From Dysgonamonadaceae bacterium (GTDB taxonomy: Bacteria > Bacteroidota > Bacteroidia > Bacteroidales > Azobacteroidaceae): a stretch of 40,552 nucleotides of DNA. Below are positions 1 to 40,552 of the stretch, in pieces. The notes under the pieces were generated by a model. The model was not told the origin of the DNA and made no database searches. It was given only the letters and a program-made list of their open reading frames with translations. The DNA lies in contig JAISOJ010000108.1 of NCBI GenBank assembly GCA_031275735.1, positions 1 through 40,552 of the forward strand, in the 5' to 3' direction. Numbering within the stretch: position 1 is the first letter of the stretch; each line of letters starts with the position of its first letter. The position numbers and the translations under genes are program-made.

Positions 1-2
1 AG

Positions 3-167
3 ACCAGGATACAAAGAGGTGCTTCCATTGGCGCAGGTTCCATCATATTGGGAGGAGTTACAATAGGAGAAAAAGCTATGATTGGCGCAGGTTCTTTGGT
101 AGTAAAAGATATTCCTGCCGGACAGTTATGGGTGGGTAGTCCAGCAAGATATATAAGGAATTTATGA
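3..167 (+). CDS. Hexapeptide-repeat sugar O/N-acetyltransferase, C-terminal fragment
   Basis: This is the 3' end of a gene that begins outside the window; the reading frame is open from base 3 to the TGA at 165-167. The 54 visible residues contain left-handed beta-helix hexapeptide repeats (GASIGAGSIILGGVTIGEKA, then MIGAGSLVVKDIPAG) and end with the VGSPARYI motif that closes many acetyl-CoA dependent sugar acetyltransferases, for example those acetylating amino-sugars for O-antigen or capsule. The rhamnosyltransferase-like gene nearby (on the opposite strand) supports a surface-polysaccharide setting. The substrate cannot be deduced. The family assignment is firm; the exact subgroup (WlbB/FdtC-like) is a guess from the repeat pattern. 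Confidence 0.85.
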   Translation, partial: TRIQRGASIGAGSIILGGVTIGEKAMIGAGSLVVKDIPAGQLWVGSPARYIRNL

Positions 168-426
168 TAAAACCAGTTTGTTTTTCTTTTTTATGAAAAA
201 ATATGTTTATACCTCGCATGAAGTAATTTGCTTTTATTTATTTCTGTTGCCGACAAAAACGTTTGTTCATTAAACATGCTTTTTTGCTTCGTTTTGCTTG
301 CTATTTTCAACAACGAAGATGGTTTAATGATATTAAACTTCAATTATCTGGTGGTGATGTAAAAAGTCTGCTGGTCAGCAATTCAGGGTAAAAAATAATT
401 AATTGAAAATAAAGCAGATATAATCC

Positions 427-458
427 TTGCATAAATAAAAATTTCCGGTTAAATTTGC
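427..458 (+). promoter_or_regulatory. Bacteroidetes sigma-ABfr promoter for the 6S-like RNA
   Basis: TTG at 427-429, 20 bases, then TAAATTTGC at 450-458: a full match to the phylum consensus (TTG, 17-23 bases, TAnnTTTGC). Transcription should begin near 465. No coding gene follows for 400 bases on this strand, so the promoter most likely serves an untranslated RNA. Confidence 0.75.
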
Positions 459-464
459 ACCGTA

Positions 465-745
465 AGAGCGTGCAGGAGAGGCTTTCACCCCTTTGTTTGA
501 GGCTGAGCTTCTAACTATAGTGTTCTTTCATATTAAACAAATTAAAGCCGCAAGGGAGTTGGGATAACTGAGCCTTACGGCTATTGTTTCATATACCACA
601 AAGATTATGCTATGGAAGAGATTCTCATGGGTGCTATCGCCATTTTCCTGTTCAAGCTGTGTTCCCCGCAACCGTATCAACAACAACTGCCAAGATTAAC
701 CGTTTTTATCCGGTAAGCGCTAAACAGATACTTTTTCTCTTTTTT
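465..745 (+). ncRNA. ssrS: Probable 6S RNA (Bacteroidales type)
   Basis: A strong promoter is followed by a structured, non-coding stretch. Around 567-605 the sequence reads CTGAGCC...TTTCATATACCACAAAGA, which closely resembles the 5' side of the central bubble of E. coli 6S RNA as I remember it (CUGAGCC...UUUCAUACCACAAGA). A hairpin (AGCCGCAAGG at 546-555 against CCTTACGGCT at 573-582, one mismatch) lies just before it, and segments near 500-510 can pair with 651-660. T-rich runs at 731-746 may terminate it. 6S RNA mimics an open promoter and sequesters housekeeping RNA polymerase. The 3' end is approximate, since typical 6S RNAs are nearer 200 bases. The alternative is another Bacteroidales structured RNA. 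The identification rests on remembered similarity, not a covariance search. Confidence 0.5.
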
Positions 746-866
746 TGAACATCCTTTTTCCTTGCCGATTGCAGACAGGGAGAAACCCTTGTCTCTAAAA
801 AAACAGAGATAAACGACTGAATGAAAAATTTAATCGCTGAATTGCTGGGTCGTATACTGTTTTTTG

Positions 867-1799
867 TTATTGTGCGTCCTGAAAAAATCTATTTATCCAA
901 AAGTTTTTATTTGCCGAACAGCGCACTACCAGCTGCCGGCTTAACCGCCGGTAACGGAGACCTAATCTATAACCGCAGAGTTTTATTCCGTTCTCGCAAC
1001 AATAATAAACGGCTTGTAATATGCGCCCTTTTTTTAACAATTCCGACAAAATTTCTTTAACCATCTTAATTCCTTCCTGGGTGGTCGGTATATTTTGAAA
1101 AACATGCGAATTCATGTTCATAAATACACCGATATCGAAATTGCGGGCAAAATGTTGTTTTAATGTAAAATGATGAGAATGAATTACTTTTGCTTCAGCA
1201 CAATAAATTACTTTGTATCCTTTATAGATAAAACGAGCCGCAATTAACAAATCTTCATTCGTCAACAGAGGAAATTCAAAACCTCCAACTTGCAAGTAAG
1301 CCGATTTCCGGTAGGCTGAACAAACATTGGAAGCGAAAAAGGTTTTAATACCCAAAACAGGAATATCTTTTTTGGTTTTTGTACTACTGTGCGACGGATA
1401 GTTAAAATTTCGAGTTAACTTTTCTCTCTCGCTTGCATCCTTTTTAGCTATCTGACGGCCGCTCACCATGGCAACCGCTTCATCCTGAAAGGGGAGTAAA
1501 ATTTGCTCTACATAATGTTCATCTATCGGCAAAGCGTCTTGCGTTAAAAACAGAACAAAATCGCCGTTTGATTTGTGAAAGGCATAATCCCGTGTACCGC
1601 CATGATCAAATTCATTACGGTCAATTTTTATAAAAATAACTTTTTCGTACTTACGGCAGATTTCCTCCGTATCATCATCCGATTGGGAATCAATTACAAT
1701 AATTTCGTCAAGCGAAACTGTTTGGTTATTTAACGACCGTAACAACCGGTCAATTCCTTTTCCTGCGTTTAATGTAGGTATAATTAATGAGATTTTCAT
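867..1799 (-). CDS. Family 2 glycosyltransferase, rhamnosyltransferase-like
   Basis: A GT-A fold glycosyltransferase of about 310 residues that would transfer a sugar from a nucleotide donor to a growing surface glycan at the cytoplasmic membrane. It opens with KISLIIPTLNAGKGIDRLL and continues with EIIVIDSQSDDDTEEI, the classical GT2 nucleotide-binding start. FDHGGTRDYAF resembles the F-N-H-G-G-T-R signature of RfbN-type rhamnosyltransferases, and LTQDALP occupies the place of the DXD metal-binding motif. I chose ATG 1799 because GT2 proteins start with this strand; the longer open frame to 1862 adds 21 unrelated residues and runs into the upstream lipoprotein gene. It lies 56 bases behind that gene and probably shares its promoter. 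Acceptor and donor are inferred only from the family. Confidence 0.85.
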   Translation of the reverse strand: MKISLIIPTLNAGKGIDRLLRSLNNQTVSLDEIIVIDSQSDDDTEEICRKYEKVIFIKIDRNEFDHGGTRDYAFHKSNGDFVLFLTQDALPIDEHYVEQILLPFQDEAVAMVSGRQIAKKDASEREKLTRNFNYPSHSSTKTKKDIPVLGIKTFFASNVCSAYRKSAYLQVGGFEFPLLTNEDLLIAARFIYKGYKVIYCAEAKVIHSHHFTLKQHFARNFDIGVFMNMNSHVFQNIPTTQEGIKMVKEILSELLKKGRILQAVYYCCENGIKLCGYRLGLRYRRLSRQLVVRCSANKNFWINRFFQDAQ

Positions 1800-1855
1800 C
1801 CATCCAACCAAATATGTAATGAACTGATGTGCTGATAAACACAAATATGCGTCGA

Positions 1856-2161
1856 TCAGCACACCAGTAGATCAATTGCTACTTTTTTTTGCACTTGACC
1901 GGCCAAAGTCGTATATTTCCCCTGATCTTTGGTGATATTGTTAAATGCTTCACCATATTCTTTTGCAAATTCCTGAAACGCTTTCAACACTTCAGCGGGA
2001 GAGAGTTCGACAGGAGCCGGTGTTTCCGGAGCAGCAACTTCAGTAACCAATCCAATTTCAACCGTTTCCGTTGGTTCTGTCTTTTCAGCGCCATTACATG
2101 CTGCGAATGATACCATCAAAACAATCGCAAAAAAGATTAACAAGATTTTTTTCATTTTCAA
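1856..2161 (-). CDS. Small hypothetical lipoprotein
   Basis: A 101-residue protein with a type II signal peptide: MKMKK, a hydrophobic stretch, and the lipobox SFAAC with the acylated cysteine at residue 22. The mature part begins with a Glu/Thr/Pro-rich linker (about residues 23-57, acidic and probably disordered), followed by a short helical segment (PAEVLKAFQEFAKEYGEAFN) that ends near KKVAIDLLVC. I do not recognise a family. It has its own consensus promoter just upstream and is followed by the glycosyltransferase gene, so the two are probably co-transcribed. Translation could also begin at the second ATG (residue 3), which would not change the lipobox. Confidence 0.7.
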   Translation of the reverse strand: MKMKKILLIFFAIVLMVSFAACNGAEKTEPTETVEIGLVTEVAAPETPAPVELSPAEVLKAFQEFAKEYGEAFNNITKDQGKYTTLAGQVQKKVAIDLLVC

Positions 2162-2204
2162 AGTAGTTTTTTTATGATTAATAAAAAAATGATTTATTAC
2201 AATC

Positions 2205-2236
2205 GCAAAAGTAAAGAAAAGTTTTTAATAAACAAG
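2205..2236 (-). promoter_or_regulatory. Promoter of the lipoprotein/GT2 operon
   Basis: Read on the minus strand: TTG (2235-2233), 19 bases, then TACTTTTGC (2213-2205), a full consensus match, about 45 bases before the lipoprotein ATG. Confidence 0.75.
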
Positions 2237-2368
2237 CGAATTGGACATGTTTACAAGACTTCGTAAGCGTAGATTCAAGTATTAAATGCAACCGGTTTAT
2301 TAATCTCCTGAAAAAATCTTGCTCCCTGTTTTTTAATATTTGTGTATAATTAATTGGATATTTTTATG

Positions 2369-2377
2369 TACTTTTGC
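2369..2377 (+). promoter_or_regulatory. -7 element upstream of the MBL hydrolase gene
   Basis: TACTTTTGC matches TAnnTTTGC and lies 17 bases before the ATG at 2395, giving a very short leader. No TTG is present at the expected -33 distance. Confidence 0.5.
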
Positions 2378-2394
2378 GCTAAAATTCAAAAAAA

Positions 2395-3027
2395 ATGCAA
2401 ATTAAAACATATGAATTCAATATGGTGTGCGTAAACACCTATTTGCTTTATGATGAAACCAAAGAAGCCGCTATTATCGACTGCGGCGCTTACACGGAAA
2501 AAGAACAAAAAAATTTGCAAGAATACATTACTATGAAGGGATTGAAATTAAAATACCTGCTCAATACTCATCTTCATTTCGATCATGTATTAGGCAACCG
2601 TTTTATTTACGAAAATTATGGTTTAAAACCACAATACCACGAAAAAGACGACCGAATGCCCAGATTGAAAATACAAGCAGCTTCTTTTGGAATTGTCATT
2701 GATTACGAACAAGTAAGAGCTGAGCATTTTATTAATGATAATGATGATATCCATTTTGGAAATACAACATTGAAAGCCTTCTCGACTCCCGGACATTCGC
2801 CCGGAAGCCTGTCGTTTTATTGCGAAAAAGACCATTGCGTATTTACAGGCGACGCTCTTTTCCGTCATGATATAGGAAGAACCGATTTATGGGAAGGAGA
2901 CGAAGATACTTTAATTAATGCTATACGGAATCGATTATTGACGCTCCCTAACGATACAATAATATATCCGGGCCACGGTCCCATATCTACTGTTATTGAA
3001 GAAAAACAACATAATCCATACATTTAA
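2395..3027 (+). CDS. MBL-fold metallo-hydrolase (glyoxalase II-like)
   Basis: A 210-residue cytoplasmic metallo-beta-lactamase-fold hydrolase of the size and layout of GloB-type hydroxyacylglutathione hydrolases, which use a di-metal centre to hydrolyse thioesters. All metal ligands are visible: THLHFDH (His59, His61, Asp63, His64), His134 in STPGHSPGS, Asp153 in FTGDALF and His194 in YPGHGP. GRTDLWEGD after the second Asp is typical of this hydrolase group. Anaerobic Bacteroidales usually lack glutathione, so the true substrate may be another thioester; this is inference. The ATG follows a -7 element by 17 bases. A 76-base gap with a long hairpin separates it from gcvP. Confidence 0.85.
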   Translation: MQIKTYEFNMVCVNTYLLYDETKEAAIIDCGAYTEKEQKNLQEYITMKGLKLKYLLNTHLHFDHVLGNRFIYENYGLKPQYHEKDDRMPRLKIQAASFGIVIDYEQVRAEHFINDNDDIHFGNTTLKAFSTPGHSPGSLSFYCEKDHCVFTGDALFRHDIGRTDLWEGDEDTLINAIRNRLLTLPNDTIIYPGHGPISTVIEEKQHNPYI

Positions 3028-3037
3028 GTTAAGAATC

Positions 3038-3089
3038 AAGAACTAAGAGTTAAGTAATTTTTAATTCTTAGTTTTAACTCTTAGCTCTT
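3038..3089. repeat. Inverted repeat between the MBL gene and gcvP
   Basis: AAGAACTAAGAGTTAA (3038-3053) faces TTAACTCTTAGCTCTT (3074-3089), a 16-base stem with a single mismatch, followed by ATTTTTATTATTT. It could attenuate or terminate transcription between the two genes. The left arm is shared almost word for word with the sequence after the GH2 stop (38298-38312), which marks it as a dispersed repeat rather than a gene-specific terminator. Confidence 0.6.
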
Positions 3090-3103
3090 AATTTTTATTA
3101 TTT

Positions 3104-5953
3104 ATGCAAGAACAATTTGTTTACCGGCACATTGGTGTGAATGAAAAAGAGATTGAAACTATGGTTTCTAAAATCGGGGTTAATAACCTGAATCAGTTAA
3201 TCGACGAAACAATTCCCGCAAATATTCGCCTGAAAGAAACATTAGATCTTCCGGCGCCTTTGACTGAAAGGGAATATGCGGAACACATTACCGAACTGGC
3301 TTCCAAAAACGAAATCTTTACTTCGTATATTGGGATGGGCTGGTACGACGTCGTCGCTCCTGCGGCGATTATTCGCAATGTATTTGAAAATCCTTGCTGG
3401 TATACTTCTTATACGCCTTACCAGGCCGAAATATCCCAAGGACGACTGGAAGCTCTACTGAATTTCCAAACCATGATCAGCGACCTGACAGGACTTCCTT
3501 TGGCGAATTGTTCTCTTTTAGACGAAGCTACTGCCGCTGCCGAAACTGCCAACATGCTTTTCCAGACAAGAACACGCGAACAAATAAAAAATAACGTTCG
3601 TGTTTTGTTTGTCGATAACAAAATTTTTGATTCTACTTTCGCCGTATTGAATACTCGAACAAAACCGCAAGGAATCGTTCTGCTGAAAGGCGATTACAAG
3701 ACATTTGAATTCTCCGAAAATGTATTTGGAGCCATCATACAGTACCCAAATTCAGACGGTTCTATAGAAGATTACACCCGCTTTGTAGAAAAAGCGCAAG
3801 CCGCCGGAGCAAAAGTAGCCGTAGCCGCCGATTTATTAAGCCTGGCATTATTGACCCCGCCGGGAGAATGGGGAGCCGACGTCGTTTTCGGTTCTTCACA
3901 GCGTTTGGGTATCCCTATGTATTACGGTGGTCCTAGCGCCGGATACTTTGCTGCAAAAGAAGAATACAAACGCAACATTCCGGGACGAATTATTGGAATT
4001 TCCAAAGATGCTTACGGAAAAAAAGCCTTGCGTATGGCTTTACAAACACGCGAACAACATATCAAGCGAGAAAAAGCAACCTCTAATATTTGCACCGCTC
4101 AAGCGCTGCTGGCTACAATGTCTTCTTTTTACGCGATTTACCACGGACCAAAAGGATTGAAAAATATAACCATGCGTATTCATTCATATGCTGGGTTTTT
4201 GTCCTCGGAATTAGAAAAATTAGGTTATACCCAAGAAAACAAAAACTTTTTCGATACCTTGAAAATCCGTATAGCGCCGAATGCTTCTTTAGATATTTTA
4301 CGGGAAACGGCATTGGACTGCAAAGTCAACTTTCGTTATTTCGACGACGGCGCTATCGGAATCAGCATTGACGAAACTACTTTAATTGAAGATATTAATG
4401 TACTTTTATATATTTTTTCGGAAGCTTGTTCCAACTCCAATTCAATCTCTTGTGAAAAAGAACCGGAAGAACGATATTATTTCGACAAGCGATTTAAAAG
4501 AACTTCCGCTTATTTAACCCATGAAGTATTCAATACTTATCATACGGAAACAGAATTGATGCGTTATATCAAAAAGTTAGAAGTACGAGACATTTCGTTG
4601 GCTCATTCAATGATTTCGCTGGGATCGTGCACAATGAAACTGAATGCCGCTTCCGAAATGCTTCCCCTGAACGATCCGCATTGGGCGAATATCCATCCTT
4701 ACGCTCCCGAAGATCAAACGGAAGGCTATCAGGAACTAATTGAAAACCTATCTTCTTATTTAGGAACAATTACCGGCCTGCAAGGTGTAAGTTTCCAACC
4801 CAACTCAGGCGCAGCCGGAGAATACGCCGGATTAATGACAATCCGCGAATATCTGAAATCCATTGGTGAAGCGCATCGGAACATTGTTTTAATTCCGGCA
4901 TCGGCTCATGGCACTAACCCCGCCAGCGCTATTCAAGCCGGATTCCAGACGGTAACTATCCGTTTCGACGAAAAAGGGAATACCGATATCGAAGATTTAA
5001 GAACAAAAGCGGTGGAACATAAAAACAATCTGGCGGCTTTTATGATTACCTATCCTTCTACCCACGGTATTTTTGAAACAAATATCATGGAGATGTGCCG
5101 TATTATCCACGCCAACGGAGGGCAAGTATATATGGATGGAGCGAATATGAACGCTCAAGTAGGAGTGACTAATCCGGGTTTCATCGGCGCAGATGTTTGC
5201 CATCTAAATTTACACAAAACGTTTGCCATTCCTCACGGTGGAGGCGGACCCGGCGAAGGCCCTATCTGTGTAGCCAAGCATTTAATACCATTCTTGCCCG
5301 CTCATCCGGTAAAAACCGGCAGCCCTTTGAATACCGTAGCTTCTTCTCCTTTTGGAAGCGCCGGCATATTACCGATTACCTACGCTTATATACGAATGAT
5401 GGGAGGTAGCGGCCTGACTTTGGCAACTCAAATAGCCATCTTAAACGCTAATTATCTAGCTTCCCAACTAAAAACAACGTACGGAATCGTTTACGAAGGC
5501 AATAAAGGACGAGTTGGTCACGAATTGATCCTCGAATGTAGAAATCTTAAAGATTATTCGGGTATTACCGAAACAGACATTGCCAAACGTCTGATTGATT
5601 TTGGATTTCATGCACCTACTCTCTCTTTTCCCGTGCATGGCACGTTGATGATCGAACCCACGGAAAGTGAAAGTTTAGCCGAATTAAACCGCTTCATCGA
5701 AGCAATGGTTACTATCCGCGAAGAAATAGAAGAAGTAGCCAAAGGTGTTGCCGAAAAAAACGACAACGTTTTAATCAATGCGCCGCACCCACAGTATGAA
5801 ATATGCGCCGATGAATGGAAACATACTTATTCGAGAGAGAAAGCGGCTTTTCCGGCGAATTGGATTAAGGAAAATAAATTTTGGGTCAATGTAGCTCGCG
5901 TAGATAATGCGTTTGGCGATAGGAATTTGGTAGCCACCCAATGCGAATGTTAA
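3104..5953 (+). CDS. gcvP: Glycine dehydrogenase (decarboxylating), P protein
   Basis: This PLP enzyme decarboxylates glycine and passes the aminomethyl group to the lipoyl arm of GcvH, the first step of the glycine cleavage system. The 949-residue protein is the single-chain form, with both P1-like and P2-like halves. It starts with the typical FVYRHIGVNEKEI. The N-terminal half includes TSYTPYQAEISQGRLEALLN; the C-terminal half includes SLGSCTMKLNAASEM and NLHKTFAIPHGGGGPG, where Lys705 is the expected PLP-binding lysine. The glycine-rich loop that follows is a family hallmark. GcvT and GcvH are not in this window, so the other subunits must be encoded elsewhere, as is common in Bacteroidales. 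The length matches the family and no frame damage is seen. Confidence 0.97.
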   Translation: MQEQFVYRHIGVNEKEIETMVSKIGVNNLNQLIDETIPANIRLKETLDLPAPLTEREYAEHITELASKNEIFTSYIGMGWYDVVAPAAIIRNVFENPCWYTSYTPYQAEISQGRLEALLNFQTMISDLTGLPLANCSLLDEATAAAETANMLFQTRTREQIKNNVRVLFVDNKIFDSTFAVLNTRTKPQGIVLLKGDYKTFEFSENVFGAIIQYPNSDGSIEDYTRFVEKAQAAGAKVAVAADLLSLALLTPPGEWGADVVFGSSQRLGIPMYYGGPSAGYFAAKEEYKRNIPGRIIGISKDAYGKKALRMALQTREQHIKREKATSNICTAQALLATMSSFYAIYHGPKGLKNITMRIHSYAGFLSSELEKLGYTQENKNFFDTLKIRIAPNASLDILRETALDCKVNFRYFDDGAIGISIDETTLIEDINVLLYIFSEACSNSNSISCEKEPEERYYFDKRFKRTSAYLTHEVFNTYHTETELMRYIKKLEVRDISLAHSMISLGSCTMKLNAASEMLPLNDPHWANIHPYAPEDQTEGYQELIENLSSYLGTITGLQGVSFQPNSGAAGEYAGLMTIREYLKSIGEAHRNIVLIPASAHGTNPASAIQAGFQTVTIRFDEKGNTDIEDLRTKAVEHKNNLAAFMITYPSTHGIFETNIMEMCRIIHANGGQVYMDGANMNAQVGVTNPGFIGADVCHLNLHKTFAIPHGGGGPGEGPICVAKHLIPFLPAHPVKTGSPLNTVASSPFGSAGILPITYAYIRMMGGSGLTLATQIAILNANYLASQLKTTYGIVYEGNKGRVGHELILECRNLKDYSGITETDIAKRLIDFGFHAPTLSFPVHGTLMIEPTESESLAELNRFIEAMVTIREEIEEVAKGVAEKNDNVLINAPHPQYEICADEWKHTYSREKAAFPANWIKENKFWVNVARVDNAFGDRNLVATQCEC

Positions 5954-5963
5954 TAATTTTCAT

Positions 5964-5972
5964 TATATTTGC
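5964..5972 (+). promoter_or_regulatory. -7 element for the DUF1573 gene
   Basis: TATATTTGC, a perfect TAnnTTTGC match, lies 64 bases before the ATG at 6036 and only 10 bases after the gcvP stop. The DUF1573 gene therefore probably has its own transcript. Confidence 0.55.
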
Positions 5973-6035
5973 AGGTCAAATAAATAAAAAGATAGTCAAT
6001 TTCACAAATTTATAAATCTTTAATTTCTGAATGTC

Positions 6036-6464
6036 ATGAAGAAAAATCTTTTAAAATCAGCAATTGTTATTCCTGTTTTAGCAGGTTTAAGTTTTACATT
6101 TTCAACTCCTGTTTCTTATTCCAACGAAGCGTCGTCTAATGATGAAGTAAAAAAAGTAGTTGCTGAAAATCCGGAGCATAATTTCGGGACAATTCCTGAA
6201 GATGGCGGTCCTGTTACGGCAACTTTCTTTATTATTAATAATACGGACGAAGCCATTCTTATAACAAATGCCCAAGCATCTTGTGGATGTACACTCCCAA
6301 GTTGGACTAAAGAACCCATCGAACCGGGTCAAAAAGGAGAAATTAAAGCTACATACAGTCCTAAAGGACGCGTAGGCAATTTCGACAAAACAATCACAGT
6401 AACTACCAATACCAATGAAAGAATAGTACTACGTATCAAAGGAACTGTAGAAGCCGCTCAATAA
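6036..6464 (+). CDS. DUF1573 periplasmic protein
   Basis: A 142-residue exported protein of the DUF1573 family, whose members are abundant in Bacteroidetes and adopt an immunoglobulin-like fold. Residues 1-29 form a signal peptide (MKKNLLKSAIVIPVLAGLSF...). The mature domain carries the family pattern: HNFGTIPEDGGPVTATFFI, then ITNAQASCGCTLPSW, then PGQKGEIKATYSPKGRVGNF and a closing TITVTTNTNERIVLRIKG strand. The CGC pair is the most conserved point of the family. Its biochemical role is unknown. It is a single-gene unit, bounded by a -7 element before it and an excellent terminator after it. Confidence 0.88.
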   Translation: MKKNLLKSAIVIPVLAGLSFTFSTPVSYSNEASSNDEVKKVVAENPEHNFGTIPEDGGPVTATFFIINNTDEAILITNAQASCGCTLPSWTKEPIEPGQKGEIKATYSPKGRVGNFDKTITVTTNTNERIVLRIKGTVEAAQ

Positions 6465-6475
6465 AATCTTGTTGC

Positions 6476-6520
6476 AAAAACGGTTATTCCAAAGCCATTT
6501 TTTGGAATAACCGTTTTTTT
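6476..6520 (+). terminator. Rho-independent terminator after the DUF1573 gene
   Basis: CGGTTATTCCAAA (6481-6493) pairs perfectly with TTTGGAATAACCG (6501-6513), followed by seven T. The preceding run of A at 6476-6480 makes it usable from the other strand as well. Confidence 0.92.
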
Positions 6521-6689
6521 TATCTTTAAAAAGCGAAAGGTGCGATAAGATAGATTCCTTATCACACCCTTCCACTGAATACGTTCCCCGTTTTACCGGA
6601 TAGGAACGAAATGGAGTAAAACTCATTTAATCAATAATCCGTTTTTGAAATTTTTTCATTGAATTGCATTGATAATCTTTTATCAATTC

Positions 6690-6866
6690 TCATCGCTCAA
6701 ACCATTTCTCATAACGTTCCTTCATTTCCAAATAGGAAAGAACTCCTTCATTCATTTGTACTACTCCATTTTCAATAGAAGTTTTTTCCGCATCGGAGAG
6801 GGTATTATACCAATCCCTTCTGCGTACCGTAGTCCTTTTCATGACAAATTTTTCTTTCTTTTTCAT
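6690..6866 (-). CDS. Small antitoxin-like protein
   Basis: A 58-residue basic protein below the usual ORF cut-off: MKKKEKFVMKRTTVRRRDWY at the start, then a helical stretch with LSDAEKTSIENGVVQMNEG and SYLEMKERYEKWFER to the TGA at 6690. The second half resembles the C-terminal toxin-wrapping segment of many small antitoxins (W..L....K..I..G......G...S..E), but the DNA-binding N-terminal domain of those proteins is missing. The start is supported by an unusually perfect AGGAGG (6880-6875) eight bases upstream, rare in Bacteroidetes. It follows the ribbon-helix-helix gene by 33 bases on the same strand, and the two probably form one operon. No toxin gene is seen downstream. Function is inferred. 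Confidence 0.6.
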   Translation of the reverse strand: MKKKEKFVMKRTTVRRRDWYNTLSDAEKTSIENGVVQMNEGVLSYLEMKERYEKWFER

Positions 6867-6899
6867 GATAAATTCCTCCTTTTATTTATGTTAAACTTC

Positions 6900-7082
6900 T
6901 CATTGCTTTTTCTTTGGAACACGACCATACTTCTTCAAAGCTTGGTCCAGTAAATACAATATCTGCCCATTTACGCTTCGAAATTCATCGCAAGCCCATT
7001 TCTCAATAGCAGTCATCATATCCCCGTCTATACGTAAGATAAAACTTTTGTTTTTAGCTTCTTTTTCTATTTCTTTTGCCAT
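6900..7082 (-). CDS. Ribbon-helix-helix (Arc/CopG-like) DNA-binding protein
   Basis: A 60-residue protein with a basic N-terminus (MAKEIEKEAKNK), a short beta strand (SFILRIDGDM) and two helices (MTAIEKWACDEF; NGQILYLLDQALKKYG), which is the ribbon-helix-helix layout of Arc/Mnt/CopG repressors. Such proteins bind DNA as dimers through the paired strands and often repress their own promoters. That fits here: the palindromes at 7143-7160 and 7184-7193 lie over the promoter of this gene. The C-terminus RVPKKKQ is basic. It heads a two-gene minus-strand unit with the small antitoxin-like gene. The exact family within the RHH fold is not certain. Confidence 0.8.
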   Translation of the reverse strand: MAKEIEKEAKNKSFILRIDGDMMTAIEKWACDEFRSVNGQILYLLDQALKKYGRVPKKKQ

Positions 7083-7142
7083 GAAACTAAAAGTATTACT
7101 CTTTTATTTTCATAATAATCAATAATTTAACACTATAAAATA

Positions 7143-7193
7143 ATATCATTATGATATCATTTAAATACTATAATAATATTAAAATGATATCAC
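7143..7193. promoter_or_regulatory. Probable operator pair for the RHH repressor
   Basis: A perfect palindrome ATGATATCAT (7151-7160) and a second copy ATGATATCAC (7184-7193) lie 33 bases apart, about three helical turns. The first is part of a longer mirror, ATATCAT-T-ATGATAT (7143-7157). The second site touches the -7 element of the RHH promoter and covers the expected transcription start, so occupancy would block initiation. Confidence 0.6.
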
Positions 7194-7223
7194 AAAGGTA
7201 AATGTATTTTTTTATAAAACAAA
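7193..7223 (-). promoter_or_regulatory. Promoter of the RHH/antitoxin-like operon
   Basis: On the minus strand: TTTG (7223-7220), exactly 19 bases, then TACCTTTG (7200-7193). It is a textbook Bacteroidetes promoter about 110 bases before the RHH ATG. Confidence 0.75.
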
Positions 7224-7757
7224 TAAATAATCAATTTTTTTCAAAAAAAATAAAAAATAACAGGAAATACAGATATCAAACAATACTCTATACGTAAACA
7301 AATTACGAATTATGAATGTTTTGGCGTTTTGAGATTGAACTGCAATTCCCTTATTTTTATACTCTTAGATGTATAAAATACACGAATGTTCCATTAAACT
7401 ATATTGAATATTGCTTTTAATTCTCAATTATACTATGCTCGGTATACTTTGTGCGTAATAAGTAGGAAAAAAAGAAACAGGAGGAAGGAGACGAGCATCA
7501 TTTTGTTACTTGTAAAGAACAGCTGGTGATTTCTCTTTTCCTCTTCTGCTGTTTCTTTCCTCCCGTACAATACACAAAAGTATCCCCGTTTGAAATATAT
7601 ATCTATTTCTTAGGATTTTACCTTAAATTGACAATAATTTTTGCATAAACATGCAAAAAAATGTATAGGATTTTCAGAATTTTTACTAATTTTGTAAAAT
7701 TGATAGATCGCATAAAATATTTAATTATCTAATATAAAAAAGTTTAAGTATACTTGT
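7224..7757. other. AT-rich intergenic region with inverted repeats
   Basis: I see no gene in this 530-base stretch. It holds an imperfect long inverted repeat: AAGAAACAG near 7470-7485 faces CTGTTTCTT near 7547-7557, with purine-rich and pyrimidine-rich flanks. A tight hairpin, TTTTTGCAT (7638-7646) against ATGCAAAAA (7651-7659), lies just upstream of the next promoter element. The latter could be an operator for the 7758 operon. The role of the long repeat is unknown. Confidence 0.45.
7687..7694 (+). promoter_or_regulatory. -7 element for the cDPGS-like/ctlX/rocD operon
   Basis: TAATTTTG matches TAnnTTTG and lies 63 bases before the ATG at 7758. No TTG sits at the -33 position; the hairpin at 7638-7659 is just upstream and may bind a regulator. 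Confidence 0.4.
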
Positions 7758-9104
7758 ATGAAAAAAAATGTAATTATTATCGGCGCGGCCGGCAGAGATT
7801 TCCACAACTTTAATACCTGTTTCAGAGGGGTTGAAAATTACAATGTAGTTGCTTTCACTGCAGCTCAAATTCCAGACATTGACGGAAGAAAATACCCAAA
7901 AGAATTAGCAGGCGATTTATATCCCAACGGCATCCCCATTTATTCGGAAGACGAACTTCCACAATTGATTAAAGACCTAAAAGTTGATATTTGCGTATTT
8001 TCATATAGCGATGTCCCCTACCCTCGTGTCATGAAAATAAGCGCTATCGTCAATGCCGCCGGCGCCGATTTCTGGCTGCTTGGAACTAAAGATACAATGA
8101 TTAAATCGACCAAGCCGCTTATCGCTGTCGGAGCTACTCGCACCGGATGCGGAAAAAGCCAGACTTCGCGTAAAATTATCGAGATATTAGTGGAGATGGG
8201 ATTAAAAGTAGTTGCCATTCGTCATCCGATGCCTTATGGAGACTTAGTCAAACAAAAAGTACAGCGTTTTGCTACGGTCGAAGACCTGAAAAAACACGAT
8301 TGTACCATCGAAGAAATGGAAGAATACGAACCTCACGTAGTTACTAAACGGAATGTAATTTATGCCGGAGTAGACTATGAAGCTATTTTGCGCGAAGCTG
8401 AAAATGATCCGGATGGATGCGACATTATCCTGTGGGACGGTGGAAACAATGACTTTCCTTTTTATCTTCCAGACCTGACAATAGGCGTAGTCGATCCTTT
8501 GCGCCCCGGCGCCGAAGTATCTTACTACCCCGGAGAAGTCGTTGCCCGCATTTCCGACGTTATTTGCATCAATAAAATAGACTCGGCTTCTTTGGAAAAT
8601 ATCCAGATTGTACGCCAAAATATTGCTAAAATCAATCCGAAAGCTATCGTCGTCGATGCCGTTTCTTACTTAACAGTCGATAAACCGGAATTAATCACCG
8701 GAAAAAAAGTATTGGTCGTAGAGGATGGGCCTACTTTGACTCACGGAGAAATGAAAATCGGAGCCGGCACGGTGGCAGCTATGAAATACGGCGCATCCGA
8801 ATTAATCGATCCAAGACCCTATACTATCGGCAAACTTTCGAAAACATTTGAAACGTATCCTGAAATCGGAATCTTACTTCCTGCTATGGGTTACGGCGAA
8901 CAGCAAATCAAAGATTTGGAGGCAACCATTGCCAATACGCCTTGCGACGCAGTTGTGATTGGTACTCCTATTGATTTGAGCCGGATTATCAAAATTAAAC
9001 AACCTACGGTAAAAGTAGGTTACGAACTACAAGAAATCGGATACCCCAATTTGAAAGATATTCTCCGTGATTTTGTAAAAAAACATGAAAAAACAAACAA
9101 CTAA
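7758..9104 (+). CDS. Cyclic 2,3-diphosphoglycerate synthetase-like P-loop protein
   Basis: A 448-residue protein resembling the archaeal cDPGS family, which cyclises 2,3-bisphosphoglycerate with ATP. The N-terminal third is Rossmann-like (NVIIIGAAGRDFHNFNTCFR, with the DVCVFSYSDVPY-like strand at 77-88). The central part carries a Walker A motif GATRTGCGKS (125-134), followed by a nucleotide-binding domain with IRHPMPYGDL, ILWDGGNNDFPFY and ICINKIDSA, the last resembling a GTPase-type NKxD base-recognition motif. In thermophilic archaea the product is a solute; that role is unlikely here. The gene overlaps ctlX by 20 bases and is followed by rocD, so a role tied to citrulline/arginine breakdown is more plausible, which is inference. 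The end NPKDILRDFVKKHEKTNN is intact. Confidence 0.8.
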   Translation: MKKNVIIIGAAGRDFHNFNTCFRGVENYNVVAFTAAQIPDIDGRKYPKELAGDLYPNGIPIYSEDELPQLIKDLKVDICVFSYSDVPYPRVMKISAIVNAAGADFWLLGTKDTMIKSTKPLIAVGATRTGCGKSQTSRKIIEILVEMGLKVVAIRHPMPYGDLVKQKVQRFATVEDLKKHDCTIEEMEEYEPHVVTKRNVIYAGVDYEAILREAENDPDGCDIILWDGGNNDFPFYLPDLTIGVVDPLRPGAEVSYYPGEVVARISDVICINKIDSASLENIQIVRQNIAKINPKAIVVDAVSYLTVDKPELITGKKVLVVEDGPTLTHGEMKIGAGTVAAMKYGASELIDPRPYTIGKLSKTFETYPEIGILLPAMGYGEQQIKDLEATIANTPCDAVVIGTPIDLSRIIKIKQPTVKVGYELQEIGYPNLKDILRDFVKKHEKTNN

Positions 9105-10023
9105 TACTTTGTTAATGATTGAACCCGTAGCTTTCGGGTTCAATCTTCAAACAGCCGAAAATAATTATTTTCAACAAGCAAGCGCTCAACCGGCAGGGGT
9201 TGTTCAAGAAGAAGCGTTCAAAGAATTTAACCACATGACGAATGTACTTAAAGCGAAAGATGTTGACATCGTCATTGTAAAAGACACGCTGGAACCTCAT
9301 ACGCCCGATTCGATTTTCCCAAACAATTGGATCTCCTTCCACTGTAATGGAAATATTGCTCTCTATCCTATGTTTGCCGAAAACAGACGATTGGAAAGAC
9401 GAATCGATATTTTGGAACGAATCGAAAAAGAAGGTTTTAACATTCAAAATACATTTGATTATTCACCTTTCGAAAAAAAGGGAATGTTTTTGGAAGGAAC
9501 GGGAAGCATGATTCTTGATCGAGTCAACAAAAAAGCGTATGCCGCTCTATCGGAACGAACAAACAGAGATCTATTTATGAAATTTTGTGAGGATTTTTGC
9601 TATACGCCTTTTTGCTTTTCAGCCTACCAAACAGTAAAGGCAAAACGCTTGCCGATTTACCATACCAATGTAATGATGTGCATAGGCGATCAATATTCCG
9701 TTGTGTGTATCGACTCGATAGACGACCATATAGAAAGACAATCGCTTGTCCGCTCTTTTGAGGAAGATAGGAAAGAAATTATTACCATTAGCGAAGAACA
9801 AATGCATCATTTTGCAGGTAATATGCTTCAAATTGAAAATAAAAAAGGGAAAAAATTCCTGGTTATGTCGGAATCAGCCTACCATGCACTAAACGTAAAT
9901 CAGATCGATCGATTAAGCGCTTATAATGAAATCATTCGGATATCTATTCCCACGATCGAAAAACACGGAGGGGGAAGTGTCCGGTGTATGATGGCTGAAA
10001 TTTTTGTACCAAAAATAAAATAA
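9085..10023 (+). CDS. ctlX: Citrulline hydrolase-type amidinotransferase (CtlX)
   Basis: A 312-residue member of the guanidino-group modifying superfamily (arginine deiminase/dimethylargininase fold), annotated in relatives as citrulline utilisation hydrolase CtlX. Visible hallmarks are PDSIFPNNWISFH (74-86), FLEGTGSM with Glu137, the catalytic His193 in IYHTNVMM, and the nucleophilic Cys301 in GGGSVRCMM near the C-terminus. It would hydrolyse citrulline, or a related ureido/guanidino compound, to ornithine and small products in the cytoplasm. This fits the next gene, an ornithine aminotransferase 6 bases downstream. The ATG lies within the end of the cDPGS-like gene (20-base overlap), pointing to translational coupling. 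Confidence 0.82.
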   Translation: MKKQTTNTLLMIEPVAFGFNLQTAENNYFQQASAQPAGVVQEEAFKEFNHMTNVLKAKDVDIVIVKDTLEPHTPDSIFPNNWISFHCNGNIALYPMFAENRRLERRIDILERIEKEGFNIQNTFDYSPFEKKGMFLEGTGSMILDRVNKKAYAALSERTNRDLFMKFCEDFCYTPFCFSAYQTVKAKRLPIYHTNVMMCIGDQYSVVCIDSIDDHIERQSLVRSFEEDRKEIITISEEQMHHFAGNMLQIENKKGKKFLVMSESAYHALNVNQIDRLSAYNEIIRISIPTIEKHGGGSVRCMMAEIFVPKIK

Positions 10024-10029
10024 ATTAAT

Positions 10030-11271
10030 ATGAACAAAATAAAATTACAAGCTCAGGAATTGATGGAATTAGAAGATAAATTCGGAGCACATAATTATCA
10101 CCCCCTTCCTGTAGTATTGGAAAGAGGGGAAGGGGTCTATGTATGGGACGTGGAAGGAAAAAAATACTATGATTTTCTTTCGTCTTATTCTGCTGTCAAT
10201 CAGGGGCATTGTCATCCCAAGATCATACAGGCGCTAACGGAGCAGGCAAAAAAACTAACGCTTACATCCCGTGCCTTTTATAACAGCCGTTTAGGCGAAT
10301 ACGAAGCATTTGCCGCTCGTTACTTTGGTTACGATAAAGTATTGCCGATGAATACCGGAGCGGAAGCTGTCGAAACGGCTATTAAATTATGCCGCAAATG
10401 GGCATACGAAAAAAAAGGATTACCCAATAATACAGCTCAAATTGTTGTTTGTAGTAATAATTTTCACGGGCGAACAACAACAATCGTTTCATTTTCCATC
10501 GATCCGGAAACCAAACATCATTATGGGCCTTTTACTCCCGGATTCATTGTTATTCCTTATAACGACGTCGATGCTTTGGAAAAAGTTCTCGATGAAAACA
10601 AATCCATTGCCGGTTTCTTAGTTGAACCCATACAAGGAGAAGCCGGTGTCTATGTACCAGACGATGGTTATTTAAAAAAATGTTTTGAACTTTGTCAAAA
10701 ACATCAGGTATTATTTATTGCCGACGAAATACAAACCGGAATTGCACGTACAGGGAAATTATTAGCCTGTGATTACGAAGATGTACATCCCGACCTGCTG
10801 ATTTTGGGAAAAGCTTTGTCTGGAGGGACTTATCCGGTTTCTGCCGTCTTGGCATGCAATGAAATCATGGAAGTCATCCGCCCCGGACAACACGGTTCCA
10901 CTTTTGGCGGGAATCCACTTGCATCTACCGTTGCAATAGCCGCTTTAGAAGTGATTGAAAGCGAAAACTTGTCAGATAATGCCTTGCAGCTTGGAAAAAT
11001 TTTCAGAAAAGAAATACAAGAATATTGCCTAAATTCGAAAATTGCTTCTTTTGTTCGTGGAAAAGGTTTATTAAATGCTTTGGTAATCAATAATGAAGAT
11101 TGTAAAGATTTGGCATGGGATATCTGTATATCGCTTAGTGAAAACGGATTACTGGCAAAGCCTACTCACACGAACATTATCCGGTTTGCTCCGCCTCTGG
11201 TTATCACTGAAAAACAGTTGTGCGAATGTATTGCAATCATTCGGCAAACGCTACAACAATTTGAAAGTTAA
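10030..11271 (+). CDS. rocD: Ornithine--oxo-acid aminotransferase
   Basis: A 413-residue class III PLP aminotransferase that converts ornithine and 2-oxoglutarate to glutamate semialdehyde and glutamate. Family sequences are clear: [20 protein letters not shown] at the start, [32 protein letters not shown] (PLP phosphate site), [37 protein letters not shown] with the PLP-contacting Asp, and ILGKALSGG, where Lys261 forms the Schiff base. [10 protein letters not shown] follows. It is separated from ctlX by 6 bases, and together they form a short citrulline-to-glutamate route. The length is standard. Confidence 0.95.
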
Positions 11272-11301
11272 CAACGCTGTAAGGCGCATAAATCTTACGT
11301 A

Positions 11302-11334
11302 TTTGTAAATCTCAAACTTTTCATGTATATTTGC
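11302..11334 (+). promoter_or_regulatory. Promoter of the MATE exporter operon
   Basis: TTTG (11302-11305), 20 bases, then TATATTTGC (11326-11334): full consensus, 24 bases before the ATG. A short GTAAG/CTTAC hairpin lies just upstream (11279-11298). Confidence 0.75.
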
Positions 11335-11358
11335 TTGTCAGTTTAAAAGGCAAAAAAT

Positions 11359-12735
11359 ATGAATGAAAAAAATGCGCCGCTCAGTTTGGGGGTAGAAAAA
11401 ATAGGCAAACTTCTGAGAGAATATGCCATTCCGGCAATTATTGCCATGACGGCGGCGTCCTTATATAATATCACCGATAGTATATTTATTGGTCATGGCG
11501 TAGGTCATCTGGCCTTATCGGGTTTAGCAATTACTTTCCCTTTAATGAACTTGGGCGCTGCTTTCGGTACGCTGGTCGGCATTGGAGCTTCTACTCTCTT
11601 GTCGATCCGGATGGGACAAAAAGACTACGAAACGGCTAATCACATTTTAGGAAATGTATTTGTGCTGAATCTTATCATGGGAATAGGATTTTCAATTACT
11701 GTCCTACTTTTCTTAAATCCTATCCTTCACTTTTTCGGTGCAAGCCTCGAAACTTATCCATATGCCCACGATTTCATGGTAATTATTTTAGTCGGAAACG
11801 TGATTACTCACATGTATTTTGGATTAAATGCATTGTTGCGTTCAGCCGGAAGTCCGCAGAAAGCCATGATGGCAACTATTTATACAGTACTTATTAACTT
11901 GGTATTGAATCCATTGTTTATTTTTGTATTTCATTGGGGCATTCGTGGATCCGCTTTTGCAACGATCATTGCTCAAATACTCGTTCTTGGCTGGCAACTG
12001 CATTTATTCAACGATAAGAAGTTTTTTATCCATTGGAAAAAAGGAATTTACAAACTGAAAAAACGAATCGTAATTGATTCTTTATCTATAGGAATAGCTC
12101 CTTTTTTGATGAATGCGGCGGCTTGCTTGATTGTTATATTGATCAATAGGCAATTACTTATACACGGAGGCGATATGGCAGTGGGCGCTTACGGAATTGT
12201 CAATCGGGTTGCCTTTCTTTTTATCATGATTGTGATGGGACTGAATCAAGGAATGCAACCGATTGCCGGATACAATTATGGAGCCGGATTTTATCCGAGG
12301 GTACTTTCTGTCCTCAAAAAATCTATTTTCTATGCTTCTATTATTATGGTTATCGGCACAATCATTGTGGAATTATTTCCATATGCAGTCGCTCTTCTGT
12401 TTACCGATGAACGTGAATTGATCGATTTGGCTATACCGGGATTGCATTGGATATTCGCATGTTATCCTTTGATTGGGTTTCAAATGGTAAGTTCCGCATT
12501 TTTCCAAAGTATTGGTAAACCCAACAAATCCATTATTTTGTCAACGACCCGTCAAGTATTGTTTCTGATACCCATACTTCTTATTCTTCCCAACTATTGG
12601 GGGATAACCGGCGTTTGGGCAAGTATATCTATTTCTGATTTTTTGTCGGTGATATTGGCAATTGTTTTATTACAAATGGAATTAAAAAATATGCGAAAAA
12701 AAGAATTTGGTAAACCGGAAAACAATATGGTATGA
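11359..12735 (+). CDS. MATE family multidrug/Na+ exporter
   Basis: A 458-residue inner-membrane protein with about 12 hydrophobic helices, the standard size of MATE exporters, which expel cationic drugs or metabolites in exchange for H+ or Na+. The N-terminal segment (GKLLREYAIPAIIAMTAASLY then NITDSIFIGHGVGHLALSGL) is the conserved helix-1/2 region of the family, and ALLRSAGSPQKAMMATI and GLNQGMQPIAGYNYGAG are the characteristic loop and helix-7/8 motifs. The substrate cannot be told. Its stop overlaps the ATG of the next gene in an ATGA arrangement, indicating translational coupling with the cytidylate kinase-like gene. Confidence 0.93.
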   Translation: MNEKNAPLSLGVEKIGKLLREYAIPAIIAMTAASLYNITDSIFIGHGVGHLALSGLAITFPLMNLGAAFGTLVGIGASTLLSIRMGQKDYETANHILGNVFVLNLIMGIGFSITVLLFLNPILHFFGASLETYPYAHDFMVIILVGNVITHMYFGLNALLRSAGSPQKAMMATIYTVLINLVLNPLFIFVFHWGIRGSAFATIIAQILVLGWQLHLFNDKKFFIHWKKGIYKLKKRIVIDSLSIGIAPFLMNAAACLIVILINRQLLIHGGDMAVGAYGIVNRVAFLFIMIVMGLNQGMQPIAGYNYGAGFYPRVLSVLKKSIFYASIIMVIGTIIVELFPYAVALLFTDERELIDLAIPGLHWIFACYPLIGFQMVSSAFFQSIGKPNKSIILSTTRQVLFLIPILLILPNYWGITGVWASISISDFLSVILAIVLLQMELKNMRKKEFGKPENNMV

Positions 12736-13346
12736 AAAAGAATTATGTAATCACAATTGGTCGCCAATTAGGTAGCGGAGGAAAACAAATTGGCGAGCTT
12801 TTATCCCAAAAATTAGGAATTCCTTGTTATGACAAAGAATTAATTCTCCTGGCCTCGCGCGAAAGCGGCTTAGGTAAGGAATTTTTTGAAAAATTCGACG
12901 AAAAAAGCAGTTATAGTTTTTTCACTAACCTTTTGGCTCATCACTCCGGATTTATAAATGATAATGCAGGCAATTACTTATGTAACGAAACATTGTTTCA
13001 GATACAAAGCGATGTGATAAAAAAATTAGCTGAAAAAGATTCTTGCATCTTTGTAGGACGTTGTGCGGATTATATTTTACGAAATCATCCGTCCCTGTTT
13101 AGCATTTTTATCCACGCCAATTTGGATGATCGCATCCATCGGATTATGATTGAAAAAAAAATTGTGGAAAAAGAAGCTAAAAACCTAATTGAGCAAACCG
13201 ATAAAAAAAGGGCAGAATATTACAATTATTATAGCAATAAAACCTGGGGTATGTCTATTTCTTATGATTTATGCATTAATTCCTCTGTTTTAGGAATTGA
13301 AGGAACTTCAAAATTCATTTTTCAGTACATCTCTTCTATTTCGTAG
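12732..13346 (+). CDS. Cytidylate kinase-like protein
   Basis: A 204-residue P-loop protein of the cytidylate kinase-like group that is widespread in Bacteroidetes and Firmicutes in addition to the canonical Cmk. The start YVITIGRQLGSGGKQIGELL contains the modified P-loop (GRQLGSGGK), and IPCYDKELI follows, as in that group. CIFVGRCADYIL is the conserved central segment, and the lid-like region HRIMIEKKIVEKEA plus KKRAEYYNYYSNKTWG (an arginine-containing phosphate-binding stretch) is recognisable. Likely activity is nucleoside-monophosphate phosphorylation, but the substrate is not established for this group. It overlaps the MATE gene by 4 bases. Confidence 0.85.
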   Translation: MKKNYVITIGRQLGSGGKQIGELLSQKLGIPCYDKELILLASRESGLGKEFFEKFDEKSSYSFFTNLLAHHSGFINDNAGNYLCNETLFQIQSDVIKKLAEKDSCIFVGRCADYILRNHPSLFSIFIHANLDDRIHRIMIEKKIVEKEAKNLIEQTDKKRAEYYNYYSNKTWGMSISYDLCINSSVLGIEGTSKFIFQYISSIS

Positions 13347-13390
13347 CAAAATCTTAACAAAAAAAGTATTTATTAATCAAAATTCAGACT

Positions 13391-13399
13391 TATATTTGC
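13391..13399 (+). promoter_or_regulatory. -7 element of the pst-phoU-phoBR operon
   Basis: TATATTTGC, a perfect -7 match, 49 bases before the pstS ATG. There is no TTG at -33; instead the upstream sequence is CTTAACA followed by A/T-rich bases (13352-13385). Loss of the -33 box is typical of activator-dependent promoters, and PhoB encoded by the same operon is the obvious candidate. Confidence 0.5.
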
Positions 13400-13448
13400 A
13401 ATTTGGAAACTTTAGAGCCTATTGAGATATTAATTTAGTACAATAAAT

Positions 13449-14507
13449 ATGAAAAAAACTCTTCCAATCTACTTTTTTGTTATGTTATCGTATGGATGCG
13501 GAAACAATCGGAATCCGGAAACATACAAAGTAGATTTATTAGGAGTAGGAGTTACTTTTCCCCAGACTTTCTATGATATCATTATTTCAAATTATGAATA
13601 TGAAACAGGGAATAAAGTTTCTTACAATAAAACAAATACGAGCGGGGGAATCCGTGCTTTTCGAGATAAAGTAGTCGATTTTGTAGTTACCGATATGCTT
13701 CTTACTGAAGAAGAAATGGCTGATTGTCAATCAGAAATTCTTCATATACCAAGTGCTTTAGGCGCTGTCGTATTAGCTTATAATGTTCCGGGTATACAAG
13801 AACTGAATTTAAATCCCGAACTTATTGCCGGTATCTATTTAGGAAGAATCAAGTATTGGGATGATTCTTTGCTTGTGGCTGTTAATCCCGAATCAAAATT
13901 AACACATCTCCGTATAAATCCTGTGTTTCGAGCAGATGAAAGCGGAACTACTTACTTACTTTCCAGATACTTATCAGAATCGTGCCTGGAATGGAAAAGA
14001 GATATAGGCGTAAGAAAATCTATAAAACTTCAGACAGGAATTGCAGTAAAAGGAAATTCGGCTATGGTCCATAGTATTAAAGATTTAGAAGGCTCTATCG
14101 GTTATATAGGCATGGAACATGCATCTCTATTGAATTTACCGATAGCAGCTATACAAAATTCATCCGGTAATTATATCAAAGCAAACAAACAAACCCTTTA
14201 TTATTATGTAACAGAAATAGAATTTCCGGACGATATGCGTATTCTTTTTACTGATCCTAAAAAAGAAAATACCTACCCTATCCCTTGTCTTTCCTGGATT
14301 TTAGCCTATAAAAACCAAGCCTATAACCATCGAAGCGTTGAGAAATACAAAAGTTTAAAATCATTTTTGATTTACGTGATAAATCCCGAAACTCAAAAAA
14401 TAACAAGCAGATTAACTTATCTTCCTTTACCGGCTACCGTGGTCGCAAAAGCGCAAAAGCTAATAGACTCAATGGTATGGGAAGATGAATTAAAAAACGG
14501 AGAATGA
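13449..14507 (+). CDS. pstS: Phosphate-binding lipoprotein PstS
   Basis: A 352-residue periplasmic phosphate-binding protein of the PstS/PBP type II family, delivering phosphate to the PstCAB transporter. Residues 1-17 form a lipoprotein signal (MLSYGCG, Cys17). The binding-site sequences are the expected variants: GVGVTFPQTFYDIIISNYE, NTSGGIRAFRDKVVDFVVTD and FRADESGTTYLLSRYL (family R-x-D-x-SGT). GIYLGRIKYWDD is also a family feature. It is the first gene of a seven-gene operon. It is anchored by lipid rather than free, as is usual when a PstS acts close to the inner membrane. Confidence 0.93.
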   Translation: MKKTLPIYFFVMLSYGCGNNRNPETYKVDLLGVGVTFPQTFYDIIISNYEYETGNKVSYNKTNTSGGIRAFRDKVVDFVVTDMLLTEEEMADCQSEILHIPSALGAVVLAYNVPGIQELNLNPELIAGIYLGRIKYWDDSLLVAVNPESKLTHLRINPVFRADESGTTYLLSRYLSESCLEWKRDIGVRKSIKLQTGIAVKGNSAMVHSIKDLEGSIGYIGMEHASLLNLPIAAIQNSSGNYIKANKQTLYYYVTEIEFPDDMRILFTDPKKENTYPIPCLSWILAYKNQAYNHRSVEKYKSLKSFLIYVINPETQKITSRLTYLPLPATVVAKAQKLIDSMVWEDELKNGE

Positions 14508-14530
14508 AAAATTAGATTGATGCCGTTTTT
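14493..14530 (+). terminator. Possible attenuating hairpin between pstS and pstC
   Basis: AAAAACGG (14493-14500, the end of the pstS coding region) can pair with CCGTTTTT (14523-14530). The stem is short and the loop 22 bases long. It might trim or stabilise the transcript so that PstS is made in excess over the membrane subunits. The structure is weak. Confidence 0.3.
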
Positions 14531-14557
14531 ATCATTCATAAATAGAAAAACGTAATA

Positions 14558-15412
14558 ATGAAGGATAAAGTGTTGAAAATAATGTTGTTTTGTTCAGCTG
14601 TGGTATTACTATTACTAATGGCGGGGATACTATACGCTTTGATTTCGCAATCAATACCGGCATTTAAACATTTCGGCTTTTTCCAGTTCATCAGCTCGAC
14701 GGAATGGAATCAGATAGAAGGGCAAGAACAATACGGCGCTTTATCTTTTATTACCGGAACAATACTCACTTCTTTGTTGGCATTAATAATTAGCATTCCT
14801 TTTTCCGTTTCTCTTTCCTTTCTCATTGGAGAATTGTTTGTAGGTAAAAAAATTGCTTTTTGGATAAATTCTTTTCTCAATATATTAGCCGGAATTCCTC
14901 CCATCATTCTCGGCATATGGGGTTATTATTCTTTGCGTCCACTTTTAATTTCTTTGAATATCGGTCATCATGGCTATGGAATTTTTTCCGCAGCTATCCT
15001 CTTATCACTGATGATAATACCCTACTCTACTTCCATAAGTACTACGTTTTTTGCATTAGTTCCTATGAAACTCAAAGAGAGCGCTTACAGCTTGGGTGCA
15101 ACCCGATTTGAAGTGATACGAAATATAAGTATCCCTTATATCAAAAAATGCCTCATTGCCGCCCATGTTTTTGCATTAGGAAAGGTAATGGGTGAAACAA
15201 TCGCCGTAACGATGATTATCGGAAATATAAACTATATTCCCTCCAAGATTACGGATACAGGCAACACGCTTGCCAGCGTTATTCTCAATCAGTTTGAAAC
15301 TATCAGCGATCTAAAATTCAGTGCTTTATTTGCCATTGCATTACTTTTATTCATAATAACAGCTGTCATTAATTTAATGGCAAGATATATGATAAGGAGG
15401 GTTGTACTATGA
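14558..15412 (+). CDS. pstC: Phosphate ABC transporter permease PstC
   Basis: A 284-residue inner-membrane permease, half of the phosphate translocation channel. It has an N-terminal transmembrane helix (IMLFCSAVVLLLLMAGILYA), the PstC-typical FFQFISSTEWN segment, further helices and the cytoplasmic coupling loop ESAYSLGATRFEVIRNISIPY, which carries the EAA-type motif that contacts the ATPase. ALGKVMGETIAVTMIIGN with its Glu is a conserved membrane element of the family. It overlaps pstA by 4 bases (ATGA). Confidence 0.93.
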   Translation: MKDKVLKIMLFCSAVVLLLLMAGILYALISQSIPAFKHFGFFQFISSTEWNQIEGQEQYGALSFITGTILTSLLALIISIPFSVSLSFLIGELFVGKKIAFWINSFLNILAGIPPIILGIWGYYSLRPLLISLNIGHHGYGIFSAAILLSLMIIPYSTSISTTFFALVPMKLKESAYSLGATRFEVIRNISIPYIKKCLIAAHVFALGKVMGETIAVTMIIGNINYIPSKITDTGNTLASVILNQFETISDLKFSALFAIALLLFIITAVINLMARYMIRRVVL

Positions 15413-16287
15413 TCTCATATCAAAAATTTCGGATTTACATCGACAAATTTTTTCACGTAATAGTTTATTTGTTTTCTTTCATCGCTTTAATTCCTTTTTT
15501 ATCAATTATCTGGACACTATTAAAAAAGGGCTTGATACATGTTAACCCGAATTTTTACACTCAAACCTCCCCTAGCGCTACCGAGGCCATCTTAGCTAAT
15601 TTGAGCGGTGAAATTATTCCAGGAGGTATTTTAAATGGCATTTGCGGCAGTTTATATATTCTTTTGATAACTATTATTTTAACTGTCCCTTTAGGTTTTT
15701 TTATAGGTGTTTATATACACGAAAATCGAAAACAAAAGTTTTCTATATTTATCCAATATATAAGCGCTATATTTTATGGAATGCCTTCTATTATAATCGG
15801 AATAACGGTTTATGTATTTATTGTTAAATCCTTTCATAGTTTTTCTGCGTGGGCGGGAAGTGTTGCTTTATCTGTTCTTATGTTGCCAATGATTATCCGC
15901 GCAACAGACGAAACATTGAAATCATTGCCTACTTATTTGAAAGAAAGCGGATTAGCTTTGGGCGCTTCTTATACGAGCGTTATATTAAGAGTTATCATAC
16001 CCACTGCTAAAGGTAATCTGCTGACCGGATTATTAATCTCTGTATCGCGGATATTAGGGGTAACTGCTCCATTGATTGTAACAACTTTGGGATGTTCTAT
16101 GGTTAACTGGGATATAACCAAACCGACAAGTTCGATAACGTTACTGATTTGGAATTTTTCCAATAATCCCTGCATGGCGGATATGGTTTGGTCAACTTCT
16201 TTATTTTTATTTATATTTATTATTGTTTTGAATATAATAGCTAAACACATTGCCTGGAAATGGAAAATTACATTACCTCATGAATAA
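15409..16287 (+). CDS. pstA: Phosphate ABC transporter permease PstA
   Basis: A 292-residue membrane permease that pairs with PstC. It has six or so predicted helices, including FSFIALIPFLSIIWTLLKKG and the later LLITIILTVPLGFFIGVYIH. The conserved IYGMPSIIIGI-type sequence is present as FYGMPSIIIGITVYVF, and the coupling loop reads KESGLALGASYTSVILRVII. LLTGLLISVSRILGVTAPLI corresponds to the conserved membrane segment GRALGETAPLL of PstA, with an Arg-Ile-Leu-Gly start but Val in place of the usual Glu. It starts in the end of pstC and its stop lies inside the start of pstB. Confidence 0.92.
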   Translation: MISYQKFRIYIDKFFHVIVYLFSFIALIPFLSIIWTLLKKGLIHVNPNFYTQTSPSATEAILANLSGEIIPGGILNGICGSLYILLITIILTVPLGFFIGVYIHENRKQKFSIFIQYISAIFYGMPSIIIGITVYVFIVKSFHSFSAWAGSVALSVLMLPMIIRATDETLKSLPTYLKESGLALGASYTSVILRVIIPTAKGNLLTGLLISVSRILGVTAPLIVTTLGCSMVNWDITKPTSSITLLIWNFSNNPCMADMVWSTSLFLFIFIIVLNIIAKHIAWKWKITLPHE

Positions 16288-17044
16288 AAAACATTTACTC
16301 GAATTAAAAAATGTAAGCGTATCATTTTCGCCGGGAATATATGCTATAAAAAATGTATCGGTTTCTATAAAACCTTGTGCAATTACTTCTGTTATAGGAG
16401 CATCCGGTGCAGGCAAAAGCACTTTACTGCGTTCTATTAACCGAATGCATGAACTGTATCCAAATATTAAACTGAGTGGTGAAATTTCATTAGACGGAAA
16501 AAATATCATGGAGATGAAACCTATTGAAGTAAGAAGAAGAATAGGTATGGTATTTCAAATGCCGAATCCTTTTCCAGCTATGAATATTTACCAAAATGTA
16601 CTGTCGGGCTATAAGTTAAATAAAATATACCTTTCAAAAGCAGAAAAAGATGAAATTGTAGAAAAAAGTTTACAAGATGTCGCGCTTTGGGACGAAGTAA
16701 AAAATAGTTTGAATAAAAGCGCTTTATCACTTACTGTAGGGCAACAGCAACGGTTATGTATCGCCCGCACGCTTGCTCTCCAACCGGAATTTTTACTGAT
16801 GGACGATCCTACTTCATCAATTGATCCAATCTGTACCAATCGGATAGAAGAATTAATGTATCGTTTAAAAGATAATCATACGATTATTGTTGTGGCTCAT
16901 AATCTTTCCCAAGCTTCGCGGATTTCCGATTATGCTATGTATCTGGAAAAAGGGGAATTGGTGGAATATGATATTTCCAATGTTATGTTTGTAGCTCCCA
17001 AAGATAAGCGGACCGAAAGATATATAACAGAACAAATAGAATAA
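16280..17044 (+). CDS. pstB: Phosphate ABC transporter ATPase PstB, with altered motifs
   Basis: The ATPase that powers PstCA. I chose ATG 16280 (8-base overlap with pstA), giving 254 residues starting MNKKHLLELKNVSVSFS; the frame is open upstream to 16250 but those residues lack similarity. Walker A is GASGAGKST, the Q-loop follows in VFQMPNPFP, and the H-loop is VVAHNLSQASRISDYAMY. Two positions are unusual. The signature motif reads LTVGQQQR, not LSGGQQQR, and Walker B ends LLMDDPTSSID, so the catalytic glutamate is replaced by aspartate. Such a change usually slows hydrolysis. The rest of the gene is intact and the operon complete, so I expect it to be active, perhaps slow. It is followed by phoU after 38 bases. 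Confidence 0.9.
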   Translation: MNKKHLLELKNVSVSFSPGIYAIKNVSVSIKPCAITSVIGASGAGKSTLLRSINRMHELYPNIKLSGEISLDGKNIMEMKPIEVRRRIGMVFQMPNPFPAMNIYQNVLSGYKLNKIYLSKAEKDEIVEKSLQDVALWDEVKNSLNKSALSLTVGQQQRLCIARTLALQPEFLLMDDPTSSIDPICTNRIEELMYRLKDNHTIIVVAHNLSQASRISDYAMYLEKGELVEYDISNVMFVAPKDKRTERYITEQIE

Positions 17045-17082
17045 TAAGTTTCACTGCTTTTTATTTGCTAATACATAAATTT

Positions 17083-17769
17083 ATGAATTCAAACATCAAA
17101 TCAAGGCAAATCGACAGTTTAGACAAAAAGTTTCAGGCTCTTTGTGAAAAAGTGTTACAACAACTTACTCTTGCAGAAGAAATTCTCCGAAAAAATCGAC
17201 AAGATGATCTTTATGAAAAAGTAAATCAGATCGAAGCCGATATCGATTTACTTGAAAATGGAATAAGAGTAGATGTAGTCACGCTGATTTTGTATGCACC
17301 CAAAGCTACTGAGCTACGAAAATTAATTACCTATCAGGATATTACCAATTTTTTAGAAGCGGTGGGAGATCTGTTGGTTGATATGATTTTCCATCCGATA
17401 AAAAAAATCAATACAAATTTGCCTGAATTTAATTATTTTCAAGTAACTTTGGAAAAAATGCTGGCTCATGTAAAAAAAATGATTAGCGATGCTATTTTTT
17501 CTTTTTGCTATGAAGATAGCGAAATTGCCTACAAAATTATAGAAGAAGATGATCTGATAGACGATATGTTTAACGATTTATCCGAAAATATTATCTTATT
17601 GTTCCAAGATTTGTCGTTGAATGAACAGGAATTACTCAATACAGTCAATATTAACAATATTGCATATATCATTGAACAAATTGGAGATATTGCCACGAAT
17701 ATAGCAGAAGCTTCTATCTATATGATCGAAGGAACAGATATCAGGCATCAATTGTCGAAAAAAAAATAA
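17083..17769 (+). CDS. phoU: PhoU-like phosphate signalling protein
   Basis: A 228-residue all-helical protein made of two PhoU repeats. The metal/contact motifs are visible as TNFLEAVGDLLVDM in the first half and AYIIEQIGDIATNIAEASIY in the second, the latter matching the family R-x-x-E-R-x-G-D-x-x-x-N-I-x-E pattern with Ile and Gln replacing the first Arg pair. PhoU links PstSCAB to the PhoR kinase and represses the regulon when phosphate is plentiful. The ATG at 17083 is preferred over an upstream TTG at 17065. Its place between pstB and the two-component genes supports the assignment. Confidence 0.85.
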   Translation: MNSNIKSRQIDSLDKKFQALCEKVLQQLTLAEEILRKNRQDDLYEKVNQIEADIDLLENGIRVDVVTLILYAPKATELRKLITYQDITNFLEAVGDLLVDMIFHPIKKINTNLPEFNYFQVTLEKMLAHVKKMISDAIFSFCYEDSEIAYKIIEEDDLIDDMFNDLSENIILLFQDLSLNEQELLNTVNINNIAYIIEQIGDIATNIAEASIYMIEGTDIRHQLSKKK

Positions 17770-17789
17770 TATTTAAACAAATTTTTTAT

Positions 17790-18503
17790 ATGGAATCTGC
17801 TAAATTATTAATTGTTGACGATGAAGAGGATATTCGTGAAATACTTCAATTTAATTTGGAAAATGAAGGTTTCCAGATAGATACCGCCTCTTCCGGAGAA
17901 GAAGCGCTGGAAAAAATTTCTTCAGAACACAAATTAGTGCTATTGGATATAATGATGGATGGAATTTCCGGATTTCGCGTAGCAGAAAAGATGCGGAAAG
18001 ATAATATTCAGACGCCGATTATTTTTTTAACGGCGAAAGGTAGCGAAAATGATATGTTGACCGGATTTTCCGTAGGAGCGGACGATTATATCTCCAAACC
18101 GTTTTCTATAAAAGAAGTAATCGCCCGCGTGAAAGCTATCCTTCGTAGAGGACCGGAATTAGCGCCGATTCTTACTTTACAACAGGAGGAAATAATAATC
18201 GGAAATATGAAATTGAATTTGGTATCTAAGCACCTTGAATTGGAAAATAAAAATATCATCTTGACTAAAAAAGAATTTGAAATTCTTAGCCTGCTGATGC
18301 AACATCCTCAACGCATTTTTACGCGAGAAGAAATCCTTCAAAATGTATGGAAAGATGAAAGTTATGTATTAGAAAGAACAGTAGATGTACATGTCGCCCG
18401 GTTAAGGAAAAAATTGAACGAATACAGTATATATATTGTTAACCGTTCCGGTTACGGATATTCTTTTAACGACACAGCTCGCGTTTATACAAATGAAACG
18501 TAA
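17790..18503 (+). CDS. phoB: PhoB-type response regulator
   Basis: A 237-residue OmpR/PhoB-family regulator. The receiver domain (about 1-120) has the acidic pair DDEED, the phosphoacceptor aspartate in LVLLDIMMDG, the Thr of FLTAKG and the Lys of ISKPFS. The winged-helix domain (about 140-232) includes LTKKEFEILSLLMQHPQRIF, TREEILQNVWKDE and TVDVHVARLRKKL, standard for DNA-binding of this family. It would activate phosphate-starvation genes when phosphorylated by the kinase encoded next. It lies 20 bases after phoU and overlaps the kinase start by 11 bases. Confidence 0.88.
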   Translation: MESAKLLIVDDEEDIREILQFNLENEGFQIDTASSGEEALEKISSEHKLVLLDIMMDGISGFRVAEKMRKDNIQTPIIFLTAKGSENDMLTGFSVGADDYISKPFSIKEVIARVKAILRRGPELAPILTLQQEEIIIGNMKLNLVSKHLELENKNIILTKKEFEILSLLMQHPQRIFTREEILQNVWKDESYVLERTVDVHVARLRKKLNEYSIYIVNRSGYGYSFNDTARVYTNET

Positions 18504-20253
18504 TTTATTCAAAAATTGGAAATCTTATAAATACAGGCAATGGGCATTTTTCTATCTGTTTGCCATCTTTATCCTTTTTGCTTTTCTCGAAATTTCATTT
18601 ATCCTGAACAGAGAAAAAATGCTTAAAATGGAAAGGCTTAAATCCAACCAAGAAATATATACTACGATTATAGATGAGTACATAATTAAAAATCAATTAC
18701 AAAAGGAAAAATTAAACATTTTGGATTCTTTGCTTTTTTTTCTCCCCGACAATATGCATTTTACTATAATGGACGAAGAAGGAAATATTCTCTATGATAA
18801 TGTTCTTGGCGACAAAAAAAAAGTTGAAAATCAGAAAAAAAAAGTTGAAATCATAAAAGCTTCTATTAAAGGGGATGGATGGAGTGTCAGGAATTCTACC
18901 TTAACAAATAGCAAATATATGTTCTATGCTATTTACAAAAATGGTTATATCATTCGCACGGCTCTACCTTTTTCCAAAGAAATAGAAAATTCGCTTAAAC
19001 CGGATACGGTTTTTTTCCTATTTATTTTATTTTTATTCGTTTTTGTTTTCTTCTTTCATCTAAGTATTTATTTTCTATTTAGGAAATCCATTTATAAATT
19101 GAAGAATTTTGTATTATCATTCAGGAATAATAAACCTTTTCCAAACATGATTTCTCTTCCTGATGGTGAATTACGTGAAATCCAGACCGAAATCGTTAAT
19201 GTATTCGAACAATTGGAAAGAAAAGAAAAAGACGCTTTACTCGAACGGGAAAAATTGTTGGAACATTTTCATTTTTCTGAAGAAGGAATTTCATTTTTTA
19301 CTCCTTTTTTTGAAAATATCTATACAAACTCTCATTTTATTCAATATTTAAACATCATATTGAATGAACCCACTATCAATGTAAAAACATTGTTTCAAAA
19401 CCCCATTTTTAATGAGATTTTACAATTTCTTAAAAATCAGGGAAATAGAAATGTATTTGCTCATAAACTTCATGCCAATGGATGCCATTTTTTTGTGCGT
19501 GCCATCATTTTTGACGATAAAAGTTTTGAAATCATCATCCGTGATATTTCCGAGACGGAAAAAAACCATATCGATCGTGCTGAAATGACAAATAATATTG
19601 CGCACGAACTCCGTACCCCGGTAACAAGCGTGCGTGGATACCTCGAAACTTTGAAAGAAAGAGAAAATATGTCGCCCGAAAAAAAGAAAGAATACGTCGA
19701 ACGGGCATATAAACAAATCATACGTCTTTCGCAAATAATTCAAGATGTTATCCTCTTAACAAAAACAAACGACGCTCCCCAGTATTTTTCTATCGAACCG
19801 GTTAATATTCGTGAAATGCTGAAAGAAATGATCGAAGTAGATACAAAAGAAGATATCCTCAAGCACAATTGTACCGTTAATTTGCTTGTGTCAGAAAACG
19901 TAATTGTCATAGGCAACCATACCTTGTTGTATTCTATTTTTTTCAATCTTTACACTAACGCTCTTAAATATGCAGGAGAAAATATTACAATTACCATCCA
20001 CAATTACATGGAAGACGATGAATATTACTATTTTTCTTTTTCGGACAACGGCAAGGGAATTGAAGAAAAATACCTTGATCATATTTTTGAGCGGTTTTAC
20101 CGAATAACCGAAGGACGAACAAGAGATAAAGGAGGCTCCGGACTGGGGCTTTCCATCGTAAAAGAAGCAGTCAATTTCCATAAAGGGATAATACTCGCCA
20201 AAAACCGGTCACAAGGAGGTTTAGAATTTTTATTTACAATAAAGAAAAAATAA
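18493..20253 (+). CDS. phoR: PhoR-type sensor histidine kinase
   Basis: A 586-residue membrane kinase. The start at 18493 (MKRNLFKNWKS) overlaps phoB by 11 bases; the open frame continues 19 residues further upstream but only inside phoB. The first transmembrane helix is at about 17-38, an extracytoplasmic sensing segment of about 130 residues follows, and a second helix lies at about 170-198 (FFLFILFLFVFVFFFHLSIY). Then come a HAMP/PAS-like linker, the dimerisation domain with NNIAHELRTPVTSVRGYLE (phosphoacceptor His371), and the ATPase domain with NLYTNALKYA (N box), FSDNGKGIEE (G1) and GGSGLGLSIVKEA (G2). Operon position next to pst/phoU identifies it as the phosphate sensor; no phosphate-binding pocket is visible. 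Confidence 0.87.
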   Translation: MKRNLFKNWKSYKYRQWAFFYLFAIFILFAFLEISFILNREKMLKMERLKSNQEIYTTIIDEYIIKNQLQKEKLNILDSLLFFLPDNMHFTIMDEEGNILYDNVLGDKKKVENQKKKVEIIKASIKGDGWSVRNSTLTNSKYMFYAIYKNGYIIRTALPFSKEIENSLKPDTVFFLFILFLFVFVFFFHLSIYFLFRKSIYKLKNFVLSFRNNKPFPNMISLPDGELREIQTEIVNVFEQLERKEKDALLEREKLLEHFHFSEEGISFFTPFFENIYTNSHFIQYLNIILNEPTINVKTLFQNPIFNEILQFLKNQGNRNVFAHKLHANGCHFFVRAIIFDDKSFEIIIRDISETEKNHIDRAEMTNNIAHELRTPVTSVRGYLETLKERENMSPEKKKEYVERAYKQIIRLSQIIQDVILLTKTNDAPQYFSIEPVNIREMLKEMIEVDTKEDILKHNCTVNLLVSENVIVIGNHTLLYSIFFNLYTNALKYAGENITITIHNYMEDDEYYYFSFSDNGKGIEEKYLDHIFERFYRITEGRTRDKGGSGLGLSIVKEAVNFHKGIILAKNRSQGGLEFLFTIKKK

Positions 20254-20263
20254 TCCTCATGAT

Positions 20264-20305
20264 ATTCGATCAAGTCCTTTATTTATTAAAGGACCTCAAT
20301 CGAAT
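20264..20305. terminator. Hairpin between convergent genes phoR and the exonuclease
   Basis: GTCCTTTA (20274-20281) pairs perfectly with TAAAGGAC (20287-20294) around a 5-base loop, and the outer arms ATTCGAT (20264-20270) and ATCGAAT (20299-20305) extend it after small bulges. It covers the end of the minus-strand exonuclease gene, whose stop is at 20279-20281. It probably serves both strands; U-tracts are weak. Confidence 0.6.
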
Positions 20306-21046
20306 ACTAGAAAAAACTTTCTTGGTATAGAGCGGAAAATCGCCTTGGATAATCCAACCATAGTAACCGGGATCCTCACGAAATACTTCTTCAACTAATC
20401 GTCCCTTGTATTTGCCGAAATTAATTACCTCCTGTTTTTTGTCGTTATAAACCACGCGGCCGGCATAATCGACATTATTACCAAAAGAAGAAAATTCGGA
20501 AAGGAAAGCAACGTCATTTTCTAAATCGGAATAACGATCTAACTGCGATTGAAGTATTTCGTAAGTCGCTTTCGTATCGGCTTCTGCTGTGTGAGCATTG
20601 TCCAAATCTTTATTACAATAAAATTTGTAAGCAGCAGACAAAGTCCGCCGCTCTTTCTTATGAAATATCGTCTGAACATCTACAAATTTATGTCTCATCA
20701 AATCAATATCTACTTCGGCGCGTAAAAATTCTTCGGCCAATAAAGGAATATCAAAACGGTTCGAATTGTAACCCGCCAAATCACAGCCTTCTATTTGTGA
20801 GGCTAAAGATTTTGCAATTGATTTAAATGTAGGAGCATCTCTCACATCCTCGTCTTTAATACCATGAATAGCAGTTGCTTCGGGAGGAATAGGCATTTCC
20901 GGATTGATACGACGGGTTTTAGAATCTTCGTCGCCATTGGGCATCACTTTCAAGTATGAAATTTCAACAATCCGGTCGGAAACAATATTCATCCCTGTCG
21001 TTTCCAAATCGAAAAAGACAAGGGGATTTTTCAAATGTAATTTCAC
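20279..21046 (-). CDS. DnaQ-like 3'-5' exonuclease with a C-terminal DUF3820 domain
   Basis: A 255-residue DEDDh exonuclease resembling the epsilon subunit of DNA polymerase III. Catalytic motifs are complete: FFDLETTG (Asp13, Glu15), GYNSNRFDIPLL (Asp99), and AHTAEADTK (His152, Asp157). From about residue 210, VINFGKYKGRLVEEVFREDPGYY... is a DUF3820 domain, a short module often found at the end of such exonucleases. It is encoded 10 bases after dnaN on the same strand, consistent with a role in proofreading or DNA repair with the sliding clamp, though no clamp-binding motif stands out. Whether it is the replicative proofreading subunit is not shown by the sequence. Confidence 0.88.
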   Translation of the reverse strand: MKLHLKNPLVFFDLETTGMNIVSDRIVEISYLKVMPNGDEDSKTRRINPEMPIPPEATAIHGIKDEDVRDAPTFKSIAKSLASQIEGCDLAGYNSNRFDIPLLAEEFLRAEVDIDLMRHKFVDVQTIFHKKERRTLSAAYKFYCNKDLDNAHTAEADTKATYEILQSQLDRYSDLENDVAFLSEFSSFGNNVDYAGRVVYNDKKQEVINFGKYKGRLVEEVFREDPGYYGWIIQGDFPLYTKKVFSSIRLRSFNK

Positions 21047-21056
21047 GTTTTTTAAA

Positions 21057-22181
21057 TTAATCGTTTAACATCACCGGCATCAGCAATGTCAACAAATCTT
21101 CTCCTTCTGCATTTTCCACAGGTAAGATCAAACCGGGACGAGAAGGATCTGCTAATTCGAGCACGACTTCTTCCGAAGAGATACTGTTCAATATTTCAAT
21201 TAGATAAAGACCTTTGAACCCAATATTCATCAAATCGCCTTCGTAAACGCATGCAACAGTTTCTTCTGCATACGTAGCATAATCAATGTCTTGAGCGGAA
21301 ATGAAAATACTATTAGTAGAAATCGTTAATTTAATCAAACTACTTGCCGAATTGGAGAAAACCGTAACCCGTTTTAAAGCATTTAAAAATTGTACCCGGT
21401 CGATGGTAAGGCGATAAGGGTTTTCCTTTGGAATAACGGCGTTATAATTGGGATAAGTACCTTCAATCAAACGACATACCACATGGAAATGTCCGATAGT
21501 AATGTAAGCGTTATTAGAATCAAAACTGATAACAGCCTCCCCTTCTTCACGGGGAAGAATGGTTTTCAATAAGTTAGCCGGCTTTTTAGGAAGAATAAAA
21601 GACGCTGTGTTGTTTCCATTCACGTCCAAATTGATGAAACGCACTAATTTGTGTCCGTCGGAAGCAACAAAGGTAAGATTTTCTTCCTTGATATCGAAGA
21701 AAATACCGTTTACGACCGGACGCAAATCATCTTCGCCGGTGGCATAGAGCGTGCAATTGATTCCCGTTAATAGATCGGCGGCAGAAATACGTAATTTGAA
21801 AGCCTCATCGCTCAATGGCTTGGATTGTGGATATTCATCCCCTTTTTGAGCAACAAAATTATAACGCCCATTTTCATAATGGATAACCACATCAAGGTTC
21901 ACATCGCTAATTTCAAAACTGATTGGTTGCTCAGGAAGTTCTTTCAACGAATCCAATAAATTTTTGGATGGTATAGCAAAAATTCCATTTCCCTCTCCTT
22001 CTGTCACTTCAATGGATGTAACCATTCGGGTTTCGCTATCGGCGCCTGTAATGGTCAACCGGTTTTCTTCAAGTTCAAACAAAAAACAATCTAAAATAGG
22101 AATAGCATTTTTAGAGGCTATAACCCTGCCAACTGTTTGCAAGTGGCTTAATAACAAACTACTGGATACTACGAATTTCAT
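21057..22181 (-). CDS. dnaN: DNA polymerase III beta subunit (sliding clamp)
   Basis: A 374-residue ring-forming processivity clamp that tethers the replicative polymerase to DNA. It begins MKFVVSSSLLLSHLQTVGRV, with the LDCFLFELEENRLTITGADSE segment of domain I, and the three repeated clamp domains can be followed: GIFAIPSKNLLDSLKELPEQ, FVASDGHKLVRF in domain II, and EGTYPNYNAVIPKENPYRL leading to domain III. It ends with LLTLLMPVMLND, the conserved C-terminus (MPV/MPM-R/L). It is preceded by its own -7 element and followed at 10 bases by the exonuclease gene. Confidence 0.96.
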   Translation of the reverse strand: MKFVVSSSLLLSHLQTVGRVIASKNAIPILDCFLFELEENRLTITGADSETRMVTSIEVTEGEGNGIFAIPSKNLLDSLKELPEQPISFEISDVNLDVVIHYENGRYNFVAQKGDEYPQSKPLSDEAFKLRISAADLLTGINCTLYATGEDDLRPVVNGIFFDIKEENLTFVASDGHKLVRFINLDVNGNNTASFILPKKPANLLKTILPREEGEAVISFDSNNAYITIGHFHVVCRLIEGTYPNYNAVIPKENPYRLTIDRVQFLNALKRVTVFSNSASSLIKLTISTNSIFISAQDIDYATYAEETVACVYEGDLMNIGFKGLYLIEILNSISSEEVVLELADPSRPGLILPVENAEGEDLLTLLMPVMLND

Positions 22182-22222
22182 ATTAATATAAAGGATTTAT
22201 TTATTTGTTTTTTATTAAAACT

Positions 22223-22231
22223 GCAAATATA
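22223..22231 (-). promoter_or_regulatory. -7 element of dnaN
   Basis: On the minus strand the sequence reads TATATTTGC, a perfect match, 41 bases before the dnaN ATG at 22181. No clear -33 TTG is present. Confidence 0.55.
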
Positions 22232-22304
22232 CAAATTTATTTTTATCTCTATGCTTTTCTTCTATATTTCCTTCCGTTGATTGTTGATAAGATTACGAAA
22301 AAGA

Positions 22305-22460
22305 TTAATATGAGCGCTGGAGGTAAAACCACACTCTACAAAACCAATTTTGCATCATTGCGTTGCAGTCGTAACCCAAAGGCAAATAAAAAGCTGAACG
22401 ATAAAAATTAATTCCGACAGAGAATACAGGCGGGACCGAAATTTTTTCAAACTTATACAT
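22305..22460 (-). pseudogene. Short open frame, possible remnant of a membrane protein gene
   Basis: A 51-residue frame whose ATG (22460) overlaps the stop of the upstream PhnP-like gene. The peptide, including FSVGINFYRSAFYLPLGYDC and NAMMQNWFCRVWFYLQRSY, has alternating aromatic residues like the last strands of an outer-membrane beta barrel, but it has no signal peptide and is far too short. Nothing else explains the gap between this gene and dnaN. It may be debris of a lost gene, a coupled small protein, or chance. Confidence 0.25.
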
Positions 22461-23220
22461 AAATCTCCAGTTGGTCGTAAGCGATAAATACATTTTCCGG
22501 TAAAGTTTTTTGCATCGCTTCATGCAAGCCGAAATTGTGATTCATATGAATAAAGAAAGCTTTTTGAGGACGGATTCTTTCAATGTTTGCCAATGCATCG
22601 TCGATCGTTTCGTGCGAAAGATGCGCTTCTTTCCGAAGCGCATTAATAACTAAAACATTCAAATTCTCTAATTTAGCGTATTCCTTCTCCGGAATGGTTT
22701 TCAAATCAGTAAGGTAAGCTAATTTTCCTATCCGATACCCAAAAACCGGTAAACAGCCGTGCATCAATCGAATGGGTACGACTTCTATTCCCGCCACAAA
22801 AAAAGGTTTATTCTCAATTGCGTGCAAATTCAGATTCGGTACACCGGGGTATTTATGTTTCTTGAATACATAAGGAATACGTTCCTTAATCAATTTAGTT
22901 ACATAGTTTTCCGCATAAATATCCACAGCTTCATCCCGACTGAAAATACGCAGATCATCCAAGCCTCCTACATGATCGTAATGCTCATGGGTAATCAATA
23001 CGCCATCCAAGCGTTCGATAGGGTGCGTTCTGAAAGTTTCCAACATCTGCATCCGGAAATCCGGGCCACAATCAAGTAGAATATGCTTTCCTTTCGTTTC
23101 AATTAAAGCAGATGAACGTAAACGCCAATCTTTTTTGTCTTGCGAAGTGCATACCTCGCATCGGCAACCGATTTCAGGATTGCCGGTCGATGTTCCTGTG
23201 CCTAAAAATCGTAGTTTCAT
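22453..23220 (-). CDS. PhnP-like MBL-fold phosphodiesterase
   Basis: A 255-residue metallo-beta-lactamase-fold protein close to PhnP, which hydrolyses cyclic phosphodiesters such as ribosyl 1,2-cyclic phosphate. The N-terminus MKLRFLGTGTSTGNPEIGCR with CRCEVC resembles the structural Cys-rich site of PhnP. Metal ligands are ITHEHYDHVGGLDDLR (His78, His80, Asp82, His83), and the later motifs LMHGCLPVFGYRIGKLAYLTDLK (Asp) and FFIHMNHNFG. No phn genes are nearby, so the actual substrate is unknown. It overlaps murB by 4 bases (ATGA) and shares its transcript. Confidence 0.85.
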   Translation of the reverse strand: MKLRFLGTGTSTGNPEIGCRCEVCTSQDKKDWRLRSSALIETKGKHILLDCGPDFRMQMLETFRTHPIERLDGVLITHEHYDHVGGLDDLRIFSRDEAVDIYAENYVTKLIKERIPYVFKKHKYPGVPNLNLHAIENKPFFVAGIEVVPIRLMHGCLPVFGYRIGKLAYLTDLKTIPEKEYAKLENLNVLVINALRKEAHLSHETIDDALANIERIRPQKAFFIHMNHNFGLHEAMQKTLPENVFIAYDQLEIYV

Positions 23221-24230
23221 CCTATATAATTCACCTCCGGTTTTAGTTCGATAGAGAATTTGACCTTCACCGACTGCCGGATTTCTTCCGCTAAACGAGC
23301 AATATCGTCGCCGGTAGCACGATTCTTATTAATAATCACTAAAGGTTGTTTTTCATAAACAGCCGCCCCGCCGATAGTCTTCCCTTTCAAACCACATCGC
23401 TCGATCAGCCAAGCTGCCGGAATTTTAACTATTTCCTCATTTACCTGATAATGAGGTATATCAGGATAATGTTTCTTCAACCCTTCGTAATGAGCCCGGC
23501 AAATATACGGATTGGTAAAGAAACTACCGGCATTTCCCATTATTTGGGGATCGGGCAATTTCGATTTGCGAACCGCAACAATCGCTTCTCTGATAGTTTT
23601 CAAGTCTATTTCTTTCCCCGACAAATAATCTCTTATGTTTCCATAGTCCAATTTAAATCGCGGTTTTTTATCCAAACGATAGACTAGGTGCGTAATGTAG
23701 TATAAGCCTCGATTTTCGGGTTCCTTGAAAAAACTGTGCCGATAAGAAAAATTGCAAGCTTCGTTACTAAAAACCTTTTTCTCCCCGCTTTTCAAGAAAT
23801 AGGCATGGACTTCTGAAATGAAATCGGATGCTTCTACGCCATAAGCGCCGATATTCTGTATTGCGCTTGCTCCGACTTCGCCGGGAATTAACGATAAGTT
23901 TTCCATGCCGCTCAAACCTTTTTTCACACAATAAGCAACCAAATTGTCCCAATTTTCAGCCGCTCCCGCTTTTAACCAGGCATGATTGCCGTCTTCCTTC
24001 AAAATTTCGACACCGCGGATTCCCGAATGGACAATAATGCCATCATAATCGCCCAAAAATAGTAAATTACTTCCTTGCCCGATATGCCGAGAAGGTTCGG
24101 AAAGGAAATATTCGTCGCGGAGAAGGTTTTGCAAATCCGTTTCGTCGGCATATTCCACAAACCAACGGGTCTTAACATCAAGGCTGAACGTGTTGTATTT
24201 CAGTAAAGAATAATTTTGTTCGATTCGCAT
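23217..24230 (-). CDS. murB: UDP-N-acetylenolpyruvoylglucosamine reductase
   Basis: The 337-residue FAD enzyme that reduces UDP-GlcNAc-enolpyruvate to UDP-MurNAc in peptidoglycan synthesis. I start it at ATG 24230 (MRIEQNYSLLKYNTFSLDV); the frame extends 11 codons further upstream but the conserved N-terminus begins here. FAD-binding motifs are visible: IGQGSNLLFLGDYDGIIV, and SLIPGEVGASAIQNIGAYG, which corresponds to the family IPGxxGAAPxQNxGAYG. FSYRHSFFKE contains the conserved Y-R-x-S-x-F active-site region, and AWLIERCGLKGKTIGGAAVYEKQPLVI the C-terminal substrate segment. Length suits the E. coli-type (type I) enzyme. Confidence 0.95.
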   Translation of the reverse strand: MRIEQNYSLLKYNTFSLDVKTRWFVEYADETDLQNLLRDEYFLSEPSRHIGQGSNLLFLGDYDGIIVHSGIRGVEILKEDGNHAWLKAGAAENWDNLVAYCVKKGLSGMENLSLIPGEVGASAIQNIGAYGVEASDFISEVHAYFLKSGEKKVFSNEACNFSYRHSFFKEPENRGLYYITHLVYRLDKKPRFKLDYGNIRDYLSGKEIDLKTIREAIVAVRKSKLPDPQIMGNAGSFFTNPYICRAHYEGLKKHYPDIPHYQVNEEIVKIPAAWLIERCGLKGKTIGGAAVYEKQPLVIINKNRATGDDIARLAEEIRQSVKVKFSIELKPEVNYIG

Positions 24231-24260
24231 AAATAATGAAAAATGGTTCCAATAAACGAA

Positions 24261-24268
24261 CAAAGATA
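24261..24268 (-). promoter_or_regulatory. -7 element of murB
   Basis: Read on the minus strand: TATCTTTG, matching TAnnTTTG, 30 bases before ATG 24230. A TTG lies 24 bases upstream, slightly beyond the usual distance. Confidence 0.45.
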
Positions 24269-24389
24269 AAAATTTTAACGGAATATTAAAAACAACGGCA
24301 ATTCCGAAAATAAAATGATTTGTATCGTTTATTTCCAGAAAACACCCCCTTATCTACCCGGAAAACTAGCTCTTAAAAATAACACATCC

Positions 24390-24452
24390 TTTTTTAGTGG
24401 AAATTGCCACCTTCATCGTTCTTACAGCATAACAGCATAAAAGAAAAAAACA
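24390..24452 (+). promoter_or_regulatory. Upstream region of the PUL, no consensus promoter
   Basis: No TAnnTTTG element is visible before fecR. The leader holds a small inverted repeat (GTGG 24397-24400, CCAC 24407-24410) and a tandem 8-base repeat ACAGCATA (24424-24431 and 24432-24439) before AGAAAAAAACA and the ATG. Lack of a housekeeping -7 element would fit transcription by an ECF sigma factor, as in other FecR-controlled loci, but no binding site can be named. Confidence 0.3.
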
Positions 24453-25433
24453 ATGCAAAAGTTACTGGAGCGTTATTTTTACGGAGAACTGAATGAAAGT
24501 GAAAAATATGCGCTTTTCTCCGCTATCGAAAAAGACGCGGAATTAAAGGCCGATTTCATCCGCTTACAAAACATCCGGGGACTGATGGCTATCTCGCCCT
24601 CAAATACCGCCGGACGGGAAGAAGCAGAAGCCGCGATGCGCCGGTTTTATGCCGGCATTGGGCAAATGCGCCGGCGTCGTATCCTTCAATCATTTTACCG
24701 CTACGCCGCGGCAGTCGTTATCGCTATTCTCTGTACATTTTTTACTCTCCGCTACCTGGAACACAAGAATAATGACCGCAATTATAATAATTCATACAGC
24801 GAAATTACCGTTCCTGTCGGTCAGCGCGTCAAAATCACACTGGCCGACGGCAGCGCCGTTTGGCTCAACTCCCGGAGCAAACTGCGGATTCCGAACTCAT
24901 TCGACGGCAAATACCGGAAAGTATATTTAGACGGAGAAGCGTTTTTTAATGTAGAAAAAAATAAAGACAAACCGTTTATTGTCGAAACCAGCCGTTACGA
25001 TGTACATGTATCAGGCACGCAATTCAATGTGCTTAACTATTCGGAAATGACAATGTTTGAAACCACTCTGCTCGAAGGACAGGTGGAAATAACGCAATCC
25101 GGCAGCAGAGAAAAAGTCATCTTGTCGCCAAACGAACAGGTAGTATTAAGTAACAACCAACTGAAAAAATCCAAAACCAACACCGCCGACCGCGTTTCCT
25201 GGAAAGACGGAATACTGGCTTTCGACGCAGAACCTTTTTCCGAAATCATTAAAAAGCTGGAATTGTATTACGATGTAAAATTCATTATCCAAAACACCAA
25301 AGCAATGAATGTCGCTTATACCGGCAAATTCAAAGCAAGCGACCCGCCGGAAAAAATTATCAATGTAATTCACCTGACCAACAAATTCAATTACAGGCTC
25401 AGTCCGGATAATAAAATTATTTATATCCGGTAA
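24453..25433 (+). CDS. FecR-family anti-sigma factor
   Basis: A 326-residue inner-membrane regulator. The cytoplasmic N-terminal part (1-70, LLERYFYGELNESEKYALFS) is the anti-sigma domain, a transmembrane helix lies at about 86-103 (YAAAVVIAILCTFFTLRYL), and the periplasmic FecR domain (about 112-215) has the signature ITVPVGQRVKITLADGSAVW, LNSRSKLRIPNSF and YLDGEAFFNVEK. The C-terminus (about 255-326) is DUF4974. In such systems, substrate sensed by the SusC N-terminal domain is relayed through FecR to release an ECF sigma factor. Remarkably, no sigma factor gene sits upstream; the neighbouring gene is the divergent murB. The SusC gene follows after 12 bases. Confidence 0.92.
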   Translation: MQKLLERYFYGELNESEKYALFSAIEKDAELKADFIRLQNIRGLMAISPSNTAGREEAEAAMRRFYAGIGQMRRRRILQSFYRYAAAVVIAILCTFFTLRYLEHKNNDRNYNNSYSEITVPVGQRVKITLADGSAVWLNSRSKLRIPNSFDGKYRKVYLDGEAFFNVEKNKDKPFIVETSRYDVHVSGTQFNVLNYSEMTMFETTLLEGQVEITQSGSREKVILSPNEQVVLSNNQLKKSKTNTADRVSWKDGILAFDAEPFSEIIKKLELYYDVKFIIQNTKAMNVAYTGKFKASDPPEKIINVIHLTNKFNYRLSPDNKIIYIR

Positions 25434-25445
25434 ATAATCTTTGCC

Positions 25446-28400
25446 ATGAAAAAAAAACGAATGTCGCAAATAACGCTGCTTTGGGTCGTTTTACCGATAA
25501 CGGTTTTCGCCCAAAACCTCCTTTCTCCAAACGCATTGATTACCATTCAGCGGGAGAACGCAGCAATTGGCGAAATTCTGAAAGAAATTGAAGAACAGAC
25601 CGGATATTTTTTAGTCTTTTCCAAAGAAGATTTAAACATTAATCAGAAGGTAACGCTGAAAATAAAAAACGAAAAACTGGACAAAGCGCTTTCCCGCCTA
25701 CTTTCGCCTTTGCATATCACGTATATTATTATCGAAAACCACATCATCCTGAAAAAGCAGGCCCTTGAAAAAGAAGCAAACTCACCGGGCAAAACCGCTA
25801 CTGATTTTCCGGAAGAAAACATCGAAAAAACCTCTTCCGAAATGAAAGAAAAGTGGATCGAAGAGGTGGTCGTCATCGGTTACGGAACACACAAGCGCTT
25901 GAATGTTACCGGCTCCATCGCATCCATCACCGGAAGCCGTCTGGTACAATCGCATCAAGCCGATTTGTCCAATGCCATAGCCGGTAATTTGCCGGGACTT
26001 CGGAGCATACAAAAAAGCGGACGACCGGGATACGACGGCAGCATCATTGATATCCGGGGCTATGGCGACGATATCCTGACGATTGTTGATGGCGTAGAAC
26101 GTCCGTTTTCCCAAATCGACCCCAACGAAATCGAATCCGTTTCTATTTTGAAAGACGCATCGGCTGCGATTTATGGTTGCAAAAGCGCTAACGGCGTATT
26201 GCTCATTACGACTAAAAAAGGAAAAGAAACGCCTCCCAAAATCTCGTACAACTTCAATACCGTTTCCCAGAGTATTACCCGCTATCCGGAATACATGAAT
26301 GTATGGGATTACATGAACAGTTATAATGAAGCACGCCTCAATATGGCGCACTTGGGACAGACGCCCGCTTTCACTCCGGACGATATATCCCAGGCACAAA
26401 ATACCGACTGGCAAGAAGCGGTATTAAAAGATTTTGCCCCCATGCAGCAGCACAATCTGAATATTTCGGGTGGAAGCCCAACCACAAAATATTTCATTTC
26501 CGCCGGCTGCCTGAATCAGGACGGAATCTTGAAAACGAAAGATAATTTCCGCCGTTACAACTTCCGGTCCAATTTCAGCACGCTAATTGCCGAACGCTTA
26601 ACGGCAGAAGTTCAAATTGGCGGCCGGCGCGAACGGAGAGACGCGCCCGCTACCGTTGCCGGAGGAGGAAGCAATGATAATTTTTCTCACAGCATTTTCA
26701 AAAACATGGCAATGGCATTGCCATACAAAACAGTATATGCTAATAACAATCCGCTTTATTATAACGATTTGGGAAGCGAGCCAAACCCGGCGGCATTACT
26801 CGACCGCGACAAAGCGGGCGCCGACAGGAAGCAATACGACGAACTGAACGGGCAATTGGTTTTGAATTACGATATGCCATTCATCAAGGGATTATCCCTG
26901 AAAGCATTGCTGGCTTACGACAAACAAACAGACAACCAAGATATTTTTAAAAAGGCGTTTTCCGAATACACCTGGTACCCCGCCGAAAACACTTACGCCC
27001 CTGTGCCGGTAACTCAAACGACTGCCAAACTGGAAAAAATGCAACAGAACGACCTCGTTAACCAACAATATTCCATTTCGTACCGGAACCAGTTCGACCG
27101 GCATACAATCGCCGGATTAATACTGGGAGAAGTCCGCCGATTCAAACACAAAGAACACTCCGCCTATGGAGAATTGGAACTTTCATCCGTATCGGAACTG
27201 GATGCTGCGGAAAAAAACAAAACCGTCGACGGCGCTTCCACGCAATCGGCTAATATGGGATTTGCCGCGCGGCTTAATTATATGTATAACAATAAATATT
27301 TACTGGAAATAAGTTTCCGGAAAGATGGCGTAAGCAAATTTACCGGCGACGGCCGGTGGACATTTACATCGGCTGTTTCCGCCGGATGGAGAATTTCGGA
27401 AGAAAAATTTTTCAAAAATCATACCGGAACCGTTGATAACCTGAAATTAAGAGCCTCTTACGGAAAATTCCCTTTAGCCGGCGATTTGAGCGAAATCTAT
27501 TTCCTGGAAGGATACAACTATCCGGGGCGCGACGCCTTCGGATTTCCGCTTTACTTCGTTCAAGGCGAAAACAATCCGGTACTGGCGGCTTCCGACAGAG
27601 GATTAACCAATCCTTACCTTAGCTGGGAAAAGGTAAGCATAACGAATATCGGAATCGACGCTTCGCTCTGGGACAGCAAGTTTTATGCCGAGTGGGACGG
27701 ATTTTACCGGCTCCATACCGGCATGTACTTTACTCGAACCCAAACATTGCCCACTTCTTTCGGAGCCGTTATGCCGGACGAAAACTTAAATAGCGAAAGC
27801 GACCGGGGAATGGAACTCGTATTAGGCAGCAGGCACAGGATAGAAGAATGGCAACTCGACGTCAAAGCCGCTTTTTCCTGCACACGTAAAAAAAGAGAAT
27901 ACCAGGAATTACCCGAAGCAGGCAATCAATACGACTACTGGGTAAATCGCTACATGGAAAGTAATGGCCGCACAGCTAAAAATCCGTATCGCTGGGACAA
28001 TATCACCTGGGGATACGAAGCACTGGGGCAATTTCAAAATTATGAAGAAATCCTGCAAGCTTCCATTCAGGACGGACAAGGAAATACAACCCTCCTGCCC
28101 GGCGATATTAAATACAAAGACGTCAATAACGACGGATTAATCAATGATTTGGATTTAGTCCCCATCGGCAGGAACGACCGCCCAGAAATATTTTTCGGGC
28201 TTACACTCTCTTCCGTATGGAAAAATATCGACATAACGCTTTTCTTCCAGGGGGCGGCCAACTACACCTATACGCTTAATTACAGAGATGCATTTGCACA
28301 GGGAGGAATCGGAAACGGCTATGCCATGTATAGCGACCGCTGGCGCCGCGCCGATGTGAACGATCCGAACAGCGCATGGATACCGGGATATTTTCCCCCG

Positions 28401-28682
28401 ATCAGAGTAGAAAGTTACGCCGGCAATCAAGCGCCCTCCACATTCTGGAGTAAAAACACCGCATATCTGCGCCTGAAAACGATCGACTGCGGATACACTT
28501 TACCGCACGCAATCACTGCCAAAGCAGGAATACAGAAATTGCGCTTTTCCGTAAACGCATATAATTTATTGACATTCAGTCGGAAAGAGCTAAAATACGT
28601 CGATCCGGAAGGAGAAACCGGCTACGGCATCTATTATCCGCAAATGAAGTCCGTCGGTTTTGGAATCACTGTTGAATTTTAA
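25446..28682 (+). CDS. SusC-like TonB-dependent receptor with an STN signalling domain
   Basis: A 1078-residue outer-membrane glycan importer. Order: signal peptide (1-23), STN domain (about 26-103: NALITIQRENAAIGEILKEI ... KALSRLLSPLHITYIIIENH), a short hydrophilic linker, plug domain starting at EEVVVIGYGTHKRLNVTGS (about residue 139), then the beta barrel ending FGITVEF with the terminal Phe required for BAM. The carboxypeptidase-regulatory domain that usually lies between STN and plug in SusC proteins is missing; only a linker of some 35 residues is present. The STN domain pairs with the upstream FecR for trans-envelope induction. susD starts 6 bases after its stop. Substrate is inferred from downstream enzymes (mannosides). 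Confidence 0.95.
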   Translation: MKKKRMSQITLLWVVLPITVFAQNLLSPNALITIQRENAAIGEILKEIEEQTGYFLVFSKEDLNINQKVTLKIKNEKLDKALSRLLSPLHITYIIIENHIILKKQALEKEANSPGKTATDFPEENIEKTSSEMKEKWIEEVVVIGYGTHKRLNVTGSIASITGSRLVQSHQADLSNAIAGNLPGLRSIQKSGRPGYDGSIIDIRGYGDDILTIVDGVERPFSQIDPNEIESVSILKDASAAIYGCKSANGVLLITTKKGKETPPKISYNFNTVSQSITRYPEYMNVWDYMNSYNEARLNMAHLGQTPAFTPDDISQAQNTDWQEAVLKDFAPMQQHNLNISGGSPTTKYFISAGCLNQDGILKTKDNFRRYNFRSNFSTLIAERLTAEVQIGGRRERRDAPATVAGGGSNDNFSHSIFKNMAMALPYKTVYANNNPLYYNDLGSEPNPAALLDRDKAGADRKQYDELNGQLVLNYDMPFIKGLSLKALLAYDKQTDNQDIFKKAFSEYTWYPAENTYAPVPVTQTTAKLEKMQQNDLVNQQYSISYRNQFDRHTIAGLILGEVRRFKHKEHSAYGELELSSVSELDAAEKNKTVDGASTQSANMGFAARLNYMYNNKYLLEISFRKDGVSKFTGDGRWTFTSAVSAGWRISEEKFFKNHTGTVDNLKLRASYGKFPLAGDLSEIYFLEGYNYPGRDAFGFPLYFVQGENNPVLAASDRGLTNPYLSWEKVSITNIGIDASLWDSKFYAEWDGFYRLHTGMYFTRTQTLPTSFGAVMPDENLNSESDRGMELVLGSRHRIEEWQLDVKAAFSCTRKKREYQELPEAGNQYDYWVNRYMESNGRTAKNPYRWDNITWGYEALGQFQNYEEILQASIQDGQGNTTLLPGDIKYKDVNNDGLINDLDLVPIGRNDRPEIFFGLTLSSVWKNIDITLFFQGAANYTYTLNYRDAFAQGGIGNGYAMYSDRWRRADVNDPNSAWIPGYFPPIRVESYAGNQAPSTFWSKNTAYLRLKTIDCGYTLPHAITAKAGIQKLRFSVNAYNLLTFSRKELKYVDPEGETGYGIYYPQMKSVGFGITVEF

Positions 28683-28688
28683 TACTAT

Positions 28689-30617
28689 ATGAAACATCCA
28701 TCTTTCTCATCCGTCACTCGTCGCTTGTCACTTGTCACCCGTCACCCGTCACCCGTCACTCGTCACTTGTCACCCGTCACTCGTTTACTCGTCAACTCGT
28801 TTACTTGTTTACTCGTTTACTCGTCAACCTATCTACTCCTCACAAGCTGCGATGATTTTTTCGACGTCGAGCCGGCCGCCTTTATCGACAACGCGGAAGC
28901 CTGGAACGACGAAGAAACCGTCAATGCTATCCTGGCCGACGCTTACGCACGAATCAATCACGAAGATTTCTCCTATTTTGAAGGCTTTTGGGTATATTCA
29001 CTCTTGAATTTAAGTTCCGCCTCCGACGAAACCTGGCCTTCGTGGCAACAAGGAGAATTTGGAACAGGAGGAAAAATGCAGGTCATTTTCGGAGATACCT
29101 GGTTTTACATCTGGCCTTACGACCAAATCCGGAACTGCAACGAAATCATCCGGAAAACAGATCTTTCAGACCATGCACAGAAAGAACAGATCAAGGCAGA
29201 AATACGCTTCATCCGCGCTTACCATTATTTCCTTTTAGTCAAGCGATTCGGCGGCGTTCCACTCATCAGGGAGGTACAGGAATACCAGACGGAAAATACG
29301 GAAGCGCTGGAAATTCCCCGAAGCAAAGAACAGGAAATATGGGACTTCATTGCTGCCGAAATGGATACTATTGCCTTGATTCTGCCGCAAAAGCGCTCTG
29401 CCGACAATCGGAGCAGGGTTTCGCGCTATGCAGCTTATGCCTTGAAATCGAGAGCAATGCTCTATGCCGCATCCATTGCAAAGTATGGAAAAACGGAATT
29501 AAACGGTCTGGCAGGAATCGATGCTCCCCCCGAAAAATATTGGGAAGCTGCGGCAACAGCCGCCGATTCGGTTATCCAATCCGGAACCTATCATCTCTAC
29601 AATCAATATCCGGATAAAGCGGAAAATTACAACCGCCTGTTTTTAGACAAAAATAATGAAGAATATATATGGACCAAAGAATACCGGCTGCCTGAATCGG
29701 GACACAGTTTCGATCACATGACGACGCCTTACAGTTTTACGAGCGGATACGGCTGCGGATTAACCCCTGCACTCGAATTTGTCGAAGCTTACGAATACAT
29801 CGACGGCGCCCCCGGCAAACTCCCCGTTGAAAAAGAGGCAACGCCCATACAGTACGATCATCCCCTGGATTTATTTGCCGGAAAAGATCCGCGCCTGTTT
29901 GCATCGGTCTATTTACCCATGTCGAAATTCAAGGACGGAACAGTGGAAATACGTCGAGGCATGTACACCGAAGCAACCCGAAGTTATAAAGCCGCTTCCA
30001 ATTTAATGGAAAAAACGGTATTACAAGGCCGGAAAGATTCGATTACGCTAAGCGGAAAAGACGGCATTATACTCACATCCGATCCTACCAATACCGGCTT
30101 TTACCAGAAAAAATTCTATGACGAAAGCCGGAAAGATTTTTCCGAAAACAAATCCGACCAGCCCTGGCCGCTGTTTCGTCTGGCAGAAATGTATTTGAAT
30201 AAAGCGGAAGCCCAAATGGAATTAGGAAACAAAAAAGAAGCCGCGGAAGCGCTGAACCGGGTGAGGCAACGCGCCGGAATCCGCGTATTAACGACCGACG
30301 AAATCACGATGGAACGTATCCGGAACGAACGGAGGATAGAATTAGCATTTGAAGGTCACCGGTTTTGGGATTTGCGCCGGTGGCGAATAGCCGCTCCGGG
30401 CAGCGATCCCCGTGCGGGCATATTATCCCCCTTGCCGCCGACAGCGCTTTTCCCCTGGATTGTTTACGAAAACGGAAAATACGTTTTCACGAAAGCCTCC
30501 GGCGCTTCGGAAGTGCAAAAACCCAATAAGATTTTCCTTCAACGACATTATTACCTGAAATTGAAGCCCGAAGAAATAAATTCGAACAAAAAATTAATTC
30601 AAAATCCCGGATATTAG
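28689..30617 (+). CDS. SusD/RagB glycan-binding lipoprotein with a repeat-encoded leader
   Basis: A 642-residue surface lipoprotein that caps the SusC barrel. The SusD domain starts at CDDFFDVEPA (lipid cysteine Cys54) and runs through SDETWPSWQQG, EIRFIRAYHYFLLVKRFGGV, ADNRSRVSRYAAYALKSRAM and the C-terminal NRVRQRAGI / ERRIELAFEGHRFWDLRRW, the strongest SusD hallmarks. The first 53 residues are unusual: they are encoded by tandem repeats of about 7 bases (28711-28783, giving VTRHPSP-like heptads) and then 8 bases (28784-28828, giving LLVYSF-like residues), with the lipobox LLTSC behind them. No other in-frame Met exists before the lipobox, so translation must pass through the repeats from ATG 28689, 6 bases after susC. 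Confidence 0.93.
   Translation: MKHPSFSSVTRRLSLVTRHPSPVTRHLSPVTRLLVNSFTCLLVYSSTYLLLTSCDDFFDVEPAAFIDNAEAWNDEETVNAILADAYARINHEDFSYFEGFWVYSLLNLSSASDETWPSWQQGEFGTGGKMQVIFGDTWFYIWPYDQIRNCNEIIRKTDLSDHAQKEQIKAEIRFIRAYHYFLLVKRFGGVPLIREVQEYQTENTEALEIPRSKEQEIWDFIAAEMDTIALILPQKRSADNRSRVSRYAAYALKSRAMLYAASIAKYGKTELNGLAGIDAPPEKYWEAAATAADSVIQSGTYHLYNQYPDKAENYNRLFLDKNNEEYIWTKEYRLPESGHSFDHMTTPYSFTSGYGCGLTPALEFVEAYEYIDGAPGKLPVEKEATPIQYDHPLDLFAGKDPRLFASVYLPMSKFKDGTVEIRRGMYTEATRSYKAASNLMEKTVLQGRKDSITLSGKDGIILTSDPTNTGFYQKKFYDESRKDFSENKSDQPWPLFRLAEMYLNKAEAQMELGNKKEAAEALNRVRQRAGIRVLTTDEITMERIRNERRIELAFEGHRFWDLRRWRIAAPGSDPRAGILSPLPPTALFPWIVYENGKYVFTKASGASEVQKPNKIFLQRHYYLKLKPEEINSNKKLIQNPGY
28711..28828. repeat. Tandem 7-base then 8-base repeats in the susD leader
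   Basis: About ten units of TCAC(C/T)(C/T)G (7 bases; 28711-28783) run directly into about six units of TTTACTCG/TCAACTCG/TTTACTTG (8 bases; 28784-28828). The 8-base family is also found in the DUF3823 and GH2 genes. All of it is in frame and translated as part of SusD. Confidence 0.9.
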
Positions 30618-30620
30618 CGT

Positions 30621-31478
30621 ATGAAATTATTTATTTATCCAAGAGTTAACAAGTTAACGAGTAAACAAGTTAACGAGAGGCGCGAAGCGCTGCAAGTAGG
30701 CGCCTCCCTCTCGTCAGCTCATCAACTCGTTTACTCGTTTACTTGTTTACTCGTCTACTTGTTCACTGCTTGTGAAATCGACAACTACGAACCGCCCACC
30801 GGCGGATTGTACGGACAAATCGTAGACGCGGAAACCGGCGATCCTGTGCCGCAGCCGCTCCCTTCCGAGGGAGGACTTCGCCTGCGGTTTTACGAGGCGG
30901 ACAGAGAAAACGCTATCGAACAGCATTTTTACGCCCAGGCAGACGGGTCGTATAAAAACACCCATTTGTTTAACGGGCCTGTACGCTTAGTATTGGAACA
31001 GCGGAATTTTTTCCCGATTGATACGGTAGAGTTGAATATTCAGGGACAAACAAAGAAAGACATTGAAGTGATACCCTACGCCCGAATCAAGGTTAAAAGC
31101 CTGCAAGCAGACGGAAATCTCATCACCGCCGGTTTTACGATCGAAAGAAGCAAAAACCGGTCGTATGAACGGCTTCACCTGTCGCAATATCTCCTGCTCT
31201 GGCACGCCTCGCCTTACATCGACAGGCAAACGGTTAATTTTTCAGGGCAAATTTCGACCGGATTTCCGGATGAGCCGGACGCTTTGAACCGGCTGCATGA
31301 CGTCGCGCTGGATTTGTCGGACGACACAAACAGAAAATTATTAAAAGAAAAAGCAAATATCATATCGGGAAACGGAAACATAATTTATATCCGCCTCTGC
31401 CTTATTACATACGACGAAAGCAGCGATGCGATTTATGCCAATTACAGTTCGACATATCCAATTAAAATAGCATTATAA
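30621..31478 (+). CDS. DUF3823-type surface lipoprotein with a repeat-encoded leader
   Basis: A 285-residue protein following susD by 3 bases. DUF3823 proteins commonly sit right after susD in Bacteroidetes loci and are presumed surface glycan-binding lipoproteins; the mature part opens CEIDNYEPPTGGLYGQIVDA, followed by ETGDPVPQPLPSEGGLRLRF, the family's N-terminal beta-sandwich pattern, and a second domain from about residue 158. The leader (residues 1-50) is atypical. It contains VNKLTSKQVN from an 8-base array in reverse orientation (30644-30676), a GC-rich centre, and QLVYSFTCLLVYLFTAC from the forward array (30722-30762), where Cys51 is the lipid-modified residue. Translation from ATG 30621 through the repeats is required to make the lipobox. 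Confidence 0.82.
   Translation: MKLFIYPRVNKLTSKQVNERREALQVGASLSSAHQLVYSFTCLLVYLFTACEIDNYEPPTGGLYGQIVDAETGDPVPQPLPSEGGLRLRFYEADRENAIEQHFYAQADGSYKNTHLFNGPVRLVLEQRNFFPIDTVELNIQGQTKKDIEVIPYARIKVKSLQADGNLITAGFTIERSKNRSYERLHLSQYLLLWHASPYIDRQTVNFSGQISTGFPDEPDALNRLHDVALDLSDDTNRKLLKEKANIISGNGNIIYIRLCLITYDESSDAIYANYSSTYPIKIAL
30644..30762. repeat. Inverted 8-base repeat arrays in the DUF3823 leader
   Basis: Left arm of four AGTTAAC(A/G)/AGTAAACA units (30644-30676), a centre with GAGGCGC/GCGCCTC stem (30677-30706), and a right arm of five TTTACTCG-type units (30722-30762). The arms are reverse complements, so the transcript can fold into a long hairpin. Confidence 0.88.
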
Positions 31479-31501
31479 TTACAATAAAACAATAGAAAAT
31501 T

Positions 31502-32638
31502 ATGAGCAAAAAGATTATTTCAGGTTTACTGCCTACCGCCCTCCTTTTCTTCTCCTGTGGAGAAAAAGACACAGCCGGCACGCCGGTTTTTCCAATGGGG
31601 CCTTTTGTCCGTTCAACCGTGGCGAACCCGGTTATCCTCCCCGATACAGCAACGCTGTTTTTAGACCCGCTGTCGAACGATTCGCTCGCATGGGAAGCCG
31701 GTGACACATTCAATCCCGCCGCCGCTGTGCTGAATGATGAGATTATCATCCTTTACCGGGCGGAAGACCGGTCGGGCCAAGGCATCGGGCAACGGACTTC
31801 CCGCCTGGGCTACGCTTCGTCGAAAGACGGCTTGCACTTTACAAGGCTTTCGACGCCGGTACTCTTCCCCGACAACGATTCGCAAAAGGAAATGGAATAT
31901 CCGGGCGGCTGCGAAGATCCCCGCATCGCCCTGTCGGAAGATGGGCAGTATGTGATGCTGTACACGCAATGGAACCGGCAGACGCCCCGACTGGCGGTTG
32001 CTACTTCTACCGACCTGAAAACATGGACAAAACAGGGACCGGCTTTTGCCCGGGCATACGGCGGGCGTTTTAACGAGTACTTTTCAAAATCAGCTTCCAT
32101 CGTTACCGAAATAAAGAACGGCAAACAAACCATTGTCCCAATCGGAGGCAAATACTGGATGTACTGGGGCGAAAAAGCGGTTTATGCGGCTACTTCCGAT
32201 AACCTGACCGACTGGACGCCGCTATTGGACGACAAGCAGGAATTGAAGGTACTCTACCAACCGCGAAAAGGCTATTTCGACAGCGAACTGACGGAATGCG
32301 GCCCGCCAGCCATACGAACCAAGGAAGGAATCATTTTGTTGTATAATGGAAAAAACCGCGAAGGCGAAGGCGGCGATCCCAATTATACCGCCCGCACTTA
32401 TTGCGCCGGTCAGGCGCTGTTTGACGCCAACCACCCCGACAGGCTGCTGAAAGTAGAAGATAAACCCTTTTTGATCCCGCAGGAATCGTTCGAAAAAAGC
32501 GGACAATATCCGGCAGGCACCGTCTTCGTCGAAGGCATGGCCTATTTCCGCGGCAAATGGTTTCTATACTACGGCTGTGCCGATTCGCGAGTAGCAGTAG
32601 CAATATACGATCCTTCCAATAATAAAAATAAAAAATGA
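31502..32638 (+). CDS. GH130 beta-mannoside phosphorylase/mannosidase lipoprotein
   Basis: A 378-residue five-bladed beta-propeller enzyme of family GH130, whose members phosphorolyse or hydrolyse beta-mannosides (beta-1,4-Man-GlcNAc or beta-1,2-mannan). Residues 1-19 are a lipoprotein signal (LLFFSCG, Cys19). Family motifs: FNPAAAVLNDEIIILYRAED, SRLGYASSKDGLHF, YPGGCEDPR (Glu138-Asp139, catalytic region), and KYWMYWGEKAVYAATSDNL. The C-terminal blade shows VEGMAYFRGKWFLYYGCADS. Whether it is a phosphorylase or hydrolase depends on active-site residues I cannot align here. It is translationally coupled to the GH92 gene by a 4-base overlap. Confidence 0.85.
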   Translation: MSKKIISGLLPTALLFFSCGEKDTAGTPVFPMGPFVRSTVANPVILPDTATLFLDPLSNDSLAWEAGDTFNPAAAVLNDEIIILYRAEDRSGQGIGQRTSRLGYASSKDGLHFTRLSTPVLFPDNDSQKEMEYPGGCEDPRIALSEDGQYVMLYTQWNRQTPRLAVATSTDLKTWTKQGPAFARAYGGRFNEYFSKSASIVTEIKNGKQTIVPIGGKYWMYWGEKAVYAATSDNLTDWTPLLDDKQELKVLYQPRKGYFDSELTECGPPAIRTKEGIILLYNGKNREGEGGDPNYTARTYCAGQALFDANHPDRLLKVEDKPFLIPQESFEKSGQYPAGTVFVEGMAYFRGKWFLYYGCADSRVAVAIYDPSNNKNKK

Positions 32639-34971
32639 AAAAAACAAACCTTATCCTCGTTTCCCTACTCCTGCTTTCGGCCTGTTCACATACCAGGCCG
32701 GAGGAAATAAAGGGAAAAAAACCCTGGCAATATGTCAATCCATTTGTCGGAGCAAGTACCAGCATCGGAGCAGCAGGAGTTTATCACGGCTTGGGTAAAA
32801 CCTTTCCCGGAGCCACTACACCCTACGGAATGGTGCAGGTAAGCCCAAACACCATTACCGGCGGCGACAACAGCCCCGGCTACAGTTATGAACATCAAAC
32901 CATCGAAGGCTTCGCTTTCACCCAGATGAGCGGCGTAGGCTGGTACGGCGATTTGGGAAACTTTTTAGTTATGCCCGCCACCGGAACACTGAAAACCGCC
33001 GCCGGAAAAGAGAACTCCCGCAAAGGATACCGCTCGTATTACGCCAAAGAATCCGAAAAAGCCTCCTGCGGATATTATGCCGTAGAATTAACCGATTACG
33101 ATATACTGGTCGAAGCTACGGCAGCGCCTCACAGCGGAATGTTGAAATTTACATTCCCCAAAAGCAACCAGTCGCGTATCCAGATTGATCTGGCGAGGCG
33201 CGTAGGAGGAACCTCAACGTATCAATACGCCGAAATCGTCGACGACACGCATCTCAAAGGATGGATGAAATGCTCGCCGGAAGGCGGCGGATGGGGAAAC
33301 GGCGAAGGAAAAGCAGACTATACCGTCTATTTTTTCGCCGAATTGAGCAAACCCATGAAAAAAAACGGATTCTGGACAGCCGACATCCCCCCTCGCCAGG
33401 TACGCCTGCGCGATGAAGTGCAAAGCGACGAATACCAAAAGCGGATCGCCCAGGCGCGGATTATCTACGACCGGACGAAATGCGAAGGAAAGCATATCGG
33501 TTTTTTTACCGAATTTGAAACCAAAACCAAAGAAGAGCTTACGCTGAAAGTCGGCATCTCCTTTGTGGATATGGAAGGCGCACGCAACAATTTTGAAAAG
33601 GAAATTGCCGGTAAAACATTCGAAGAAATCCGCCGGGACGCCGAAAATCAGTGGAACAGCGCCCTGTCGAAACTTCAGGTCGAAAGCCGCAACGAAGAAG
33701 ATAAAATCATTTTCTATACCGCACTGTATCATACGATGATCGACCCGCGCATTTATACGGATGTAGACGGGCGGTACACCGGCGGCGACGGACGTATTCA
33801 TACGGCAGAGGGTTTTACCCGGCGTACGATTTTCAGCGGATGGGACGTATTTCGCTCGCAATTCCCCCTGCAAACGCTGATTAATCCCCAACTGGTCAAC
33901 GACGAACTCAATTCCCTCATTACGCTTGCCGAAGAAAGCGGAAATGAATACTACGAACGCTGGGAACTTTTGAACGCTTACAGCGGCTGTATGATCGGCA
34001 ATCCTGCCCTGCCGGTATTGGCAGACGCTTGGCTGAAAGGTATTCGCGGCTACGACATCGAAAAAGCCTACCGATATGCCGTCCACTCGTCCGAACGCTT
34101 TAGCAATCCCGACGATAAGGGTTTTTACGGTCCGCCGTACAGTATTTCCAATACCCTCGAATATGCTTATGCCGACTGGTGCCTGGCGCAGTTGGCCAAA
34201 GACCTGGGTAAAACCGCCGACGCCGAACGGTTTACGATAAAAGGAGGCTATTACCGGAATGTTTTTGATCCTTCGATCAAATGGTTCCGGCCCCGCCAAG
34301 ACAACGGCGAGTGGGAAAAATGGGACGATAATTCGCTGACGGAGGAAGGATTCGGATCTATCGAAACCAATCCCTATCAACAAGGCTGGTTTGTGCCGCA
34401 AGACGTTGACGGGCTGGTGGAGTTGATGGGCGGACGCGAAGCGGCGCTGGCCTTCCTGAACGGCTTCTTTGAAAAAGCGCCGGAAAATATGCTCTGGAAT
34501 CAGTATTACAATCATGCCAACGAACCGGTGCATCACGCGGCTTATCTCTACAACCGCATACAATCGCCCTGGCTAACGCAGAAATGGACGCGAACCGTAT
34601 GCAAACGCGCTTACTTCAATTCCGTCGAAGGGCTGGTAGGAAACGAAGACGCCGGGCAAATGTCGGCATGGTACGTACTGTCGGCCACCGGAATCTACCC
34701 CTTCTGTCCGGGCGAAACAAGGTATGAAATCACTTCGCCCGTGTTTGATAAAATCATTTATACAACGCCCGCCACAGGCAATACATTTACGATTATTGCC
34801 CACAACAATTCGCCGGAGAATATGTATATCCAATCGGCCAAGCTGAACGGCGATCCGTATAACCGGTGCTTCATCGATCATGCCGCCATCCTCAAAGGAG
34901 GAACGCTGGAATTATTCATGGGAACGTATCCCAACCGGCTATGGGGAATAGAAGAGAGAACTAAAAACTAA
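32635..34971 (+). CDS. GH92 alpha-mannosidase lipoprotein
   Basis: A 778-residue calcium-dependent exo-alpha-mannosidase of family GH92, widely used to trim high-mannose N-glycans and fungal mannans. It has a lipoprotein signal (LLLLSACS, Cys17). The N-terminal beta-sandwich begins VNPFVGASTS, with TFPGATTPYGMVQVSP and SPGYSYEHQTIEGFAFTQMS; the alpha/alpha-barrel domain holds FYTALYHTMIDPRIYTDVDG, FSGWDVFRSQFPL, and GNEDAGQMSAWYVLSATGIY, the strongest family motif. The last residues RTKN and the stop are written by the start of a dispersed repeat (34958 onward). It starts within the end of the GH130 gene. The linkage specificity is not determined by the sequence. Confidence 0.95.
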   Translation: MKKTNLILVSLLLLSACSHTRPEEIKGKKPWQYVNPFVGASTSIGAAGVYHGLGKTFPGATTPYGMVQVSPNTITGGDNSPGYSYEHQTIEGFAFTQMSGVGWYGDLGNFLVMPATGTLKTAAGKENSRKGYRSYYAKESEKASCGYYAVELTDYDILVEATAAPHSGMLKFTFPKSNQSRIQIDLARRVGGTSTYQYAEIVDDTHLKGWMKCSPEGGGWGNGEGKADYTVYFFAELSKPMKKNGFWTADIPPRQVRLRDEVQSDEYQKRIAQARIIYDRTKCEGKHIGFFTEFETKTKEELTLKVGISFVDMEGARNNFEKEIAGKTFEEIRRDAENQWNSALSKLQVESRNEEDKIIFYTALYHTMIDPRIYTDVDGRYTGGDGRIHTAEGFTRRTIFSGWDVFRSQFPLQTLINPQLVNDELNSLITLAEESGNEYYERWELLNAYSGCMIGNPALPVLADAWLKGIRGYDIEKAYRYAVHSSERFSNPDDKGFYGPPYSISNTLEYAYADWCLAQLAKDLGKTADAERFTIKGGYYRNVFDPSIKWFRPRQDNGEWEKWDDNSLTEEGFGSIETNPYQQGWFVPQDVDGLVELMGGREAALAFLNGFFEKAPENMLWNQYYNHANEPVHHAAYLYNRIQSPWLTQKWTRTVCKRAYFNSVEGLVGNEDAGQMSAWYVLSATGIYPFCPGETRYEITSPVFDKIIYTTPATGNTFTIIAHNNSPENMYIQSAKLNGDPYNRCFIDHAAILKGGTLELFMGTYPNRLWGIEERTKN

Positions 34972-35058
34972 AAGTTACGCGAAGCGCAGCAAACATTGCG
35001 TCGCGAAGTAGAGACGTATTGCAATACGTCTCTACGCTCCCTTGGTCGACAGGACGGG
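34958..35058. repeat. Dispersed repeat, copy A (behind GH92)
   Basis: About 100 bases, near identical to 39847-39946: GAACTAAAAACTAAAAGTTA, a CGCGA...TCGCG stem, then a perfect 28-base palindrome (35008-35035; half GTAGAGACGTATTG), and CGCTCCCTTGGT. It begins inside the last codons of GH92. Confidence 0.9.
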
Positions 35059-35076
35059 AAACTCACAAAAAAGAGT

Positions 35077-35120
35077 GGGCTGTCCCAAAAGTGCGTCATC
35101 CAGCGCTTGACGCGGGATTC
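35077..35120. mobile_element. Single end of a MITE-like element
   Basis: GGGCTGTCCCAAAAG (35077-35091) and the following GTCATC..GCGCTTG.CGCGGGAT match the reverse complement of the right end of the element at 39968-40119 over about 40 bases. No second end is present here, so this is a truncated copy. It is followed by 7-base repeats of ATTCATA (35117-35151). Confidence 0.6.
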
Positions 35121-35156
35121 ATAATTCATAATTCATAATTTATAATTCATTTACGT

Positions 35157-38100
35157 ATGAAACAATCATGTTTAACAAATGCACAAAAAAGAGTGACAAG
35201 TGATAAGTTAACGAGTAAACAAGTAAACGGGTTAACGAGTAAACAAGTAAACGAGTTAACGAGTAAACAAGTTAACGGGTTAACGAGTTGGCGAGTAAAC
35301 AAGTTAACGAGTAAACAAGTTAACGGGAGGGACGCATCCCCTTGCGGCGCTTCGCGCCACTCGTTTACTCGTTTACTCGTCAACTCGTTTACTTGTGGAT
35401 TACTTTCCATTTCGCTTTCTGCACCGGCCGTAGCGCAGCAAAAATATTCCCTAAACAGTGATAATCCAGCTATCATTTGGGAAATCAAGCCGAAAGACGA
35501 TTTGACGCCCAAAACCGGATTCGACATTTCGACGCCGGGATTCGATAACGCCGGATATGTAAAAGGCGTCGTACCCGGAACGGTTTTTACGGCCTACGTA
35601 GAAGCCGGCCTCGCAGCCGACCCCAATTATGGCGACAATATCTACCTGGAAGACGAATCGTTTTACAATCGACCCTTCTGGTACCGCACCGAATTTGATT
35701 GGCCGTCTTCCGAAGAAAACGGCCGGCGGGTTTGGCTGCATTTTGACGGCGCCAACCGGTTTGCCGACTATTACTTCAACGGAGAAAAACTTTCCGGAAC
35801 GCCCGCTTCCACCAAAGATGTAAGCGGACACATGATCCGCACAAAATACGACGTGACGGATTTAATCAACAAAACAGGAAAAAATGCAGTTGCCGTCCTG
35901 ATTACCGACGCCGACCAGAAAAAACACAGGGACGAACAATCGTGGTGGGGCGACAATGTATTCGGCAACTGGGCAAGCCCCACCTATCTCGCCGCCGGCG
36001 GCTGGGACTGGATGCCGTACGTGCCCGGACGACTGGCCGGAATAACCGGCAATGCCTATCTGATGATTACCGGCGACGCCGTAATAGAAGACCCCTGGAT
36101 AAGAGCAGACTTGCCCACCTGTCAACAGGCAGAAATCTCCATTGCCGTCCACATCAAAAACGCAGCCTCCGAATCGAAAGAAGTGATCCTCGACGGCGTA
36201 ATCAACCCCGGAAATATACAGTTTTCAAAAACACTCGCCCTCCCGGCCCAAACAACGCTTGCCGTCAAACTGAATAAAGACGAATACCCGCAGCTGGCAA
36301 TTAACAATCCGAAACTCTGGTACCCGAACGGATACGGCAACCCCGATTTATATACCTGCCGCTTAACCTGCTCGGAAGACGGAAAAGAATCGGATGCAAA
36401 AACAGTTTCATTCGGAATAAAAAAATACGAATACCGGCTTATCGAAAATTCAAAAAACATCCCCGTACTGACGCTCTTTATAAACGGCCAAAAACTGTTC
36501 TTAAAAGGCGGCAACTGGGGCATGAGCGAATACCTTCTCCGCTGCCGCGGCAAAGAATACGAAACCCGGATTTTACTTCATAAAGACATGAACTACAATA
36601 TGATCAGGCTGTGGACAGGCTGTGTCACCGACGATGAATTTTACGATTACTGCGACCAATACGGACTGATGGTTTGGGACGATTTTTGGCATTACTTTTC
36701 CTATTTCGGAGGACCCGACAAACCGGAAGATTTCAAGTCGAACGCCCTCGACAAAGTCAAGCGCCTGCGAAACCATCCCTGTATCGCCGTATGGTGCGGG
36801 GCGAATGAAACAACCCCGGCCGACGACCTGAATAATTATTTAAAAGACTTGATCGCCGCCGAAGACAACAACGACCGCCATTACCAACCCTGCTCCAATT
36901 CGGGCGGCCTGTCAGGAAGCGGCTGGTGGCTAAACAAAACGCCCAAAAGTCATTTCGAATCATCGGGAAGCAACCTGGGCGACGGCTATCCCTACGGCTC
37001 AACCTACGGTTACGGCTTGCGGACGGAAATCGGAACCGCCACCTTCCCCACATTCGAAAGCGTAAAAGAATTTATTCCCCCCAACGACCATTGGCCCCTG
37101 CCGAGCGACGAGCAGTTGAAAAACGACAACAATACGGTCTGGAACAAACATTTTTTCGGAAAGGAAGCCGCAAATGCCGGCCCCGACACCTACCGGAATA
37201 CGGTCGACCGGCAGTTTGGAGCCTCTTCCGGACTGGAAGAATTTTGCGAAAAATCACAACTCCTGAATATCGAAGTAATGAAAGGCATGTACGAGGCCTG
37301 GAACGACAAAATGTGGAACGACGCCACAGGCATTCTAATATGGATGAGCCAATCGGCCTATCCCTCCTTCGTATGGCAAACTTACGATTACTATTACGAT
37401 GCAACCGGAGCCTACTGGGGAGCCAAAAGAGCCTGCGAACCGCTGCATATTCAGTGGAACAGCAGCAACTATGCCATACGGGTGATTAATACGACTCCCG
37501 GCGACTGTAACGGATTGACAGCCAGGGCGATTATTTATGATTCGACAGGGAAGGAAATTACCTCAACCGCCAAACAGGTGAATGCGCCGGCCGGTATGCC
37601 CGCAAACTGTTTCCAGTTAAGTAAATCGACGGCAAACCTTCCGGACGTCCATTTCCTGAAACTGATACTGACCGACGCTTCCGGTAAGCTTGTTTCCGAA
37701 AACTGGTATTTGAAAGGCAAAACGGAATACGACTACACGCAATTGAAATCCATTCCCCGAGCCAATCTCTCGATAGCCGTTGACGGGAAAACCGAAAACG
37801 GCCAATACCTCCTGGACGCTTCCATCACCAATGCGGAAAATTCACCCGCTTTGGCCTATGGCGTCCGCCTGCGTGTGGTCAACGCCATTACCGGCGAACG
37901 GATACTTCCCATTTTCTTGCCGGACAATTATCTGTTGATCCTGCCGGGCGAAACCAAAAAAATCCAAATCACATTCGACGCCGCCCTCCTGAAAGGCGCA
38001 GAACCCCAATTGATGGTAAAACAATTCCTGCAGCCCGAAGAATCCGTTTCGGTCATTCAATCGCTTGCCGCAGAATATTTACCCGATATTAACATATACC

Positions 38101-38297
38101 CGAATCCGGCCGGCAACACCTTCCTCATCGACTGCCCGACGACCATCGATAAAGTCACGGTTTTTAATTCCTCCGGCAATAAAGTCTATGCCGGATCGGA
38201 AAAACGAATTGATGCGGGAGCGCTTCCCCGGGGCGTTTATTTTGCAAATATCAAAACAGACAAACAAATCGTATGCAAACGCATTATAAAAAACTAA
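35157..38297 (+). CDS. GH2 beta-mannosidase-like enzyme with repeat-encoded leader and T9SS tail
   Basis: A 1046-residue secreted glycoside hydrolase of family 2, closest in layout to exo-beta-mannosidase / endo-beta-mannosidase and exo-beta-glucosaminidase enzymes. The GH2 sugar-binding domain starts near residue 105 (PGTVFTAYVEAGLAADPNYG), with a beta-sandwich middle and a TIM barrel from about 435; acid/base Glu551 is in WCGANETTP, nucleophile Glu624 in RTEIGTATFPTFES. The end (about 975-1046; INIYPNPAGNTF ... GVYFANIKTDK) is a type A T9SS sorting domain, so it should be exported across the outer membrane. The leader is extraordinary: residues 17-57 are LTSKQVN(G/E) octads from an 8-base array, then RLLVNSFTCGLLSISLSAPAVA from the opposite array, with predicted signal peptidase cleavage after Ala93. 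Confidence 0.9.
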   Translation: MKQSCLTNAQKRVTSDKLTSKQVNGLTSKQVNELTSKQVNGLTSWRVNKLTSKQVNGRDASPCGASRHSFTRLLVNSFTCGLLSISLSAPAVAQQKYSLNSDNPAIIWEIKPKDDLTPKTGFDISTPGFDNAGYVKGVVPGTVFTAYVEAGLAADPNYGDNIYLEDESFYNRPFWYRTEFDWPSSEENGRRVWLHFDGANRFADYYFNGEKLSGTPASTKDVSGHMIRTKYDVTDLINKTGKNAVAVLITDADQKKHRDEQSWWGDNVFGNWASPTYLAAGGWDWMPYVPGRLAGITGNAYLMITGDAVIEDPWIRADLPTCQQAEISIAVHIKNAASESKEVILDGVINPGNIQFSKTLALPAQTTLAVKLNKDEYPQLAINNPKLWYPNGYGNPDLYTCRLTCSEDGKESDAKTVSFGIKKYEYRLIENSKNIPVLTLFINGQKLFLKGGNWGMSEYLLRCRGKEYETRILLHKDMNYNMIRLWTGCVTDDEFYDYCDQYGLMVWDDFWHYFSYFGGPDKPEDFKSNALDKVKRLRNHPCIAVWCGANETTPADDLNNYLKDLIAAEDNNDRHYQPCSNSGGLSGSGWWLNKTPKSHFESSGSNLGDGYPYGSTYGYGLRTEIGTATFPTFESVKEFIPPNDHWPLPSDEQLKNDNNTVWNKHFFGKEAANAGPDTYRNTVDRQFGASSGLEEFCEKSQLLNIEVMKGMYEAWNDKMWNDATGILIWMSQSAYPSFVWQTYDYYYDATGAYWGAKRACEPLHIQWNSSNYAIRVINTTPGDCNGLTARAIIYDSTGKEITSTAKQVNAPAGMPANCFQLSKSTANLPDVHFLKLILTDASGKLVSENWYLKGKTEYDYTQLKSIPRANLSIAVDGKTENGQYLLDASITNAENSPALAYGVRLRVVNAITGERILPIFLPDNYLLILPGETKKIQITFDAALLKGAEPQLMVKQFLQPEESVSVIQSLAAEYLPDINIYPNPAGNTFLIDCPTTIDKVTVFNSSGNKVYAGSEKRIDAGALPRGVYFANIKTDKQIVCKRIIKN
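35206..35396. repeat. Large inverted 8-base repeat in the GH2 leader
   Basis: Fifteen units of AGTTAACG/AGTAAACA/AGTAAACG and variants (35206-35327), a GC-rich centre (35328-35358), then four to five units of the reverse complement TTTACTCG/TCAACTCG (35359-35396). The left arm shows a 24-base higher-order rhythm. All of it is translated in the GH2 frame. Confidence 0.92.
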
Positions 38298-38395
38298 GAA
38301 CTAAGAGTTAAGTGTAGAGACGTATTGCAATACGTCTCTACTTCGCAAAGCGCGGCAAGTAGAGACGTTGCGCGCAACGTCTCTACTAAAAACTC
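38290..38395. repeat. Dispersed repeat, copy C (behind GH2)
   Basis: AACTAAGAACTAAGAGTTAA begins at the GH2 stop, then two perfect 28-base palindromes follow: 38314-38341 (half GTAGAGACGTATTG) and 38359-38386 (half GTAGAGACGTTGCG), separated by TTCGCAAAGCGCGGCAA. These are transcribed as two hairpins. Confidence 0.9.
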
Positions 38396-38422
38396 AGATT
38401 AATAATTAATAAAAAAAGTATC

Positions 38423-39844
38423 ATGAAAAAAACAATTATTTACAGCTGTATAAGCCTGTTGGCGGCTTTTTCAGCAACAACAAACGGCACAGACAAGATC
38501 AGAGTGGCCTGCATGGGAAACAGTATAACGGCAGGCAACTACAATTATCCGACGCCTTTGGGCGCCATGCTGGGCGATGATTACGACGTAAGAAGCTTTG
38601 GAAAAGGCGGAAGCGGTGTATTTATCGAAGACCGGATTGCCTTTGACGGGAACGATGACGGCGTATATGTGCGGACACAGGAATGTGCCGATGCACTGGC
38701 GTTTAATCCGGATATTGTAACCATCAAACTGGGAACGAACGATGTAGGAGAATTTTTCTTCTGCGAAAAGAATTTCTGGTACACCGACTGCAGTCAAAAA
38801 ACCTTGCGGGACGGCGTCAGGGAACGCTTCAAAAACGATTATATGACTTTAATAAACATGATTAAAGCCTTGCCTGCCAATCCCCGCATAATTCTTTGCT
38901 ATCCGGTTCGACTGTATCCGAAAGGCATGTTTGGACAGGGCGCAGCTATGGACGAGGTGATTCGCACCGAACAGCATACCATCGTCGATAACATAGCGGA
39001 AGAACAGGGTTTTGAAGTGATCGATCTCTGGGAACCGACCCGGGATATGGAAGAAAACTTTCCCGACGGTTGCCACCCCAATCATCAAGGCTCGTATGAG
39101 ATAGCAAAAGCCGTTTACCGGGGAATTACCGGAAAATCTTTTGATGAGCAAGCGATTGCCTCATTCATTCCCGAATTGAAAACGCCCTACTGCATCGTAA
39201 ACAAGTACAATGGAAAAGTAATGGAAGTCAAGCCGTCTTCGACTACTTACGGCGTTGTAACCTCTGATTTTGAAAGCGATAATGAAGCGCAGCAATTCTT
39301 ATTTGAAAATCTCACTTACGATGTGTTCCGGATCAGGACAAGCTTTAAAAATGCAGAAGATACTCCTTATTACCTGGCAATCAAGCCGGGACCTGTCGGC
39401 TTGCTGGAAATCGGGTATAATTGGGGTGCAAGCGACAACATACTGTCGATACAGGTATCTCCCGCCGAAGATGAATATTACACGATGGGCGTGTGGAAAT
39501 CCGATTCTTATATGGGCATTACCAAATCTTCGACGACGGTGAGAGGAGGTAAGAAATTGGCCGACCTGTCGGATTACGACAAATGGTCCTTTGTTAAAAC
39601 GTCCGAGATGCAGCCCTCAGCCATAAAACAGGAAAACAATGCCCCGTATCAAGTTACGATAGAAAATGGAAATACAATTTCCGTAAAAAATGCCGCCCCT
39701 CTGGATAAAATCGTGCTATACAACGTTTCCGGACAAACCGTTTATTCGACAGTCGCCGAAAGCAGCCAGGTTTTTATTCCTGTCTCGAAAGGCTTTTATG
39801 TGCTGAGCGCAGGTAATAAGGCGGTAAAAATAATTGCACAGTAA
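38423..39844 (+). CDS. SGNH-type esterase with T9SS sorting domain
   Basis: A 473-residue secreted esterase. After a signal peptide (1-22) the SGNH domain shows its blocks in order: VACMGNSITAG (Ser34), GKGGSG (block II Gly), KLGTNDVG (block III Asn) and PDGCHPNHQG (Asp215, His218). Such domains remove acetyl or other acyl groups from glycans. Residues about 248-390 (IVNKYNGKVMEV ... YLAIKPG) look like a beta-trefoil/ricin-type carbohydrate-binding module, though this is less sure. The last 75 residues (SVKNAAPLDKIVLYNVSGQT ... GFYVLSAGNKAVKII) are a type A T9SS sorting domain. It closes the PUL and may deacylate the mannoside before the GH enzymes act; that is inferred from position. Confidence 0.88.
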   Translation: MKKTIIYSCISLLAAFSATTNGTDKIRVACMGNSITAGNYNYPTPLGAMLGDDYDVRSFGKGGSGVFIEDRIAFDGNDDGVYVRTQECADALAFNPDIVTIKLGTNDVGEFFFCEKNFWYTDCSQKTLRDGVRERFKNDYMTLINMIKALPANPRIILCYPVRLYPKGMFGQGAAMDEVIRTEQHTIVDNIAEEQGFEVIDLWEPTRDMEENFPDGCHPNHQGSYEIAKAVYRGITGKSFDEQAIASFIPELKTPYCIVNKYNGKVMEVKPSSTTYGVVTSDFESDNEAQQFLFENLTYDVFRIRTSFKNAEDTPYYLAIKPGPVGLLEIGYNWGASDNILSIQVSPAEDEYYTMGVWKSDSYMGITKSSTTVRGGKKLADLSDYDKWSFVKTSEMQPSAIKQENNAPYQVTIENGNTISVKNAAPLDKIVLYNVSGQTVYSTVAESSQVFIPVSKGFYVLSAGNKAVKIIAQ

Positions 39845-39846
39845 AA

Positions 39847-39946
39847 GAACTAAAAACTAAAAGTTACGCGAAGCGCGGCAATCATTGCTTCGCGAAGTAG
39901 AGACGTATTGGAATACGTCTCTACGCTCCCTTGGTAGACATGACGG
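39847..39946. repeat. Dispersed repeat, copy B (behind the SGNH gene)
   Basis: Nearly identical to copy A. It contains an 8-base stem CGCGAAGC/GCTTCGCG and the 28-base palindrome at 39897-39924 with one mismatch at its centre. It begins 3 bases after the SGNH stop codon. Confidence 0.9.
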
Positions 39947-39967
39947 CGCATCGCCTGGGTGTGAAGG

Positions 39968-40119
39968 GGCTGTCTCAAAAGCCCCTTGGAGTGTATTTGT
40001 CATTGCTGACCTGACCCGCAATTGCGAAGCAATCGACCTGGTTCAATCCCCTGAAAACTTATGCTCGCTTTTCGGGAGATCCCGCGACAAGCGCGGGATG
40101 ACAGACTTTTGAGACAGCC
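39968..40119. mobile_element. MITE-like element with 14-base inverted ends
   Basis: GGCTGTCTCAAAAG (39968-39981) and CTTTTGAGACAGCC (40106-40119) are perfect inverted terminal repeats about 152 bases apart, enclosing non-coding DNA with a TCCCGCG..CGCGGGA hairpin near 40079-40097. The size and lack of a gene fit a miniature inverted-repeat transposable element mobilised in trans. A run of ten G (40124-40133) adjoins its right end. Confidence 0.75.
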
Positions 40120-40201
40120 TCGCGGGGGGGGGGATATTTCAATAGAAAAGGATTTCAAATTTATTGTTCAGGTATGGAAATAAAGAGGCAGGCGCTACAA
40201 C

Positions 40202-40552
40202 TTATATGGCGCCGTATTCATTTTGTTTAAGAATTTCAGAGACTTTGTCTATCGTTAATCCGGTAATGGAGGCAATAGTTTCGACAGCCAGGCCGGCTTT
40301 GTTGCCTGCTATTACGACTTCTGTTTTTCCTTTTTCCAATCCAACGGCTTCTCCTTCCGCACGTCCTTCCGCACGTCCTTCCGCACGTCCTTCTGCTCGT
40401 CCTTCTGCTCGTCCTTCTGCCCGTCCTTCTGCCCGTCCTTCCGCTCGTCCTTCTATCATTGAGGTTTTTATTACACTTTTTTGGTACCGTAATGCTTCTA
40501 TATGTGCGTCGTATGCTTCCCGTTCCGCTTTGTTCAACCGGTCTTTCCGCAA
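40202..40552 (-). CDS. Rpn-family nuclease/transposase, C-terminal part with RAEG repeats
   Basis: The 3' portion of a gene that continues beyond the window; 116 residues are visible on the minus strand and no reliable start is seen. The sequence (KAEREAYDAHIEALRYQKSV) matches the end of the catalytic region of Rpn/PD-(D/E)XK proteins, which are DNase-like recombination-promoting factors. It is followed by eight RAEG tetrapeptides (encoded by 12-base units, about 40354-40451) and a C-terminal helical module (NKAGLAVETIASITGLTIDKV) of a kind repeated at the ends of these proteins. The 12-base units keep the frame whatever their number. The catalytic domain itself is not in view. Confidence 0.75.
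   Translation of the reverse strand: MRKDRLNKAEREAYDAHIEALRYQKSVIKTSMIEGRAEGRAEGRAEGRAEGRAEGRAEGRAEGRAEGEAVGLEKGKTEVVIAGNKAGLAVETIASITGLTIDKVSEILKQNEYGAI

Follow-up and report, generated by a model that had tools for sequence, protein, structure and literature searches.

A start-codon repeat that probably supplied leaders to exported proteins in a termite-gut Bacteroidales genome

In the window (the whole stretch of DNA that was analysed, 40,552 nucleotides), three genes encoding a SusD-family lipoprotein, a DUF3823 lipoprotein and a GH2-family enzyme begin with tandem repeats of eight and, in susD, seven bases. Are these repeats part of the proteins, and how did they come to stand at the gene starts? 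Our answer, which we hold with fair confidence, is that a small dispersed repeat spread to gene starts, became fused as a leader to exported proteins and sometimes replaced their native signal peptides.

Results

A sequence-only reading had noticed arrays of both unit lengths in these leaders, and TRF finds them there (Table 1). Three ideal octamers, (ACTCGTTT)3, read TRLLVYSF as it had said, and (TCACCCG)3 reads a rotation of VTRHPSP. The processing sites that it named are likewise borne out by translation: Cys54 of SusD (leader residues 1-53, lipobox LTS-C54), Cys51 of the DUF3823 protein and an A-x-A-like site after Ala93 in GH2. The susD 5' end begins 6 bases past the susC stop; initiation at a TTG codon, residue 13 or 27 of SusD, is a possible alternative, and from either the signal would still be array-coded. 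The GH2 protein has a T9SS C-terminal sorting domain, and the TTTACGT end of the heptamer array upstream of its gene directly abuts the GH2 ATGAAA.

Table 1. Genes and repeat features at the three leaders of the window
Feature	Position	Strand	Evidence or remark
susD, SusD-family lipoprotein gene, 642 aa	28689..30617	+	PF07980, PF14322
susD cassette-like 5' end, ATGAAACATCCATC...	28689..28710	+	homologous to orthologous susD start codon
susD heptamer array (TCAC[CT][CT]G)n, VTRHPSP-type n-region	28712..28800	+	TRF
susD octamer array coding TRLLVNSFTCLLVYSST, the h-region	28779..28832	+	TRF (28779-28824)
DUF3823 lipoprotein gene, 285 aa, lipobox FTA-C51	30621..31478	+	PF12866; PF18003 below cut-off
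DUF3823 antisense octamer arm, sense reading NKLTSKQVN	30643..30677	-	TRF
DUF3823 GC-rich centre GAGGCGCGAAGCGC... separating arms, coding NERREALQ	30678..30709	.	
DUF3823 sense octamer arm coding h-region HQLVYSFTCLLVYLFTA	30710..30767	+	TRF (30725-30767)
Heptamer array (ATTCATA)n upstream of GH2	35117..35156	+	TRF
GH2-family exported enzyme gene (predicted), 1046 aa	35157..38297	+	leader 1-93
GH2 cassette 5' part MKQSCLTNAQKRV	35157..35195	+	
GH2 antisense octamer arm, 14 units, sense reading (TSKQVN[GE]L)n	35196..35327	-	TRF (35205-35325)
GH2 GC-rich centre separating arms	35328..35358	.	
GH2 sense octamer arm TRLLVNSFTC, first half of h-region	35359..35396	+	TRF (35359-35393)

Sister-species SusD and DUF3823 proteins have ordinary signal peptides of 17-20 residues that begin at the homologous ATG, and the arrays are found downstream of these orthologous start codons. 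The arrays have therefore replaced native signal peptides, and the earlier proposal that they code the hydrophobic core in the window genes is supported. A start downstream of the arrays, which the sequence-only reading had named as grounds for its own refutation, was considered for the window genes and rejected, as the orthologous starts lie upstream and no later in-frame ATG exists. The orthologous start of GH2 was not found in the fetched contigs of two relatives (G001 and G018), which did not reach it.

The octamer arrays belong to a genome-wide dispersed family. Across the 2.43-Mb genome there are 305 matches to three consecutive octamers, as against 0 for a reversed-pattern control, and the heptamer pattern TCAC[CT][CT]G has 47 matches. 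The units are ACTYGTYW and TCACYYG, with open sense frames, and the arrays are mainly N-terminal and in sense orientation. Going beyond the sequence-only description, we observed a conserved cassette of about 60 genomic copies that has its own ATGAAA start. Its architecture, over ~90 bp, is ATGAAACA…octamers…TTTTCGT followed directly by ATGAAA: its own ATGAAACA start, 14-16 codons, a short octamer array and a TTTTCGT end that adjoins the ATGAAA of the host gene. The encoded peptide is MK(H/Q)SCLTNTQEHENGYSFTRQLVNSLTHFR.

There are 62 distinct cassette starts, on many contigs, and placement at a gene start is exact in about 55 of them; starts make up only ~15% of ATGAAA sites, a background figure that derives, like the cassette counts, from the stretches read around arrays. 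In-frame ORFs follow 45 of the 62 cassettes, among them members of the SusD, GH2, GH43, OEP, Omp28, TonB and S9 families. By inspection, 44 of these 45 products are exported, compared with 41/54 for cassette-free genes that start with ATGAAA (Fisher P 0.0002), where export is called from hydrophobicity and lipobox alone and the copies are not fully independent because they may be related by copying. Much of this bias could arise because exported genes typically start with ATGAAA. The cassettes seen in front of cytosolic genes were all out of frame or broken, those before NAD kinase and thymidylate synthase being out of frame. Copies sit at the start codon, and no mature domain was seen to contain one. 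The source genome is a MAG, 75.9% complete in 114 contigs, which might invite the view that the arrays are an assembly artefact or mark decaying genes. We find that view hardly credible: the 62 sites have exact junctions and intact ORFs, the same cassette occurs in independent MAGs, and the mature part of susD has a dN/dS of 0.088 against its closest orthologue.

Relatives supply empty sites. In G018, the genes for a thioredoxin-like lipoprotein (L202 versus L061) and NAD kinase (L196 versus L095) lack the cassette, with upstream sequence that can be aligned as far as the ATG and is cut at the start codon. ATGAAA (or ATG) flanks both sides of filled sites and is single in empty ones, a pattern that the target-site duplication of a MITE might leave, although the gene needs a start codon anyway. 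The cassette-type arrangement also occurs in G015, G018, G022 and two other Bacteroidales MAGs, and in G020 and G024 the arrays are intergenic paired arms. Across 392 other genomes of the order there were 0 matches at E 1e-9, a weak negative because just 10 candidates per genome were scored. No cassette was found in viral contigs and plasmids. A Y1/HUH transposase as mobiliser was rejected, since Y1_Tnp, the sole transposase family searched, gave one sub-threshold fragment and no match over the cut-off.

An intact native ATG and signal peptide follow the cassette in about 32 genes, and translation may therefore begin there; 16 genes, including susD, DUF3823 and GH2, have no native ATG after it (the split was automatic, then corrected by eye, with the short L110 taken out). 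In L047, L052 and L036 the second ATG is replaced by ATA, and in L051 by an ACG-type Thr codon. The larger group bears on the possibility that the arrays work as 5' elements which are regulatory or remain untranslated, acting beside the start codon through protein binding or RNA structure, as has been proposed for TAACTGA heptamers, with translation from the second ATG and open frames as a by-product of a stop-free 90-bp unit. Such a role fits the out-of-frame cassettes in front of the NAD kinase and thymidylate synthase genes, the intergenic paired arms of relatives and the stop-containing ATTCATA arrays that precede other ATGAAA starts. It also fits the ORF upstream of NAD kinase, whose closing TGA overlaps the ATG of the gene. 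But it does not account for the 16 genes without a later native start or for orthologous starts upstream of the arrays.

The reading frame also speaks against a purely regulatory role, which we regard as unlikely. In 58 distinct substitutions over 40 cassettes there are 0 stops versus 3.9 expected (P 0.004). Antisense arms in GH2 and L041b are open in the used frame only (permutation P ~0.002, a result inflated by a 24-bp higher-order repeat), and among the long antisense arms of relatives 1/10 is open. Selection at the peptide level was not found in the cassette, with 15 synonymous substitutions observed versus 13.3 expected. As far as sequence can tell, translation of the cassette is supported by the stop-free copies, the antisense arms open in the used frame and an Arg-to-Cys change in the core, described below.

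Could the arrays instead be contingency loci, in which slippage by 7 or 8 bases toggles exported proteins ON and OFF? Neither unit length is a multiple of three, the arrays lie within or before the ORF and vary widely in length, and they are out of frame at a few exported genes (L044 at 4063, L054, L056 and L062); among length-variant cassettes before exported genes that have their own ATG, 4/13 are out of frame. But these genes retain that ATG and therefore need not be off, the commonest state (26/44) is a cassette of exactly 90 bp, and slippage is disfavoured because the arrays are degenerate, with about 80-90% matches. Phase variation is thus quite improbable.

Frame also decides how far the octamer can be regarded, as the sequence-only reading proposed, as a signal peptide ready-made in any frame, with this property explaining its presence. 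The absence of stops in any frame is true of the sense strand, where at least one frame is open in 79/79 tracts of 3-7 units and in 32/33 longer ones, but not of antisense arms, which usually contain TAA and which form parts of DUF3823 and GH2. Frame independence fails as a working principle: the frame downstream still depends on array length (mod 3) and is not rescued by the array, out-of-frame copies exist, and antisense arms depend on frame. Moreover, about two thirds of the genes have an intact native signal peptide behind the repeat, and in relatives the same arrays are intergenic.

The hydrophobicity of the octamer product, a further part of that proposal, is mild for the ideal peptide (best 12-residue Kyte-Doolittle mean 1.48) and strong only in ACTTGT variants such as TCLLVYLF (2.77); the heptamer peptide is hydrophilic (-0.72). 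In the source genome, octamer tracts form the signal core in about six genes. Array-coded cores have means of 1.8-2.2, with Arg ahead of the core and Cys within it. The T-[R/C] residue of the final unit is Cys in 7/7 such cores, as against 1/17 at earlier units of the same leaders (P 2e-5) and 7/26 in cassettes preceding native signals (P 0.0008). Comparison gives good support to array-made signal peptides, as predicted from composition and lipobox. That an ideal unit would need an Arg-to-Cys change leaves the any-frame property, in our estimation, a very improbable reason for the presence of the repeat.

Discussion

In our preferred account, a small dispersed and presumably mobile repeat would have reached 60 or more sites, gene starts in nearly every case. 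Because the cassette unit is 30 codons without a stop, insertion would fuse an in-frame leader to the host gene, and ribosomes could initiate at the cassette ATG, which would stand in the place of the native start. Where the product is exported, leaders would stay in frame, because additions at the N-terminus are tolerated by Sec signal peptides and the leader would be cut off together with them. Arrays may later have lengthened or shortened, as octamers, heptamers and inverted arms, and some genes have lost the native start or the entire signal peptide, with the array presumably serving as n- and h-region before the surviving cleavage site or lipobox and directing export. The susD and DUF3823 genes are in this array-replaced state, and GH2 partly so. 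A bolder version, which we put forward only tentatively, is that the leader cassette spreads by itself with start codons as its target: an ATGAAA preference and its own start would let it capture initiation across much of the secretome, and its arrays would evolve into signal peptides that displace native ones gene by gene. If insertion does target start codons, this would be an unusual kind of mobile element.

Several known systems resemble parts of this arrangement. First, Rickettsia palindromic elements are dispersed repeats of ~100-150 bp that lie in frame in unrelated protein genes and encode a tolerated peptide (Ogata et al. 2000; PMC10969869, PMC2229807). The cassette is likewise in frame in unrelated, otherwise conserved genes, with empty sites in relatives. 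Unlike those elements, which lie within the mature protein, it sits at the start codon, brings an ATG of its own, occurs almost exclusively with exported proteins, holds growing 7/8-mer arrays and sometimes replaces the signal peptide. Second, although the sequence-only reading took such a repeat to be an undescribed category, Delihas reported a MITE that forms part of the signal peptide of Yersinia YPO1552 (PMC2759123, PMC2229807), and the enterobacterial MITEs RU-1 and RU-2 (ERIC, YPAL) are fused to ORFs (Delihas 2007, PMC2759123). Unlike the cassette, these are single predicted cases without a shared start codon, systematic placement at starts or, as judged from orthologues, signal peptides replaced in several genes. 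Third, TAACTGA heptamer arrays lie directly upstream of many start codons in one genome, and also in some Bacteroidetes (MacGregor 2015, PMC4679880). They too are short, forward-oriented and concentrated at start codons, but each of their three forward frames contains stops, most of them lie between genes and they mark no functional gene class, whereas the sense ACTYGTYW/TCACYYG arrays are open and apparently translated. Fourth, the palindromic coding repeats of PARCEL have spread in genomes and been co-opted in membrane-targeted proteins (PMC2996958); these are 25-residue amphipathic repeat domains that are unrelated in sequence and do not form cassettes for starts or signal peptides. Finally, dispersed duplicated DNA gives many genes of Schistosoma japonicum a signal sequence (PMC3434034), but in this eukaryote dispersive duplication is tied to repetitive elements and makes new genes, whereas the cassette is found at conserved old ones.

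The family offers about 60 natural cases in which one repeat appears to have been added to, or swapped for, the N-termini of exported proteins, some with empty sites in a sister species. With these cases one can test, gene by gene, how far signal peptides tolerate new sequence and how they originate from repeats. On a practical level, starts will be set wrongly by gene callers, and signal peptides in such MAGs should be called with caution.

Some minor features of the repeats may be added. Matches of the antisense peptide to the ALTTAQ repeat fall below the Pfam cut-off and were set aside as low-complexity. A cassette stem, GAAAATGAGTA/TACTCATTTTC-like, has 3 compensated pairs in 12 sequences and a z of only -1.9. 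The paired arms and centre of DUF3823 fold with a z of -4.9, and the NERREALQ of this centre is common to two leaders at locus L041.

Results

The 7- and 8-base arrays that the sequence-only reading described at the starts of three PUL genes lie where it placed them, and its reading frames and both lipoboxes (Cys54 of susD and Cys51 of DUF3823) are correct; Pfam confirms the SusD, DUF3823, and GH2 identities. In the 2.43-Mb home genome, a MAG that is 76% complete, the octamer pattern has 305 matches versus 0 for the reversed control, and the heptamer pattern has 47. Given these counts, the arrays belong to a family of dispersed repeats and are more than local noise.

Further array loci (L-numbers) were picked by sequence alone, and the surrounding stretches were fetched and analyzed. 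Most arrays there occupy, in sense orientation, the first 20–60 codons of long ORFs, and most such N-termini share one leader, MK(H/Q)SCLTNTQEHENGYSFTRQLVNSLTHFR, after which come MK and a normal signal peptide. The DNA unit, or cassette, is 90 bp long, beginning with ATGAAACA and ending with TTTTCGT, which abuts the ATGAAA of the host gene; beyond both ends, the flanks are unrelated from copy to copy. A sequence model search gave 120 cassette matches in the genome, the fetched loci contain 62 distinct cassette starts, and the junction TTTWCGTATGAAA occurs 43 times versus 2 for the control. One gene (L059) carries two units in tandem.

Empty sites are found in a relative's genome, G018. The G018 orthologue of L061, a lipoprotein gene, is preceded by very similar sequence (ATTAATAATATAAAAA...) that leads directly into ATGAAAAAGTTG, with the cassette absent, and the NAD kinase gene of G018 reads GGAAATGTAAC and then ATG, where the home genome has GAAATGTAAT, the cassette, and then ATG. 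These comparisons put the insertion point at the start codon.

About 55 of the 62 cassettes lie at a gene start, although, across the sampled stretches, a gene begins at only about 15% of ATGAAA sites. Forty-five cassettes are fused in frame to an ORF of 120 or more codons. By inspection, 44 of these ORFs have a hydrophobic N-terminus or lipobox, the features from which export was judged. The same holds for 41 of 54 cassette-free genes that start with ATGAAA (difference, P 0.0002). Thus, much of the exported bias is explained by the target sequence, and selection explains the rest. Only two genes with copies are clearly cytosolic, NAD kinase and thymidylate synthase, and their copies are out of frame or broken; at NAD kinase (L095), the cassette-initiated ORF terminates in a TGA that overlaps with the ATG of the kinase gene. 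There, the 82-bp cassette is followed by a 34-bp mini-unit (ATGAAACATTCATAG...TTTTCGT) whose ends match those of the cassette.

In the window, the arrays of susD and DUF3823 occupy the place of native signal segments, which are absent. In three relatives, namely G001 (85% identity to the window's susD), G018, and G014, the orthologous susD begins after the susC stop codon and encodes a short signal peptide, e.g. MKQVKYIFLFLGILLVS before C; DUF3823 orthologues have MIKKYMQITGIGLIAAVFTA before C. Purifying selection acts on the mature proteins (dN/dS of 0.088 for susD and 0.28 for DUF3823), and GH130 and GH92, which lie between the repeat-bearing genes in the same operon, retain ordinary signals. 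Genome-wide, by the corrected split, about 32 genes have a native start after the cassette, and this intact second ATG is a candidate start besides the cassette ATG; 16 genes have none. The second ATG has decayed to ATA in L047, L052, and L036 and to a Thr codon in L051, and in others of this group, part or all of the native signal is array.

Those 16 genes provide one of four indirect tests, which agree that the leader is probably translated. Among 40 cassettes, 58 distinct substitutions include 0 stop codons versus 3.9 expected (P 0.004), with no synonymous excess (15 observed versus 13.3 expected); therefore, the open frame is kept, not a particular peptide. The antisense arms (octamer arrays) of GH2 and L041b are open in exactly the frame used; long antisense arms usually contain stops, and the permutation test is generous because of a 24-bp higher-order repeat. 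In the seven leaders with array-coded cores, which may share array ancestry and so are not fully independent, the last unit able to encode Arg or Cys is Cys in 7/7, and earlier units are Arg in 16/17; cassettes before native signals read Arg in 19/26. The Arg-then-Cys pattern matches the layout of a signal peptide, charge first and hydrophobic core after it, and arose through changes in a unit that would otherwise place Arg in the core.

Discussion

Intergenic inverted arms built of the same octamers are present in G020 and G024, and arms of this kind, with stops, precede GH130 of the same PUL in G018. Coding leaders also occur in G015 and G018 (L133, a SusD-like lipoprotein), in G022 on an outer-membrane efflux protein (an apparent orthologue of L055), and in MAGs labeled Bacteroidales and Prevotellaceae; the Dysgonamonadaceae material is from termite gut samples. 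The cassette had no match in plasmids and viral contigs. A plausible order is that intergenic paired arms came first, that a unit with a start codon came next, and that this unit spread and afterward decayed into signal peptides. Variant cassettes (L122, L124–L126 in G015, L127, and L128) share the 5' part, MK(H/Q)SCLTNTQENEN, and have a different 3' end with a stop, giving an upstream ORF of ~27–36 codons before the gene.

The cassette resembles Rickettsia palindromic elements (RPE) in its mode of action as a coding-compatible selfish repeat (PMC10969869), works similarly to MITEs that contribute a segment of a signal peptide (PMC2759123), and is placed like TAACTGA arrays before start codons (PMC4679880). 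As tested, it lacks a defining feature of RPE and one of the TAACTGA arrays, and membership among MITEs is possible; it is therefore filed as a variant of the same general kind and not as a member.

Other repeats are listed below. The ATTCATA-type arrays, whose 3' end TTTACGT abuts ATGAAA starts, including those of apparently cytosolic genes, are a second start-codon-associated element with the same junction motif as the cassette. The ~40-bp sequence is probably another dispersed repeat. The 12-bp repeat is possibly coding because its unit length is a multiple of three.

Other repeats in the window and at fetched loci
Feature	Position	Description
AACTAAA/AACTAAG short heptamer repeats	34959-34973, 38292-38306, 39848-39862	at or just past the ends of three window genes
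Perfect palindrome-like sequence	35009-35036	GTAGAGACGTATTGCAATACGTCTCTAC; between GH92 and GH2
~40-bp sequence	35073-35115; L054	TCCCGCGTCAAGCGC[GT]GGATGACGCACTTTTG[AG]GACAGCCC; in L054, upstream of the cassette
ATTCATA-type heptamer arrays	35117-35156; L211 near 594 (-); L213 near 1452 (+)	with stops
12-bp tandem repeat	40352-40453	TCCTTCCGCACG; 8.5 copies, 94% matches; window end, inside a minus-strand ORF running off the contig

Follow-up and report, generated by a model that had tools for sequence, protein, structure and literature searches.

The window analysed here, the whole stretch of 40,552 nucleotides, is contig C6 of a draft genome of a Dysgonamonadaceae bacterium (2.43 Mb, 114 contigs, 76% complete). 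It carries a row of genes of polysaccharide-utilisation type, encoding FecR, a SusC-like receptor, SusD, a DUF3823 protein, enzymes of families GH130, GH92 and GH2, and a GDSL lipase. The features relevant to the present account are as follows.

25446–28682, + strand: SusC-like TonB-dependent receptor (STN, Plug) with an ordinary N-terminus without an array (Pfam, translation)
28689–30617, + strand: SusD/RagB lipoprotein ORF of 642 aa, read through the array (Pfam SusD_RagB 4e-53, SusD-like_3 2e-18)
28689–28709, + strand: start of the dispersed leader element, with two mismatches to ATGAAACAWYCMTGTWTWWCA (pattern match)
28709–28778, + strand: 7-bp block, consensus CGTCACT, with ten 7-bp spacings, coding for VTRRLSLVTRHPSPVTRHLSPVT (TRF, unit finder)
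28779–28840, + strand: 8-bp block, consensus ACTCGTTT, with seven 8-bp spacings, encoding the more hydrophobic LLVNSFTCLLVYSSTY (TRF, unit finder)
28839–28850, + strand: L-T-S-C, which we take to be a lipobox, with Cys54; sequence alignable with orthologs starts here (ortholog alignment)
30621–31478, + strand: DUF3823 lipoprotein ORF, its signal peptide likewise array-built (Pfam, translation)
30641–30678, − strand: reverse 8-bp array of 5 units, which the ORF reads as the polar VNKLTSKQVNE; it makes up the left arm of a pair of inverted arrays
30725–30762, + strand: forward 8-bp array of 5 units, encoding the hydrophobic LVYSFTCLLVY; right arm of the same pair
35157–38297, + strand: GH2 family enzyme with a Por secretion tail and a leader element at its N-terminus
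35157–35177, + strand: start of the leader element of the GH2 gene (exact pattern match)
35189–35328, − strand: reverse array of 18 units that makes up the left arm of a long inverted pair
35359–35396, + strand: forward 8-bp array of 5 units, right arm of the long inverted pair

The idea that the DUF3823 lipobox was made by the array was dropped, since an ortholog carries the same FTAC. The array-encoded N-terminus of the GH2 enzyme resembles the Pfam family ALTTAQ_rpt at 20.8 bits, below the cut-off of 26.4. Near the end of the window (40352–40453) lies a 12-bp in-frame tandem repeat, giving (EGRA)n in a minus-strand ORF; it resembles the variable tail seen in a family of transposase-like nucleases.

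The SusD protein begins MKHPSFSSVTRRLSLVTRHPSPVTRHLSPVTRLLVNSFTCLLVYSSTYLLLTSC, and upstream of LLTSC it is nearly all tandem repeat. The unit finder places 18 hexamer cores between 28709 and 28840, with ten 7-bp and then seven 8-bp spacings; the count in the initial annotation, about ten 7-base and six 8-base units at 28711–28828, was thus right to within about one unit. TRF scores the array at 97 for period 7, 107 for period 21, 71 for period 8 and 80 for period 16. The high identity first ascribed to the units was generous, although the repeat itself is real: identity at lag-1 is 0.81 in the 7-bp block and 0.71 in the 8-bp block, and the tract is impure, with three identical units as its longest run. 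Exact periodic stretches reach at most 26 nt (3.7 copies) for the 7-bp period and 18 nt for the 8-bp period, and the longest exact stretch of all, at 37 nt, follows a frame-neutral 21-bp period.

In frame 0 the array is open through to the lipobox and the SusD body. Frame +2 is also open and gives a like peptide, with a stop just past the array (...LVNLSTPHKLR, then stop), while in frame +1 the first codon is a stop. Since neither 7 nor 8 is a multiple of three and the array is open into the body, gain or loss of one unit would shift the SusD body out of frame, as had been proposed. The native ATG has been lost and there is no Met from the array to the lipobox, so a native start cannot rescue such a change. 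The geometry of a contingency locus in front of a surface lipoprotein was accordingly well recognized, with unit lengths indivisible by three and a leader open in a second frame. The array is real, but it is not peculiar to SusD; the fetched stretches of the source genome contain 63 non-redundant arrays, this one included.

Most coding copies of the unit lie inside a 90-bp leader with the consensus-like protein MKHSCLTNTQEHENEYSFTRQLVYSFTHFR. An intact leader supplies an ATG of its own and contains five 8-bp units flanked by a 12-bp inverted repeat (positions 35–46 and 79–90); the native ATGAAA start of the gene follows directly. A search of the source genome with the leader-start pattern ATGAAACAWYCMTGTWTWWCA at up to three mismatches gave 79 matches, against one for the reversed-pattern control; 66 were retained after 13 matches with two to three mismatches had been removed by eye from the match string, and four of those retained are doubtful (C8:20304, C34:591, C52:13259 and C105:57500). 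Among 58 genomes (the source and its relatives) the leader body was found only in the source (29 copies) and in G013 (three). A wider sample of 393 genomes from the order, in which G013 is not listed, likewise gave no copy in the 392 others. The leader was unreported in the open-access literature searched, where the unit and peptide strings gave only one unrelated paper.

The leader has a marked preference for its target. ATGAAA is the native start at 26 of the 27 standard leaders and ATAAAA at the remaining one, whereas 48 of 146 control ORFs begin with ATGAAA (p 2e-10). A T precedes the leader in 54 of 66 copies. A same-strand ORF opens within 400 nt of the leader in 62 of the 66, and these copies lie at start codons rather than within gene bodies. 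In one nested insertion (contig C72, locus L022, 3151–3241) the outer leader sits at the ATGAAA of an inner leader, with one gene downstream. A target-site duplication is indistinguishable from the target itself. Across 25 copies the 12-bp stem shows no covariation beyond that of shuffles: 484 cells are paired, shuffling gives 482 on average, and 136 of 500 shuffles reach the observed value. No Rfam family matched at gathering score between 24000 and 40552 of the window, and a structured RNA element was rejected on this ground together with the stem result. Mobilisation by a Y1/RAYT enzyme was disfavoured: the Y1_Tnp profile, the one transposase family searched, gave a single match in the source genome (76% complete), below the cut-off, and no mobilising enzyme was found with it.

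Orthologs in related genomes provide the empty sites. The SusD orthologs of four relatives (G001, G016, G058 and G012) have no array; identities across the four are 85, 73, 69 and 68%. They carry short ordinary lipoprotein signals, for example MKQVKYIFLFLGILLVSC, and the SusC–SusD order is kept. G016 is rich in arrays overall, yet its SusD ortholog lacks one. The DUF3823 orthologs in three of these four genomes are likewise without an array. A conserved switch at SusD was rejected, the four nearest orthologs found being free of the array. For the acyltransferase gene at C19:1561, 33 relatives were matched and 29 loci fetched, and all 29 are without the leader; these orthologs start at or about the Met that directly follows the leader in the source genome. 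The gene at C111:6727 has nine orthologs and none has the leader (9/9), including one (L284) whose SusC-like context is cut by a contig end but whose gene start is present. Since the relatives lack the leader and start at the downstream Met, the leader is an insertion at the start codon.

The reading frame through the leader has mostly been retained. Where a same-strand gene lies downstream, 52 of 62 leaders are fused to it in frame, 27 being of standard length and 25 altered. Of the 35 altered-length leaders, 25 keep the frame (chance about 12; binomial p = 4.6e-6 against 1/3). This null is crude because copies share ancestry and dead genes go unseen, and the 35 include, as out of frame, four rows whose ORF is non-adjacent or spurious-looking (C31, C77 and C105, without a Met, and C99, with one). 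Pure 8-bp arrays in the standard place within the leader have 4, 5, 11, 12, 14 or 17 units. Where the unit number is 2 mod 3 (5, 11, 14 or 17), 26 of 28 leaders are fused, both exceptions having 5 units, whilst fusion is seen in 0/2 leaders with 12 units and in 1/2 with 4 units. The leader at C42:12516 measures 81 nt instead of 90, having lost pre-array bases and one 8-bp unit with the frame kept. These 2 mod 3 counts point towards differences by multiples of three units, the pattern which the initial annotation had set against a switch, seen here across loci and not within a population.

Where the native start is gone, the frame has been kept. Among altered leaders without a native Met, 15 are in frame and the three out-of-frame rows have an ORF that is non-adjacent or spurious-looking. 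A native Met is present in 10 in-frame altered rows, counting C87:23256, where it is a later Met. All six genes that directly adjoin an out-of-frame leader have retained a native MK start, so these genes are not simply off. At four leaders (C42:4081, C54:17911, C54:9521 and C10:32954) the former start codon has degenerated into one for Ile or Thr, and translation from the leader ATG is therefore very likely there. The frame through the leader is probably under purifying selection where the native start has been lost. Changes in leader codons comprise 84 nonsynonymous and 30 synonymous (38 of 66 copies), and the nonsynonymous to synonymous ratios in two subfamilies, 2.6 and 3.1, stand against expected values of 3.6 and 3.9. 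Amino-acid change in the leader is near neutral, and it thus seems to be the frame, not the sequence, that is held. Higher-order three-unit repeats were considered as proof of selection on frame, as pooled means had hinted, but were left unused after a proper test: three-unit periodicity in coding arrays gave a shuffle p of 0.07 and Mann–Whitney values of 0.066 versus intergenic and 0.022 versus named-genome arrays. No such periodicity is seen in the SusD array itself.

The unit itself extends well beyond the leader. The 8-bp unit pair ACTCGTTTACTCGTTT has 205 matches in the source genome (109 + 96) at up to two mismatches and the 7-bp form has 55 (31 + 24) at up to three, with none for either reversed-pattern control. 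The pure forward 8-bp unit is stop-free in all frames and reads TRLLVYSF in each, and the forward 7-bp unit, also stop-free, reads RHSSLVT in all three. Pure reverse units contain a stop, and open variants of them code for polar, basic peptides, as at 30641 and 35189 of the window. Placed before a gene, an inverted pair would therefore specify a polar and then a hydrophobic stretch, the order found in signal peptides.

Of 38 genomes of the genus, 12 have arrays of the 8-bp unit; the source genome gives 296 matches, and relatives reach up to 349. The arrays occur also in named genomes of at least Prevotella, Muribaculaceae, Dysgonomonadaceae, Bacteroidaceae and Hoylesella, and, in a single or few contigs among the matches listed, in Niastella, Psychromonas and Anaerolineae-type bins. 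The exact pattern had no matches in viral contigs. Outside the source genome most arrays lie between genes, and inverted pairs are frequent: of 103 arrays classed from 80 of 115 loci, those fetched, 66 were intergenic and 37 fell into other classes, with eight edge arrays excluded. Seventeen were classed as N-terminal, most of these reflecting TTG starts within arrays, upstream of the real ATG. In the fetched loci L053–L072 and L082–L161, the 8-bp arrays of other genomes are often inverted pairs near gene ends. In arrays of the named genomes, pooled unit identity is highest at lag 2.

The leader is best read as a short repeated element that has inserted at the start codons of dozens of genes, most of which encode exported proteins. 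We consider it probable that this is a dispersed repeat which targets start codons and is tolerated as an N-terminal extension, that it has replaced most of the SusD signal peptide, and that its frame is under purifying selection. The element would insert in front of a native ATGAAA, preferring the junction between T and ATGAAA. Because forward units are stop-free and encode one and the same peptide whatever the frame, the insert would be tolerated as an N-terminal extension. A growing array could then supplant the native signal peptide, which may have happened in SusD, and once the native start was lost the frame through the array would have to be kept. The SusD array appears to be a diverged and expanded copy of the dispersed leader repeat, although SusD retains no more of that leader than the opening ~20 bases, as a two-mismatch match in the right place. 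To judge from the sequence, the array repeats probably serve as most of the SusD signal peptide, and the protein would be exported in this way.

The idea of a switch deserves consideration beside this. As a contingency locus, the array would toggle SusD, together with other leader-bearing surface proteins, by slipped-strand changes in the number of 7-bp or 8-bp units. The unit lengths, the second open frame and the lack of a rescue ATG at SusD all suit such a mechanism, and unit counts do differ between loci, a few by non-multiples of three. Nevertheless, altered leaders are mostly in frame (25/35), and where a leader is out of frame beside a gene the native ATG has been kept. The SusD tract is impure, its longest exact stretch has the frame-neutral 21-bp period, and the array is missing from all four near orthologs. 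We saw no sign of the switching that the initial annotation had envisaged, and the contingency explanation is unlikely. A bolder combination would be a mobile element with a frame-agnostic tandem core that seeks start codons and adds an N-terminal leader to dozens of exported proteins, with arrays that can become signal peptides and unit steps that provide frame switching or dosage control distributed across the surface proteome, bypassed by a native ATG at some loci and by none at SusD; this we hold to be distinctly unlikely.

It might alternatively be supposed that the leader is a functional peptide, in effect an extended signal peptide selected for its sequence and spread by recombination among exported proteins. 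Its placement at N-termini recurs, and a crude hydrophobicity score rates the start that follows as signal-peptide-like for 25 of the 27 standard leaders. This export bias is however indistinguishable from that of ATGAAA-starting genes generally (37/48; p 0.12), amino-acid change in the leader is near neutral, and only two of the 58 genomes, the source included, have the leader at all, making this proposal highly improbable. An artefact of short-read assembly, with repeats wrongly joined or collapsed where genes start, might be suspected in a draft in 114 contigs with repeats over 100 bp. Most leaders, though, are just 90 bp long, with unique flanks and in frame; a second genome (G013) has them as well, and the insertion point coincides with the start codon of relatives. 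Such an origin is extremely improbable, while unit number in the longest arrays could be misassembled. The dispersed, start-codon-targeting repeat thus remains the preferred reading.

A number of parallels can be drawn with known systems. Simple-sequence contingency tracts are homogeneous and have been shown to vary, and contingency-type repeats are reportedly the subject of a paper on Haemophilus HMW1A. The SusD array resembles these in being a tandem repeat in or near the gene of a surface protein with a unit not divisible by three; it differs in being impure, with at most three identical units in a row. Rickettsia palindromic elements are small dispersed repeats found in frame within many unrelated genes and translated (PMC10969869). 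The likeness lies in the in-frame fusion of a dispersed repeat to many unrelated ORFs (here 52/62). The Rickettsia elements lie in gene bodies and are palindromic, whereas the present element sits at the start codon, has a 7/8-bp tandem core, and may replace a signal peptide with its array. As to palindromic structure, its consensus contains the 12-bp inverted repeat, the covariation of which does not exceed that of shuffles. The BrickBuilt MITE of Porphyromonas gingivalis has a tandem core between leader and tail, small inverted ends and 19 copies (PMC4596501). It too is a Bacteroidales element with a tandem-repeat core, but its units are 23 bp, always intergenic and promoter-bearing, in contrast to the coding 7/8-bp units here. 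TAACTGA heptamers of Beggiatoaceae, Cyanobacteria and some Bacteroidetes occur near start codons and are sometimes translated near protein ends (PMC4679880). These are likewise dispersed short tandem repeats near start codons; however, the unit is another one, is mostly intergenic and has forward stops in every frame, whilst the present unit is open forward in every frame and fused. We class the leader as a dispersed in-frame repeat that differs on a defining point from each of the last three: from the Rickettsia elements in their gene-body insertion, from the MITE in its being intergenic and from the TAACTGA repeats in unit sequence.

The leader offers a countable case of repeat DNA becoming signal peptides. 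A unit that is stop-free, frame-independent and fairly hydrophobic does little harm when inserted before a start codon, and some 66 parallel insertions in one genome, set beside the empty sites of relatives, make the cost of frame changes readable. The question of phase variation is directly open to long-read testing. The purest array seen, at C77:12056–12149 in the source genome (G000), has seven identical 8-bp units in a row and adjoins a leader copy unfused to any gene; as a site of real slippage it is the most promising candidate in the genome.
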